52,610 bases of DNA from Verrucomicrobiota bacterium (GTDB taxonomy: Bacteria; Verrucomicrobiota; Verrucomicrobiia; Verrucomicrobiales; Akkermansiaceae): assembly GCA_018969605.1 (NCBI GenBank), contig JAGWXY010000006.1:1-52610 (forward strand). The letters are read 5' to 3'. Below the pieces are notes generated by a model that searched no databases, was not told the origin of the DNA, and was given only the letters and a program-made list of their open reading frames with translations. The position numbers and the translations under genes were made by a program. Position 1 is the stretch's first letter. Each line of letters opens with the position of its first letter. Of the stretch, positions 1 to 52,610 are shown in pieces.

Positions 1-1
1 T

Positions 2-265
2 GGTACCGGCTCGCTCACCAAGGCTGGAGCTGGAGCGGTTACCCTCACCGGCAACAACAGTTACTCCGGCGGCACCATCGTCTCGGCCGGCTCACTGATC
101 GGAACGACCTCTAGCCTCCAGGGCAACATCAACAACTATGCTTCCATCACCTTCGACCAAAGCACCAGCGGCACCTATTCGCAGGTGATGTCCGGGACCG
201 GCTCGCTCACCAAGGCCGGAGCTGGAACGGTAACCCTCACCGGCAACAACAGTTACTTCGGCGGC
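2..265 (+). repeat. Coding tandem repeat with 192-bp period
   Basis: The ~70 bp beginning at 2 (GGTACCGGCTCGCTCACCAA) recur almost unchanged from 194, exactly 64 codons later and in the same frame. Most differences between the copies are single bases. Further units probably continue upstream of the window. Near-identity at the DNA level suggests recent duplication, or homogenisation by recombination, of a beta-helix coil unit. Confidence 0.8.
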
Positions 266-913
266 GCAACTGTTGTCGACAGCGGCGAACTCAATGTCAA
301 CGGCTCGATTGCCAGCAGCGAAGTGACGGTCAACAGCGGCGGCTCCCTTTCCGGCTCCGGCACGGTGGGAGGCATCAGCGGCGCGGGATCGATCAATCCT
401 GGCAACAGCCCCGGCATCCTCACCGCGCCATGGATCGATCCGAGCGACGGCATGTTCCTCAACTTTGAAATCACCGGCATCAAGCCGGAGTACTCGCTCG
501 CATCCGGCAGCGTCAACGATGTGCTGCACCTCACCTCTGCGAGCCCGATTACTGCGGCGATGACCTCGGCGAATCAGATCAATGTCTACTTCAACATGGC
601 CAGCTTCGACATGACTCAGGCCTATCTTGGCGGGATTTACACCGATCAACAGGCGGACTTCGCCAGCATGGTTTCCGGAGCAAACTTCAATTATTATGTA
701 CAGGACAATGCCGGCACCGTCAGCTACAACGGAGTGCTCTATTCGGCCTTGAGCGCCGGGGTCACTGTCAGCACCGTGCTCGATACCGCTAACTTTGCGG
801 ACGGCACCGTCAATGGCCGCGTGATGCAGTTCAGCATCGTACCCGAGACTTCCTCCGCCTTACTCGTAGCCTGCGGCACACTATTCCTCCTGCGCCGCAG
901 AAGAAAGTCTTGA
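2..913 (+). CDS. 3' part of an autotransporter-repeat PEP-CTERM surface protein
   Basis: The frame is open from the window edge, so only the last ~303 residues are seen and the true start lies upstream. Two near-identical Gly/Thr-rich blocks (GTGSLTKAGAG followed by VTLTGNNSY) are 64 residues apart, as in autotransporter-associated beta-strand repeats that form a beta-helix. A non-repetitive domain follows. The C-terminus reads VPETSS, then a short hydrophobic stretch, then RRRRKS: the motif-helix-basic-tail layout of a PEP-CTERM exosortase sorting signal, with PET in place of PEP. There is no terminal beta-barrel, so the repeats do not make it a true autotransporter. Inferred role: exported, processed and surface-linked protein. 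PEP-CTERM proteins usually occur with exopolysaccharide genes, and such genes lie just downstream on the other strand. The binding partner is unknown. Confidence 0.85.
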   Translation, partial: GTGSLTKAGAGAVTLTGNNSYSGGTIVSAGSLIGTTSSLQGNINNYASITFDQSTSGTYSQVMSGTGSLTKAGAGTVTLTGNNSYFGGATVVDSGELNVNGSIASSEVTVNSGGSLSGSGTVGGISGAGSINPGNSPGILTAPWIDPSDGMFLNFEITGIKPEYSLASGSVNDVLHLTSASPITAAMTSANQINVYFNMASFDMTQAYLGGIYTDQQADFASMVSGANFNYYVQDNAGTVSYNGVLYSALSAGVTVSTVLDTANFADGTVNGRVMQFSIVPETSSALLVACGTLFLLRRRRKS

Positions 914-1006
914 GGTGATCAAGCGGCTTTTAAAATCAAGCGTCGCAAATCACGACCGGGATTTGCAGACTCAGTCTTTTGTGAGGGGGTCTTTCGGAGT
1001 TGGTAA

Positions 1007-3394
1007 TCAATTTTCTTTTCCTACCCACCATATTCGCCATTTGGCAGGAACCCATTTGGAAGAAAGCAATGAAAAAGCTACCAGTGCCACAATCCAGCTG
1101 AGGGCACCAAGGCGCAAGCAAAACAAATACCACTCAGGTGCTTTGAATTGAAAAACGACTTCGTGAGAACCGGGAGGCACGAAGACTGAGAGGAGAGCCG
1201 CTTCGGAGCGATGAACCTTGGCGGTATTCCCATCGATCTTTACCGTCCAGTCCGGATGATACGCCTCCGAAACAACAAGCCACCCAGTGGCTGTCGGCGA
1301 CAGTTGATAGGTCATCCGCTGGGAGTTATCCATACGGTTGCCAACGCTTGAGACAGGAACAAATGGCTGTCCCACGCTCTCGCTGTACTTGGGCTGCAGT
1401 TCAATTTGATTGAGCCCCTTCGCCACACCTGCAAATCCGGGCATGCTCGGATCCGCGGCCTCCATCTCCACCGCGATCACATTGAACGGCAGGAGCTGGA
1501 AAACCGCTGGGGCGATGGCATAGCTCTCCAACGGTAGCGGCACGAAATCATTTGCGATAAAAGCCGGGTAAAGTGTCTGCTGGTTGGCAAGTATTGCGAA
1601 GTGGCGATTCTCGAAGACCACGGGATAAAGCGAGCGGAATAAGTCCTGTGTATTTTTCGGCGTGTAAGGATCCTCCTTGTCGATGAGAATGTATGCCACG
1701 CCGGCAAGATTCATGTAGCCTCGGATGGTGTCCCCATTGGCATTTCCGGCGACTTCCAAATAGCGCACCCACTTGAGCTGGAAGTGCCGATACGCGGCCT
1801 CCGTATCAATTGCCCGGCCAGCCTTCTGCGGCAGGGTAAGGTAAAAGTACCTGCATGAAAGGGCATGTACGCGTCCCAGGATGGGTGCCGTTTTCAGAAA
1901 CTTCGCCGCTTGGTCAAACTCCGTGAAAAGTTGTCGCTCCAAACCCCTTGTCCAGTAAGCGGAGTGCACCGGGTAAAGCTCCACCATCATGAGCAAGCCT
2001 GTGGCAATCGCCAATGGCTTGCGCCGATGCTCGGCAATCACTTCGGTAAAAATTACCCGGAATGAAAATCCCACGGCAGCCGCGAGACAGCAGAATCCGC
2101 CCACACTCCAGAAGGACGCTGGAGCGCGAATGTCTTTGAATAGCGGAAGAAGCTCCGCCAAACGGAATACTGGCAAAATCAGCACAAGGCTGGTCAGGAC
2201 GCCGGGCAGCCAAAACGAACGCGTAAGCAACTGCGAGGTCGTGCGATATATCAGCCAACCCATCCATACGAATGACAACCAGATCACGGCAACCGAGTTG
2301 TCGCTAAGGTCTTGTCCGTTTTTTAGAACATTGAGGTGCCCCCATAAAAGACCGTCGGGACCCGCAGCAAACCAGACCGAAACCAGCCAACAGGCGGTCA
2401 GGATGAGAAACCATCGCCCAGTTTGCGATGAGCGCCATGCCGCCAAACGTGGCAACGCCATGGCAAACGAGAGAGCCAGCAGCGGAATCAGGCCAATCCA
2501 AAACATGGCCGCATCATTCGTGAGTCCCGGCCCCCCACCGGCGCTTAGAAAACCCCAAAGGTCGATCCAAAGCATGGGAGTCTTGAACGAATAATGATGT
2601 TTCCATCCAAGCAGCGGATCAAAAAGGAAACTGGCCGAGTACCCAAACTCCCTTAGTGCGGGGAGCAAAATGATCGCCGCCGCGAGCCCGGCCACCACAA
2701 TGCTCCATCCATATCCGATCAACGCCCCACGAATATGCGACCTGTTTTTTCCAAGCACAAAGAGCGTCCAAATCAGCAGCATGGGAGACATGACGACTGC
2801 CATCTTCGTGTAACTCAAGGCGAGCGCGGCAGCCGCGATACCCAAAAGCACGATCTCACGTGGCGTCCGCCGCTCTGCGACCACCAAAATTCCCCGCAGG
2901 ATCAATGGCGCAAACACAAAGCAGAGACTGACCGTACGGTGTTCATAAATGCCCGTGGCGACATGAAAAGAGGGCATCACGACATACAACAGCGAGATCC
3001 ACGCGCACGCCAAAGTGTCGCAACCCAATCTGCGCACGAAAAACCACATGGAAACGGCCGCTGCGGGAAGAAAACTCATTGTGAGCAATTTTTCCGCACC
3101 CACTGGCCCCAAAATGCCGCCGATTAGTTGGTTTGCGCATTTGGAAAAAAAGAGGGCGAAGGCAAACGCATCGTATAAAAGCGAGCTGACGCCCATCATG
3201 TAGTTCGGACACCATCCCGCGGCGGGAGTCATGGCGAGGTCCCAGATTTTGCCGGTGCCGCCCATCAACTCCTCGCGACTGGATGGCTCCATCAACCAGG
3301 CAATGGTCACTATGACATGAAAGATCAGACCCAAAATCAAAGGGATTTTGATGACCTGAAAGAAAGCAGTGCCGGCTTTGTTTTTTGCACTCAT
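1007..3394 (-). CDS. YfhO-like polytopic membrane protein
   Basis: A 795-residue protein with a first membrane segment at about residues 12-35 and many more over the first ~480 residues. A large, mostly soluble domain follows, and a last membrane helix sits near the C-terminus. The end of the soluble domain (VVSEAYHPDWTVKIDG, then PPGSHEVVFQF) is the recognisable C-terminal signature of the bacterial YfhO family of large membrane proteins, which act in glycosylation of surface polymers. It is the last gene of a five-gene minus-strand operon that also encodes a lipid-linked glycosyltransferase, an epimerase domain and a methyltransferase, so a role in building or modifying a surface glycan is likely. 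The donor and acceptor cannot be read from the sequence. Confidence 0.75.
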   Translation of the reverse strand: MSAKNKAGTAFFQVIKIPLILGLIFHVIVTIAWLMEPSSREELMGGTGKIWDLAMTPAAGWCPNYMMGVSSLLYDAFAFALFFSKCANQLIGGILGPVGAEKLLTMSFLPAAAVSMWFFVRRLGCDTLACAWISLLYVVMPSFHVATGIYEHRTVSLCFVFAPLILRGILVVAERRTPREIVLLGIAAAALALSYTKMAVVMSPMLLIWTLFVLGKNRSHIRGALIGYGWSIVVAGLAAAIILLPALREFGYSASFLFDPLLGWKHHYSFKTPMLWIDLWGFLSAGGGPGLTNDAAMFWIGLIPLLALSFAMALPRLAAWRSSQTGRWFLILTACWLVSVWFAAGPDGLLWGHLNVLKNGQDLSDNSVAVIWLSFVWMGWLIYRTTSQLLTRSFWLPGVLTSLVLILPVFRLAELLPLFKDIRAPASFWSVGGFCCLAAAVGFSFRVIFTEVIAEHRRKPLAIATGLLMMVELYPVHSAYWTRGLERQLFTEFDQAAKFLKTAPILGRVHALSCRYFYLTLPQKAGRAIDTEAAYRHFQLKWVRYLEVAGNANGDTIRGYMNLAGVAYILIDKEDPYTPKNTQDLFRSLYPVVFENRHFAILANQQTLYPAFIANDFVPLPLESYAIAPAVFQLLPFNVIAVEMEAADPSMPGFAGVAKGLNQIELQPKYSESVGQPFVPVSSVGNRMDNSQRMTYQLSPTATGWLVVSEAYHPDWTVKIDGNTAKVHRSEAALLSVFVPPGSHEVVFQFKAPEWYLFCLRLGALSWIVALVAFSLLSSKWVPAKWRIWWVGKEN

Positions 3395-3461
3395 GCGGTG
3401 AAGTTATTTTTTGAAGAGAGGCTACCCCTGCATTTGATGGATCGGACACGTTCCGGTCGAA

Positions 3462-4367
3462 TCATTTGGGCTTGTATCCGCAGGCAAGGGTATTGCCAAC
3501 ATTGATGCTCAGACGAATGCGGGAGAAAACGGGTTTGCAGAAAAGATCTCCCAAAAAAGCTTTGATGCCTGGAGAAAGAGGGCTCAGACGAATCCAATAA
3601 CGAACTGAGTAGCGGTTGATGAAGCTCTTTGCGGATCCATTCACGAAACCTGCGCGGGCAAACAGTTCCTCGATCGCTTTTTTAGAAAAAATCTGAAGAT
3701 GTTCGATGTCGACAATCGGTGAGTGCTTTCCAAGAAACCGATTCACGGGGCTTCGGTAGTCATGCGTCACTGTTACGAAAACACCTCCGGGCTTTAGCAA
3801 ACGAAGTGCGGATTTTGCAATCTCCATGGGATCCCTCACATGCTCCATCGTCATGAAACAGCAGATCAGATCAAAGGATTCCGTATCAAAATCCTGCTCA
3901 TTGAACATTCCTTCGCGAATCCATTGCCGGCACTCCGGCGTGGCAGCATCGATTGCGGCCCGCGATGGTTCGACACCAACCAACTTGGAAAATCCAAGAT
4001 CCTTGAGATACTTCAGAAAAATTCCGGTCCCGGTTCCTATTTCCAAGGCGCTCTCCCGAGTCGCAAGTTTATCCAGTGCTCTTTGGATCGCAATCACATA
4101 CGCTTTGGCCGCATCATCAGCCTCCTCCGAGCTGTCATATGAGGCCGAATGATAGGACTCGGCCAACACACTCTCCGCGGGCGGGTTGTCTGCATAAACC
4201 AAATCGCAGACAGGACACCGCAGCATCCGATGGCACATGAACTCCGGAGCTTTTCGCGACGAAAAACTAAACCCGGAAATCTTTTCGGGGTTGATGTTCT
4301 CCGCAAGAAAGAGGCTAGCCCCATCCGAAGAGGATTTGCATATGGGGCAACAACGGCTCGAAGTCAT
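3462..4367 (-). CDS. SAM-dependent methyltransferase with N-terminal zinc-ribbon
   Basis: A 301-residue protein. The N-terminus has two cysteine pairs (CCPIC near residue 6 and CPVC near residue 51) that could bind one zinc, as in the sugar C-methyltransferase and related families. A class I Rossmann methyltransferase domain follows: motif I is LEIGTGTGIF, an acidic residue sits at the next strand (GVEPS), and a later motif reads CCFMTMEHVRDP. It lies between the epimerase-glycosyltransferase fusion (35 bp upstream) and the YfhO-like gene (67 bp downstream), so the likely substrate is a nucleotide sugar or a lipid-linked glycan. Whether it methylates carbon, oxygen or nitrogen is not visible. 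Confidence 0.85.
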   Translation of the reverse strand: MTSSRCCPICKSSSDGASLFLAENINPEKISGFSFSSRKAPEFMCHRMLRCPVCDLVYADNPPAESVLAESYHSASYDSSEEADDAAKAYVIAIQRALDKLATRESALEIGTGTGIFLKYLKDLGFSKLVGVEPSRAAIDAATPECRQWIREGMFNEQDFDTESFDLICCFMTMEHVRDPMEIAKSALRLLKPGGVFVTVTHDYRSPVNRFLGKHSPIVDIEHLQIFSKKAIEELFARAGFVNGSAKSFINRYSVRYWIRLSPLSPGIKAFLGDLFCKPVFSRIRLSINVGNTLACGYKPK

Positions 4368-4402
4368 GAGAGTAAGTGCGTTGGCTTATTCGTGAAAATA
4401 AC

Positions 4403-6370
4403 TCAACGCGAGACTTTTCCATCGGGGAGCAAATCTGTCGATTTCCCGTGGCGAATAAGGCCCGATCGAATCAAGCGTGGACGCCCTTTGACCTCCATCA
4501 TGATCTTAGCCACATACTCCCCCACGAGCCCGATTGCAAACAGGTTGAAGGAACCGAAAAGAAGAATGAAGATGAGCAATGTGGTAGCACCCTTGGGCGC
4601 GATATCCGGCACAAAGACCTTGAGCAGTGCAACGGTCACCGCAAGCAGCGTGGAGATGCTGAAGAGGACGATACCCACGCTGGTAAGCATTGCCAGCGGC
4701 GCATCACTGAAAGAGAAGATGCCTTTTTTCGCCCAACCAAGGTTCTTGAGAAAATTGTTCGTCGATTTCCCGAACATCCGCTCCGGCCTTACATACTCGA
4801 CACCGGTTTGCTTGAATCCCACATAGGCACGCAAGCCGCGCATGAAAAGATCCCTCTCAGGGCAGTTCAGAAGCCAAGTGACAACCCGTCGGTCCATCAG
4901 GGAAAAATCGCCGGCATCCAGCGGCATCGGGACGTAGCTAAACGCAGAAAAGACCCTGTAAAATGCTTTGTACATTATCCCCCAGTGCCACGGCATGTCC
5001 CTCTTCACGCGAACACCATAGGTGACATCGTATCCCTCACTCCATTTCGCATGAAACTCCTCAATCAATTCGGGCGGGTCTTGAAGATCACCATCCAGTA
5101 GTACAACGCTGTTTTTCGTAGCCAACTCCATGCCGCTCCGGAATGCCATCTGCGAACCGAAGTTGCGTGAATGGCTGATGCCAATCACATGGGGATCGGC
5201 GGCGGTGATTTCCTCGATTACACGGACGGTGTCGTCGGGACTGCAATCATTGACGAAGATGATCTCAAAATCGACACCCAGCCGGCGGAATGTCTCGGTC
5301 AAACGCCGGTGCATGTGGGGGATGGCTTCCGCATCCATGTAACATGCGACGATAGCGGAAACACTCCATTTGCTGCGATCCAAATCCTTCTTGGTCGAGG
5401 CGAGAAACTGCTGATCCGACAGGCGTCTCACCCACTCAGTGGTCTTGCGCAACCCTTCAGCGAGAGAGGTGCACGCGTTCCATCCAAGCATCAGGGCTGC
5501 TTTGCCGGAGTTGGAATACCAATCAGGCAGATCCCAAGCGCGACCTTCCATTGCCCCGAACCTTGGCTCCTCGGCGAGGCCGAATTGCTTTCTCAATTGT
5601 TCGGCGAATTCAGCAATGGTGGTCTTGCTGCCACTACCGATATTATAAATCTCGCCATGCATCGCGGGATTCATGTGCGAAGCCGCAAGAATGAAAGCGC
5701 TGCACGCATCCTCCACAAAAACAAAATCCCGCGATGTGCGGGCATCGACAAATGGAGGCAGCTTGCCGTCCAACGCACACTTCAACGCATTGGGAACCAG
5801 GCGCGAAGTGTCCTCGAGCGGACCATAGACCGAGTACAGTCTCAAGTGGGCGCAGGGAAAACCGCGGTGCTTGCCCATGTGCGCAAGGAAATTGGCCGAT
5901 GCCAACTTGGAGACCGCATAGTGGCTGTTGGGGCGGCAGGTTTCACCTTCCGACGGCGCGCTGGAATTCGTCCCGTATTCGGAGGAACTCCCCGCGTGCA
6001 CATACGCGGTAACACCCACCTCACTGCAAAGCTCCACCAGTTCGACAAGCGATTGAAAATTCGTCTGATAGATCTTTGCCGTGTCCTGTTCGAAGGGGTA
6101 GGCACCATAGGCCACGCAGTCGAAAATTGTCTGTGGACGCGTATTGATCACCATGTTCCTCGTCGCAACAGGATCAGTCAGGTCCACGGCAATGATTTTG
6201 TCATCGGAGATATCTTCCAGTCTCCAAGACTTTTCATGCTGCACGACGGCATAGACATCCGATCGCAACACCCCAATCATGCGATAGAGATTCGCACCAA
6301 TGAATCCGGAAGCACCAAGCACAAGAATTGGTCCGCGCAAATTTCGAATGGCTGCCTCAGTATCGCTCAT
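4403..6370 (-). CDS. Fusion: NAD-dependent sugar epimerase/dehydratase + polyprenol-phosphate glycosyltransferase
   Basis: The N-terminal half (about residues 10-310) is an extended short-chain dehydrogenase of the nucleotide-sugar epimerase type: GASGFIGANL binds NAD, a Ser-Ser-Glu-Tyr segment follows, and YAVSK carries the catalytic Tyr and Lys. The C-terminal half (about 330-655) is a GT2 glycosyltransferase of the GtrB/ArnC/DPM type: a Rossmann-like start, VNDCSPDDT, the metal-binding LLDGDLQDP, and two membrane helices near residues 560-620. Such enzymes move a sugar from a nucleotide donor to undecaprenyl phosphate. I start at the ATG at 6370; an in-frame TTG lies 9 bp upstream. Fusing a sugar-modifying enzyme to the transferase that would use its product is unusual and suggests substrate channelling. 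The product sugar is unknown. Confidence 0.85.
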   Translation of the reverse strand: MSDTEAAIRNLRGPILVLGASGFIGANLYRMIGVLRSDVYAVVQHEKSWRLEDISDDKIIAVDLTDPVATRNMVINTRPQTIFDCVAYGAYPFEQDTAKIYQTNFQSLVELVELCSEVGVTAYVHAGSSSEYGTNSSAPSEGETCRPNSHYAVSKLASANFLAHMGKHRGFPCAHLRLYSVYGPLEDTSRLVPNALKCALDGKLPPFVDARTSRDFVFVEDACSAFILAASHMNPAMHGEIYNIGSGSKTTIAEFAEQLRKQFGLAEEPRFGAMEGRAWDLPDWYSNSGKAALMLGWNACTSLAEGLRKTTEWVRRLSDQQFLASTKKDLDRSKWSVSAIVACYMDAEAIPHMHRRLTETFRRLGVDFEIIFVNDCSPDDTVRVIEEITAADPHVIGISHSRNFGSQMAFRSGMELATKNSVVLLDGDLQDPPELIEEFHAKWSEGYDVTYGVRVKRDMPWHWGIMYKAFYRVFSAFSYVPMPLDAGDFSLMDRRVVTWLLNCPERDLFMRGLRAYVGFKQTGVEYVRPERMFGKSTNNFLKNLGWAKKGIFSFSDAPLAMLTSVGIVLFSISTLLAVTVALLKVFVPDIAPKGATTLLIFILLFGSFNLFAIGLVGEYVAKIMMEVKGRPRLIRSGLIRHGKSTDLLPDGKVSR

Positions 6371-6383
6371 CGGATTCAACTAT

Positions 6384-7292
6384 TCAGGATTCGCTTGCCC
6401 ATGCGAGAATGTTCTCGGCAGAAATTTTCGACTGGCGACGTAGGAAATTCTGAGAGCCATACGCATCATAAATATGCTTGCGGGCACACAAATGGGTAAA
6501 AGATCCAACACTTATCCCCTTCTCTACCAGATGAAGTGCCAACTCGGCGCCGAATCCACCACGAGCCACATGCTCTTCAGCCACGCAGAGTTCCGCTCCG
6601 GATTCAATCTGGGCCATCAGAGCCTCCGGCATGGGATGCTTGCCCAAAGGAAGTTCCGCAAGTGCCCAAAGATTTGGGCGCACGGCATCCGGCAAGTTTT
6701 GAAGAACCTCGATGTAAGTGCCTGCCAACGGGCCAATCGCGATCACGGTCCCGCCACGCCCGCTTACCAGGTGTCGCCATGGAGCATAATCCGGTACGGT
6801 GTACCCACTAGGAGGCTCCCCCCGCCCAAGTCGCAGATAGGCAGGCCCCGACGACTCGCCCACCAGTGGAACAACCGCCGCCAAGTCCTGATCAAACACC
6901 GGCACATAAACCGACATGTCGGGAAGGGTCAGCAGCACCCCGTAATCCTCAATCGCATGATGCGTTGGCCCTTGGACGCCGTAGCCGTAGCCGCCTCCAT
7001 TGCCTACCAACTTCACCGGCAAACCATGAAACGCGATGTCATTGCGGATTTGCTCGAAGGGTCGCGCATAACAAAATGGTGCAATACTGTAGGCCCAGGT
7101 CTCGATCCCCTGCCGCGCCATCGCAGCCGCAACGCTCATCATGTTCTGCTCCGCAACACCGGCGTTGATGAAATATTCACCCAACACCTCCTGCAGAGGC
7201 TCTAGTGCCATAAAGCCAAGATCGCCAGTCATGAAAACCAAACGGTTCGCGGCGGAACGGGCCACCATCGCGTCGCAGAATTGCTTTCTCAT
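6384..7292 (-). CDS. Transketolase, C-terminal subunit (split enzyme)
   Basis: 302 residues covering the pyrimidine-binding and C-terminal domains of a transketolase. The motif NAGVAEQNM contains the conserved Glu that activates thiamine diphosphate, and the region before it (FMTGDLGF) matches the start of the Pyr domain. The gene overlaps the N-terminal subunit gene by 4 bp (ATGA), so the two are translationally coupled and almost certainly form one enzyme. Split transketolases of this kind are often found outside central metabolism. Here the setting is a surface-glycan operon, so I infer a specialised two-carbon transfer that makes a sugar precursor rather than the pentose-phosphate housekeeping reaction. 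Confidence 0.88.
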   Translation of the reverse strand: MRKQFCDAMVARSAANRLVFMTGDLGFMALEPLQEVLGEYFINAGVAEQNMMSVAAAMARQGIETWAYSIAPFCYARPFEQIRNDIAFHGLPVKLVGNGGGYGYGVQGPTHHAIEDYGVLLTLPDMSVYVPVFDQDLAAVVPLVGESSGPAYLRLGRGEPPSGYTVPDYAPWRHLVSGRGGTVIAIGPLAGTYIEVLQNLPDAVRPNLWALAELPLGKHPMPEALMAQIESGAELCVAEEHVARGGFGAELALHLVEKGISVGSFTHLCARKHIYDAYGSQNFLRRQSKISAENILAWASES

Positions 7293-8065
7293 GATTCAGC
7301 CACCTCCATCAAAGCCTGTTTGTATTGTTTCTCACTCAGCGGCAAGTAATGCCATTCCATCCGATTCTCCATGTAGGAGACTCCATGGCCCTTTATGGTA
7401 TTAAGGATCACCAACTTCGGCCCTGAGGATGGAGCATCGAGGGCCGCCCGAATAGCACCAAGATCGTGACCATCAATGCTGTGAATCTGGATGCCGAATC
7501 CACGAATCTTGTCTGCTAAAGGATTCATCGAGGCAACAGCGTCCGTGGATCCAAATCCCTGCAGACTGTTGTGATCAACGAGAATGGTGAGCCCAGCCAA
7601 TTGATGATGACATAAAAAAATCAGAGCCTCCCAAGTGGACCCCTCCTGCCACTCACCATCGGATGTCAAACAATAGACATGACCAGCATCCGAATTGAAT
7701 CTCTTGGCTAGCGCCGTGCCAGCGGCAAGCGACAACCCATGACCCAAACTACCTGTGGCAAAAAGAACCCCAGGAATTCCGATTGCAGGAGGATGAGCGG
7801 GCAGTTTGGTTTCCTCCATGTGAAAACGCTTGAGATCGTCTTCAGAAAGCAAACCCCTAGACCAAAGAGACACATAAAGCGCCCCCGCTGCTTGTCCTTT
7901 TGAGAGAATAAATTGATTCCCATCGGATCTCAAATACTCGTGTTGAAGGATCATCATCGCATCAAGGGCGGAGAGATTACCGCCAATATGCCCCACACCA
8001 CTTTCAAAATGCATCTGGAGAAGACGCTTGCGGGCTTTTTTCAAATCTTCATCGCTTAATCGCAT
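7289..8065 (-). CDS. Transketolase, N-terminal subunit (split enzyme)
   Basis: 258 residues covering the diphosphate-binding domain of transketolase. Visible motifs are GHIGGNLSALDAM near the N-terminus, GSLGHGLSLA, and the thiamine-diphosphate motif beginning SDGEWQEGS and ending at DHNSLQGFG, where SDG replaces the usual GDG. It is the first gene of the minus-strand operon, which continues through the C-terminal subunit, the epimerase-glycosyltransferase fusion, the methyltransferase and the YfhO-like protein. Its promoter should lie in the 186-bp divergent gap before the small secreted-protein gene at 8252; I see no convincing -35/-10 pair there. Confidence 0.88.
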   Translation of the reverse strand: MRLSDEDLKKARKRLLQMHFESGVGHIGGNLSALDAMMILQHEYLRSDGNQFILSKGQAAGALYVSLWSRGLLSEDDLKRFHMEETKLPAHPPAIGIPGVLFATGSLGHGLSLAAGTALAKRFNSDAGHVYCLTSDGEWQEGSTWEALIFLCHHQLAGLTILVDHNSLQGFGSTDAVASMNPLADKIRGFGIQIHSIDGHDLGAIRAALDAPSSGPKLVILNTIKGHGVSYMENRMEWHYLPLSEKQYKQALMEVAES

Positions 8066-8251
8066 AGGCCCGCTTGATTTGACATGATCAGTATTGAGTT
8101 CTCAAAGCCAATTTATTCCTAAAACACCAGTCTAGCTTTTCAGGCCTCATTGCCAAGAATTCTTTAAACCTTGAAAAGCATGAAACCCATCCAAAACGGC
8201 TTTCATTATCCTTGAATCAACCGGGCCACGACCATATGCCTTCTCCGCCCC

Positions 8252-8680
8252 ATGCTTCACCCACGGATCAAATCCTTGAAGAAGCTTTTTCAACTTCTTA
8301 TGGTCATTTGCGGCTGCCTGCATCTGACGGGTGGCCCCTATGCCTTGGTCCAGTCCTACACTTGGATCTCGATGATCATCCAGTATTCCAAGGATGACGG
8401 CCTCGCCAAAGGCGTGAAAGACACCTTCAGCGGCGAACGCCCCTGCCACCTTTGCAAAAAAATCGACAGCGTCAAAAAAGACGAATCGAAACAACCGCTT
8501 TCCAAGGAAGTCGACCTTTCCGCATTGGCAAAATTCCGCACGGAATGCCTCGCCCAGGAAATCATCCGCCTCAAGCCCCCTCGCCATATCGAGCACGAGC
8601 AGTCGCCGATCCACGGCAGCACCGCATGGATGAGCGATTGGCGTGAGTCCCCTGTCTCGCCACCACCGGAGTTGGCCTGA
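8252..8680 (+). CDS. Small secreted protein with PCxLC motif
   Basis: A 142-residue protein with a basic N-terminus and a hydrophobic segment at about residues 13-30, consistent with a signal peptide or anchor. The centre holds an aromatic-rich segment and then TFSGERPCHLCKKI, a PCxLC pair that could bind metal or form a disulfide. From memory, small proteins with this motif are common in Verrucomicrobiota beside metal-related TonB receptors; I cannot give a family name with confidence. It precedes the TonB receptor by 163 bp. A 192-codon open frame on the opposite strand is rejected because only this frame has an export signal and a cysteine motif. Confidence 0.65.
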   Translation: MLHPRIKSLKKLFQLLMVICGCLHLTGGPYALVQSYTWISMIIQYSKDDGLAKGVKDTFSGERPCHLCKKIDSVKKDESKQPLSKEVDLSALAKFRTECLAQEIIRLKPPRHIEHEQSPIHGSTAWMSDWRESPVSPPPELA

Positions 8681-8787
8681 CCGCATCCAGCCCATTGCTG
8701 GCACGTCATAAGGGAATCCGCCCATGTTTGCGGATCCACAAATTCACGCACCCATAGGGCGTGAAACAACATCCCATTTCGCACGCA

Positions 8788-8804
8788 CGCGGAACAGTTC
8801 CGCG
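8788..8804. repeat. Perfect palindromic hairpin upstream of the TonB receptor gene
   Basis: Arms CGCGGAA and TTCCGCG flank a 3-nt CAG loop (8 bp each side around a central A if read as an operator). It lies 40 bp before the receptor start, with no T-run after it. A weaker inverted repeat (ATCCGC/GCGGAT) sits about 70 bp further upstream. It could be a repressor operator, an mRNA hairpin, or a member of the 3-nt-loop hairpin family described elsewhere in this window. Confidence 0.55.
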
Positions 8805-8843
8805 CGAAACCAAACTTATCCAAACACTCTTACTTAAAAATTT

Positions 8844-10913
8844 ATGAAATTCATCCCATGTTTGATTGCCTCACTGACAGGCCTTTCAACAATCCACGCA
8901 CAAAACAGCAATCCATCCACAGCACCTCGCAAACTTCCCGCCACCATCGTTGAGGCCAGCCGCGATCGTGCGACACTCACGGCACCGACACCCGAATCCA
9001 GCCGCAAGGAACTGGCAAAAACTCCGGGCGGCATCGAGGTCGTCGAAGCTGAACGCTACCTGCAAGGCCGCGCCAGCACGGTCGCCGACACCTTCGCGCT
9101 TTCGCCCGGCGTCTTCGCCCAGTCGCGCTTCGGATCCGATGAAGCCCGACTCTCGATCCGCGGCTCAGGCATTCAACGCACCTTCCACGGGCGCGGCATC
9201 CGCGTGATGCAGGACGGCGTGCCACTCAATCTCGCCGATGGCGGATTCGACTTCCAGGCACTCGACCCGCACGCCACCTCGCACATCGATGTCTGGCGCG
9301 GTGCCAACGCACTCGCCTACGGATCATCGACCCTCGGCGGCGCGATCAATTATCACTCGCGCACCGGCCGCACCAATCCAGGCCTTTTCAGTCGAATCGA
9401 GGCCGGCTCCTACGGTTACCTGCGCGGCACGATCGCCGGCGGCAACATCCATGCCTCATCGGATGCCTACGGCGCTTTCACCCATCAGTCACAGGACGGA
9501 TTCCGTGACCATGCCCAACAAAATAACCAGCGCCTGTTCACCAACTTCGGCCAACAACTGAATGAAGACGCCGAAACACGCTTCTACCTCAGCGCCGTCA
9601 AAACCGACTCGGAACTCCCCGGCAGCCTCACCAAGGCCGAGTTGGAAAATGATCCAAGCCAGGCCGACACATCGATGTTCGGTGCCGTGCCCTACGACAA
9701 CAAACGCGACTTCGAATTGATCCGCCTCGCCAACAAGACCTCGGTCAAAAATGGCGACACACTCTTTGAAGTTTCATCTGCATGGAGCTACAAGGATCTC
9801 GATCACCCCATCACTCCGTTTGTCGGCGTGATCGACCAACTCTCCAACGATTTCCTCTTAGGAGTCACCGCCACCAACACCAGCGATCTTTTCGGTCGTG
9901 AAAACCAATTGCGTGCCGGCGTGCTCTACACGACCGGCATGACGACCGATTCGAGATTCAAAAATGAAAAAGGCACCCGCGGCGATCTCACGAAACGATA
10001 CGAGCAAACCGCAACCAACCTCGAAGGATTTGTCGAAGACCAACACGCCGTTGGCAATGACCTCACAGTGGTCCTTGGCGCCAGCGCTTCGATGAACCGC
10101 CGCGACAATGACACCACCTTCAGCGCCGATCCTGACTACGCACTCGATTACACGAACATTTCACCGAAGCTCGGACTCCGCTGGGACGGCGATGGCATCC
10201 AAGCCTACACCAACATTTCGCGCAGCTACGAGCCACCGTCCTTCAGCGAAAGCTACACCGCCAACACCGCCCGCGATGCACAAACCGGCACCACCTTCGA
10301 GGTCGGCACTCGCGGCAATTATCAAGCGGTCCGCTGGGACGCATCAATCTACCACGCGGCGATCAATGACGAACTGCTGGAAATCGTCGACCCCGTCACA
10401 TTGGCAAGATCGACAAGAAACGCCAAGCACACCACCCACTCAGGCATCGAACTCGGCACCCATGCCGACCTTCTCGGTACCTCATGGGAGGAAAATCCCG
10501 TGCATCGACTCGTCTTCGGATCGGCATGGACCTATGGCCGATTCCGCTTCGACGACGATGCCACCTACGGCGACAACGATATTGCCGGACTCCCCGAACA
10601 CCTCGTTCGTGGCGAATTGCTCTGGAATCACAGCGACGGCTGGTACGCCGGACCCACCTTCGAATGGGTGCCGGTCGAATCCTTCATCGATCACCGCAAC
10701 ACCTTCTCCGCCGATGCCTACGCGATCTGCGGATTCAAATTTGGCCGCCGCATCGAAGACGGCATCTCATGGTTCATCGAGGCCCGCAACCTCACCGACG
10801 AAGCCTACGCCGCCACCACCGGCGTGATCGAAAACGCCAACGGCACCGATCAACGCCAATTCCTCCCCGGCGATGGTCGCAGCATTTTCGCCGGACTCGA
10901 ATGGAAGTGGTGA
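8844..10913 (+). CDS. TonB-dependent outer-membrane receptor
   Basis: 689 residues. A signal peptide (first ~20 residues, ending IHAQ) is followed by a plug domain at about 50-190 with the usual landmarks: LSPGVFAQSRFG, RLSIRGSG, VMQDGVPLN, IDVWRGANALAYGSSTLGG. The rest is a 22-strand-type barrel ending in the aromatic terminus LEWKW that outer-membrane assembly recognises. It imports a chelated metal, a cofactor or an oligosaccharide using TonB energy. The PepSY gene 18 bp downstream and the PCxLC protein upstream favour an iron-siderophore or other metal ligand (inference). No TonB box or N-terminal signalling domain is obvious. Confidence 0.92.
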   Translation: MKFIPCLIASLTGLSTIHAQNSNPSTAPRKLPATIVEASRDRATLTAPTPESSRKELAKTPGGIEVVEAERYLQGRASTVADTFALSPGVFAQSRFGSDEARLSIRGSGIQRTFHGRGIRVMQDGVPLNLADGGFDFQALDPHATSHIDVWRGANALAYGSSTLGGAINYHSRTGRTNPGLFSRIEAGSYGYLRGTIAGGNIHASSDAYGAFTHQSQDGFRDHAQQNNQRLFTNFGQQLNEDAETRFYLSAVKTDSELPGSLTKAELENDPSQADTSMFGAVPYDNKRDFELIRLANKTSVKNGDTLFEVSSAWSYKDLDHPITPFVGVIDQLSNDFLLGVTATNTSDLFGRENQLRAGVLYTTGMTTDSRFKNEKGTRGDLTKRYEQTATNLEGFVEDQHAVGNDLTVVLGASASMNRRDNDTTFSADPDYALDYTNISPKLGLRWDGDGIQAYTNISRSYEPPSFSESYTANTARDAQTGTTFEVGTRGNYQAVRWDASIYHAAINDELLEIVDPVTLARSTRNAKHTTHSGIELGTHADLLGTSWEENPVHRLVFGSAWTYGRFRFDDDATYGDNDIAGLPEHLVRGELLWNHSDGWYAGPTFEWVPVESFIDHRNTFSADAYAICGFKFGRRIEDGISWFIEARNLTDEAYAATTGVIENANGTDQRQFLPGDGRSIFAGLEWKW

Positions 10914-10931
10914 GCTCAAAAAATCATTCCC

Positions 10932-11636
10932 ATGAAATCAAACTGGATTCGCAAGTCACACCGTTGGCTTGGCCTGATCTTCAGCCTCACCATCATGATG
11001 TCCGCCGGCAGCGGTATGTTGCACATGGTGATGACGCACACGCAGTCAGCCCCACCCCCCGCCCGTCCCACGGGCGGGGGGCTTGATGCTGCAGCCATAC
11101 GCACCAGCATCGCCGATGCCGTCAACCGACTACCCGAAGGCCTTAGGCCCGTCGCGGTGAATGTGCGGATGATCGGCAATGAGCCATGGTACCAGATCTT
11201 CACCAATGCCGGCCCAAAGCCCGAGTATGTCAGCACCATCGATGGCCGCCACGACCCGGCACAGGACGAGATCTACGCGCAACAAATCGCCTCGCAATAC
11301 CTCGGCGGTAAAGAAGTCCAAAAAACCGATTTCCTCACCGCCTTCAACCGCGAATACATCAACATTTTCCGCATCCTGCCGGTTCATCGCTTCGATGCGG
11401 ACGACGAACTCGGCACTCGCGTCTATGTCTCCACCACCACTGGCAGTGTCACCCGCCACACCGACAACGAACGCCAGTTCGAAGCCACGGTGTTCAGCAA
11501 CTTCCACAAGCTCGGATTCATCCGCAACAAGTTGATTCGCAACTGGACGCTCGGCATCCTTACCGGTGGCGCGTTTCTTGTTTCACTGCTCGGCGTGCTG
11601 CTGTTTTTCCTCACATCGGGAAGAAAACGCGGCTGA
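10932..11636 (+). CDS. PepSY-domain inner-membrane protein
   Basis: 234 residues. A basic start (KSHRWLGL) leads into a first membrane helix at about 12-33, then a periplasmic PepSY-like region, and a C-terminal membrane helix at about 200-226 followed by a basic tail. RKSHRWLGL...GM is the typical opening of PepSY-associated membrane proteins, some of which reduce ferric siderophores or pass electrons in the periplasm. The gene follows the TonB receptor by 18 bp and is surely co-transcribed. No helix-spanning His pair typical of the larger reductases is seen, so it is a short form. A perfect 27-bp hairpin sits in frame at 11055-11081 and encodes the PPPARPTGGG linker. Confidence 0.82.
   Translation: MKSNWIRKSHRWLGLIFSLTIMMSAGSGMLHMVMTHTQSAPPPARPTGGGLDAAAIRTSIADAVNRLPEGLRPVAVNVRMIGNEPWYQIFTNAGPKPEYVSTIDGRHDPAQDEIYAQQIASQYLGGKEVQKTDFLTAFNREYINIFRILPVHRFDADDELGTRVYVSTTTGSVTRHTDNERQFEATVFSNFHKLGFIRNKLIRNWTLGILTGGAFLVSLLGVLLFFLTSGRKRG
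11055..11081. repeat. Perfect 12-bp hairpin with CCC loop inside the PepSY coding sequence
   Basis: Twelve bases from 11055 (six C, then GCCCGT) pair perfectly with the twelve after a CCC triloop (ACGGGC, then six G). The element is 27 bp, a multiple of three, so the frame survives and it encodes a Pro/Gly-rich linker between the first membrane helix and the PepSY region. The design (long perfect arms, 3-nt loop) matches the hairpins in the intergenic repeat zones. Confidence 0.8.
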
Positions 11637-11696
11637 AAAATCACCCAACCCCAACCACCGACTACAGATTTGAGCATTATGCTCTAAAATGGCAGT

Positions 11697-11716
11697 GACC
11701 TTTCTCCGCAAAGGTC
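11697..11716. repeat. GACCTTT/AAAGGTC hairpin
   Basis: Seven-base perfect arms around the loop CTCCGC. The arms match those of the hairpins at 39439-39459 and 47753-47848, while all three loops differ. This makes it a member of the dispersed hairpin family. Confidence 0.65.
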
Positions 11717-11784
11717 CGGCGAACGAAGTGGGAATGGATCGCCGATGAAGTGCTTGTAAGTTTCTAACGGATCCTAGTACGAAC

Positions 11785-11847
11785 TTCCATTTCCAGCAAC
11801 CCGGCGATGGCCGCAGCGTCTACGCCGAACTCGAATGGAAGCGGTGA
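11785..11847 (+). pseudogene. Vestige of the 3' end of a second TonB receptor gene
   Basis: Read in one frame to the TGA at 11845, the DNA gives FHFQQPGDGRSVYAELEWKR. The intact receptor ends FLPGDGRSIFAGLEWKW. Eleven of the last thirteen positions from PGDGRS onward are identical or similar, and the stop is in the same place. No matching upstream receptor sequence remains. This is best explained as the 3' scar of a duplicated or deleted receptor gene. Confidence 0.7.
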
Positions 11848-11857
11848 AACAAAAAAA

Positions 11858-11931
11858 CTGATTGAACTGATTGTTGATCAAATGCTGCAGGCACCCTAGG
11901 CCCGTCCTCTTCCTTCAATCAGTTCATCAGT
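11858..11931. repeat. Long imperfect inverted repeat built from ATCAGT units
   Basis: The left arm (ACTGATTGAACTGATTG, 11858-11874) and right arm (CAATCAGTTCATCAGT, 11916-11931) pair with one or two irregularities around a 41-bp spacer. Each arm is itself a near-tandem of a ~9-bp unit containing ATCAGT or its complement. It lies between convergent genes and could act as a bidirectional terminator, although it lacks a T-run. It could also be a mobile repeat. Confidence 0.6.
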
Positions 11932-11992
11932 AAAATCAGTGGTCAAAAACCCCAGCGTTCACGCAGTCGCGCGACACTAAATTACAGATACC

Positions 11993-12610
11993 TCACGCAC
12001 GCGCCGATGTGAGCGGCGATGGGATCGCGATCACCTGCATGCCCGCGCGCTGGGCAGCGAGAATGCCGGCCGGCGCATCATCCAGCGCGAGAGCATTAGC
12101 GGGGTTTGCGCCGAGCAACTTGCAGGCGCGAAGAAAAACATCAGGCGCAGGCTTGCCGAGCTCCACATCGTCGGCGGTCACGACTTCGTCGAACCAATCG
12201 GAAATGCCAACGACCTTGAGTGATTTCTCAATCACCATGCGCGTGCCACCGGTCGCAATCGCCATAGGCACCTTGCCGCGTAGCGATTCGGCAAAGGCCG
12301 CAACTTCATCGATGAGCTCAATCGAATTGAGACGCTTCAAATAAGCCTCACGCTTGGCAAAGGCCACAGCCTCGGGATCGAGGCGCAGATCGTATTCGTC
12401 ATTCAACTCAACCACGATGTCGCGCGTCGGGCGCCCACCCATCGCGAAGAACACATCCTCTTTGAAAACTCCGCCGGCACCATACATCGCGAGCGCCTCG
12501 CACCACGCTTCGAAGTGCGTGGGCATCGAGTCGGCAAGGGTGCCGTCGAAGTCAAAGACTACCGCGTCAAATCCGCTGCTTGGGAAATCAAAAGGTCCGA
12601 TTGATGCCAT
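11993..12610 (-). CDS. HAD-superfamily phosphatase/phosphomutase, beta-phosphoglucomutase-like
   Basis: 205 residues. Motif I is VVFDFDGTLADS near residues 17-27 (nucleophile Asp20, acid/base Asp22). A helical cap domain follows, then a Thr in ATGGTR (motif II), the Lys of LGKPAPDVF (motif III) and LALDDAPAGI (motif IV). This is the cap type and spacing of beta-phosphoglucomutase and related sugar-phosphate phosphatases. It sits next to a UDP-glucose pyrophosphorylase on the same strand, 76 bp downstream of that gene's stop, which would fit a glucose-1-phosphate substrate (inference only). Phosphatase and mutase activity cannot be told apart from the sequence. Confidence 0.85.
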   Translation of the reverse strand: MASIGPFDFPSSGFDAVVFDFDGTLADSMPTHFEAWCEALAMYGAGGVFKEDVFFAMGGRPTRDIVVELNDEYDLRLDPEAVAFAKREAYLKRLNSIELIDEVAAFAESLRGKVPMAIATGGTRMVIEKSLKVVGISDWFDEVVTADDVELGKPAPDVFLRACKLLGANPANALALDDAPAGILAAQRAGMQVIAIPSPLTSARA

Positions 12611-12686
12611 GGCGGCGGTGAGGTAGTTTCTCCGACCGACCTTGGCAAGCCCGGCATTTCAAAAAATCACCCCACCCGGCCACTGT

Positions 12687-14075
12687 TCAAAGTTCCACGA
12701 TCTGGTCGCGGTAAGTTCCGGCAGGCACTTCCTTGATCGACCCGCTGGCATTGCGGATCTCGACCCTGCCCTCGATCACCACCCCGGCCGCAAATTTCAC
12801 GGGACCGGAAATCGTCAGCGAATCGCAGCGCAGCAATCCCGGCACGCCCAAGTCGTCCAAGGAATCCACCATCTTGTACTCGTCGGAAAGCACGACCAGC
12901 GGAGGCTTGCCCGACCTCGACCCGTCCAAGCGCACCTGACCGTCGGGCAAAATTTCGTAGGCATCCGAGCGCAGGGCCAGCAGGTCGCCGGTGGTCTTGA
13001 CCGGTGCAAATCGGCTTCTCGGCACCTCGATCGCCGCCGCGCCTTCGAAGCACTCGATCGCGGCACCCATCGCGACTTCAAGCTGGATCACTGGCGTCGA
13101 TTTCTTGTCGCGCGGGTCGACGGTTTTCAGGTTGCGGATCATCGGCAGCGGCAAGACACCGGCATCCGCCGCGAGCTGTTCCTTGAGCAAATCGAGCCTC
13201 AACCAAAGGCTGTTGGTGTTGAAATAGCGGTGCTTGTCGATGTCTTGAAACGCCTCGAGATCCGCCTCGGGGCACTGCGCCACCTCGCGCAGCAAAAGAC
13301 GGCCGTCGGATTTTCTGCGCGCCAAATGCCCGCCCTTGCGGTCCGCCGCCGTGCGCCGCGTGACCTCCATCAAAAACGGTGCGCCGCTCTCGGTAAAGTA
13401 TCGCAGGATCTTTGGATCCATGACCGCACCGAGGTTATCCGAGTTGGAAACAAAGGCATATTTCACTCCCTCGGCCAAAAGCCGGTCGAGCCATCCGCTC
13501 GCGACCAAGGCGGGATACAAATCACCATGACCCGGCGGACACCACTCTAGCTCGCGATCGGCCGGCCACTCGACGGGTTGCATCGTCGCCGCATCAATCT
13601 TCGGAATGCGGTTCTGCATCAGCTCAACCTGAGCCGCATCGGCCATGCCCTGCGCACGGTACTTTTGCAAATGCTCCAAGGTCCCCTCGCTCGTGCTGAA
13701 GCTATTCATCAAGAGCAAACGCACCGGCGCGCCCGCCGATTCGCGCAGCGACAAAACTTGCCGCACCATCAGATCGAGGAAGTTCGTGCCATCACGCACT
13801 TCGAGCAAACTCTTCGGACCTTGCAAGCCCATGCTCGTGCCAAGACCGCCGTTGAGCTTGATCACCACCGCCTGCGCCAACAACGCCGCGTCGGCCTCCC
13901 CATCGCCGATCGCATCCAAGGACTTCACGCCACTCGCGGGTTCGATGCCCGACTCATCGATCATGCCAGTTTCGTTGGCGAGCAAGGCATTATAATTTCG
14001 GCGAAACGCGCGGATCGCCGCATCGCCCATGCCCGCTGCCTTCATCTTGTTTTCGAATGGTTTGAAGTCTGCCAT
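12687..14075 (-). CDS. UTP-glucose-1-phosphate uridylyltransferase, eukaryote-type
   Basis: 462 residues from the chosen ATG; an in-frame extension of ~30 residues upstream looks non-coding. The nucleotide-binding loop LNGGLGTSMGLQGPKS, the later NTNSLW and EVPRSRFAPVKTTGDLL, and a C-terminal left-handed beta-helix (VPGLLRCDSLTISG) are those of the UGP2 family found in eukaryotes and some bacteria, not of the ~300-residue bacterial GalU. It makes UDP-glucose from UTP and glucose-1-phosphate in the cytoplasm, for surface glycans, glycogen or trehalose. Its divergent neighbour is hisI, with 129 bp between. No Shine-Dalgarno site is visible. Confidence 0.9.
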   Translation of the reverse strand: MADFKPFENKMKAAGMGDAAIRAFRRNYNALLANETGMIDESGIEPASGVKSLDAIGDGEADAALLAQAVVIKLNGGLGTSMGLQGPKSLLEVRDGTNFLDLMVRQVLSLRESAGAPVRLLLMNSFSTSEGTLEHLQKYRAQGMADAAQVELMQNRIPKIDAATMQPVEWPADRELEWCPPGHGDLYPALVASGWLDRLLAEGVKYAFVSNSDNLGAVMDPKILRYFTESGAPFLMEVTRRTAADRKGGHLARRKSDGRLLLREVAQCPEADLEAFQDIDKHRYFNTNSLWLRLDLLKEQLAADAGVLPLPMIRNLKTVDPRDKKSTPVIQLEVAMGAAIECFEGAAAIEVPRSRFAPVKTTGDLLALRSDAYEILPDGQVRLDGSRSGKPPLVVLSDEYKMVDSLDDLGVPGLLRCDSLTISGPVKFAAGVVIEGRVEIRNASGSIKEVPAGTYRDQIVEL

Positions 14076-14204
14076 AAGTTTAAATTTTGCTGCGCGCACT
14101 GTGTCGTGCTCACACATTCGGGTCACGCTAAAAACCACCACCGCGCATGACGCAAATTTTCCTCCGCGCAATCCAACCTCGACACCCGCCGCGGCCCGGG
14201 CAGA

Positions 14205-14672
14205 ATGCCGCGCATGAATTCACCCCACTCCTTTGCACCCCGAGGCACCAAATCCGATGTCGAGGAAGGCGCTGATTTTTCACCGAAGTTCGATGCCGAT
14301 GGCCTCATCCCCGCACTCGCCATGGATGCCACGACCCGCGAGCCGCTCATGCTCGCCTACATGAATGCCGAGTCGCTGCGCCGCACCCTCGAACTCGGCG
14401 AAGCAGTCTACTGGTCGCGCTCGCGCCAAGAGTTCTGGCACAAGGGCGCGACCTCGGGCCACACCCAGAAGATCATCGAAATCCGCACTGATTGCGACCA
14501 AGACGCCCTCATCCTCATGGTCGATCAAGCCGGCGCCGGCGCCTGCCACACCGGCCGCGAATCGTGTTTTTACCGGAAAATCCACATTTCACAGGAAGCC
14601 GGAGCTGCGAAACTCACATGGATCGAAGAGGGGAAATCCTTCGACCCGGCCGCAGTCTACGGCAAACCCTGA
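14205..14672 (+). CDS. hisI: Phosphoribosyl-AMP cyclohydrolase
   Basis: 155 residues, the monofunctional cyclohydrolase length with a ~25-residue N-terminal extension. Family motifs are plain: [35 protein letters not shown], and the zinc-site [11 protein letters not shown]. It opens the purine ring of PR-AMP in the third step of histidine biosynthesis. No HisE (PR-ATP pyrophosphatase) domain follows, so that activity must be encoded elsewhere. No other his genes are in the window. The ATG at 14214 is an equally good start. It lies 118 bp upstream of rplS on the same strand. Confidence 0.93.
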
Positions 14673-14790
14673 AATTCACTCATTTTCGCGGTTGCAATTG
14701 CCCGGCGGATTCGCTAGCTATCCGCCCCCGCGCACGAAGGCCCACCGCCCGAACGCAACCAAACACGAATTTCCCGCCAAGGAGAACCAC

Positions 14791-15135
14791 ATGGACATCA
14801 TCAACAAAATCGAAAAGGAACAATTGAAACAGGATGTCGCCGCATTCAATGTCGGCGATACCGTGAAGGTCCACTGCCGGGTCGTCGAAGGCGGCAAGGA
14901 GCGTATCCAGATCTTTGAAGGACTCGTCATCGCCCGCAAAGGCGCCAGCGTGAATGCCTCATTCACCGTCCGCAAAATCTCCTACGGCGAAGGCGTCGAG
15001 CGCGTGTTCCCGCTTCACACCCCCCGCATCGCCAAGATCGAGGTGCTCAGCAAAGGCAAGGTCCGCCGCGCCAAGCTGCACTACCTCCGCGGCCGCGTTG
15101 GCAAGCGCGCCCTGCTCGTCAAGAGCGCGGGCTGA
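14791..15135 (+). CDS. rplS: 50S ribosomal protein L19
   Basis: 114 residues, the normal L19 length. The start [13 protein letters not shown] and the conserved [20 protein letters not shown], then [13 protein letters not shown], identify it, as does the basic C-terminus (GRVGKRA). An AAGGAG ribosome-binding site ends 6 bp before the ATG, which settles the start; the open frame itself extends far upstream. L19 sits at the 30S-50S interface. Its usual partners trmD and rimM are absent, so it is transcribed alone or from hisI, and it is followed by a strong terminator. Confidence 0.96.
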
Positions 15136-15163
15136 TCCAGCAAACGCCATCATTTCCATCAAT

Positions 15164-15194
15164 GCCCCGCCCGATCATCGGCCGGGGCTTTTTT
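15164..15194 (+). terminator. Rho-independent terminator of rplS
   Basis: A GC-rich stem (GCCCCGCCCGAT against ATCGGCCGGGGC, one mismatch) ends directly in six T, 28 bp after the rplS stop. It separates rplS from the YdjY-like gene. Confidence 0.9.
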
Positions 15195-15278
15195 GTGCTC
15201 GCACGGCACCAACTCAAGTGCCCGAAAATTCCCGCTTCACATCGCCCGATACGCATCCATCTTCTTGCCGTGATTCGC

Positions 15279-16040
15279 ATGCTTACACGCCTGATCCTCC
15301 CGCTGATCCTCAGCACCTGCCTTCATGCCAATGAGGCAGCGACCGCAACCACCCCGCCATCTGCGGAAAAACCCGCGGAAAAACCCGCGGAAAAACCGAT
15401 GGTCGAGAAAATCGACGACAAGCGTTACCGCGTCGGCAAAATCGAATTCGACTCAAGCACCCGCGAAATCCGCATCCCGGCCAAGGTGAACATGGCCAAA
15501 GGCCTGCTCGAATTTCTCCTCGTTCACGAAAATGGAAAAATCCATGAGGCATTGTTCAAGACCGATGCCTCACCAAGCGACATCAACCTCGCGATCACGC
15601 TCCTCCGCTACAAGCCATCGCGCGAACTCTACGCGTTACCGAGCGAAACCGGCGGGCTCTCAGGAAATTTCCCCGTCGTTCCCGAAGACATCCGCGCCGC
15701 CGCGCGCGTGAGCATCGATGTCGAATGGACCAAGGACGGCAAACTGGAACGCATCGGCGCCAACGAGTGGATCCAACACGCCACCACCTCGGCCGCCATG
15801 CCATCGAGCCATTGGGTCTACGGCGGATCCCAAATCGAAGAAGGCCGCTTCGTCGCGGAATCCACCGGCGACATCGCCGCCATTTTCCTCTCCAACGCCG
15901 CCATGATCAATTACCCCGGCAAAGACAACGGCGACGACACGGTCTGGCTCGCATTTGAAAATCGCGTGCCACCCGAAGGAACAAATCTCACCCTCATCAT
16001 CGCTCCATACCCGAAACATCAATCCACCGAACAACCATGA
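15279..16040 (+). CDS. Secreted YdjY-domain protein
   Basis: 253 residues from an ATG that gives a clear signal peptide (MLTRLILPLILSTCLHA). A short AEKP repeat follows, then a YdjY-type domain: RYRVGKIEFD, then REIRIPAKVNMAKGLLEFLLV and KIHEALFKTDASPSDINLA. The function of YdjY domains is not established; they occur in secreted proteins of Planctomycetes and Verrucomicrobiota and in ferredoxin-like proteins elsewhere. The stop overlaps the next start by 4 bp (ATGA), so it is coupled to the cyclase-repeat protein and the two probably act together in the periplasm. Confidence 0.82.
   Translation: MLTRLILPLILSTCLHANEAATATTPPSAEKPAEKPAEKPMVEKIDDKRYRVGKIEFDSSTREIRIPAKVNMAKGLLEFLLVHENGKIHEALFKTDASPSDINLAITLLRYKPSRELYALPSETGGLSGNFPVVPEDIRAAARVSIDVEWTKDGKLERIGANEWIQHATTSAAMPSSHWVYGGSQIEEGRFVAESTGDIAAIFLSNAAMINYPGKDNGDDTVWLAFENRVPPEGTNLTLIIAPYPKHQSTEQP
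15363..15398 (+). repeat. Triple 12-bp tandem repeat in the YdjY gene
   Basis: The 12-bp unit GCGGAAAAACCC occurs three times in a row (the last with one change) and encodes AEKP x3 just after the signal peptide. It is likely a variable-length linker created by slippage. Confidence 0.8.
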
Positions 16041-17173
16041 AATCCACCATCCTATTGATCGCCGCGACACTCGTTTCGGCAAACGCAGAAAATGCCCGCT
16101 ACGAATCGCTGCGCCAAGAGGTCAGCCAGTCGATCGCCCGCGGCAACGCATGGCTCAAGGCCAAACAAAATGCCGATGGCTATTGGGACGAGCCCGCCCT
16201 CCCCGCATTCACCGCCCTCGCGCTCAACGCCGCCGTCCGCGACCCGAATCTCGATAAGAAAGCCAAGCTCCCCGAGCACATCGAAAAAGGCTTCACCTGG
16301 CTGCTCGCCCAACAAAAGGAAGACGGCGGCATCTACAATCGCGGACTCTCGGTTTACAACACCGCCACCGCGGTCACGGCACTCACCGCCGCCAACCGCA
16401 GCGACTACGAGCCAGCGATCGTGAAGGCCCGCAAGCACCTCATCGACAACCAATGGGACATCGGCAAAAAAAAGGAAACCGACAACCCGAATGACGGCGG
16501 CGTCGGCTACGGCTCGAACAAGGAACATAGCGACCTTTCCAACACCTACCTCGCGGTCGAGGCACTGGCACTCTCGAAGAAAATCATCGAGGACGGCAAA
16601 CACGGCAGCCAACCCGACCTCGATTGGGACGCTGCCGCAAAGTTTGTTTCACGCTGCCAAAACCTCGAGGAAACCAACGATCAGGAATGGGCCTCGAACG
16701 ATCCGAAAAATAAAGGCGGCTTCGCTTACTCGCCCTTCGAGTCGAAGGCTGGCGATGAGAAAACCCCCGAAGGCCGCACCGCCCTGCGCTCCTACGGCTC
16801 GATGTCCTATGCCGGACTCCTCTCGTTCATCTATGCAAAACTCAGCGCTGAGGATCCACGCGTGGTCGCCGTGAAGGAATGGCTCGGCAAAAATTACACG
16901 GTCAATGAAAACCCCGGCATGGGCGCCCAAGGGCTTTACTATTACTACCAAACCATGGCCAAGGCCCTCACCGCCGCGAATGTCGATCAACTCCATCTTG
17001 AGTCCGGCAAAAAAGCCGACTGGCGCACCGACCTCGCCAACAAGCTCCTCTCAGCCCAGCGCGAGGACGGATCATGGGTCAATTCCAACGGCCGCTGGAT
17101 GGAATCCAACCCCGTCCTCGTGACCTCCTACACGGTTCTTGCCCTCGAGCAGATCCTCGACTCGATCCCCTGA
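16037..17173 (+). CDS. Secreted protein with prenyltransferase/squalene-cyclase-type repeats
   Basis: 378 residues with a short signal peptide (cleavage near SANA). At least four alpha/alpha-barrel repeats of the terpene-cyclase and prenyltransferase kind are visible: WLKAKQNADGYWD, WLLAQQKEDGGIY, GAQGLYYYYQTMAKAL and LLSAQREDGSWVN, each followed by a helix of the type TALAL. There is no DxDD catalytic motif of squalene-hopene cyclase and the protein is half as long, so it is not a hopanoid enzyme. Its repeats resemble those of secreted planctomycete/verrucomicrobial proteins of unknown role. It is translationally coupled to the YdjY gene. Confidence 0.78.
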   Translation: MKSTILLIAATLVSANAENARYESLRQEVSQSIARGNAWLKAKQNADGYWDEPALPAFTALALNAAVRDPNLDKKAKLPEHIEKGFTWLLAQQKEDGGIYNRGLSVYNTATAVTALTAANRSDYEPAIVKARKHLIDNQWDIGKKKETDNPNDGGVGYGSNKEHSDLSNTYLAVEALALSKKIIEDGKHGSQPDLDWDAAAKFVSRCQNLEETNDQEWASNDPKNKGGFAYSPFESKAGDEKTPEGRTALRSYGSMSYAGLLSFIYAKLSAEDPRVVAVKEWLGKNYTVNENPGMGAQGLYYYYQTMAKALTAANVDQLHLESGKKADWRTDLANKLLSAQREDGSWVNSNGRWMESNPVLVTSYTVLALEQILDSIP

Positions 17174-17207
17174 CCCGATCATTCTCAACGGATTCGCATC
17201 ATCATCG

Positions 17208-18728
17208 ATGCGAATCCCGCTTGCCCAAAGCCCCGATCGCAGGCATGGAGAACCCGTGACGCGTGACCTGACAAGCGACCCTGCGTGGACCGAGGATGAC
17301 CTCGGGCGCCCGCTGCCAGATTCGTCGCACGCATGTTCGGTCTGCCTGCCGACATGGGACTCGATCATCGGCTACGAAGAAGGTCGCGAAAAAATCCTCA
17401 AGCGCATGCGCACGGGGTACCCACGGTTTTTCAAACACCTCACGGTCGAACGACTGTTCGACAACGCACGAGCGGAAATTGCCAACGACCAGGAACAGGT
17501 CGCAATTTTTCCGACCAAGAACTCCGTCCAACGCGCCCACCGCTGGGTCGAGCAACGCGCCGAAACCGCCCTGCGCATCACCAGCTATCACGGCCTCCAA
17601 GCACTGGTGTTTCCGGAAAAAGCCAAGGCCGATGTCAATGCCTACTGGCGCTTCTCCGGCGAAGTGATCAGCAGCCGCCAGGCACAGGATTTTCTCGATG
17701 GCAAACTTCGCGAGGGATCAAAATCCCACCTCATCGCCAGAGCCCTCGCACCGATCTACGGATCTGCGCCCGACCACAATTTCGTTTTCTCCAGCGGCAT
17801 GGCCGCCATCACCGCCGTCCTGCGCTCACTGCCGGGACTCGCCCAAGGCAAAAAAACCCTGCAAATCGAGTTCCCCTATGTCGATGGACTCAAGGTCCAG
17901 GAACACTTCGGCAACGGCGCGGTCTACCTCAACGAAGCCGAAGGCGAACCCTTCGACGAGGCCCTCAAACGCATCAGCCGCGGCGAATTTGCCGGCGTCT
18001 TCACCGAGGCACCAAGCAACCCTCTCCTGCGCACCGCCGACCTGAAAAAAATCGCCGAAGCCTGCGCCATGGGAGCCACACCATTGATCGTCGACGACTC
18101 GGCCTGCGGACCTTCGAATATCGACGCCTTGCCCTACGCCGATGTCGTCACCGGCAGCCTCACGAAATGGATCTCCGGCGAAGGCGATGTCATGGCCGGC
18201 ATGGCGACTGTTGCGAAACAATCGCCCTTCGCGGCAATTTTCACCTCACATCTCGCCACCGAATCCGAATCGGTCTCGCCGCTCTACATCGGCGATGCGG
18301 AAGTCCTGCTCTCCAACATCAAGGGCTACCCACAGCGCATGGATGCGATCAACGCCAACGGCAGCGCCCTCGCCGAATGGCTGTCGAATCACCCAGCCGT
18401 CGCAAGCGTGTGGCATCCGTCGATCACCACCCGCGAGAACTACGACCTCATCCGCCGCAAATCCGGCGGCTACGGCGGACTGCTTTCCTTCACGCTCAAA
18501 AACCTCAAGAAAACTCCCGCCTTCTACGACGCCCTCCGCCTCTCCAAAGGCCCGAGCTTCGGCACCAACTTCACACTGGTCTGCCCCTATGTGATGCTCG
18601 CCCACTACACGGAACTCGAATGGGCCGAAGCCTGCGGCGTCCACCCCTTCCTCATCCGCGTGTCCTGCGGCCAGGAACCGATCGAGACAATCATCAAGGC
18701 ATTCGAAGACGCTCTCAAAGAAGCCTAA
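17208..18728 (+). CDS. Cystathionine gamma-synthase-like PLP enzyme, fungal type
   Basis: 506 residues from the ATG at 17208; a GTG at 17256 with GGAGA just before it is a plausible alternative start. The C-terminal ~390 residues are the Cys/Met-metabolism PLP fold: FSSGMAAITAVLR binds the cofactor phosphate, LIVDDSACGPSN supplies the ring Asp, and SLTKWISGEGD carries the Schiff-base Lys. The N-terminal part (ACSVCLPTWDSIIGYEEG, then KRMRTGYPRFF) is the extension known from fungal cystathionine gamma-synthases, not from E. coli MetB. The predicted reaction joins cysteine to an activated homoserine. No other met genes are near. Confidence 0.83.
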   Translation: MRIPLAQSPDRRHGEPVTRDLTSDPAWTEDDLGRPLPDSSHACSVCLPTWDSIIGYEEGREKILKRMRTGYPRFFKHLTVERLFDNARAEIANDQEQVAIFPTKNSVQRAHRWVEQRAETALRITSYHGLQALVFPEKAKADVNAYWRFSGEVISSRQAQDFLDGKLREGSKSHLIARALAPIYGSAPDHNFVFSSGMAAITAVLRSLPGLAQGKKTLQIEFPYVDGLKVQEHFGNGAVYLNEAEGEPFDEALKRISRGEFAGVFTEAPSNPLLRTADLKKIAEACAMGATPLIVDDSACGPSNIDALPYADVVTGSLTKWISGEGDVMAGMATVAKQSPFAAIFTSHLATESESVSPLYIGDAEVLLSNIKGYPQRMDAINANGSALAEWLSNHPAVASVWHPSITTRENYDLIRRKSGGYGGLLSFTLKNLKKTPAFYDALRLSKGPSFGTNFTLVCPYVMLAHYTELEWAEACGVHPFLIRVSCGQEPIETIIKAFEDALKEA

Positions 18729-18758
18729 AAAAAAGGAAAAAATCACAAATGAAAAAGC

Positions 18759-18787
18759 CGTCACTTCCCATTTTCAAAGCAGTGACG
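18759..18787. repeat. Inverted repeat after the cystathionine gamma-synthase gene
   Basis: CGTCACT and AGTGACG flank a 15-nt loop, 30 bp after the stop and before the convergent SNF2 gene. There is no T-run. It may help end transcription. A 23-codon open frame with a GGA-rich leader runs through it but is too short to call. The rest of the gap (18729-18939) shows nothing else. Confidence 0.4.
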
Positions 18788-18939
18788 ACTCGAGGAAGGA
18801 AAACTTCGCCAAGCGCGTAACGCAAGGTCTCAAATCAAGAAGCAGATGGCCCACAACGATCCCGACTCCATGCATGTGATTGTTTTGCAGAAATGCCACT
18901 TCAACAAAACGGGATACAATCGAAACCCCGATCCCTGAA

Positions 18940-21900
18940 TCAATCCCCGGCCAGCACCGACCTCATCTCGGCCGCTGTCAGGCCGCCGTCGCCACCACCT
19001 TCCTCGTCGAGCCCAGCCGCCAACTCGCGCTTGCCCGCCTGCATCCGCACAACCTTTTCCTCCACGGTCCCTCGGGTCAGCAAACGATAAACCGTCACCG
19101 GCCGCGTCTGCCCGATCCGATGCGCACGGTCCGTCGCCTGAGCCTCGGCAGCCGGATTCCACCACGGATCAAAATGAATCACCACGTCGGCCGCAGTCAG
19201 ATTCAGGCCGTATCCGCCGGCCTTGAGGCTGATCAAAAACACCGGAGGGCCATCGGCTGATTGAAACTTATCCACAATAGCCTGACGATCCCGCGTTTGT
19301 CCATCGAGCCTGAAACAGCCCCACTGACGCTCATGAATATGCTTTTCGATTTCGAGTAATTGCTTCTGAAATTGGCTGAATATCAATATTTTATGATTTC
19401 CAGTAATAGCTTCTTCTAGAAGCTCAAACAGGCGTTGCATTTTGGCAGATCTCTCAAAAACAAACATTTGTTTTAATCTATAGTTTCCAAGCAATAATAG
19501 ATCACAACAAGCTTGCCTGAGCCGCAGCAAAACAGTGAGCAACTGCATCCGAACTGCCGCTGCATTGCCGGAATCACCCGCGATCTGCGCAAGCTTGCGG
19601 CCTTCGACCTGCAAGTCCCGGTAGACCCCCTTTTGCTGATCCGTGAGCTCGCACCACTCGTCGATGATCAACTTCGATGGCAGATCCGGCGCCACCTGCT
19701 CCTTGCTGCGTCTCAGCATGAGCGGCTTCAAGCGCAGGCGAAGTCGCTCCATCACACCGGGGTCACCACCCACGGCTCGAAGAGGCATTTCATACCGCTC
19801 TTTGAAATCCTCACGCAACCCAAGCCAGCCGGGCTGCACAAATCGGAAAATCGACCACAAGTCCCCCACCCCGTTTTCAAGCGGCGTACCGGTCAGCGCG
19901 ATCCTTGCCTTGCCGCGCAATTTGAACAAGGCCCGGGCATGGTCGGTATTAGGATTCCGCATCAAGCTCGCCTCATCGACCACAATCGCACGGTACTCAC
20001 GCCCCAAGTGCCAAACAAGATCACGCGCCAAAGTGCCATAACTCGTGATCACGGCATCCCCATCGCGAAGCCCTTCGCGCAAACTCTCGCGCCCAGCGCC
20101 ATGCAACACGACCACCCTCCGCCTCGGCGCGAACCTGGCGAATTCCGCGCGCCAGTTGCCCAGCAAGGACGCAGTCGCCACCACCAGCACAAGGCCGGCT
20201 TGATCAGGCTTCGTTTCAAACAAATGCTCAATCACCGCAATCGCCTGCAGCGTTTTACCAAGACCCATGTCATCCGCCAGCAAGGCACCACCAAATCGCC
20301 GCACGCGATCAGCCATCCACGCCGCGCCCGCCAACTGATAAGGCCTCGGTTCGGCCACCAGCGTTGATGGTTTTTGAAAAGTCTCGGGCGCCGCGCTTTT
20401 CCCAGAGCCCGATTTCGAAAAATTCGCAGAAAGCTCCATCACCACATCCGCTGATACGCCCCTTGCCTCATAGTGACCTCCCTCTTGGCGAACATCGAGC
20501 TCGGCCATCAAGGGATCGATCAAGCCACCAATTTCATCAGACAGCACGGTACGCCGACCATCGCTGCGCTTCCCGACCCCGGTGCCGGACCGCAACATGC
20601 GATGGATCTCCGCCGCAGGCACACGCGCGCCATCGGCTGTTTCATACCACAAATCAAAATTGAGCCAATCATCGCCCGAGCCCTGAATCTCGATGCGCGG
20701 AGAAACAAGCACCACTTTTTTGCGCGCCCGTTTGAAATTTGCGCTTTCATCAATTTTCCAGACCCCACGCAGTTTCGGCAGTACCCGCGAAAGAAACCCA
20801 ATCACTGCAACCTCGTCCGCAAGCACTCCACGCTCGTTGCTCGAAAAATCAAATCCCGCGGCACACATCGTCTCAAGCACCCTGGCTTCGCCCGTCAAAT
20901 CGCGCACCTCACAGCGGTCACCCGCGAGGCGCGGCAATGCGCCAACAGTTCCAGACATCGGAAAAACGGTGCCACCACCCTCATATCGAAGCGAAATGCC
21001 AGCCTCCACACGCGACAGGGATCCGTCCAAAGCCAGCACCACCTCAAAGCGCGCGGGCACAAAATGCAGCGAGCCAAGCCATCCCGACTCCGGCAATTCG
21101 AGCCAGTCTTGAAACAACCCGATGCGATCCAAAAATTCGCACATCGGCAATTCGACCGGCGCTTGCCGCGCAAGGCCACGCATGATCCTTTCACCGGCAA
21201 TCGGCATAGCCCCATCACCAAGACGATCGAGCCCCGATTCACCTACTCGCCAATACGACCCATCGAGCTCAAACCATTCGCTCGCAGCAGGAATCAGCCG
21301 CACTAGATCACCGCCATGATGCACCTCCGACACGGCAATTCTCGCCCCATTGGAAATTTGCAAGGCTTCGGGCGACTGACCTGTCCGCACCCGGGGATGT
21401 TCGATGATCGCCGATAAAAAATCATCAACCCGCTTTCCATCCAGCTGCAAATGCATCTCCGGACTCCGCGCCACTCGCTGCGAATCCAACCAAACTCCAA
21501 GTTTTTCATCCGCTGCGGAAATTTCATCAGCCTTGGATTCACGCACCAACACACTGAGTTTTCCGCGCTGCAAGGCACCCCGCCAATTTCCCGGCAACAC
21601 CAAATCCCACGCAGATTTTTGGACAGCGGCCACCTTCGGTTTGTCCGGAGTTTTCACGGCATCCGGCCTCGCCAGGGCCTGCACCCCCGTGGCCACGGCA
21701 TGACAACACACCTCGCCGCTCGCCTGGTTCTCCGGACACGAGCAACGAACCTCAAAGTCCGCCACCGACTTCACCACCACCCCCACACGAAAAACCCGCT
21801 TTCCAACACGCACGGCACCCCGCCATCCACTCTCGGTTTTTTTCGCCTCCACCACCGCCCCACCCTCACGCAAAGCCAAGCCCTCCTTGAAGGCACGCCA

Positions 21901-21942
21901 TGATGCCGCCCCGCGCAACGCTTGTTCCGTCCATTCACTCAT
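18940..21942 (-). CDS. SWIM-domain SNF2-family ATPase
   Basis: 1000 residues from the ATG at 21942. Near the N-terminus, CSCPENQASGEVCCHA is a SWIM zinc finger (CxC...CxH). A middle region without known motifs is followed by the two helicase lobes: LADDMGLGKTLQ (motif I), VVDEASLMRN (motif II, DEAS instead of DEAH), LTGTPLENGVGDLWS (III), ILIFSQFQ (IV), and ATDRAHRIGQTRPV (VI). Bacterial SNF2 proteins of this layout resemble RapA/HepA and use ATP to displace proteins from DNA or to remodel RNA polymerase. The region coding for residues ~810-870 (19380-19510) is only about 30% G+C, against ~60% elsewhere in the gene. Confidence 0.9.
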   Translation of the reverse strand: MSEWTEQALRGAASWRAFKEGLALREGGAVVEAKKTESGWRGAVRVGKRVFRVGVVVKSVADFEVRCSCPENQASGEVCCHAVATGVQALARPDAVKTPDKPKVAAVQKSAWDLVLPGNWRGALQRGKLSVLVRESKADEISAADEKLGVWLDSQRVARSPEMHLQLDGKRVDDFLSAIIEHPRVRTGQSPEALQISNGARIAVSEVHHGGDLVRLIPAASEWFELDGSYWRVGESGLDRLGDGAMPIAGERIMRGLARQAPVELPMCEFLDRIGLFQDWLELPESGWLGSLHFVPARFEVVLALDGSLSRVEAGISLRYEGGGTVFPMSGTVGALPRLAGDRCEVRDLTGEARVLETMCAAGFDFSSNERGVLADEVAVIGFLSRVLPKLRGVWKIDESANFKRARKKVVLVSPRIEIQGSGDDWLNFDLWYETADGARVPAAEIHRMLRSGTGVGKRSDGRRTVLSDEIGGLIDPLMAELDVRQEGGHYEARGVSADVVMELSANFSKSGSGKSAAPETFQKPSTLVAEPRPYQLAGAAWMADRVRRFGGALLADDMGLGKTLQAIAVIEHLFETKPDQAGLVLVVATASLLGNWRAEFARFAPRRRVVVLHGAGRESLREGLRDGDAVITSYGTLARDLVWHLGREYRAIVVDEASLMRNPNTDHARALFKLRGKARIALTGTPLENGVGDLWSIFRFVQPGWLGLREDFKERYEMPLRAVGGDPGVMERLRLRLKPLMLRRSKEQVAPDLPSKLIIDEWCELTDQQKGVYRDLQVEGRKLAQIAGDSGNAAAVRMQLLTVLLRLRQACCDLLLLGNYRLKQMFVFERSAKMQRLFELLEEAITGNHKILIFSQFQKQLLEIEKHIHERQWGCFRLDGQTRDRQAIVDKFQSADGPPVFLISLKAGGYGLNLTAADVVIHFDPWWNPAAEAQATDRAHRIGQTRPVTVYRLLTRGTVEEKVVRMQAGKRELAAGLDEEGGGDGGLTAAEMRSVLAGD

Positions 21943-22032
21943 CCGCCACCCATCATCCACGGGAAATGCTCGCGGGCAACCTTGGGAAATGTCGTGTCAT
22001 CAATGCCATTTCCCCACAGAAAAAGAGACTTG

Positions 22033-22061
22033 TTGACATGGATGCCTTTTAGGCATACATA
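22033..22061 (+). promoter_or_regulatory. Promoter and operator of the BrnT/BrnA-type operon
   Basis: A perfect -35 box TTGACA (22033-22038) is followed after 17 bp by TACATA (22056-22061) as a weak -10. Between them lies a perfect inverted repeat, ATGCCT-TTT-AGGCAT (22042-22056), which a ribbon-helix-helix antitoxin could bind to shut off the promoter. If the -10 is right, transcription starts at or next to the GTG at 22068, giving a leaderless mRNA; no ribosome-binding site is visible. Confidence 0.65.
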
Positions 22062-22067
22062 AAGTTT

Positions 22068-22343
22068 GTGTTTTTTGAATGGGATCCGGAAAAGAATGAA
22101 AAACTCAAAAAGGAGCGGGGCATATCTTTCGAAGAAATTGCGTTCCTACTCGGATCAGGCTGCCTTTGGGCTGTCACCAAACATTGGAATGAAGACAAAT
22201 ACCCAAATCAAATAATTTTCCTGATACCTGTTGATGGAAAAATTATCGCCGTACCCTCTCTGCAAGATAGAGAAAAAATTTTTCTCAAAACAGCTTTCCC
22301 TTCGAGAAAAATGACCAAACTTTACAAGCAAGAACAACCATGA
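22068..22343 (+). CDS. brnT: BrnT-family toxin
   Basis: 91 residues starting with GTG. The opening FFEWDPEKNEKLKKERGISFEE is the BrnT signature. BrnT toxins are small ribonucleases of RelE-like fold that block translation. The middle (NQIIFLIPVDGKIIAV) fits the beta-sheet core, although the usual RIISAR segment near the end is reduced to KTAFPSRKMTK. It overlaps the antitoxin gene by 4 bp and follows a promoter with a palindromic operator. Its base composition (about 40% G+C) is well below that of its neighbours, which suggests horizontal transfer. Confidence 0.8.
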   Translation: MFFEWDPEKNEKLKKERGISFEEIAFLLGSGCLWAVTKHWNEDKYPNQIIFLIPVDGKIIAVPSLQDREKIFLKTAFPSRKMTKLYKQEQP

Positions 22344-22615
22344 AGCCAATAACTCCCGCGGAAGAAAAAGAAATGATGAGCGCGCTCGAAAGCGGAGCAA
22401 TCCAAATCGAGAAGCCGTCCCGAAAGCTGCTTTCGGACTTGAAAAAAGCCTCCGAAAACACCTTCAGAAAAGACCGCCGCATCAATGTGCGCCTAAGCAG
22501 CCATGACTTGCTTGGCATACAAAGAAAGGCACTTCAAAAAGGCCTTCCCTATCAGGCCTTGATTGCAGGCCTGATCCATCAATATGTGGAGGGCGACCTA
22601 CAGGAAAAAAGTTAA
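22340..22615 (+). CDS. BrnA/CopG-type ribbon-helix-helix antitoxin
   Basis: 91 residues. The C-terminal half (RINVRLSSHDLLGIQRKA, then GLPYQALIAGLIHQYVEG) matches a ribbon-helix-helix DNA-binding domain as in BrnA and the CopG antitoxins: a short strand, then two helices. The N-terminal half would wrap the toxin. The toxin-first order and ATGA overlap are usual for brnTA. It probably represses its own operon through the ATGCCT/AGGCAT palindrome upstream. The exact antitoxin family (BrnA or the CopG type often paired with BrnT) is not settled. Confidence 0.78.
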   Translation: MKPITPAEEKEMMSALESGAIQIEKPSRKLLSDLKKASENTFRKDRRINVRLSSHDLLGIQRKALQKGLPYQALIAGLIHQYVEGDLQEKS

Positions 22616-22729
22616 TTTGCGAAAATTGAACTCATCATTTCGAAGGGTCCACATCGCACTAATCTCAGCCATTCATCGGGCGATCTGCTTTGCATTGACC
22701 CCGCACCGCCCGTAGCGAAACCTTTGCTC

Positions 22730-23539
22730 ATGGAAATGCCCGAGGACGACTTCACTGACATTCTGCGCAAGGCGATGATCGGCAACGCGCTTCCGCCGGC
22801 GGAACTGGCACGCAGGGCGGAGACGAGTCTCGCGGCACTAAACCGTTTTCAAAAAGGCCAATTCGACGAAACCCTAGCGCGCAAGATCGCCACCGCGCTC
22901 GACCTCGATCCGGATGCCTATGCCTCGATCGACTCTTATCGGCCCGACGCACCCATTCCACCAGAAATTCACCGCCTCGAACTACCCTTCGGCAGTGGGC
23001 ACGTGAACGCATGGATGCTCGAAGCCGAAAGCCAATTGATCCTTTTCGACACCGGATATCAGGCCAAGGACTTGCTGGCTGAAATCGATCAACACTTTGG
23101 CCGCCTGCCCGACCGGGTCTTTATCACCCACGCCCACCGCGACCACACCGGAGGCATTCGCAATCTGTTGCGGCACCACACCCCAATCCACGCCCAAGGC
23201 ATACGGGAAACGACCCCGATGAAACCCGGCGATTCGATCCGCATCAACAAGGTCACCATCCGCGCCTGCGATCTCGCTGGTCACGCGATCCCCGCACTCG
23301 GCTATCGCATCGATGAATTGCCAAGCCCAGTACTGATCACCGGCGACGCTCTCTTCGCCGGCTCCATCGGCGGCTGCGCCACAACCGAGGCCTATCGCAT
23401 TGCCCTCAAAAACATCCATCACGCATTTGAACACAGCCCACCAAACTGCGTCATCCTGCCAGGTCATGGACCCGCCACCACTTGGGGCGCCGAAACAAAA
23501 CACAATCCCTTCATCGCCGGTGTGAGCGGATCTCGTTGA
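22730..23539 (+). CDS. HTH-metallo-beta-lactamase fusion hydrolase
   Basis: 269 residues. Residues ~10-65 (PPAELARRAETSLAALNRFQKG, then RKIATALDLDPDA) look like a Cro/CI-type helix-turn-helix. Residues ~78-265 form a metallo-beta-lactamase domain with THAHRDHTGG (H134, H136, D138, H139), AGHAIPALGY, ITGDALFAG and LPGHGP, enough to bind two zinc or iron ions. Members act as thioesterases, glyoxalase II-like enzymes or lactonases. The fused N-terminal module is odd and might bind DNA or merely resemble such a fold. It stands alone, 114 bp after the antitoxin gene and convergent with the next gene. Confidence 0.82.
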   Translation: MEMPEDDFTDILRKAMIGNALPPAELARRAETSLAALNRFQKGQFDETLARKIATALDLDPDAYASIDSYRPDAPIPPEIHRLELPFGSGHVNAWMLEAESQLILFDTGYQAKDLLAEIDQHFGRLPDRVFITHAHRDHTGGIRNLLRHHTPIHAQGIRETTPMKPGDSIRINKVTIRACDLAGHAIPALGYRIDELPSPVLITGDALFAGSIGGCATTEAYRIALKNIHHAFEHSPPNCVILPGHGPATTWGAETKHNPFIAGVSGSR

Positions 23540-23542
23540 GGC

Positions 23543-24562
23543 TCAAATCCGGATATCCACCATCGCGCGCTTGCGGCGGAGTTCGATCCACCTTTCATAC
23601 TGTGCGGAGGTCTTTTTCTTGCGCACGCGCTCTTCGATCATGGGCCGCACCTTTTCCAGCGGCGGTGGCGGACCCAAGGAAATTTTGATCGGCTTTACGA
23701 TGGTGAAACCTTGCGGGTCCATCAAGGGACCCACGACGCTGTCGACCTTGGAGTCAAAAATGATCGCCGCAAATTCGGCTGAGAGATCCGTGCGCGGGAC
23801 ATTTTCCTGAAGTCCGCCATTTTCGGCATAGGCGTCCTTCGAATGCTCCTTGGCGAGTTCCCCGATATCCTTGCCACCGGCGATCTGCTTGGCGAGATCC
23901 TCGGCCAAGGCCAATTGCGCGTCGGGGGTGACAGCCGGATTCGCTGGGTCAGTGGCCGGAATGAAAATTTTGCGGAAGCTGATCGTGTCCTTGCTCACAT
24001 CGCGCATCGTCGGCTTGACTGCTTCATACTCGTCGCGAATTTCATTCGGCAATGGCGGTGGCGCGTCGGAAAATTGCTGAGCACGCATCGCCTGCACCAC
24101 CATTTTTTCGCGCGTCATTTCGCGATACCCTTCCATCGTCAGACGACTGCGCTTGAGTTCTTCGCGAAATTTCACTTCATCGCCGTTGTACAACTCACGC
24201 ATCTGGCGTTTGACCTCCTCATCGATGAGATAGGGTTTGATCGAAGCACCGAGTTGTTTGAATTCATCAAGGATGATCTGACGATCGATCAACTCCTGCA
24301 TCACACCGGCTCTGGCTTTTTTGAATTGCTCTTCGAACTCGGCACCCCTGCGCGGGTACTGCGCGCTAAGCTGCGCATAGACCGGCGCGAGCATGAAGGA
24401 AACCTGGTTCTTGGTGATCACCCGGCCATTGACCTTTGCCGCGATGCCATTGACCTCGATCGGCCCGCTTGATCTTGCTGCCGTAGGGGCTTGCGCTGAT
24501 GCCGATGGCGCCATGAGGGCAGTTGCGGCGATGACAAGGCTGGCGGTGAATTGATGTTTCAT
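23543..24562 (-). CDS. SurA/PrsA-like periplasmic peptidyl-prolyl isomerase
   Basis: 339 residues. A signal peptide ends near ASAQA. Residues ~35-190 are a SurA-type chaperone region (IAAKVNGRVITKNQV, then MQELIDRQIILDE). Residues ~195-300 match a parvulin domain in reduced form (RKIFIPATD, LAKEHSKDAYAENGGLQ, VGPLMDPQGFTIVKP). Such proteins escort outer-membrane proteins across the periplasm. The gene converges with the HTH-hydrolase gene with only 3 bp between the stops. Confidence 0.86.
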   Translation of the reverse strand: MKHQFTASLVIAATALMAPSASAQAPTAARSSGPIEVNGIAAKVNGRVITKNQVSFMLAPVYAQLSAQYPRRGAEFEEQFKKARAGVMQELIDRQIILDEFKQLGASIKPYLIDEEVKRQMRELYNGDEVKFREELKRSRLTMEGYREMTREKMVVQAMRAQQFSDAPPPLPNEIRDEYEAVKPTMRDVSKDTISFRKIFIPATDPANPAVTPDAQLALAEDLAKQIAGGKDIGELAKEHSKDAYAENGGLQENVPRTDLSAEFAAIIFDSKVDSVVGPLMDPQGFTIVKPIKISLGPPPPLEKVRPMIEERVRKKKTSAQYERWIELRRKRAMVDIRI

Positions 24563-24738
24563 AAGTCGCGCAGGAAAGCACGCGAAGCATTGCGGCCTTC
24601 CATGATGCCCGAATCATCCACCCGACTCCACCGGATGGCAAGCTACTAAAAGTCGCGCGATTTGGCATTTTGTGGACAAAATTTGCCAACAATGACGCTG
24701 GCGATCAGGACTCAATTCTGATAGCTTCGTCCCATTCG

Positions 24739-26001
24739 ATGGAAACAAACGAAAACCGCAAAGCCTTGAAGACCGAGCCCTTGCTGGGAGGGCTGGCTCT
24801 CTTGCTGCTTCTTGCAGGATGTTTTTATGTGCTCAAGCCCTTCTCCTCGGCGATTCTTTGGGCGATCATTCTGACTTTTTCGCTGCATCCACTCCAAAAA
24901 AAATTCACCCAATGGTTCCGTGGCTCCAAAACCCTTGCCGCTTGTCTCGTCACCCTCATGGTCCTGCTCGTGATTGCCGGACCATTCGTCGTCGTCGGCA
25001 TCAGCGTCGCCAAGGACGGCAAGGAACTCGCCATCGCCACCAAGGATTGGTTTTTGTCGATCCCGGACACACCGCCCAAATGGATCAGCAAAGCCCCGGT
25101 GATCGGCGAAGAACTCGGCACCTACTGGAGCGACATTGCTGCGGACCGCAAGCGCTGGATCGAACAGCTCGACAAAGAAGTGGAGTCACCCATCAAGAAC
25201 AAGACAATCGAGGATGACAACATCAGGGTCACCCCGCATACAGAGCTGCTCCCAGGGTACGCCGAACAAATCCAAGCTGAATCGGCGGACAAGACCACCG
25301 CGAAACCCAACAGCGAGTCATCTCCCATCATCGCAATGCTCGGGCGCTTCCTGGCATGGGCCCGCACCGGCCTCATCGCCGTCGGCCTCACGGTCGGCCA
25401 AGGGGTCACCCAAATTCTCATCAGCACCTTTCTCGCGTTCTTCCTTTTGCGCGACTCGCCACAACTTGCCTCCCGCCTCAATGTCACCGTCGAGCGCCTC
25501 GCCGGTGATCGAGGTCGACAGTTGATCAAAGTCGCCGGCAATACAGTCAGCGGCGTCATCTACGGCATCCTCGGCACCGCGATCGCACAAGCCATCGTCG
25601 CGGGTATCGGCTTCACCATCGCAGGCATTCCCGGTGCCGTCCTACTCTCGGTGCTCACCTTCTTTTTCGCCGTCATTCCCTTCGGCCCCCCACTCATCTG
25701 GCTACCCGCGACGATCTGGCTTTTCGCCAACGAAAAACACGGACTCTCACTCTTCATGCTGCTCTGGGGCATCTTCGTCATCAGCAGCGTCGACAACCTC
25801 CTGCGCCCCTATCTCATCAGCCAAGGCACCAAGCTACCCTTCGCGCTCATCTTCTGCGGCGTGATCGGCGGAGCCCTCGCCTTCGGTCTGGTCGGCGTCT
25901 TCCTCGGCCCCACCCTGCTGGCCGTGGCCTTTCGCCTGATCGAAGAATGGTCATCGGAAAAGACCTCCATCACATCCGAGTCACCGGCGGCAAGCATTTA
26001 G
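24739..26001 (+). CDS. AI-2E/PerM-family permease (first copy)
   Basis: 420 residues with about eight membrane helices: two at the N-terminus (LLGGLALLLLLAGCFYVL; AILWAIILTFSLHP), one near residue 80, then a hydrophilic stretch of ~100 residues, and the conserved C-terminal bundle with FFFAVIPFGPPLIWLPA and GVFLGPTLLAVAF. The family includes TqsA (AI-2 export) and many transporters of unknown substrate, some of them Na+/H+ antiporters. I start at the ATG giving METNENRK. A second family member is encoded at 46057-47340. The function cannot be narrowed from sequence. Confidence 0.85.
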   Translation: METNENRKALKTEPLLGGLALLLLLAGCFYVLKPFSSAILWAIILTFSLHPLQKKFTQWFRGSKTLAACLVTLMVLLVIAGPFVVVGISVAKDGKELAIATKDWFLSIPDTPPKWISKAPVIGEELGTYWSDIAADRKRWIEQLDKEVESPIKNKTIEDDNIRVTPHTELLPGYAEQIQAESADKTTAKPNSESSPIIAMLGRFLAWARTGLIAVGLTVGQGVTQILISTFLAFFLLRDSPQLASRLNVTVERLAGDRGRQLIKVAGNTVSGVIYGILGTAIAQAIVAGIGFTIAGIPGAVLLSVLTFFFAVIPFGPPLIWLPATIWLFANEKHGLSLFMLLWGIFVISSVDNLLRPYLISQGTKLPFALIFCGVIGGALAFGLVGVFLGPTLLAVAFRLIEEWSSEKTSITSESPAASI

Positions 26002-26018
26002 GCATTGCACCGCCAGCC

Positions 26019-27179
26019 ATGTGGGGCATACACCCGCGCGTGGCGTTGAGTCCATCCAAGCTGGGAGCCATTCTCGAGGTCTTCGAAAACAATTTTCGCG
26101 CGCACGGCGAGATCGGGGCATCGATCAGCATCTGGTGGCGTGGCCATGAGTTGATATCCCATGCCGCAGGCTGGTGCGAAAAGGAACAAATCAAGCCATG
26201 GAACGATCAGACCCTCATACCGGTCTATTCCGCCACCAAGGTTCCCTCGGCCGCAACTTTGCTGCTCGCCCTTGCCAATCACGGCCTGAATGAAAGCACC
26301 CCCGTGCGCGAGGTGTGGAAAAATTTTCCGATCGCCGCCGCAAATTTCTCCCACCTCCTTTCCCACCAATGCGGCCTCGCGATCCTCGATCACGACGCCG
26401 ATGTGCATGACCACACCGCCGTGGTCGCCGCGATCGAACATCAAATTTCCGCATGGCCACTCGGCAACGGTCACGCCTACCACCCGCGCACTTTCGGCGC
26501 GCTCACCGACGAACCCGTGCGCCAACTTACCGGCCAAACCCTCGGTCAATACTGGCGCGAAAATATCGCAGATCCGCTCGGCCTCGAATTCTGGATCGGC
26601 CTGCCCAGCAGCGAGCATCATCGCGTCGCGAGACTCTACCCCGGCAAGGCCGGCCACACGGAAACCAGCGATCCATTCTACCAACAACTCAACTCGCCAA
26701 ACTCACCAACCCGCCGCGCCTTCACATCGCCACGCGGGCTCCACTCGATCCAGGAAATGAATTCACCAAAAGCCTGGTCGGCTGGCTTTCCCGCACTCGG
26801 TGGCATCGGCACGGCCTCGGCGCTCGCAAAATTCTATCAAGCCATCCTCGGCCACATCGAAAGCCCACTCAGCCCCGCCATCCGCGACGCGCTCACAACA
26901 CCGCTCAGCTCAGCCGACGACCGCGTACTACTTCGCCCCACCGTTTTTTCCTGCGGCGCACAGCTCGACCCGCTCGATGCCGATGGCCAAAAAATCCGCA
27001 AAATTTTCGGCCCCTCAACCCACGCCTTCGGGCACCCCGGCGCCGGCGGCAGTCACGCACTCGCCGACCCGGATTCCGGCATTTCCTTCGCCTATGTCAT
27101 GAATCAGATGACTCTCGGCGTGATGCCCGGGCCGAAATGCTTGGCATTGGTCGAGGCACTTTTCAGCGATGACGACTAA
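26019..27179 (+). CDS. Class C beta-lactamase-like serine hydrolase
   Basis: 386 residues from the ATG 17 bp after the permease stop. The catalytic SxxK is S71-A-T-K74 (VYSATKVPS), a YHP segment (GHAYHPRTFGAL) sits where class C enzymes have YxN, and HPGAGG near the C-terminus replaces the KTG strand. This pattern fits the esterase/transpeptidase branch of the family (EstB, LACTB-like) rather than a true beta-lactamase. There is no signal peptide, so it is probably cytoplasmic. The substrate is unknown: an ester, a short peptide or a lactone. Confidence 0.85.
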   Translation: MWGIHPRVALSPSKLGAILEVFENNFRAHGEIGASISIWWRGHELISHAAGWCEKEQIKPWNDQTLIPVYSATKVPSAATLLLALANHGLNESTPVREVWKNFPIAAANFSHLLSHQCGLAILDHDADVHDHTAVVAAIEHQISAWPLGNGHAYHPRTFGALTDEPVRQLTGQTLGQYWRENIADPLGLEFWIGLPSSEHHRVARLYPGKAGHTETSDPFYQQLNSPNSPTRRAFTSPRGLHSIQEMNSPKAWSAGFPALGGIGTASALAKFYQAILGHIESPLSPAIRDALTTPLSSADDRVLLRPTVFSCGAQLDPLDADGQKIRKIFGPSTHAFGHPGAGGSHALADPDSGISFAYVMNQMTLGVMPGPKCLALVEALFSDDD

Positions 27180-27235
27180 TCCCGTGAAGCATGCCGCTTG
27201 ACCGGATCAATCGACGGATTCCATGCTCACCGCCG

Positions 27236-28201
27236 ATGCGAATCCTCACCGGTCTACAACCCAGCGGCAAACTCCATGTCGGAAACTATTTCGGCGCGAT
27301 GGAGCCGGCCGTGCGCCTACAGGAACAGGGCGAAGCATTCTACTTCATCGCCGATTATCATGCGATGACCTCTTCACACAAGGCCGATGCCTTGCGCGAA
27401 AATGTCCGCGAACTTGCCATCGACTTTCTCGCCTGCGGCCTGGATCCGGCAAAGGCGGTGTTCTTCCGTCAAAGCGCCGTGCCAGAGGTCAACGAGCTCG
27501 CGTGGATTCTCTCAACGATCTGCCCGATGAGCCTGCTGGCAAAATGCCACTCGTATAAAGACAAGACTTCGCAAGGCATCGCACCCAACCACGCGCTTTT
27601 CGCCTACCCGGTCCTCATGGCAGCCGACATTCTTCTCTACGACTCCAACAAAGTTCCTGTCGGCAAAGACCAGAAACAACACCTCGAAGTCACACGCGAT
27701 CTCGCAGTCAAACTCAACGACACCTACGGCGAAGGCACCGCAGTGATCCCCGAACCAATCATCCGCGAGGAAACTGCCATCGTCATCGGACTCGACGGAC
27801 GCAAAATGAGCAAGAGCTACGACAACACGCTACCGCTCTTCGGGGATGAAAAAACCCTGCGCAAGCTCATCATGAAAATCACCACCGACTCAACAGCGGT
27901 GGAAGATCCAAAACCGATGGAAAATTCCATCATCCTCGCACTCTACCGGCTCTTTGCGAGCGAGGCGGACTACGCGACCATGGTCGCCGACCACGAACGC
28001 GGAGGCATCGGCTACGGCGACCTCAAGAAACGCCTCGCCGATGCCTACTGGGACTACTTTGCGCCGATGCGCGAAAGGCGGCTCGCCATTTCGCAGGATC
28101 CGGGCTATGTTGACAAAATCCTCGCCGATGGCGCGGATCGCGCGCGCAACGAAGCCGCCAAGGTCCTTCAACGCGTCCGCCGCGCGGTCGGCCTCGCTTG
28201 A
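27236..28201 (+). CDS. trpS: Tryptophanyl-tRNA synthetase
   Basis: 321 residues, the usual length for bacterial TrpRS. The start is set at MRILTGLQPSGKLHVGNYFG, where the HIGH-type motif (HVGN) binds ATP. MAADILLYDSNKVPVGKDQ is the conserved tryptophan-site region, and GRKMSKSYDN is the KMSKS loop. It charges tRNA-Trp in the cytoplasm. The open frame extends 15 codons upstream without support. It is followed 24 bp later by the DJ-1 family gene on the same strand. Confidence 0.96.
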   Translation: MRILTGLQPSGKLHVGNYFGAMEPAVRLQEQGEAFYFIADYHAMTSSHKADALRENVRELAIDFLACGLDPAKAVFFRQSAVPEVNELAWILSTICPMSLLAKCHSYKDKTSQGIAPNHALFAYPVLMAADILLYDSNKVPVGKDQKQHLEVTRDLAVKLNDTYGEGTAVIPEPIIREETAIVIGLDGRKMSKSYDNTLPLFGDEKTLRKLIMKITTDSTAVEDPKPMENSIILALYRLFASEADYATMVADHERGGIGYGDLKKRLADAYWDYFAPMRERRLAISQDPGYVDKILADGADRARNEAAKVLQRVRRAVGLA

Positions 28202-28225
28202 TCCAATCACACCAACAAAATCATT

Positions 28226-28762
28226 ATGAAAAAATCCGTACTCTGCCTGCTCGTCGATGGCTTCGAAGAAATTGAAACCGTCACTCCCGTCGATGTCCTG
28301 CGACGCGCCGGCGTCGAAGTGACCATCGCCGCGCTCGCTGCCAAAACCGCCACCGGCAAACAAGGCATGCGCCTCGAAGCGGATGCCATGCTCGATGATA
28401 TCGACCCTTCGGAATTCGATCTTCTGCTCATCCCTGGCGGCCCGGGTGTGGCCGCATTGCGCAGCGACGGACGCCCCGCAAAACTTGCCGCCCAGTTCGC
28501 CGCCAAGCACAAACCGGTCGCCGCGATCTGCGCCGCGCCGCTGGTCCTCATGGATGCCGGTCTGCTCGCCGGAAAAAAATTCACCGCTTACCACTCCGTC
28601 CGCGACGAACTCGGGGGCGGTCTCGATGATCGCGTCGTCGTCGATGGCCAGATCATCACCTCACGCGGCGCAGGCACCGCCCTCGATTTCTCGCTGGCAA
28701 TCGTCAAGCACCTGCTCGGCGCCAAGGCCACGGTCGATGTGGCAGAGGAAATCATGGCCTGA
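28226..28762 (+). CDS. DJ-1/PfpI-family protein (YajL-like)
   Basis: 178 residues. VDGFEEIETVTPVDVLRRAG carries the conserved Glu near residue 14, and AAICAAPLVLMDAG holds the reactive Cys102 at the nucleophile elbow. KFTAYHSVRDELGGG follows as in DJ-1. The length and motif order match the YajL/DJ-1 branch rather than PfpI proteases. Proposed family functions are protein and nucleotide deglycation, chaperone action and oxidative-stress defence; which applies here is not visible. It sits between trpS and a membrane-protein gene. Confidence 0.9.
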   Translation: MKKSVLCLLVDGFEEIETVTPVDVLRRAGVEVTIAALAAKTATGKQGMRLEADAMLDDIDPSEFDLLLIPGGPGVAALRSDGRPAKLAAQFAAKHKPVAAICAAPLVLMDAGLLAGKKFTAYHSVRDELGGGLDDRVVVDGQIITSRGAGTALDFSLAIVKHLLGAKATVDVAEEIMA

Positions 28763-28779
28763 TTCCACCCTCACAGCGA

Positions 28780-29685
28780 ATGCGCGCTTGCGTTCAACCC
28801 ATCGCTTGCGAATCTTCGCCCAACGTGCCTGCCGAGCCCCGAAAGCCGCTGTGGCTGCTTCTCAACCTGCTGAGCCTCGATGCCCCGCTTGTCGCCATCG
28901 CATGGCTATATGTCTTTGCCCAAACCTGGCGGCTCGGCTACCTCCCGTGGGAGTCTTATCTGATCCTTGGTCTCGGCGTATGGGCGATCTACATCGCCGA
29001 CCGCCTGCTCGACCTCTCGATCCTCGGAGTCAATTCGCCGAAGCTTTCCGTCCGTCACCACTACCACCAACAACATCGGAAACTTTTCATTACTGCACTG
29101 ATCATCTCGGCATGCCTCACACTCGTACTCGTGGTCTCACGAATGCCGATGTCGATCTATGCGAAACTCATGCCCGGCGGGTTGCTGGTGGCCGGCTTCT
29201 TCGGCGTCTCGATGCTTGCCAGCCAGGACGAACAGGAAGTTCCCCACGCAAAAAACATCATCGCAGGATTCAGCTTTGCCTTCGGCACCGCAATGTTTGC
29301 CCAACTCTATCGGTCGGGCTTCGACCTCTGGGACATGATCGGATCCCGTGAATTCATCAGTTTCGCCACCCTCTGTATCCTCAACATCTCTGCAATCGAC
29401 ATCTGGGAGCACGCCAACCGCTCGCCCGACACGGAAACCAAAGCCAGCGACGAACTCTCGCTCACCCTTCCCCTAACGCTTCTTGCCGCAACCGCTCTCG
29501 CCAGTGCGGTCCTCGATCAAAGCGGCGCCAGCCGGCCCTTCTTTTACTCGATCCTCACCGGCACCGCCCTGCTCTATATGCTCAACCGCATGCGCTCGAG
29601 CCTACCAATGGACGCAATGCGTGTGCTGGCGGATGTCGCCATGCTGGCACCCGTTTTGCTATTCATCGCCTTCGACCGGCGCTGA
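28780..29685 (+). CDS. Polytopic membrane protein, possibly UbiA-prenyltransferase-like
   Basis: 301 residues with about eight membrane helices evenly spaced along the chain. The motif GVWAIYIADRLLDL near residue 68, at a helix end, recalls the Asp-rich loop of UbiA-type prenyltransferases (NDxxD), and a second acidic segment (ISAIDIWEHANRSPDTE) sits about two-thirds along. I do not claim the enzymatic function: the motifs are degenerate and the family seems restricted to Planctomycetes/Verrucomicrobiota-type genomes. It begins 17 bp after the DJ-1 gene, and the adenylate kinase start follows 49 bp after its stop, so all three may be co-transcribed. Confidence 0.65.
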   Translation: MRACVQPIACESSPNVPAEPRKPLWLLLNLLSLDAPLVAIAWLYVFAQTWRLGYLPWESYLILGLGVWAIYIADRLLDLSILGVNSPKLSVRHHYHQQHRKLFITALIISACLTLVLVVSRMPMSIYAKLMPGGLLVAGFFGVSMLASQDEQEVPHAKNIIAGFSFAFGTAMFAQLYRSGFDLWDMIGSREFISFATLCILNISAIDIWEHANRSPDTETKASDELSLTLPLTLLAATALASAVLDQSGASRPFFYSILTGTALLYMLNRMRSSLPMDAMRVLADVAMLAPVLLFIAFDRR

Positions 29686-29734
29686 TTCATACTTGTCGGC
29701 TCCCATCTGCATCGTTAAATCAAACCTTTCCAAA

Positions 29735-30370
29735 ATGAGCCGCTCCGACCAGTTCACCCGCAAACCCGCCATCATCATCCTCGGTGCCCCAGGCTCCGGC
29801 AAGGGGACCCAAGGAAAAATCCTCGGCACCATTCCACGCTTCTTTCATTGCGCCTGTGGTGATGTCTTCCGCTCACTCGATACCCGCACGCCCCTTGGCA
29901 TGAAATTCGTCGAATACTCGAGCCGCGGCGAATTGGTGCCCGATGAATTGACGATCAGCCTCTGGAAGGCCCAAATCGACAACCTCGCCGACACTTACAT
30001 TTACAAGCCCGACATCGACCTGCTCGTGCTCGATGGCATTCCGCGCAATGTCCGCCAGGCGGAACTACTCAGCCGACATGTCGAAGTCCAACGCGTCTTT
30101 CACCTCTCCTGCCCGAACCGCGACGAACTCGCCCGCCGCATGCGCAAGCGTGCCCTCAAGGACAACCGCATCGATGACGCCAGCGACACGGTGATTAACC
30201 AACGCATCGCCACCTACGAAGCGGAAACCAAACCGATCTTGGAATACTATTCTTCATCGATGATCACCGATATCGATGCCACCCAGCAACCGGTCAAAGT
30301 TCTTTCCGAAATCATCCAGCAAGTCACCAACCTGCCATTCTATCAGGAAACCTCCAAACAATTGATCTGA
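29735..30370 (+). CDS. Adenylate kinase-family nucleoside monophosphate kinase with short LID
   Basis: 211 residues. The P-loop is GAPGSGKGTQ (residues 17-26), GDVFRSLDTRTPLG replaces the usual GDMLR, the NMP-binding GELVPDELT is intact, and LVLDGIPRN stands for LDGFPR. After RRMRKRA, the LID is a short loop (LKDNRIDDASDT) instead of the ~38-residue zinc-type lid of most bacterial Adk. It phosphorylates AMP or another NMP with ATP. The odd STGD site (here CACGD) leaves room for altered substrate choice. The start is fixed by homology; the open frame continues 84 codons upstream, overlapping the membrane-protein gene. Confidence 0.85.
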   Translation: MSRSDQFTRKPAIIILGAPGSGKGTQGKILGTIPRFFHCACGDVFRSLDTRTPLGMKFVEYSSRGELVPDELTISLWKAQIDNLADTYIYKPDIDLLVLDGIPRNVRQAELLSRHVEVQRVFHLSCPNRDELARRMRKRALKDNRIDDASDTVINQRIATYEAETKPILEYYSSSMITDIDATQQPVKVLSEIIQQVTNLPFYQETSKQLI

Positions 30371-30413
30371 TTCCGAATCGCGGAATCGATCACCAGAATT
30401 TCATCGCACGGAC

Positions 30414-31334
30414 ATGAGGTTGGTTTTCATCGCCACAGGAGACATCGCGCTGCCAGCCTTTCGTCACCTTCTCGATGCCGGACCAAAACCGCTCGCCCTC
30501 GTAACCCAGCCTGACAAGCCGGTGGGCAGGCATCAGCAAATGCAGCCGCCCGCGATCAAGACCGCCGCCATCGAGGCAGGCATACCCGTGCTTCAGCCGC
30601 AAAAAATTGGCGATTCCGCCGCCGAGATCGCCGCAATGAATCCCGACATCCTTGTCGTGATGGCATACGGCCAAATCCTCAAAAACGACATTCTTTCACT
30701 GCCGAAACTGGCAATCATCAACCTCCACGCATCGCTCCTGCCAAAGTACCGCGGCGCGGCGTGCATTCAGGCCGCCATCGATGCCGGCGACGCCGAAACC
30801 GGCATCACATCGATGCATGTCGTGCGCGAACTCGATGCCGGCGACATGATCGTGGCAAAATCGATTGCGATCGGGCCCGATGAAACCGGCGGCAGTCTGC
30901 ACGACCAACTCGCGCAACTTGCCATACCGGTGCTTGATGAAACACTCGCGAAGTTGACCGATGGCACCGCCACGCGCATCCCGCAAAACCCGGAGCAAGT
31001 CAGCCATGTGCCAAAACTCGAACGCGATGACGGCAGGCTCGATTGGTCGATGTCCGCTACCCACCTTGAGCGCCGCATCCGCGCCTACGACCCGTGGCCG
31101 GGCACTTACACAACGGTTGCCGAAAACGGATCCACCAAGCGCCTAAAAATTTTTCCACCCACCCGTATTGCACACACTTCACTCAAACCTGCGGAAGTTT
31201 CATGCGACGAAGGCAAACTCATCGTCGGCTGCGGCGATGGCTCGCTCGAACTGACCACAGTGCAACTCGAAGGCGGCAAACGAATGTCCGCCACCGACTA
31301 CCTGCGAGGCAAAAACCCCCACCATTTTGCCTGA
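30414..31334 (+). CDS. fmt: Methionyl-tRNA formyltransferase
   Basis: 306 residues, standard length. The N-terminal formyl-transfer domain shows MRLVFIATGDIALPAFRHLL, NLHASLLPKYRGAACIQ (the catalytic Asn-His part), and ETGITSMHVVRELDAGDMI (catalytic Asp). The C-terminal OB-like domain begins near GRLDWS and includes RRIRAYDPWPGTY. It formylates the methionine on initiator tRNA using 10-formyl-tetrahydrofolate. Its usual partner def is not adjacent. Confidence 0.96.
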   Translation: MRLVFIATGDIALPAFRHLLDAGPKPLALVTQPDKPVGRHQQMQPPAIKTAAIEAGIPVLQPQKIGDSAAEIAAMNPDILVVMAYGQILKNDILSLPKLAIINLHASLLPKYRGAACIQAAIDAGDAETGITSMHVVRELDAGDMIVAKSIAIGPDETGGSLHDQLAQLAIPVLDETLAKLTDGTATRIPQNPEQVSHVPKLERDDGRLDWSMSATHLERRIRAYDPWPGTYTTVAENGSTKRLKIFPPTRIAHTSLKPAEVSCDEGKLIVGCGDGSLELTTVQLEGGKRMSATDYLRGKNPHHFA

Positions 31335-31380
31335 ACCAAGCGTGTTGCGAAAACCGAGCGCAGCATCTAGTCTGCGGCAA

Positions 31381-32361
31381 ATGATGATCCGCCGCCTCAC
31401 ACGCCTCATCCTCGCACAGGCCATTTGCCTGAATGCAACGATGGCGGATCGCGCGCCGATCAACGACAAGCCTGCGCCGGAAAACCGTGAAGATCTTCTC
31501 GCGATTCAAAACGCAGTCACCAGTGCCCTGCCAAACGCCAGTGCCGCCACCGTCGCCATTGAAATCACTGATGGCTCAGGCACCGGAGTGATCGTCTCAC
31601 CCGATGGCCTCATCCTCACCGCCGCCCATGTCAGCGGTGCCCCCGGAAAAAAAGTCGAGGTTATCATGCAAGACGGCAAACGCGTGAACGCCATCACGCT
31701 CGGACTCGATTCGGAATCCGACGCAGCGATGGTCCGCATCACCGAACCCGGCACATGGCCATTTGTCGAAATCGACAAATCGGAATCATACAAACTCGGC
31801 GACTGGGTCTTTGCACTGGGTCACTCAGGCGGCTTTGATAAGGAACGCGGACTCGTCCTGCGCCCGGGCCGCATCGTGCGCATCGCCGATCAATCCCTCC
31901 AATCCGATTGCATCCTGATCGGTGGCGACTCAGGCGGTCCCCTCTTCGATCTGGCCGGACGCCTCATCGCCATTCACTCACGCGTTGGCCCGCAACTCGT
32001 GGTCAACATGCATGTCGGCATCGGAGTCTTTCAGGAAAAATGGGACGCCCTTTTGAATTCCGAATTTCTCGGCGATGGCCCCTTTGCGAAGAAACCCGTG
32101 AAAGGCAACGGATACCTTGGCATTGCCACGGAGCCCACTAAAGACGGACTCAAAGTCACCAAAGTCGGCGATCAAAGCCCCGCCCAAAAAGTCGGCATCC
32201 GCAGCGGAGACCTGCTCATAAAACTCAACGACACCGCCTTGCAATCGCGCGAGGACCTTCAAGCCATCCTCAAGGAACTAAGCGCCGGCGATGAAGTCCG
32301 CATCGAAATCCGCCGCGACACGGAAACCAAAACCCTCACGATGAAACTCGATGAACGCTGA
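31381..32361 (+). CDS. HtrA-like S1C serine protease with one PDZ domain
   Basis: 326 residues with a secretion-type N-terminus (RRLTRLILAQAICLNATMA). The trypsin fold carries the complete triad: H83 in LTAAHVSG, D114 in ESDAAMVRI and S184 in GGDSGGPLF. A PDZ domain follows at about 235-325 (GIRSGDLLIKLND). It should degrade or refold damaged proteins in the periplasm. Compared with DegP it is shorter, has one PDZ domain and lacks the long LA loop. The next gene overlaps it by 11 bp and encodes a degenerate relative, so the two products are made together and may form mixed assemblies. Confidence 0.9.
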   Translation: MMIRRLTRLILAQAICLNATMADRAPINDKPAPENREDLLAIQNAVTSALPNASAATVAIEITDGSGTGVIVSPDGLILTAAHVSGAPGKKVEVIMQDGKRVNAITLGLDSESDAAMVRITEPGTWPFVEIDKSESYKLGDWVFALGHSGGFDKERGLVLRPGRIVRIADQSLQSDCILIGGDSGGPLFDLAGRLIAIHSRVGPQLVVNMHVGIGVFQEKWDALLNSEFLGDGPFAKKPVKGNGYLGIATEPTKDGLKVTKVGDQSPAQKVGIRSGDLLIKLNDTALQSREDLQAILKELSAGDEVRIEIRRDTETKTLTMKLDER

Positions 32362-33355
32362 CCGCATCACCATCATCCTCGGAGCGATTCTGCTGACGCC
32401 ACTCATCGCGCAGCAAAATCTCGAGACGGATTTCCGCATGACCGGAAGGACAACCCTCGCGGCATTCGAAGCACAACGCCAAGTGCTCCAGCAATCCAGC
32501 GCGGTGATCAGCATCGGCCAGGAGGAAATTGCTTATGGCGTGGTGGTTTCCGCAAATGGTCATGTGCTGACCAAAGCCAGCGAGCTTCGCGAAAAGGAAA
32601 AACTCACCATCACCATCGACCGTCAGCGTTTCGACAAAGTTGAAGTCATCAGCACCGACGATGAATGGGATGTCGCGCTGCTCAAGGTCGATGCCACCAA
32701 CCTTGTACCAGTCACCTACACCAGCGCCACCGAGATACCCCAAGGCACCTGGGTCGTGGTGAATGGTGCCACTTCACGAACCCAACGCCGCGCCAACATC
32801 GGCATGATCAGCGCCAAGCCCCGCGAAATCCAACCCAGTGGTGGACTCGCCCTCGGCATCGTGATCAAAAATTCATCCAAGCGCATCGAACTCGAAAAGG
32901 TCACTCCCGAGGGCGGAGCCCATGAGGCAGGGCTCAAGGCAGGCGATGTGATCGTCGCCATCGACGACAAGCCGCTGGCAAAAATCGAAGAGCTCTCCAA
33001 TGCGCTCGATCAATACAAGGCCGGCGACAAGGTCCGTATCACCTTCAAGCGCGACGGAAAAACATCCACCGTCGATGTTCGCCTCACCGCCAAAACCGAG
33101 CTCTTCGATATTTCAGCCAACCGCAACGACGAAATGAGCGGCGACTTCTCCAAACGCCGCAGTGGCTTCCCCCGCGTGATCCAACACTCGGTCATGGGCA
33201 ACAGCCAAACCATGGGCGGCCCCGTGATTGATCTCAACAGCCACTGCCTCGGCATGAACATCGCCCGCGCCAGCCGCGCGGAAACCTTTGCCATCCCAAG
33301 CGCAGAACTGAAACAACTCGCCGCACGCATGATTGACCACCAACCAAGCCGGTAG
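32351..33355 (+). CDS. Catalytically degenerate HtrA-like protein with PDZ placed before the Ser-motif region
   Basis: 334 residues with a signal peptide. The trypsin-like half keeps the Asp (WDVALLKV, D107), but the His site reads VLTKASEL (Ser77 where His is expected) and the nucleophile site reads SQTMGGPVID (Met288 in place of Ser), so no protease activity is expected. The PDZ domain (AGLKAGDVIVAIDDKPL, about 165-248) lies before the GGP segment (287-300), whereas in normal HtrA it follows it. It is co-translated with the active protease just upstream. Likely roles: regulatory subunit, substrate adaptor or chaperone. Confidence 0.8.
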   Translation: MNADRITIILGAILLTPLIAQQNLETDFRMTGRTTLAAFEAQRQVLQQSSAVISIGQEEIAYGVVVSANGHVLTKASELREKEKLTITIDRQRFDKVEVISTDDEWDVALLKVDATNLVPVTYTSATEIPQGTWVVVNGATSRTQRRANIGMISAKPREIQPSGGLALGIVIKNSSKRIELEKVTPEGGAHEAGLKAGDVIVAIDDKPLAKIEELSNALDQYKAGDKVRITFKRDGKTSTVDVRLTAKTELFDISANRNDEMSGDFSKRRSGFPRVIQHSVMGNSQTMGGPVIDLNSHCLGMNIARASRAETFAIPSAELKQLAARMIDHQPSR

Positions 33356-33498
33356 GGCATTCTTCGTCGTACCAAAGCCAACTGGCCCAGTGTAATTGCA
33401 CTACATCTGCTCGAAAGTCGAAGTTGAATGGGAAATCCTGCTCATCTTTATAGCCGCTGGTTGGTTTGATGTGATCCCGTGAAACGGAGATACTTCAT

Positions 33499-33640
33499 GT
33501 AAGCGCTCAACAGAACCCCTCTGTCCTGCGTCGCTCGTTTCGTTGTAGGGTGGTGGCCTATGTCAACCAACACCGATCAGACAGCAGGCGTCATCATCAA
33601 GTCCGACCGCTGCGGCCGTGTCGGCTACACCTCGCAGTAG
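33499..33640 (+). mobile_element. Relic of the left end of an IS66-family element
   Basis: GTAAGCGC at 33499 matches the typical terminal sequence of IS66-family elements, which begin with GTAA. Sixty bp inside it, an ATG opens a 26-codon frame, MSTNTDQTAGVIIKSDRCGR ending in YTSQ and a stop, which resembles the first residues of the small IS66 accessory protein as I remember it from related genomes. No transposase body and no right end (GCGCTTAC) follow, so it is a fragment. Confidence 0.45.
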
Positions 33641-33692
33641 GAAGTGTCCCCTGAATCGTTAAAATTGGATGTCCATGCGTGGCTCGGCATGC

Positions 33693-33741
33693 TTGGAGCG
33701 GGACACTCCAAGGACGGCCTGTAGCAAGATGCTCCAGCTAC
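33693..33741. repeat. Hairpin pair, inverted copy of the module at 47463-47517
   Basis: Two hairpins lie in a row: TTGGAG/CTCCAA with a GGA loop (one stem mismatch) at 33693-33711, and one around an AGA loop (GTAGCA/TGCTCC, one mismatch) from 33721. Read in reverse complement, about 50 bp align with the 47.5-kb module, including GGAGCAAGATGCTCCAGC and TGGAGCGGGAC. Arms differ between the copies while stems persist. Confidence 0.75.
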
Positions 33742-33810
33742 GAGAAGAAGCGGGCACATTACCTCTCTCCCTGCTTGTCCATTGACTAATGACCATTGAC
33801 CTCTTCATCT

Positions 33811-33889
33811 CTGCGTCCCTTGGCGACATTGGTGGTAAATCATTCTTTCTGAAAGAGTCGGCGCCACGAGGCCGCAGCGCCCTATCGGG
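33811..33889. repeat. Dispersed module shared with 48082-48165
   Basis: CTCTGCGTCCCTTGGCGAC, then TTGG.GG.AAATC, then TCGGCGCC and GCGCCCTA.CGGG occur in the same order and orientation in both places, with a small internal indel. The TCGGCGCC...CGCCCTA part recurs inverted at 47642-47672. Confidence 0.7.
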
Positions 33890-33898
33890 ATTGAAGAG

Positions 33899-33965
33899 GT
33901 GTCCCGCAAGATGCGTGACACAGCCGGCGAGACGCCGGCCCCCTATGAAGAAGCCGCTACTTCAT
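33899..33965. repeat. Three consecutive 3-nt-loop hairpins
   Basis: First, a 10-bp stem with one mismatch and an AGA loop (33899-33921). Second, GCCGGCG/CGCCGGC with an AGA loop, a perfect 7 bp (33923-33939). Third, ATGAAGAAG against CTACTTCAT with a CCG loop and one mismatch (33945-33965), related to the hairpin at 39466-39486. Confidence 0.75.
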
Positions 33966-34070
33966 TCTATTGCCCAACAACCAATCACAAATAACTTTGA
34001 AGCAGCCTCAGAAAATCGGGCCAGTGGATAAGTTTTGCTTGTGGTGTGCGGGGGCAGCGGAATTGAAAGG

Positions 34071-37064
34071 TCATTCGACGCGAAGTCGCGCAAAGATTCG
34101 CGTTTGGCCGACTATGTCTGGCAGGGTGACTTGAATTCGATCGGGGTCGGATCCGTTTTCCTCGATCTGAACTTCAGGGAGGTTGTTGCCGGTATCTATC
34201 GGTATGTCCGTCCAGTTCACCAAATCCTGAGACCACTGCACGGTGACAATGCGCACTCCGATGGAAGAATCGAGCCTGCGGAAAGTGAAGACCGATCCGC
34301 CTGCGGGATTGAATGAGATCGTCGGCCATTCCACACTCGATCCGGATGCGGGAAGCACCGCATCGAGAACATCCGCCACGCCGTTGGCATTCAAATCACC
34401 TCGTCTGATGCCTGAAGCTTCTGCTGTGAGGATGCCCGTCTGCCTGTCAAAGGTTGCAGGTCCGAACAAGGGATCGATTTGGACTACGACTGACGGGTCG
34501 ATGTTCAAGGATGCCGTTTCGAACAGGTCGACAGAAACTGCCGACCCGACGGCGAAGTCGACGGTAGATACGATTTTTATAGTGCCGCTGAGAATCGAAA
34601 TTTGATCCGCAACGATCCTATCCGCGCCTCCGGTATCGTTGCTTTCGATTTCCATGTCGAGCGTTCCGGATTCCATAAGAAAGTTGCCATCGACATCGAT
34701 TTGTCCCGGAGAGAAACCTGGTGAGATCACCCCACCGGCATTCACCAGATCATTACCGTCAGCTGCTGCGCCTGTGATGGTTCCGGTGCCGAGAAGATAG
34801 CCCTCAGGGCCGATTACGAGCGCACCGTTGCGGTAATCCAGCGCAGCCGCACTGCTCACATCGCCAACGAAGACGGCAGATGTTGCATCAAGGGTTACAT
34901 TGGAATCGTTGAGAACCGCTCTTGGAGGGTCGGAGAACTCCGATTGCTGCCAGCCTCCGAAAGCGTCAGTGTAGCAACCCACCGAGACCCTGCCACCTGA
35001 AGATACCGAGAGTTGGGCAGCGCCTCCAGTCGAAGTGTTGAAGCCACCGAAGACAATCCCGCTGATGCCCTGAAAGATGTTTGGGAATGCCGTGGCTCCG
35101 AGATTGAGTTTGTGGAGGCCGACATTGGTGCCGATTCCGGAAATCGAAACTGATGCCTGCCCCGCGCCCGTACTGGCGGCACTCAAGGATCCGGTCCAGA
35201 CCGTGCCGCCATCAACCGTAAGCGTACAAAGACCGAATGGTGGTGCCAGATCACCGTAAGACCCTTCCCCGATTGAGATGTCCAGTTCATGGACGGCGGC
35301 TCCCGCAGTCAGGTTGACTTGCGTGTTGCCGACCTGACCACCAGCGATCAGCGATTCGGGGTTAGTCATCGATGCCGCGTTCCCGGGTTGCCAGCTTCCG
35401 CCCGAAACCGTGAGATTAGAATCGGCGCCAATCGTGCAGGAGACATGCCGCACGGAAGAGTTGGTGAAATCCAGATCAACCTTGTCATCGAGGATGAGGT
35501 TCAAGTAGTCGGCGGTGCTGTTTGTGACGGCGAAGGTCGAAGGATTAGCATGATCCATGATGCGCAAGGTATGGCTTGCGGGATACGAGTAATCGCCGAA
35601 GGTCTGCAGCGAGCCTCCGCGCAAGGTCGCTCCGTTGGTCACGGAAATGTTGTAATGATCCCAAGCTGCCAACGGATCCGCAGTGTCCCAGCGATCGGCA
35701 TTGAAAGAAAACGGCATGGAGAGGATTGTGTCCGATTCTGAGGCGGTCAACGTCAGGGTCGCTCCCGTTTCCACACCCACATCGGGAAGCAGACGAATTT
35801 CCGAACCACCGGCAACCGTCACCGAATGGGCGCCGCCATCAAGACGGACTCGGGTGCTGTAGGAGTTGCCGCCAACGATCAAGGATCCGTCATCTGCAGA
35901 CCAGTCCAGTGAGATGCTTCCGTTCGTCGGAGATTGCGGTGTTCGGATGGAACTAAAAATAACCTCGCCGCCGCTTTCGGCCAACACGCGCAACGGGTTG
36001 CTTGGGTTCTCGAATTCAGTTAAGCCCGTATGAACAATCTGCCCGCTATTAGTTGCATGGGCGAAAGTGCCTGAAAGGTCGCTAAAACTGGACTCTCCCT
36101 GCGCTAGGATCGTGGGGGAGCTTGGTTCCGTCCCATCGCCCAGCGCACGGAAAAGCACCAGCGGGTCGGCGCCAACGAGTTTTCCTGTGCTGGTCAAAGG
36201 GCCTACGACAATCGAGCTCGGGCTGGTCGTGGAATCCGATTCGAAAACAACGCCGGTCGGATTGGTCAGTATGACCTCGGTGAAGTTCATCTGCCCGCCG
36301 GTTTCCGCGCGGAAGACGGTGACGTTGCCGGTGTTGGGTCCGCTTGGACACGGCGAAAAGGTATAATGGGTGGTGCCGCCAAGTATCGCTTGCGCGCCCT
36401 CACGCACCAGCAATGGAGAGACGGCTCCCGGACCTGTGCGTTGAAGGGTCGCCGTCCAACTGACGAGGTTGTATTGAGGTGTCACATTCCCCGTGACTTG
36501 TATGCCTGAAGGCTCGTATGTTGCGGAGCTGGTATCGGTGTCTTGAATCAGGATGCGTTGGGCATAAACCAGAGTGTGGTCGAAATCGATGGACGACGAC
36601 CGCAGTTCCATGGAAGCAAACGGCTCATCAATGGTCCCGTTGTTCATGGACAATTGCCCAAATGGATCGCCTGGAGTATCCGGTGTGCCGTCAAAATGCA
36701 GCAGGTTTCCATCGAAGTACATCAGGCTCAGGCCTGGCGATGAGTAGGGTTGTGCGAACCCGAGTGCCGTAGCGGTTTTGATCGTCATGTTTCGCGCCGG
36801 TGTATCGATTGGTGCACCGAGGTGACTTTTGCTGCGGAAATAAACCGAGTCGCCGATGTAAGGAGTGCTTGGCGGCTCCAGCGGTTCTGTCGCGTCGCGC
36901 CAAAAATTCGGATCCCAGAACGACCGCTCAGCTTCGGGACTGCCAAGACTGTCATGGGCTTGCTCGGCGATCAGTTCGTTTCCCAACGCAGCGGAAAAGC
37001 GAAGCTGCGGGCCTATCATGAAGGCAAGCCCAAGGCATGAAATGAAACGAATACGAAATTTCAT
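34071..37064 (-). CDS. Large secreted beta-helix protein with dockerin-like motif
   Basis: 997 residues with a signal peptide (FISCLGLAFMIGPQL). Most of the chain is Ser/Thr/Gly-rich with repeated short strands and Asn turns, as in autotransporter-type beta-helices; ISPGFSPGQIDVDGNF is the typical end-of-repeat segment. Near residue 890, GDLNANGVADVLDAVLP resembles one half of a dockerin calcium loop. The last ~80 residues (FTFRRLDSS, then VQWSQDLVNWTDIP) form the compact C-terminal domain common in secreted verrucomicrobial proteins. No PEP-CTERM tail or beta-barrel is present. Inferred role: extracellular or surface protein binding polysaccharide or other cells. It stands alone. Confidence 0.78.
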   Translation of the reverse strand: MKFRIRFISCLGLAFMIGPQLRFSAALGNELIAEQAHDSLGSPEAERSFWDPNFWRDATEPLEPPSTPYIGDSVYFRSKSHLGAPIDTPARNMTIKTATALGFAQPYSSPGLSLMYFDGNLLHFDGTPDTPGDPFGQLSMNNGTIDEPFASMELRSSSIDFDHTLVYAQRILIQDTDTSSATYEPSGIQVTGNVTPQYNLVSWTATLQRTGPGAVSPLLVREGAQAILGGTTHYTFSPCPSGPNTGNVTVFRAETGGQMNFTEVILTNPTGVVFESDSTTSPSSIVVGPLTSTGKLVGADPLVLFRALGDGTEPSSPTILAQGESSFSDLSGTFAHATNSGQIVHTGLTEFENPSNPLRVLAESGGEVIFSSIRTPQSPTNGSISLDWSADDGSLIVGGNSYSTRVRLDGGAHSVTVAGGSEIRLLPDVGVETGATLTLTASESDTILSMPFSFNADRWDTADPLAAWDHYNISVTNGATLRGGSLQTFGDYSYPASHTLRIMDHANPSTFAVTNSTADYLNLILDDKVDLDFTNSSVRHVSCTIGADSNLTVSGGSWQPGNAASMTNPESLIAGGQVGNTQVNLTAGAAVHELDISIGEGSYGDLAPPFGLCTLTVDGGTVWTGSLSAASTGAGQASVSISGIGTNVGLHKLNLGATAFPNIFQGISGIVFGGFNTSTGGAAQLSVSSGGRVSVGCYTDAFGGWQQSEFSDPPRAVLNDSNVTLDATSAVFVGDVSSAAALDYRNGALVIGPEGYLLGTGTITGAAADGNDLVNAGGVISPGFSPGQIDVDGNFLMESGTLDMEIESNDTGGADRIVADQISILSGTIKIVSTVDFAVGSAVSVDLFETASLNIDPSVVVQIDPLFGPATFDRQTGILTAEASGIRRGDLNANGVADVLDAVLPASGSSVEWPTISFNPAGGSVFTFRRLDSSIGVRIVTVQWSQDLVNWTDIPIDTGNNLPEVQIEENGSDPDRIQVTLPDIVGQTRIFARLRVE

Positions 37065-37937
<873 letters not shown>

Positions 37938-38660
37938 CTATGGCACGGGTGCTGTGGATGGCAGCGATGGCGAGCCAAGCGGAGTGGCGCCATTGTTGGT
38001 GACAAGCTGTTGATCCGGCGGAGGAAAAATCGGGCCATGACGGCTGGGTGCGTGGGTGATGGTCACCGGCGTTCCGACCTGAACGGCATCGTAGACCAGC
38101 GGCACAAAATCTTTGGGCAAACGAATGCACCCGTGCGAGGCGGGCTTGCCGGGTTCGGGGATCAGCCCTCCATGCATGCCGATGCCGTATGAGGTGAGCC
38201 TCATCCAAAACGGCATGGGCGCGGGCACGTACCTCATGCCCTTGGGCACGCGGTCGCCGACCTTGGCATCGCCATCGACGACATTGCCAAACTCGTCCTC
38301 GATCCAGCCGTACTTGTTCGAGTACTTGTCCTCGATTTTTTCCATGATGCGGTAGGTGCCAGCGCGAGTGCCGTGACCTTCCTTGCCGGTCGCGACATAC
38401 GACCATCCGATCGGCCGGCCACCGCGTTCGTACTCTGCGATCTGATCGGGCAGGCTGATGCGTACCGTCACTTTTCCCGGGCCGCCATCGTCATACCAAC
38501 CGTAGAGGACTGGCTCGGGCGGAGCCTGAACAGGCTTGGCACCACCCGCTCCGCAGGATGAAAAAACCACCGCGCCCGCAAGCATCGCCAGCCCTGCGGC
38601 AACGCGCTTGAGCAGCGGCAGGTCGGAAATCGAGCGGATGATTTTCACGAAAAAAGCCAT
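37938..38660 (-). CDS. L,D-transpeptidase (YkuD) lipoprotein
   Basis: 240 residues. The N-terminus has a hydrophobic segment followed by VVFSSCGAG, a plausible lipobox cysteine at residue ~36. The YkuD domain spans about 60-205 with GIGMHGGLIPEPGKPASHGC and then IRLPKDF, which supplies the catalytic His and Cys. Such enzymes form 3-3 crosslinks in peptidoglycan or attach proteins to it. The C-terminal tail is Pro/Ser-rich. The stop codon directly touches the tRNA gene on the other strand. Confidence 0.9.
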   Translation of the reverse strand: MAFFVKIIRSISDLPLLKRVAAGLAMLAGAVVFSSCGAGGAKPVQAPPEPVLYGWYDDGGPGKVTVRISLPDQIAEYERGGRPIGWSYVATGKEGHGTRAGTYRIMEKIEDKYSNKYGWIEDEFGNVVDGDAKVGDRVPKGMRYVPAPMPFWMRLTSYGIGMHGGLIPEPGKPASHGCIRLPKDFVPLVYDAVQVGTPVTITHAPSRHGPIFPPPDQQLVTNNGATPLGSPSLPSTAPVP

Positions 38661-38755
38661 GAATCAGCGGGGTTTGCGGGTGGGCGATCTAACGAATCCA
38701 TCTCGATGCGTCAATCCCTTGCAATGGTCCGCTTCCGACCATATGAGGGGCGTGC

Positions 38756-39385
38756 ATGGTTCGATTTTCGATTTTTGGCATCCCGGTGGAAGTGCAGCCT
38801 TTCTTTTGGGTCACGCTGGTTCTCATTGGTGGCGCGCTGGGGGCCGATTCGGCCTCGGCGATTCTGCAAACCCTGCTCTTTGTTCTGGCAGGCTTCGTTT
38901 CGATCCTTGTCCATGAGTTGGGTCACGCGCTCACGGCGCGGAAATTTGGAGCTCACAGCTCAATCGTGCTCCAAGCCTTCGGCGGCCTCGCCCAACACAG
39001 CGGCGTGCATCTGAGCCGTACCCAAGCATTTGTCGTCACCGCCGCAGGACCCTTGTTGCAAATCGGCCTCGGCCTCGTGGTGCTGTACGCCCTTCCCCAC
39101 CTCACCGATCTCAAACCGCACGCGAGTTATTTTTTCTTCACCCTCATGAGCATCAGCTTCATCTGGGCGCTGCTCAACCTCCTGCCCATCCTGCCGCTCG
39201 ATGGCGGCCAAATGCTGCATGCGATCCTCGGACCCAAGCGGGTGAAGATCACGCTCTGGACCACCATCATCTGCGCAATCGCGATCGGTGGCGGCTACTT
39301 CATGAAAACCGGCAGCTTCATCCTGCCGGTCTTCATGGCCCTCTTCGCCTGGCAGGCTTTCCAAGCGCTCAAGCAAGAGCGCTAA
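38756..39385 (+). CDS. Site-2 protease-like M50 metalloprotease
   Basis: 209 residues with about five membrane helices. VHELGHALTARKFG holds the zinc-binding HExxH, and NLLPILPLDGGQML provides the third ligand (DGG) in a later helix. There is no PDZ or CBS domain, so it is the minimal form. It cuts proteins within the membrane; targets are unknown (often anti-sigma factors). It is divergent from the L,D-transpeptidase gene with 95 bp between. Confidence 0.88.
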   Translation: MVRFSIFGIPVEVQPFFWVTLVLIGGALGADSASAILQTLLFVLAGFVSILVHELGHALTARKFGAHSSIVLQAFGGLAQHSGVHLSRTQAFVVTAAGPLLQIGLGLVVLYALPHLTDLKPHASYFFFTLMSISFIWALLNLLPILPLDGGQMLHAILGPKRVKITLWTTIICAIAIGGGYFMKTGSFILPVFMALFAWQAFQALKQER

Positions 39386-39393
39386 AAGGGATA

Positions 39394-39510
39394 AGTTTCA
39401 AGTTTCAAGAAGATGAAGAAGCCGCGACTCTTATGCGCGGACCTTTGGGACAAAGGTCCCTGCCTATGAAGAAGCGGCTTCTTCATTTACGTCTCTTGAA
39501 ACTGAAAACT
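39394..39510. repeat. MITE-like nested inverted-repeat element
   Basis: Outer arms AGTTTCAAGTTTCAAGA (39394-39410) and TCTTGAAACTGAAAACT (39494-39510) pair at 15 of 17 positions. Inside lie two perfect 9-bp hairpins with 3-nt loops: GGACCTTTG/CAAAGGTCC with GGA (39439-39459) and ATGAAGAAG/CTTCTTCAT with CGG (39466-39486), joined by CTGCCT. The inner part recurs at 47841-47872. It lies between two convergent genes (M50 and TauE) and has no coding potential. Confidence 0.75.
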
Positions 39511-39530
39511 TGAACCTTGAAACTCCTCTA

Positions 39531-40262
39531 TTACCCCAACAGCAGCCTCAATCCCGCCAGCAGCGCAAAGCCGGTGATCATCCATTCGAAGGCTGCTTGC
39601 GGCACATGGCGGATCAACCAACGGCCGCCAAACACACCGATCAACACACCGGGCATCAGCCGCAGGTTTTCCATGAGGCTATCGCCATTGATCAATGCGA
39701 GACGGGCGTTGAGCGGGACCTTGATGAGATTGATGAGCAGAAAAAACCGCGCGCCGATGCCGATGAGTTCCATCTTTGGAATGTTTCTTGCCGCAAGGTA
39801 GAGCTGGATCACCGGGCCAGCGGCGTTGGCAAGCATTGTGGCAAGACCACCCGTGATGCCGACGCTGGCGCCGAACCATTTTGATTCGAGCGCGCGATCA
39901 AACAACTGACCCTTGAAGCGTCTTGTCAGTTGCACCACCACCATCGCCAACACGCAGCCACCGATGACGCGTCGCGCCATGTCATCGGGGATCCAGCCAA
40001 GCACCCACCAACCCAGCGCAAGACCAACGAGCGCCGGCGCAAGCAAGCGCCACACCGGCCGCCATGAGCCATGCCTGGCAAAGGCCGGATACGCGAGCAA
40101 GTCGGCCGCGATCAACAAAGGCAAAGCCAAGCCCACCGACTCAAGCGGGCCGTACAGCTCGGCCAACAAGGCCACCGACACGAGCGAGATGCCGCTGAAG
40201 CCGGCCTTCGACAAGCCAATGCAAAAAGCTGCCAACAGCCCGAGCAGGTAGAAGCACGACAT
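39531..40262 (-). CDS. TauE/SafE-family sulfite/sulfonate exporter-like permease
   Basis: 243 residues from the ATG giving MSCFYLLGLLAAFCIGLSKAGFSG; the open frame continues 39 codons upstream with a basic, non-membrane sequence that I reject. About seven to eight helices in two pseudo-repeats, with GLSKAGFSG in the first and SVGITGGLATMLANAAGP in the second, match the family. Members move sulfite, sulfoacetate or other anions; the substrate cannot be told. It is divergent from the ABC exporter gene, with 110 bp between starts. Confidence 0.87.
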   Translation of the reverse strand: MSCFYLLGLLAAFCIGLSKAGFSGISLVSVALLAELYGPLESVGLALPLLIAADLLAYPAFARHGSWRPVWRLLAPALVGLALGWWVLGWIPDDMARRVIGGCVLAMVVVQLTRRFKGQLFDRALESKWFGASVGITGGLATMLANAAGPVIQLYLAARNIPKMELIGIGARFFLLINLIKVPLNARLALINGDSLMENLRLMPGVLIGVFGGRWLIRHVPQAAFEWMITGFALLAGLRLLLG

Positions 40263-40372
40263 CGCCCGCCCACCATCCGGCAATCGACTGCGGCCGCAAG
40301 CACAATCAAGCCCCATACCCTGCCCGCTTTTTGCCTTCCCACGCCACAGGATGCGCGGTCCAATCATGACAC

Positions 40373-42103
40373 ATGCCAACCCTCCTCCGGCTGATCCGCC
40401 ACACCTTCCGCTTTCCCCTGCTCAGTTCGCTATCGCTCACGATGGCCATCCTTTGCACCTCTCTCGTGCTGGTGCTGCCGGGCGTGACGATGCGCTTCAT
40501 CGATGTGATCCTCGCCAAAAACCGGCCCGACCTCATCGTTTCCACCGCTGGCACCGGCATCGCCGCGATCTTTGCCCGCCAGTTGCTTTTTTCGCTCCGC
40601 ACGCTCGTCAACAACGCGCTCGAACTGAAGCTCACCCATCTGGTACGCGTCGAAGTTTACGACAAACTCCAACGCCTGCCGGTGAAGTGGTTCGATTCAA
40701 ACTCATCCGGCGAAATCATGTCGCGCGTCGCCGATGATGTGCCGACGATGGACCGCGTGATGATCGAAGGGGTCGATCAGGCCATCGCTGCGGTGCTGCA
40801 ATTTCTGATCGTCATCGGCTTCATGCTCCACCACTCGTGGCAGCTCACGCTGGTGACGCTCGCACCGCTGCCCTTGATCGGTCTCATTACGACTTGGTGG
40901 GCCCGCCGATCGGAACCGATGTGGCGCGCATCGTCGGAAGCCTCATCCGCCCTACACGCGATCCTCCACGACAACCTTGCCGGCATCCGCCTCATCAAGT
41001 CCTACACGGTCGAGCCCAAGGCCTTGGAAAATTTCGACAAAGCCTCGCGCCGGATCGGCGAAAAACACATGGATGTGATGCGCGGCCAAGCAGTCGTGTG
41101 GCCGAGCGTTTCGTTCATCGCCGAATCCGGCATCATCCTCATGGTCGGCTTCGGCACCTGGTGGGCCCTCGCGGGAAAAATATCCGCAGGCACGGTCATT
41201 TCCTTCCTCGTCGCATGGGGTTTCCTCTTCGATCCGATTTCGCGCATCAACACGCTTTCGCAAACCTTCACCCGCGGGGTGGTCGCGGCCAAACGCATCT
41301 TCGGCATCATCGACACGCCCGACGAAAGCCACCTCACCGAAGGCCTGCGCCCGGAATCGATTCGCGGCCATGTGCGCTTCGAGCATGTCGCGTTCCACTA
41401 CGCGGAAAACGCACCGGCGATCGAAGGCTTCACGCTCGAAGCCCTGCCCGGCGAAACCATCGCCCTCGTCGGTGCCACCGGCGCCGGCAAATCAACCGTG
41501 CTCAACCTCCTCACCCGTTTCTACGAACCCAGCAGCGGCCGCATCCTCATCGACGGCATACCGCTCCAGGACATTTCCAAGGAATGGCTGCGCGATCAAC
41601 TAGGCTATGTGACGCAAGAAAGTTTCCTCTTCAACACCACCGTGCGCGAAAACCTCCTGCTCGCAAAACACGATGCCAGTGACGATGAACTCTGGTCCGC
41701 CCTCGAGGCGGCCAATGCCGCGAGCTTCGTGAAATCCAATCCGCTCGGACTCGACGCCATCGCCGGCGAACGCGGCGCAAGATTTTCCGGCGGCGAAAAA
41801 CAGCGGCTCTCCATCGCCCGCGCGCTTCTCAAAAACCCGCCCATCCTGCTGCTCGACGAAGCGACCTCGGCGCTCGACAACCGCATCGAACGCCTCGTCC
41901 AAGACGCGCTCGAAAACCTCAGAGCCGACCGCACTTGCTTCGTCATCGCCCACCGCCTCTCCACCGTGCGCCAGGCCGACCGCATCTGCGTCCTCGAAAA
42001 AGGCCGCGTCCTCGAACTCGGCACCCACGAGGAACTCATCAAGCGCAACGGCACCTACGCCCGACTCTGCGAAGCCGGGCTCTCAGGCCAAGCGCAGGGA
42101 TAA
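40373..42103 (+). CDS. MsbA-type ABC exporter (fused membrane and ATPase domains)
   Basis: 576 residues. The N-terminal ~310 residues form a six-helix type IV exporter domain. The ATPase domain has Walker A GATGAGKSTVLNLL, the Q-loop YVTQESFLF, signature FSGGEKQRLS, Walker B ILLLDEATSALD and the switch His in VIAHRLSTV. It works as a homodimer and is most like lipid A or lipid-linked exporters (MsbA, subfamily B), but many such proteins carry drugs or peptides. No partner gene is adjacent. A strong terminator hairpin follows 52 bp after the stop. Confidence 0.92.
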   Translation: MPTLLRLIRHTFRFPLLSSLSLTMAILCTSLVLVLPGVTMRFIDVILAKNRPDLIVSTAGTGIAAIFARQLLFSLRTLVNNALELKLTHLVRVEVYDKLQRLPVKWFDSNSSGEIMSRVADDVPTMDRVMIEGVDQAIAAVLQFLIVIGFMLHHSWQLTLVTLAPLPLIGLITTWWARRSEPMWRASSEASSALHAILHDNLAGIRLIKSYTVEPKALENFDKASRRIGEKHMDVMRGQAVVWPSVSFIAESGIILMVGFGTWWALAGKISAGTVISFLVAWGFLFDPISRINTLSQTFTRGVVAAKRIFGIIDTPDESHLTEGLRPESIRGHVRFEHVAFHYAENAPAIEGFTLEALPGETIALVGATGAGKSTVLNLLTRFYEPSSGRILIDGIPLQDISKEWLRDQLGYVTQESFLFNTTVRENLLLAKHDASDDELWSALEAANAASFVKSNPLGLDAIAGERGARFSGGEKQRLSIARALLKNPPILLLDEATSALDNRIERLVQDALENLRADRTCFVIAHRLSTVRQADRICVLEKGRVLELGTHEELIKRNGTYARLCEAGLSGQAQG

Positions 42104-42147
42104 CGAAAGCATTGCCAATTCGCCCCATGCGGGAAAAACAAAAGGCA

Positions 42148-42194
42148 CAAAAAAACCGACCCCTGTTTGAGGAAAGTCACTCAACAGGGGTCGG
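42148..42194 (-). terminator. Rho-independent terminator of the lipoprotein gene
   Basis: Arms CCGACCCCTGTT and AACAGGGGTCGG, extended by GAG/CTC, close an 8-nt loop. On the minus strand the stem is followed by seven T (A-tract at 42149-42155 on the plus strand). It ends the Ala/Glu-rich lipoprotein gene. The hairpin alone may also slow plus-strand transcription from the ABC exporter gene. Confidence 0.85.
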
Positions 42195-42220
42195 ATAAAA
42201 GATCAAACCAATCAGCTGGA

Positions 42221-42616
42221 TTACTTGGGCAGTTCGCCTTCGACCGCTTCCTTGGCTTCTTCAACGCCTTCAGCCGCTTTCTCGGCAGCCTCACCGGCAG
42301 CCTTTTCCACAGCTTCGCCAGCAGCGTCCTTGGCCTCCTCGACAGCGCCCTTGGCTTCCTCGGTGGCGGTTTCAACCGCCTCAGCAGTTTTCTCGGCAGC
42401 TGCTTTGACTTCATCCGCAGCTTCTTTCACCTCGGAGACGGCGGCCTCTTTGGCTGCCGCCGCTTCTTCGGCAACATTCGATGCAGCCTCTTTCACACCT
42501 TCGGCTACCTGCTCGGCGCCGGAGCTGACCTTCTCGCTAGCGCTTTGCTTGATCTTATCGCAGGAGGCGGAGGCACCTAACAGTGCGATCATCGGGATCC
42601 AGTATTTCATTTTCAT
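42221..42616 (-). CDS. Ala/Glu/Lys-rich coiled-coil lipoprotein
   Basis: 131 residues from the ATG giving MKMKYWIPM. The signal LLGASASC ends in a lipobox cysteine (about residue 19), so it should be lipid-anchored. The mature part is almost only Ala, Glu, Lys and Val in short repeats (EAAEKAAE, EEAKDAAGEA), predicted to form one long amphipathic helix like apolipoprotein or LEA-type proteins, and ends EGELPK. It lacks enzymatic motifs. It may space the outer membrane from peptidoglycan as Lpp does, or protect membranes under stress. The opposite strand also has a long open frame, a shadow of the GCC/GCT-rich repeats. Confidence 0.8.
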   Translation of the reverse strand: MKMKYWIPMIALLGASASCDKIKQSASEKVSSGAEQVAEGVKEAASNVAEEAAAAKEAAVSEVKEAADEVKAAAEKTAEAVETATEEAKGAVEEAKDAAGEAVEKAAGEAAEKAAEGVEEAKEAVEGELPK

Positions 42617-42815
42617 ATGTTTTGTGTGTATGGGTTCCGAAACGGCATATTGCGTTTCTAACCGAACACTTCCAAAATACGCTTCAGATGTCAAAGAATG
42701 AATGCGCCCATTTCATGTGCCATTGCGGGGCTTGACGCGGCGGAAAATGTTCCCATCTGCGCGACTTGCACGAATTCGCAATTTACGCGGCGATTCCTTG
42801 TGACAATCTTGCTCC

Positions 42816-44555
42816 GTGCAACACGCTGGAATTCGCCAGACCGGGGTCCTCATCCCGGTCTTTTCAATGCGACGCAGAGGAGACCTTGGAATTGGCGACA
42901 CCGCGGCTCTGCGCGAGTGGATCGATTGGGCCGCCGAGACCGGCGTCGCATTCATTCAACTTCTGCCGATCAATGAAAACGGCATCGACGAAAGCCCCTA
43001 CAGCGCGATTTCATCGTGCGCGCTCGACCCGATTTACCTGACACTTGATGCGGCGGAGGCCCCATGGCTCGATGCCGGCGATTTCACCCGGGCCGGCGAC
43101 CAGGTCGGCATGGCACGGCAGGCCGCACGCGTCGATTACTCCGCAGTGCGTCGTGTGAAGCGCAACCTCCTAGAGCTCGCATGGGCGGAATTCGCCAGCG
43201 CAGGGCAAATGCTTCAAGACGAATTTGAGCGCTTCAAGTCCACCGAGCAGGATTGGCTCGCGGACTACTGCATGTTCCGCTTTCTGATGGAGCTTCACGG
43301 CGAATCACTCACATGGGACAAGTGGCCGGACTCTTCCAACACGCCGGAAAAAGCACGCGAGCATGTCAACTCACTGCGCGGCCGCGACCCAGAGGCAGTC
43401 GATTATCGCCTGGGATTTTTCGCCTTCACCCAATGGCTTTGCTTCCGGCAATGGCGCAGTTTGCGCAAGCATGCCGATTTGCGCGGAGTGAAACTCATGG
43501 GCGATTTGCCGATCGGCGTGAGCTGGCATTCGTGCGATGTGTTTTTCAATCGCGATGATTTCCACCTCGAATGGTGCGGCGGCTCACCACCCGAAGGCAT
43601 GAGCCAAAGCGATCCCTTCTTCCAACAATGGGGTCAGAACTGGGGCATCCCACTCTATCGATGGGACCACATGCAGGCAAACGGTTTCACATGGTGGAAA
43701 AACCGCGTCCGCCGCCTCACCGAAATTTTCCGCATGTTCCGCCTCGACCACATCCTCGGATTTTACCGCATCTACGCCTTCCCATGGAGACCCGAACGAA
43801 ATCACGAATTCATCGGGCTAAGCCACCACGACGCGGCGGAAAAAAACCATGGCATGCTGCCCCGTTGGTTTTTGCGTCCCGACGACACAGTGCAAAACAA
43901 AGCCGCCAACCGCGCCGATGGCGATGTGCGCCTGCGCGCGATCCTCGAGGCCGCCAATGGTGTGGAAATCATCGCCGAGGACCTCGGCTGGGTGCCGGAC
44001 TATGTGCGCCCGCACCTCCACGACCTCGGCATCACCGGCTTCCGCATCCCGCATTGGGATTGCAACGAGTTTGGTCACCCCACCCCAGGCAACAGCTTTC
44101 CGGAAAATTCCTTCGCCACTTACTCGACCCACGATCACGACCCGGTCAACGGCATCTGGCGCGGATGCCAAAACGCACTGCGTCGCCATCACGAACACCC
44201 CGACGACAACTCGGGCTGGCAAGCCCACGGCGCCTACAACACGCTGCGCATCCTCTCGGAGTTTGCCTCGATCCCCATGCCGCCCCACGGCCCCTGCCCA
44301 CCCTTCACCGAAGGCATCCGCCTGCGACTCATCAAGGCTCTGCTCGACTCGAACTCGCGCTACGCCTCAATCATGATCACCGAGCTTTTCGCCATCGACG
44401 AACGCATCAATACCCCCGGCAGCACCAACTCACACAACTGGAGCTTCCGCCTGCCATGGACGCTCGAACAAATCCGCGCCGACCAAAGGCTCAACGAAAT
44501 TTGCCAAAAGTTCGCCATCGCCATCAGCCTCACCCGCGGCAAACCCCTGTATTGA
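42816..44555 (+). CDS. malQ: 4-alpha-glucanotransferase
   Basis: 579 residues from a GTG start (MQHAGIRQTGVLIPVFSMRR); starting at the ATG 17 codons later would cut off the conserved first strand. GH77 landmarks: SPYSAISSCALDPIYL, MGDLPIGVSWHSCDV, FRLDHILGFYRIYAFPW (nucleophile Asp), IIAEDLGWVPDYV (acid/base Glu) and YSTHDHDPV (third Asp). The enzyme moves maltosyl units between alpha-1,4-glucans, in glycogen or maltose use. The Asp of THD-HD sits as expected, so it should be active. The next gene, ribH, starts 55 bp later. Confidence 0.93.
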   Translation: MQHAGIRQTGVLIPVFSMRRRGDLGIGDTAALREWIDWAAETGVAFIQLLPINENGIDESPYSAISSCALDPIYLTLDAAEAPWLDAGDFTRAGDQVGMARQAARVDYSAVRRVKRNLLELAWAEFASAGQMLQDEFERFKSTEQDWLADYCMFRFLMELHGESLTWDKWPDSSNTPEKAREHVNSLRGRDPEAVDYRLGFFAFTQWLCFRQWRSLRKHADLRGVKLMGDLPIGVSWHSCDVFFNRDDFHLEWCGGSPPEGMSQSDPFFQQWGQNWGIPLYRWDHMQANGFTWWKNRVRRLTEIFRMFRLDHILGFYRIYAFPWRPERNHEFIGLSHHDAAEKNHGMLPRWFLRPDDTVQNKAANRADGDVRLRAILEAANGVEIIAEDLGWVPDYVRPHLHDLGITGFRIPHWDCNEFGHPTPGNSFPENSFATYSTHDHDPVNGIWRGCQNALRRHHEHPDDNSGWQAHGAYNTLRILSEFASIPMPPHGPCPPFTEGIRLRLIKALLDSNSRYASIMITELFAIDERINTPGSTNSHNWSFRLPWTLEQIRADQRLNEICQKFAIAISLTRGKPLY

Positions 44556-44610
44556 CGATCCATCCGTCGTCCGATTGACTTCTCCGACACATCAAGCCAT
44601 CTACACCCCC

Positions 44611-45123
44611 ATGTCCAACGCGTTGCCTCCCAAACCACGGATCATCGGATCAAAAGTCCGGATCTGCATCGTCGCCTCAAAATACAATGAGGAATTCACG
44701 GACGCGCTGGTCGACAACACTCTAAAGGAAATCGAGGAACTCATCCCGCAAGCCCGCGTCGATTTGATCCGCGTACCCGGCGCATTTGAAATCCCAGTGA
44801 TGGTGGCATCCATGCTCGAGCGCAACCCGCCCACCTGTATCATCGCTCTAGGTCTCATCATCCGCGGCTCCACCGCCCATGCTGACCTCGTCGCACGCTC
44901 GGTCACCGACTCGCTCCAACAACTCGCCGTCGCGCAGATGCGACCGATCATCAACGAAGTCCTTTTGGTCGAAGATGAAAAACAGGCATACGCCCGTTGC
45001 ATTGGTTCACAAATCAATCGCGGCCGAGAAGCCGCACGCGCCGCTGCATTGATGATCGATGTGTTTCGCGAACTCGACCGCTCGATGCCGCTCATGAATG
45101 ACGGCAAAAAACGATATGCCTAG
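44611..45123 (+). CDS. ribH: 6,7-dimethyl-8-ribityllumazine synthase
   Basis: 170 residues. [26 protein letters not shown] and [16 protein letters not shown] are the family motifs; the His of STAHAD is the catalytic one (His88 in B. subtilis). It condenses the ribityl-aminopyrimidine with 3,4-dihydroxybutanone phosphate, the step before riboflavin synthase, and normally assembles into pentamers or 60-mer capsids. The start MSNALPPK is set by homology. It overlaps nusB by 8 bp; ribH-nusB pairs are common in bacteria. Confidence 0.94.
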
Positions 45124-46027
45124 TCCCCGCCAAATCCGCGAGGCTGTGGTGCAGTTTCTCTATTGCGCCGATCTCGAAGGCGGTGCCAACCCGGCCGCCC
45201 TGCGCGAACCGTTCTGGGACTTTGTCTCGGAATCGGACCTGCGAAAACTGCTCATCGCCACCTTTCGCGCCATCCATCACCTCGCCAATGGCCGCGCGGA
45301 CCGGCTCGTCGAATTCCAACAGCGCGCCAACGCCGCCACGCCGTTGCTCGCGGGAAATCCTGCCGCGGAAAAACTCCCGCCCATCCTCAACCGCATCTCG
45401 CGCCTCGAGTCGGACTGGAGCCAGGCCTTCGATCATCTCGAACACTTGCCCAAAGACGATGACGATGCCTCGGTCGCCTCAAAGTTTGCGCCCGCGCTGC
45501 AACGGCTGTTTCGCATCGACCGCGACCTCGCCGCGGCCCGCGCCGACTTCATCGATCAGGCCGGACTCGTCCCCGCACTGCGCGGACCGCTCGAGCCGCT
45601 TACCGCATCGATCCGCCGCCTCCAGCGGATTTCCGACCGCATCCGCATGGTGGAGGAACCGGAAAAATTTCCCGAACAAGGCGACCTCGCCAAACTCCGC
45701 GACTCAAAATCGGAACTCGCCTCACTGCGCCAAACAACCGACTCGTGGGTCGACGCGGTACTCGCTCACAAGGACGCGATCGACAACAAGCTCGGAGCGG
45801 TGATCGAAAACTACGCACCCGCACGCATCGATCCGGTCGACCGCGCAATCCTGCGACTTGCGACCCACGAACTTCTCAACACGGCCACACCGCCGAAGGT
45901 CGTGATCAACGAAGCGATCGAACTCGCCAAGCGATTCGGCACCACCGACTCCAAGCGCTTCGTCAATGGCATCCTCGATAAAATCGCGGGACTCACCAGT
46001 GCCACGGTCAGCAATGGCGCGGCCTGA
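45116..46027 (+). CDS. nusB: Transcription antitermination factor NusB, enlarged
   Basis: 303 residues against ~140 for typical NusB. The first helix ([17 protein letters not shown]) and the C-terminal ~85 residues ([45 protein letters not shown]) are canonical. Between them lie ~150 extra residues (about 45-205), mostly charged and helical, with [10 protein letters not shown] and [17 protein letters not shown] suggesting a coiled coil. NusB with S10/NusE binds boxA RNA to keep polymerase moving in rRNA operons. The insert could add a partner-binding domain. The start overlaps the ribH end by 8 bp, so the two are translationally coupled. Confidence 0.88.
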
Positions 46028-46056
46028 ATGCACCGCAACCATCCCTCGTTGAGGTC

Positions 46057-47340
46057 ATGAACCAGCCCAATCCATTCCAACAACGCACGCTGTGGAACGC
46101 CGCCACCGGAGTCTCGATCATGATCCTCGGCGCCCTGATGGTTGGCCTCGTCTGGCTCATCGGCAAAGTCTTCGGCTTTCTCCAGCCGGTGCTCATTCCA
46201 TTGATCGTTGCCGGCATCGTCGCTTACGTGCTAGATCCGGTGGTTCGCATTTTGCAAAAGCGCGGGCTCAGCAGGCTCTGGTCGGTCGTCACAGTTTTTG
46301 CAGCAATCCTTGCCTCCATCGCACTGCTGGTGATCGCTCTGATCCCCGCCGTGGATCAAGGCCGCGGACTCCTCAAAAAAACTTTCTCAAAGCCGACAGC
46401 CGAGCAGCAAGCAATCGTCGAAAGCAAAACCATCACTGCAGAAGCAAGCAGCGACCAAGAGCAAAACGAACGCCTCGCCGGCACCTTGGCTTCCGAGTTG
46501 ATGAAAATGCGTCAACGCCATCAGCACAACCCGATCGGCTGGATGCTCACCGAGGTGGACGATCAAGGCAACCCCGTCGCCGAAAGCACCGGCCGCACCG
46601 CCATCGAGTCACTCTCAAAAAGCCGCGTCGGCCGCATGCTCTTCGAGTACAAAGGCGTGATCCTCAAAACCGGCCGCGAGTGGATCTCTGCCGGTTCAAC
46701 CAAAATACTCGGATTTCTCGGGCTCGTTCTCGGCATGATCATGGTTCCGGTCTACCTGTTCTTCTTCCTCAAGGACTCATCATCGATCCGCGAACACTGG
46801 CATGACTATGTGCCGCTCAAAAATTCCGAATTCAAAACCGAACTGGTCGAGACACTTCAGGAAATCAACGGATACCTCGTCTCGTTCTTCCGCGGGCAAG
46901 TTCTCGTCGCCGCGATCGATGGATTCCTCGTCGGCACCGCACTCACCCTCTTCGGCCTGCCCTACGCATTTCTCATCGGCATCTTCATGGCCATCCTCGG
47001 CGTGATCCCCTACATCGGCAGCATCCTCTGCCTCATCCCCGCATGCATCATCGGCTACCTCCACGCGCAAGGGACCTCTCCCTTCGGCATGAGCCCCGCC
47101 GCCTATGTAGGCTGTGTGGTCGCAATCTTTGTGGTGGTTCAACAAATCAACTCCCTTGTCACCGCCCCCAAAATCGTCGGCGACTCCGTCGGCCTCCACC
47201 CGCTCACCGTGATCTTCTCGATGCTCTTCTGGTCCCTCCTCCTCGGCGGATTCGTCGGAGCCCTCCTCGCAGTCCCTCTCACCGCCGCCGTGAAAGTTCT
47301 CTTCCGCCGCTACATCTGGGTGCGGGGAAGATTGGTGTGA
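46057..47340 (+). CDS. AI-2E/PerM-family permease (second copy)
   Basis: 427 residues. The layout equals that of the copy at 24739: two N-terminal helices (VLIPLIVAGIVAYVLDPVV), a third helix near residue 90, a hydrophilic stretch of ~100 residues, then the conserved bundle with MAILGVIPYIGSILCLIPA and LLGGFVGALLAVPLTAAVK. GVIPYIG and the final basic tail are family hallmarks. Identity to the first copy looks low, so these are old paralogues. It begins 29 bp after nusB and is followed directly by the repeat island. Confidence 0.87.
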   Translation: MNQPNPFQQRTLWNAATGVSIMILGALMVGLVWLIGKVFGFLQPVLIPLIVAGIVAYVLDPVVRILQKRGLSRLWSVVTVFAAILASIALLVIALIPAVDQGRGLLKKTFSKPTAEQQAIVESKTITAEASSDQEQNERLAGTLASELMKMRQRHQHNPIGWMLTEVDDQGNPVAESTGRTAIESLSKSRVGRMLFEYKGVILKTGREWISAGSTKILGFLGLVLGMIMVPVYLFFFLKDSSSIREHWHDYVPLKNSEFKTELVETLQEINGYLVSFFRGQVLVAAIDGFLVGTALTLFGLPYAFLIGIFMAILGVIPYIGSILCLIPACIIGYLHAQGTSPFGMSPAAYVGCVVAIFVVVQQINSLVTAPKIVGDSVGLHPLTVIFSMLFWSLLLGGFVGALLAVPLTAAVKVLFRRYIWVRGRLV

Positions 47341-47392
47341 GTGAAGAGTTAGTGGTTAAGAGTTATAGGATATTGGGGGCAAAGAAGAAGCT

Positions 47393-47517
47393 TCTCCTTC
47401 AAGGAGAGTGGGCTTCCTGCCCACCTCTGCACGCCCCGGTAGGGCGATGCAGCGCCGGTTCTTCCCCGTAGCTGGAGCATCTTGCTCCAGACCGTCCATG
47501 GAGCGTCCCGCTCCATG
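47393..47517. repeat. Row of hairpins with 3-nt loops
   Basis: TCTCCT/AGGAGA with loop TCA (47393-47407); GTGGGC/GCCCAC with loop TTCCT (47408-47424); CTGGAGCA/TGCTCCAG with loop TCT (47472-47490); CATGGAGCG/CGCTCCATG with loop TCC (47497-47517). The last two are perfect 8- and 9-bp stems, and the 47463-47517 part is an inverted relative of 33693-33741. Confidence 0.8.
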
Positions 47518-47542
47518 TTTTAAAAAAGCAAAGCCCAGCGGC

Positions 47543-47633
47543 CTCTTCCACTTCAATGTTCGATTTTCAATGTTGGATGTTCGATGTTCGAACCCCTCCC
47601 CCCCAATAACCTCTAACAAATAACCCATAACTC
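47543..47633. repeat. TTCGATGTT module, copy 1
   Basis: It begins CTCTTCCACTTCAATGTTCG, continues with degenerate 7-mers of the type GATGTTC, then a C-rich tract, AATAACC, and TAACAAATAACC. Copies 2 and 3 differ by a few substitutions. Confidence 0.85.
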
Positions 47634-47689
47634 TCCCCCCCGGTAGGGCGACGCGGCCTCGCGGCGCCGACTCATCGCCGCAGGCCCAA

Positions 47690-47732
47690 GCGGGCAAGAT
47701 GCCCGCGCTCCCTTGACGAAGATGCTTCTTCA
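47690..47732. repeat. Two more 3-nt-loop hairpins
   Basis: GCGGGCA/TGCCCGC with loop AGA is a perfect 7 bp (47690-47706). TGACGAAG/CTTCTTCA with loop ATG has one mismatch (47714-47732). Confidence 0.75.
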
Positions 47733-47752
47733 TTGACCTTGCGTTCGCCAAC

Positions 47753-47872
47753 GGACCTTTCGGAATGCCTTTGCCGCGTGAGCGGCATCTTGATTGCTAC
47801 GCGAAGCGGATTTGGCATGGCGTGAGCAAAGCGAAGGCAAAAAGGTCCCTGCCTGAAGCAGCCACTTCTTCA
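47753..47872. repeat. GGACCTTT/AAAGGTCC element with an ~80-bp insert, plus flanking hairpin
   Basis: The arms GGACCTTT (47753-47760) and AAAGGTCC (47841-47848) equal those at 39439-39459, but ~80 bp, including a GCCGC/GCGGC hairpin with loop GTGA, take the place of the short loop. As in the 39.4-kb copy, CTGCCT and a TGAAG...CTTCA hairpin (47854-47872) follow. Confidence 0.75.
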
Positions 47873-47874
47873 CC

Positions 47875-47963
47875 CTCTTCCACTTCAATGTTCGATGTTC
47901 AGTATTGGATGTTCGATGTTCACCCCCCCCAATAACCCTCAACAAATAACCTCCAACACTCTC
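47875..47963. repeat. TTCGATGTT module, copy 2
   Basis: Nearly identical to copy 3, which starts 116 bp later. The C tract here has eight C. Confidence 0.85.
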
Positions 47964-47990
47964 ACCCACCGCGACTCTGCGCCAACTATC

Positions 47991-48080
47991 CTCTTCCACT
48001 TCAATGTTCGATGTTCAGTGTTGGATGTTCGATGTTCACCCCCCCAATAACCCTCAACAAATAACCGCCAACTCTCTTCC
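47991..48080. repeat. TTCGATGTT module, copy 3
   Basis: It starts CTCTTCCACTTCAATGTTCG and has seven C in its tract. The module shared with 33811-33889 follows immediately. Confidence 0.85.
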
Positions 48081-48081
48081 C

Positions 48082-48165
48082 CTCTGCGTCCCTTGGCGAC
48101 CTTTGCGACTTGGCGGCAAATCTTCTATATGCATCGGCGCCGCGGGCCTCGTCGCCCTACCGGGT
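48082..48165. repeat. Dispersed module shared with 33811-33889
   Basis: CTCTGCGTCCCTTGGCGAC, then TTGGCGGCAAATC, then TCGGCGCC and CGCCCTACCGGG occur in the same order and orientation as in the 33.8-kb copy. Confidence 0.7.
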
Positions 48166-48186
48166 CAGAGAACCCACTTCCCCTTG

Positions 48187-49596
48187 TCAACTCAGACTCC
48201 TCCAGACCGCCGCAACCAATCCGCAAAGCACAAATCCCACCACCAAAGGCATCAACGCGGAGACCGCCGTCCATTTCCAACTGCGCGTCTCCTTGTAGAT
48301 GGTGTAAATCGTGGTTGAACACGGGTTGTGGCAGAGGCTGAAAAGCATCAGGCACATCGCAGTAAGTGAGGTCCACCCGTCGGCTTCGAGGATCGCACGC
48401 ACATTGCCGGGATCGGTTTCAAACATCACGCCCGCGCCCTGACCACCGGCCGCGCCGGTCACCAACACGGTGAGCATCAGAATCGTAGGCACGACAATTT
48501 CGTTGGCAGGAATCGCCACGATGTAGGCCAGCAAGATCACTCCGGTGAGACCGATCAAACGCGCGAAGGGATCGGTGCCATGCACAAACCATGCGGCAAG
48601 ACTTTGATCGCCGATGAACACATTTGCCGAAAGCCAGATCGCCGCACCGGCCGGCAGCGCAAACACCACCGCGCGCCACAGCACGATCAGCGTACGATCA
48701 ATGACCGAAGTATAAAGGGTTTTCCAAAAATCTGGCGGACGATAAGGCGGCAGTTCGAGGCTGAAGGTCGAGGCCTCGCCACGCAGCACCGTGCGGGCAA
48801 GCATCCACGAACTCAGCATCGCAAAACCAAAACCCAACAAAGCCACCGCCAGCACCGAAAGCGCGGCGATCGAGCCACCCCAACCGCGCGGCGCAAGCGT
48901 GCCGATGAACACGCCCGCCATCAGGATCTGCGTCGGCCAGCGACCATTGCAGAGCGAAAAGTTGTTCGTCAGAATCGCGATCAATCGCTCGCGCGGCGAA
49001 TCAATGATCCGCGTGGCAACCACCCCCGCCGCATTGCAACCCAAGCCCATCGCCATCGTCAGCGCCTGTTTGCCATGCGCACCGACCCGCTGAAACATGC
49101 GGTCGAGGTTGAAGGCGACGCGCGGCAAATACCCAAAATCTTCCAGCAAGGTGAAACAGGGGAAAAAAATCGCCATCGGCGGCAGCATCACGCTGATCAC
49201 CCACGCGGTGGCGAGGTACATGCCATCGACAAGCAAGCCCTTCAACCACCACGGCGCACCCACCGAAACAAACAACTCCGATAACCAGCCATGACCTTTG
49301 TCGACGAGTAATGATCCCAACATCGCCGATGGAACATTCGCGCCGACGATCGTCAGCCATAGAATCGCACCCAACACGGCGATCATGATCGGAAAGGCGG
49401 TGAGCGGATGCGTCAGCAATCGATCCAGCGCCTGCTGCCACGCCAATCGCCGATCACCGCCACTGCGCGTGACGCTGCGCCCGGCGATCCGCGCGGCCTC
49501 GCCATGAATCGACTCGGCGATCCGGTCGTGCAGGTCCTGCGGCAGTTGCCATCGCAACTCCCCTGCCTCTTTCAACACATCGTCCTTGCTCTTCAT
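48187..49596 (-). CDS. feoB: FeoB membrane (gate) subunit of a split ferrous-iron transporter
   Basis: 469 residues from the ATG giving MKSKDDVLKEAGEL; the open frame extends upstream in the shadow of the GTPase gene. It holds the FeoB membrane part: a short cytosolic start, then the two Gate domains with MLPPMAIFFPCFTLLEDFGY, AMGLGCNAAGVVATRI and IPANEIVVPTI, and about nine helices. It moves Fe2+ through the inner membrane together with the GTPase subunit. The stop of the GTPase gene is 19 bp upstream, and a GAGAGG sequence in that gap can serve as its ribosome-binding site, so this is a true split rather than an obvious frameshift. Confidence 0.9.
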   Translation of the reverse strand: MKSKDDVLKEAGELRWQLPQDLHDRIAESIHGEAARIAGRSVTRSGGDRRLAWQQALDRLLTHPLTAFPIMIAVLGAILWLTIVGANVPSAMLGSLLVDKGHGWLSELFVSVGAPWWLKGLLVDGMYLATAWVISVMLPPMAIFFPCFTLLEDFGYLPRVAFNLDRMFQRVGAHGKQALTMAMGLGCNAAGVVATRIIDSPRERLIAILTNNFSLCNGRWPTQILMAGVFIGTLAPRGWGGSIAALSVLAVALLGFGFAMLSSWMLARTVLRGEASTFSLELPPYRPPDFWKTLYTSVIDRTLIVLWRAVVFALPAGAAIWLSANVFIGDQSLAAWFVHGTDPFARLIGLTGVILLAYIVAIPANEIVVPTILMLTVLVTGAAGGQGAGVMFETDPGNVRAILEADGWTSLTAMCLMLFSLCHNPCSTTIYTIYKETRSWKWTAVSALMPLVVGFVLCGLVAAVWRSLS

Positions 49597-49615
49597 GAAA
49601 AATTTTTCGCCTCTC

Positions 49616-50422
49616 TCAAACCTGCGGCATCGCTCTTTCATCCACCAAATTTCCAATCTCTCCCGATTGAACCGCATCGATGATTTCGCGGTCACCTTCC
49701 AGCAATCGCAAGGCCACCCAACGCGGCTGCGGCAAGCCCGGAAACACCTCAAGCAGATCAGCCTCGACCTTGTCCAAAGCCTGCGTGAGCCCACGCACAT
49801 CGAGCGGCAACTTGCGCGGCGATGGATCATCGGCACGCGCCGCCATCAACGAAATCTCCTTGAGCAAATCCGCAATCCCCTCGCCCGACCGCGCGGCACA
49901 CGGTACCACCGGCACGCCAAGATCGCGCGCGAGGTTTCGCGTGTCGATCTCCAGCCCATGCGCCCGCGCCTCGTCCATGAGGTTCAAGCAAAGGACCGCA
50001 CGCCGCGTGATCTGCAAGACCTGCAACACAAGGTTGAGGTTGCGCTCCATGCATGAGGCATCGACGACGATCACCGTCACATCCGGTTTGCCAAACAACA
50101 AAAACGATCTCGCCACTTCTTCATCCGGCGAGGCAGACAACAATGAATAGGTACCCGGCAGATCGATCATTCGGTATTTTTTCCCCTCGTAGGAAAATCC
50201 GCCTTCCGCCCGACCCACAGTCTTGCCCGGCCAATTTCCCGTGTGCATCCGCAAGCCGGTAAGCGCATTGAAAACCGTGGTCTTGCCAGTGTTGGGGTTG
50301 CCTGCCAGCGCGATGACAAAATCGCTGTCATCCACGCGCAGTCCAAGCTTTTGCAAGCGACCCTGACGCGATGGACAGGTCACGCATGCCTCGCTGGGTT
50401 GATGTTCGGAAATTGGCTTCAT
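49616..50422 (-). CDS. feoB: FeoB GTPase subunit of a split ferrous-iron transporter
   Basis: 268 residues. An N-terminal CVTCPSRQG cysteine pair precedes the G domain: GNPNTGKTT (G1), the switch with GNWPGKTV, DLPGTYSL (G3), NLMDEA (G4; NxxD kept) and PCAARSGEG (G5). A helical GDI-like region ends the protein at RAMPQV, where whole FeoB would pass into its first membrane helix. GTP binding controls opening of the gate encoded by the next gene. It overlaps the regulator gene upstream by 4 bp (ATGA), so the three are translated in sequence. Confidence 0.92.
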   Translation of the reverse strand: MKPISEHQPSEACVTCPSRQGRLQKLGLRVDDSDFVIALAGNPNTGKTTVFNALTGLRMHTGNWPGKTVGRAEGGFSYEGKKYRMIDLPGTYSLLSASPDEEVARSFLLFGKPDVTVIVVDASCMERNLNLVLQVLQITRRAVLCLNLMDEARAHGLEIDTRNLARDLGVPVVPCAARSGEGIADLLKEISLMAARADDPSPRKLPLDVRGLTQALDKVEADLLEVFPGLPQPRWVALRLLEGDREIIDAVQSGEIGNLVDERAMPQV

Positions 50423-51381
50423 GCTTTTTGCGATGATGAAACTTCCGCCGGCCTGAGGATCAAAATCCGTTTCGCCTGCGACTCGCGCAACCCGATCATC
50501 GCGCCGCGAATCACATAGCTTTTCGGACTGCCAAAGGGGCTTGAAAATTCGCAGCGGATCTTGGTTCCGGGCACCACACCGAGATCCAACAAACGCGTCC
50601 GCTCGGGTCCGACGCAGCTTGGCGCCAGCCCATGCACGACCGCCGACTCGCCGACACGAAGATCTGACAAACGCCCCAAACCCTCGGGCAAATCATCTCC
50701 CACATCGACGCCAATCAAATGAATCAATCCCGCAACCGCCGCAGGAACCACGAGCTCGCGGCCCTCAACTTTTGCGGCTACCGATCCATCGGCCAAATGC
50801 GCGATCGCATCCATCCGCGTACCCGGTGCCAAACCCAAAGCACCCGCCAAGCGAAACAATGCCTCGGGCTCATCCTCAATGTGACCAATGCGCGCCGGCA
50901 CCCCATCCGCCCACGCCGCAAGCGATGGCAATGGTCGCTTTGGCATCAGCCCCTCGCGCGTCGGGATCGGATCCCCGTGCGGATCATATCGCGGGTTGTT
51001 CATGCGGTCGGCCATGGCATTGACCTCATCCGCTTCGAGCCGGTGCTCCTCGCGATGCGCTTCACGATGCCAATCAACCGCCGGCGTGCTGGTTTGCCGC
51101 ATCAACCATGTTTCAAAAATCCGGTGATTCCGCACAACCTGCAGCGCGTATTTTCTGCCCGCTTCGGAAAGCTGATGCGCATCGCCCGCCGCCACCAACA
51201 AACCGCGCGCCCGCAATTCACCCAAGGCCATCGCCGCCTCCTCGCGCGATTTTCCCATGGCTCCCGCCAAGCTTTCAAGCGTCGCACCCCTACCAGCCTC
51301 ATCGCAGTCGAAGGCATGCTTGAGGGCGTCTTCCAACAAAACCCTCAAGGCGCCGGGCGCTTCTCTGGTGAATCCATCCAT
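50419..51381 (-). CDS. DtxR-type metalloregulator fused to FeoA-like domains
   Basis: 320 residues from the ATG at 51381 (a GTG lies one codon upstream). Residues ~10-80 form a winged helix, and ~90-145 a DtxR-type metal and dimer domain (HREEHRLEADEVNAMADRM, then DPHGDPIPT). An SH3-like segment follows (~165-230). The C-terminal ~75 residues are a FeoA-type SH3 domain (LLDLGVVPGTKIRCEF, then SYVIRGAMIGLRESQAKRI). Thus the iron sensor-repressor and the FeoA partner of FeoB are one protein, encoded just before the two feoB genes. It probably represses the operon when Fe2+ or Mn2+ is bound. No operator was found. Confidence 0.87.
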   Translation of the reverse strand: MDGFTREAPGALRVLLEDALKHAFDCDEAGRGATLESLAGAMGKSREEAAMALGELRARGLLVAAGDAHQLSEAGRKYALQVVRNHRIFETWLMRQTSTPAVDWHREAHREEHRLEADEVNAMADRMNNPRYDPHGDPIPTREGLMPKRPLPSLAAWADGVPARIGHIEDEPEALFRLAGALGLAPGTRMDAIAHLADGSVAAKVEGRELVVPAAVAGLIHLIGVDVGDDLPEGLGRLSDLRVGESAVVHGLAPSCVGPERTRLLDLGVVPGTKIRCEFSSPFGSPKSYVIRGAMIGLRESQAKRILILRPAEVSSSQKA

Positions 51382-51442
51382 CACTTTGCGTCAGATCATT
51401 GGACCACCCCTGAGCGCTTCGCAAGCGGAAACAAAAATCGTG

Positions 51443-51835
51443 TCATTGAGCCGATCCATCCGGCACCGGAATCGCCTCGCAAAGCTCGCGCCAACCCGGG
51501 AAATTCCACTGATTCGGAAACCCACGGCACTGGATCGGCTTCACGGCCTGAATCGTGCAGCTGTTGCCATCGAGCATCACGCATTCGTGATTCTCCTTTT
51601 CGATCAATGAAAGCCCCATGCGGTCGCTGCGCAGGCGGGTGAAACGCGCGATGAAATCTTCTTCACCGAGATTGAGAAACTTGGCGATCGCAGCGACTTC
51701 TTCTTCTTCGAGCCGCACATCACCCGGCCACTTGCAGCACGCCGCACAACGCTGGCACACATATCGCACACCCTTTTCCAACGATGTCACGCGGTTGGCC
51801 ACGCTGCCGTGCGATGACAAGTCATGCTCACTCAT
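51443..51835 (-). CDS. YkgJ-family cysteine-cluster protein
   Basis: 130 residues. The pattern CQRCAACCKWPGDV, then CVMLDGNSCTIQ and PIQCRGFPNQW is the CxxCxxCC...C...C layout of the YkgJ/UPF0153 family, thought to bind zinc or an iron-sulfur cluster. No enzyme activity is established. It lies 9 bp after the amidase gene and 61 bp before the regulator gene on the same strand. An iron-responsive or cluster-linked role would suit this context, but that is inference. Confidence 0.85.
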   Translation of the reverse strand: MSEHDLSSHGSVANRVTSLEKGVRYVCQRCAACCKWPGDVRLEEEEVAAIAKFLNLGEEDFIARFTRLRSDRMGLSLIEKENHECVMLDGNSCTIQAVKPIQCRGFPNQWNFPGWRELCEAIPVPDGSAQ

Positions 51836-51844
51836 GATCCGATT

Positions 51845-52552
51845 TCAAATTCGCTGATAATGATAATTCACCCGCCCAAGGAACCAGCGCCACTTCTTGC
51901 CGGGCTTACCGTTATCGAGCAAAAAGTGCGGGCAATTTTTGTTGGGCGGATTCCTTCCCTTCCTCGGCCAATGATAATGCGGCACGACATGGCGCAAGGG
52001 AATGCCCTGCTTCTTCATCAGGATCGCCGTGAGTTTCGCAGTCCGCTCGATCGTTGCCCTGCGACTGCTGCCGCGATGCTCGCACATTTCGATGCCAATC
52101 GAAAGGCGGTTTCCCGGGCCATGAAAATCCGCATGCTCACCCTGCTCGCTGATCGGCATGTGTTGGATCGCCTCGCGGTCATCGACAGTGAAATGCCAAA
52201 TGAGATAACCGATGCGGTTGCCGTTTTTGGTTTTCGGAGATCGCAACGCGCCACGCTTGAGCGCAACCGCATGGCGCTCAGCATTGGCGTGATAGTTCTG
52301 CGTGCTGTGAATCGTAATGTACCGCGGCCGCATCGGCCTCACGACTTTGCGACCGTGACGGCCCTTCGGGACCATGTCGGCACGAAGATTCACCTCGCGA
52401 TACATCCGCGAAACCGAGCTCTTGCCGCCGGATGATGACACCGACCTTCCCTCACGACCACCACCCGGCGGCCCGACGCGATGGCACTGGAGGCTCATCG
52501 CCACCGGCAACATGACCGCCATGATGCAGAGAAAGCGTTTCACGCAAAACAT
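51845..52552 (-). CDS. N-acetylmuramoyl-L-alanine amidase (Amidase_2)
   Basis: 235 residues. The N-terminal hydrophobic segment ends at MSLQC, a possible lipobox. The amidase domain (about 75-230) has YITIHSTQN with the first zinc His, LIWHFTVDD, SIGIEMCEH, and VVPHYHWPRKGRNPPNKNCP with the second His and the Cys ligand. It cuts the amide bond between MurNAc and the stem peptide in peptidoglycan. The stop lies 9 bp before the YkgJ-type gene. A short gap to the window edge holds no other feature. Confidence 0.88.
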   Translation of the reverse strand: MFCVKRFLCIMAVMLPVAMSLQCHRVGPPGGGREGRSVSSSGGKSSVSRMYREVNLRADMVPKGRHGRKVVRPMRPRYITIHSTQNYHANAERHAVALKRGALRSPKTKNGNRIGYLIWHFTVDDREAIQHMPISEQGEHADFHGPGNRLSIGIEMCEHRGSSRRATIERTAKLTAILMKKQGIPLRHVVPHYHWPRKGRNPPNKNCPHFLLDNGKPGKKWRWFLGRVNYHYQRI

Positions 52553-52610
52553 CTAGCATAAGCATCGATCTCAGAGGAAACGGAAATTTCTTCCATCGTG
52601 GCCGACCCGC

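Follow-up and report, generated by a model that had tools for sequence, protein, structure and literature searches.

The window analysed here, a stretch of 52,610 nucleotides from a Verrucomicrobiota bacterium, carries on its forward strand two overlapping genes, designated U and Q below. U encodes an HtrA-type protease, recognised from its Trypsin_2 and PDZ_2 matches and its HtrA fold. Counted from its most likely start, the ATG at 31381, the protein is 326 amino acids long, the stop codon lying at 32361. Q, an ORF of 334 amino acids with an ATG start, has a signal-peptide-like N-terminus; sequence comparison and a structural model identify its product as a secreted HtrA-like pseudoprotease. 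Both ORFs are real, and with them the 11-bp overlap reported in the initial annotation. A frame error or a misassembly of the window can be excluded, since the identical architecture is found in many genomes.

31381..32361, + strand: U, HtrA-type protease with an intact triad (signal peptide, trypsin-like domain, C-terminal PDZ)
32351..32361, + strand: 11-bp overlap between the end of U and the start of Q, from the ORFs
32351..33355, + strand: Q, HtrA-like pseudoprotease with a PDZ inserted in loop L3

By eye, the gene at 30414-31334, which ends 47 bases before U, is fmt-like (methionyl-tRNA formyltransferase). A role deduced from this neighbour was rejected: of the loci compared, only the window and its two nearest relatives have fmt in front of the pair. 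On the minus strand, the 997-residue product of positions 34071-37064 is repetitive, looks secreted and, by eye, resembles an autotransporter or adhesin. Scanning for promoters and terminators gave no signal above shuffled sequences.

Homologues were collected from relatives, from 240 genomes of the order and from a phylum sample of 115 genomes, yielding 114 distinct Q loci. The initial annotation had described Q as having lost the His and Ser of the triad while keeping the Asp and the GGP turn. This is indeed what the sequence reads: in the window, the triad His is replaced by Ser77 (TKASE for TAAHV) and the Ser by Met288, within TMGGP, with Asp107 still present. A search for relatives with an intact triad returned none, His and Ser being each lost in 114/114. 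Position 77 is Ser in 111 homologues, Thr in two and Glu in one; the nucleophile position is occupied by M, V, C, A, I, T, E or Q, and by Ser in 0/114.

32570..32584, + strand: T74-K75-x-S77-E78 motif of Q, replacing TAAHV (His lost); K75 in 112/114, S77 in 111/114
32669..32671, + strand: Asp107 of Q, the retained triad Asp, kept in 112/114
33212-33214, + strand: Met288 of Q, dead nucleophile position (TMGGP), never Ser in 114 homologues

Arg158, Gln278 and Arg309 are each found in 114/114 distinct homologues, and Lys75 and Arg306 are also invariant or nearly so in this set. Near-invariant features across 114 loci exclude that Q is a decaying pseudogene. Salt bridges within the set formed by K75, S77, E78, D107, R306 and R309 probably occupy what was once the active site. 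Q is homologous to HtrA proteases without being one: Asp107 alone remains of the triad that characterises HtrA proteases (MEROPS S1C), and the score of Q against the NCBIfam model TIGR02037 (degP_htrA_DO), 109.1 bits, lies below the curated cut-off of 416.2 bits.

In Q, Pfam detects Trypsin_2 at residues 63-158, truncated to profile positions 3-108 of 144, and after it PDZ_2 at residues 167-245. Further downstream, residues 271-330 align to residues 170-234 of DegQ, the Ser-loop half of the second barrel. Since this DegQ segment lies upstream of the DegQ PDZ (267-336), the PDZ of Q sits inside the protease domain rather than C-terminal to it as in HtrA proteases. A consistent picture was obtained by aligning the Q-family profile with the best-scoring solved HtrA. 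Followed in chain order, the matching profile positions are 66-170, 281-337 and 170-277, and the break lies between GIVSAKGRSL and FIQTD; it is thus between these two strands, in L3, that the PDZ has its place. Thus, the order given in the initial annotation, with the PDZ before the Ser region, was correct, and its interpretation as a swapped domain order gives way to insertion into L3.

32498..32824, + strand: first barrel and start of the second barrel of Q, residues 50-158, ending at Arg158
32843..33091, + strand: inserted PDZ of Q, about residues 165-247 (PDZ_2, E 3.4e-16)
33092..33160, + strand: linker of Q returning to the barrel; MSGxxSxRR, the second part of it, is conserved above PDZ level
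33161..33340, + strand: strands completing the second barrel of Q, with Gln278, Met288, GGP and Arg306/Arg309

An AlphaFold2 model of Q, built from seven sequences (Q and six orthologues), had a mean pLDDT of 72 and a weak linker at residues 257-287. Compared with DegS deleted of its PDZ (VIA-align 2), residues 31-330 of the model matched 176 of 185 residues with an rmsd of 2.8 and a Z of 19.6. Q is thus predicted to fold as an HtrA-type trypsin-like double barrel, and its last residues, as the initial annotation had supposed, to complete the barrel. The PDZ is found in every Q (114/114) and has retained LG[VI], its carboxylate-binding loop. Between PDZ and barrel lies a segment (33092-33184, MSGxxSxRRSGFPRVxQHD) that is more conserved than the PDZ and poorly modelled; it is a candidate contact surface for U. 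A tree of PDZ domains, addressing the origin of the Q PDZ from that of U, did not resolve the branching order.

Q was detected in 173 of the 240 Verrucomicrobiales genomes, in 40 of 48 genera; outside the order, the phylum search found it in a single family (f36). Beyond Verrucomicrobiota, the homologue search returned no Q, its distant matches being ordinary HtrAs with the usual domain order where both parts were visible. U lies directly upstream on the same strand in 101 of the 114 Q loci and is fused to Q in 10, which makes 111/114 loci paired. U was not found in the remaining three, two of which (L099 and L115) lie at contig ends; the third (G056) is a real orphan, with no U-type protease within 13 kb of Q. 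The catalytic His, Asp and Ser are all kept in 111/111 U partners. The pairing of a live and a dead protein remarked upon in the window thus holds across genomes: the U-Q pair is old and nearly obligate. Fold and survey together support the reading of the initial annotation, in which Q would serve as a regulatory or substrate-capturing subunit. In the 115-genome phylum sample, U is matched strongly in 13 genomes and Q occurs in exactly these 13; four members of one genus (g18) lack both.

The window genome holds, besides the window pair, a paralogous pair on contig C47 (L002, 368-1351 and 1348-2562). This second pair is diverged: its Q' protein has 404 amino acids, a C-terminal extension and 28% identity to Q. 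The U tree divides into the same two kinds of pair, and most well-assembled genomes of the order have both kinds, or several. In genus g18, which is of the same family and probably corresponds to Akkermansia, species with genomes of about 2.7-3.5 Mb have both pairs and many of those with 2.0-2.6 Mb have no U and Q; in the small-genome species, it looks as if the two had been lost together. The window genome also has an ordinary HtrA (L210, contig C63), whose triad is intact and whose L3 has the sensor Arg; the U-Q pairs are thus an addition, not a replacement. In trees of the protease domain (quick trees with long branches), one branch contains all Q and another all U, apart from ordinary HtrAs. 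Distances between U proteins and between Q proteins correlate at 0.91, a value that any two co-inherited genes would give.

To explain the 10 loci in which U and Q form a single chain, no fewer than four changes are needed on the U tree. The order is reversed in one of them (L207, genome G477), where a 637-residue ORF contains the pseudoprotease half first, followed by the active half with its PDZ. Fusion in both orders is classic, if indirect, evidence of physical partnership.

The U protein of the window is modelled as an ordinary HtrA fold (pLDDT 75.5), with the triad intact and the PDZ after the protease domain. What it lacks of an HtrA is the L3 loop with its sensor Arg.

31627..31629, + strand: catalytic His of U, ORF residue 101, His in 111/111 U homologues
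31720..31722, + strand: catalytic Asp of U, ORF residue 132, Asp in 111/111
31867..31908, + strand: Gly181-Asp194 of U, spanning the shortened L3, sensor Arg absent (from span and Arg counts)
31930..31932, + strand: catalytic Ser of U, ORF residue 202, in GDSGGP, Ser in 111/111
32101..32358, + strand: C-terminal linker and PDZ of U, missing from U of the two nearest relatives

Every U has an L3 span of 12-14 residues; in ordinary HtrAs the span is 21-37 residues, and in Q it is 121-149. The sensor Arg is present in 0/111 U; among 61 ordinary HtrAs from other bacteria, the L3 Arg is found in 59 and the Gln in all 61. U has moreover lost its own PDZ in 19/111 loci, through at least six changes on the tree. 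These include the two nearest relatives of the window (L007 1368-1404 and L012 3965-4001, Q 80-81% identical), in which U stops directly after the protease domain and Q follows at once; the window U retains its PDZ. A frameshift was excluded as the cause of PDZ loss in these two relatives, as there is no PDZ-sized room between U and Q. Judged from the sequences, the active partner sheds the sensing parts and the dead partner keeps them. The architecture of the pair suggests that cutting and sensing are split between two subunits.

Two of the residues kept by Q correspond to residues involved in the activation of DegS. In register with DegS, for which we take the residue numbers to be Arg178 and Gln191, GMISAKPR158 of Q faces GIISATGR178, and VIQ278HS faces FLQ191TD. 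Both equivalents, Arg158 and Gln278, are found in 114/114 Q. L3, which hosts the PDZ in Q, is the loop that relays the PDZ signal in DegS and DegP. Binding of a ligand to the DegS PDZ moves L3, whose Arg178 then bonds the LD loop of the neighbouring subunit; the activation cluster also involves Gln191, and activation occurs in trans (PMC11642142).

We propose, with a probability of about one half, that U and Q together make up a periplasmic HtrA, as two subunits that divide catalysis and sensing between them, Q switching U on in trans. U and Q would co-assemble into a mixed HtrA-like oligomer, probably in a 1:1 ratio as the fusions imply. The PDZ of Q would bind C-terminal peptides of misfolded or outer-membrane clients, and binding would bring L3 and Arg158 of Q up against the LD loop of an adjacent U, switching the latter on. 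Q might also hand the client to U. The sign of the regulation, activation or inhibition, is the weakest step of this mechanism; activation is favoured, since in DegS and DegP it is the active form that is stabilised by the residues Q has retained.

The two-subunit reading agrees with the pairing (111/114), the fusions in both orders, the co-presence of the genes, the intact triad of U (111/111) and the dead site of Q (114/114). It also agrees with the retention by Q of Arg158, Gln278 and a PDZ, opposite a U that has no sensor Arg, a short L3 and, in 19 loci, no PDZ. A precedent is MamO, a dead HtrA that activates the live MamE (PMC4794232). Against this reading, most U retain their own PDZ and may thus sense by themselves, and the Q of G056 is an orphan, no U-type protease lying within 13 kb of it. 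The narrower description as a split-allostery HtrA, in which a dead subunit with a PDZ in its sensor loop acts in trans as the switch of a catalytic subunit without that loop, is quite possible and offered tentatively.

Conserved pairing and fusions would equally be expected if Q were an inhibitory or purely structural subunit, its dead domain building or holding the oligomer and perhaps keeping U off until needed; the inactive domain of plant Deg7 offers a precedent (PMC3473262). This we regard as unlikely, for it leaves unexplained both the invariance of Arg158 and Gln278 and the fact that L3 and the PDZ were lost from U and not from Q. A role of Q as a substrate-capturing adaptor only, its PDZ tethering clients to U without allosteric control, fits the canonical carboxylate-binding loop and the constant presence of Q beside the PDZ-less U of several lineages, but the location of the PDZ within L3 and the retained sensor Arg suggest more than a tether and make the proposal distinctly improbable. 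Dead HtrAs can turn into scaffolds, as exemplified by PflC (PMC12222027), and U and Q could be merely co-expressed, Q acting on its own as a scaffold or chaperone in the periplasm. This is very improbable, given the strict co-presence of the genes and the ten fusions, which occur in both orders. That Q has enzymatic activity at a new active site built from K75, S77, E78, D107, R306 and R309, as the near-invariance of these former-cleft residues might suggest, is the least credible view, since the nucleophile position varies freely, the residues could equally be a salt-bridge network filling the cleft, and, to our knowledge, no enzyme of the trypsin fold uses a dyad of this kind.

An HtrA working with a pseudoprotease partner is a known theme; we found no description of the U-Q family or of its architecture in the open-access literature. 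Verrucomicrobiales, Akkermansia probably among them, seem to have in this pair a core protease system of the periplasm. Its nearest precedents are MamE/MamO of magnetotactic bacteria and plant Deg7. In MamE/MamO, an active HtrA and a catalytically dead relative act together, MamO being required for proteolysis by MamE (PMC4794232). Unlike Q, MamO has a TauE-like transporter domain and binds metal; the portion of the account available speaks neither of a PDZ within the protease domain nor of a MamE that has lost L3, and reports that physical interaction was not detected, whereas U and Q show fusions and a PDZ in L3 (PMC4794232). Q has no TauE domain in Pfam and scores 28.1 bits against the NCBIfam MamO model (NF040961), whose cut-off is 800 bits. 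At most, Q works like MamO, without being a member of the MamO family.

In plants, Deg5 and Deg8 work together, one without and one with a PDZ; unlike Q, both keep the triad, and the PDZ is at the C-terminus. Plant Deg7 combines an active and an inactive HtrA domain in one chain. The natural U-Q fusions of 10 loci are comparable but have a different arrangement of PDZs, and in the window U and Q are separate genes. The Deg7 order is PD-PDZ-PDZ-PDia-PDZ-PDZ, the PDZs following the protease domains, and trimerisation has been attributed to the inactive domain of AtDeg7 (PMC3473262). PflC of Campylobacter is, like Q, a catalytically dead periplasmic HtrA relative, but is a flagellar motor scaffold of protease-PDZ-PDZ order, with no active partner gene reported (PMC12222027). 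The parts of the MamO, Deg7 and PflC descriptions at hand contain neither a PDZ placed within L3 nor an active partner that lacks this loop. DegS, DegP and DegQ share with the U-Q pair the fold, the L3 Arg and the Gln, the PDZ family and the periplasmic location; they differ in sensing and cutting within one chain, in having the PDZ after the protease domain and in their intact triad. Because each subunit of DegS and DegP both senses and cuts, loop action in cis is hard to separate from action in trans. If our reading of U and Q is true, their natural division of the two tasks between two genes would make trans activation of HtrA directly testable.
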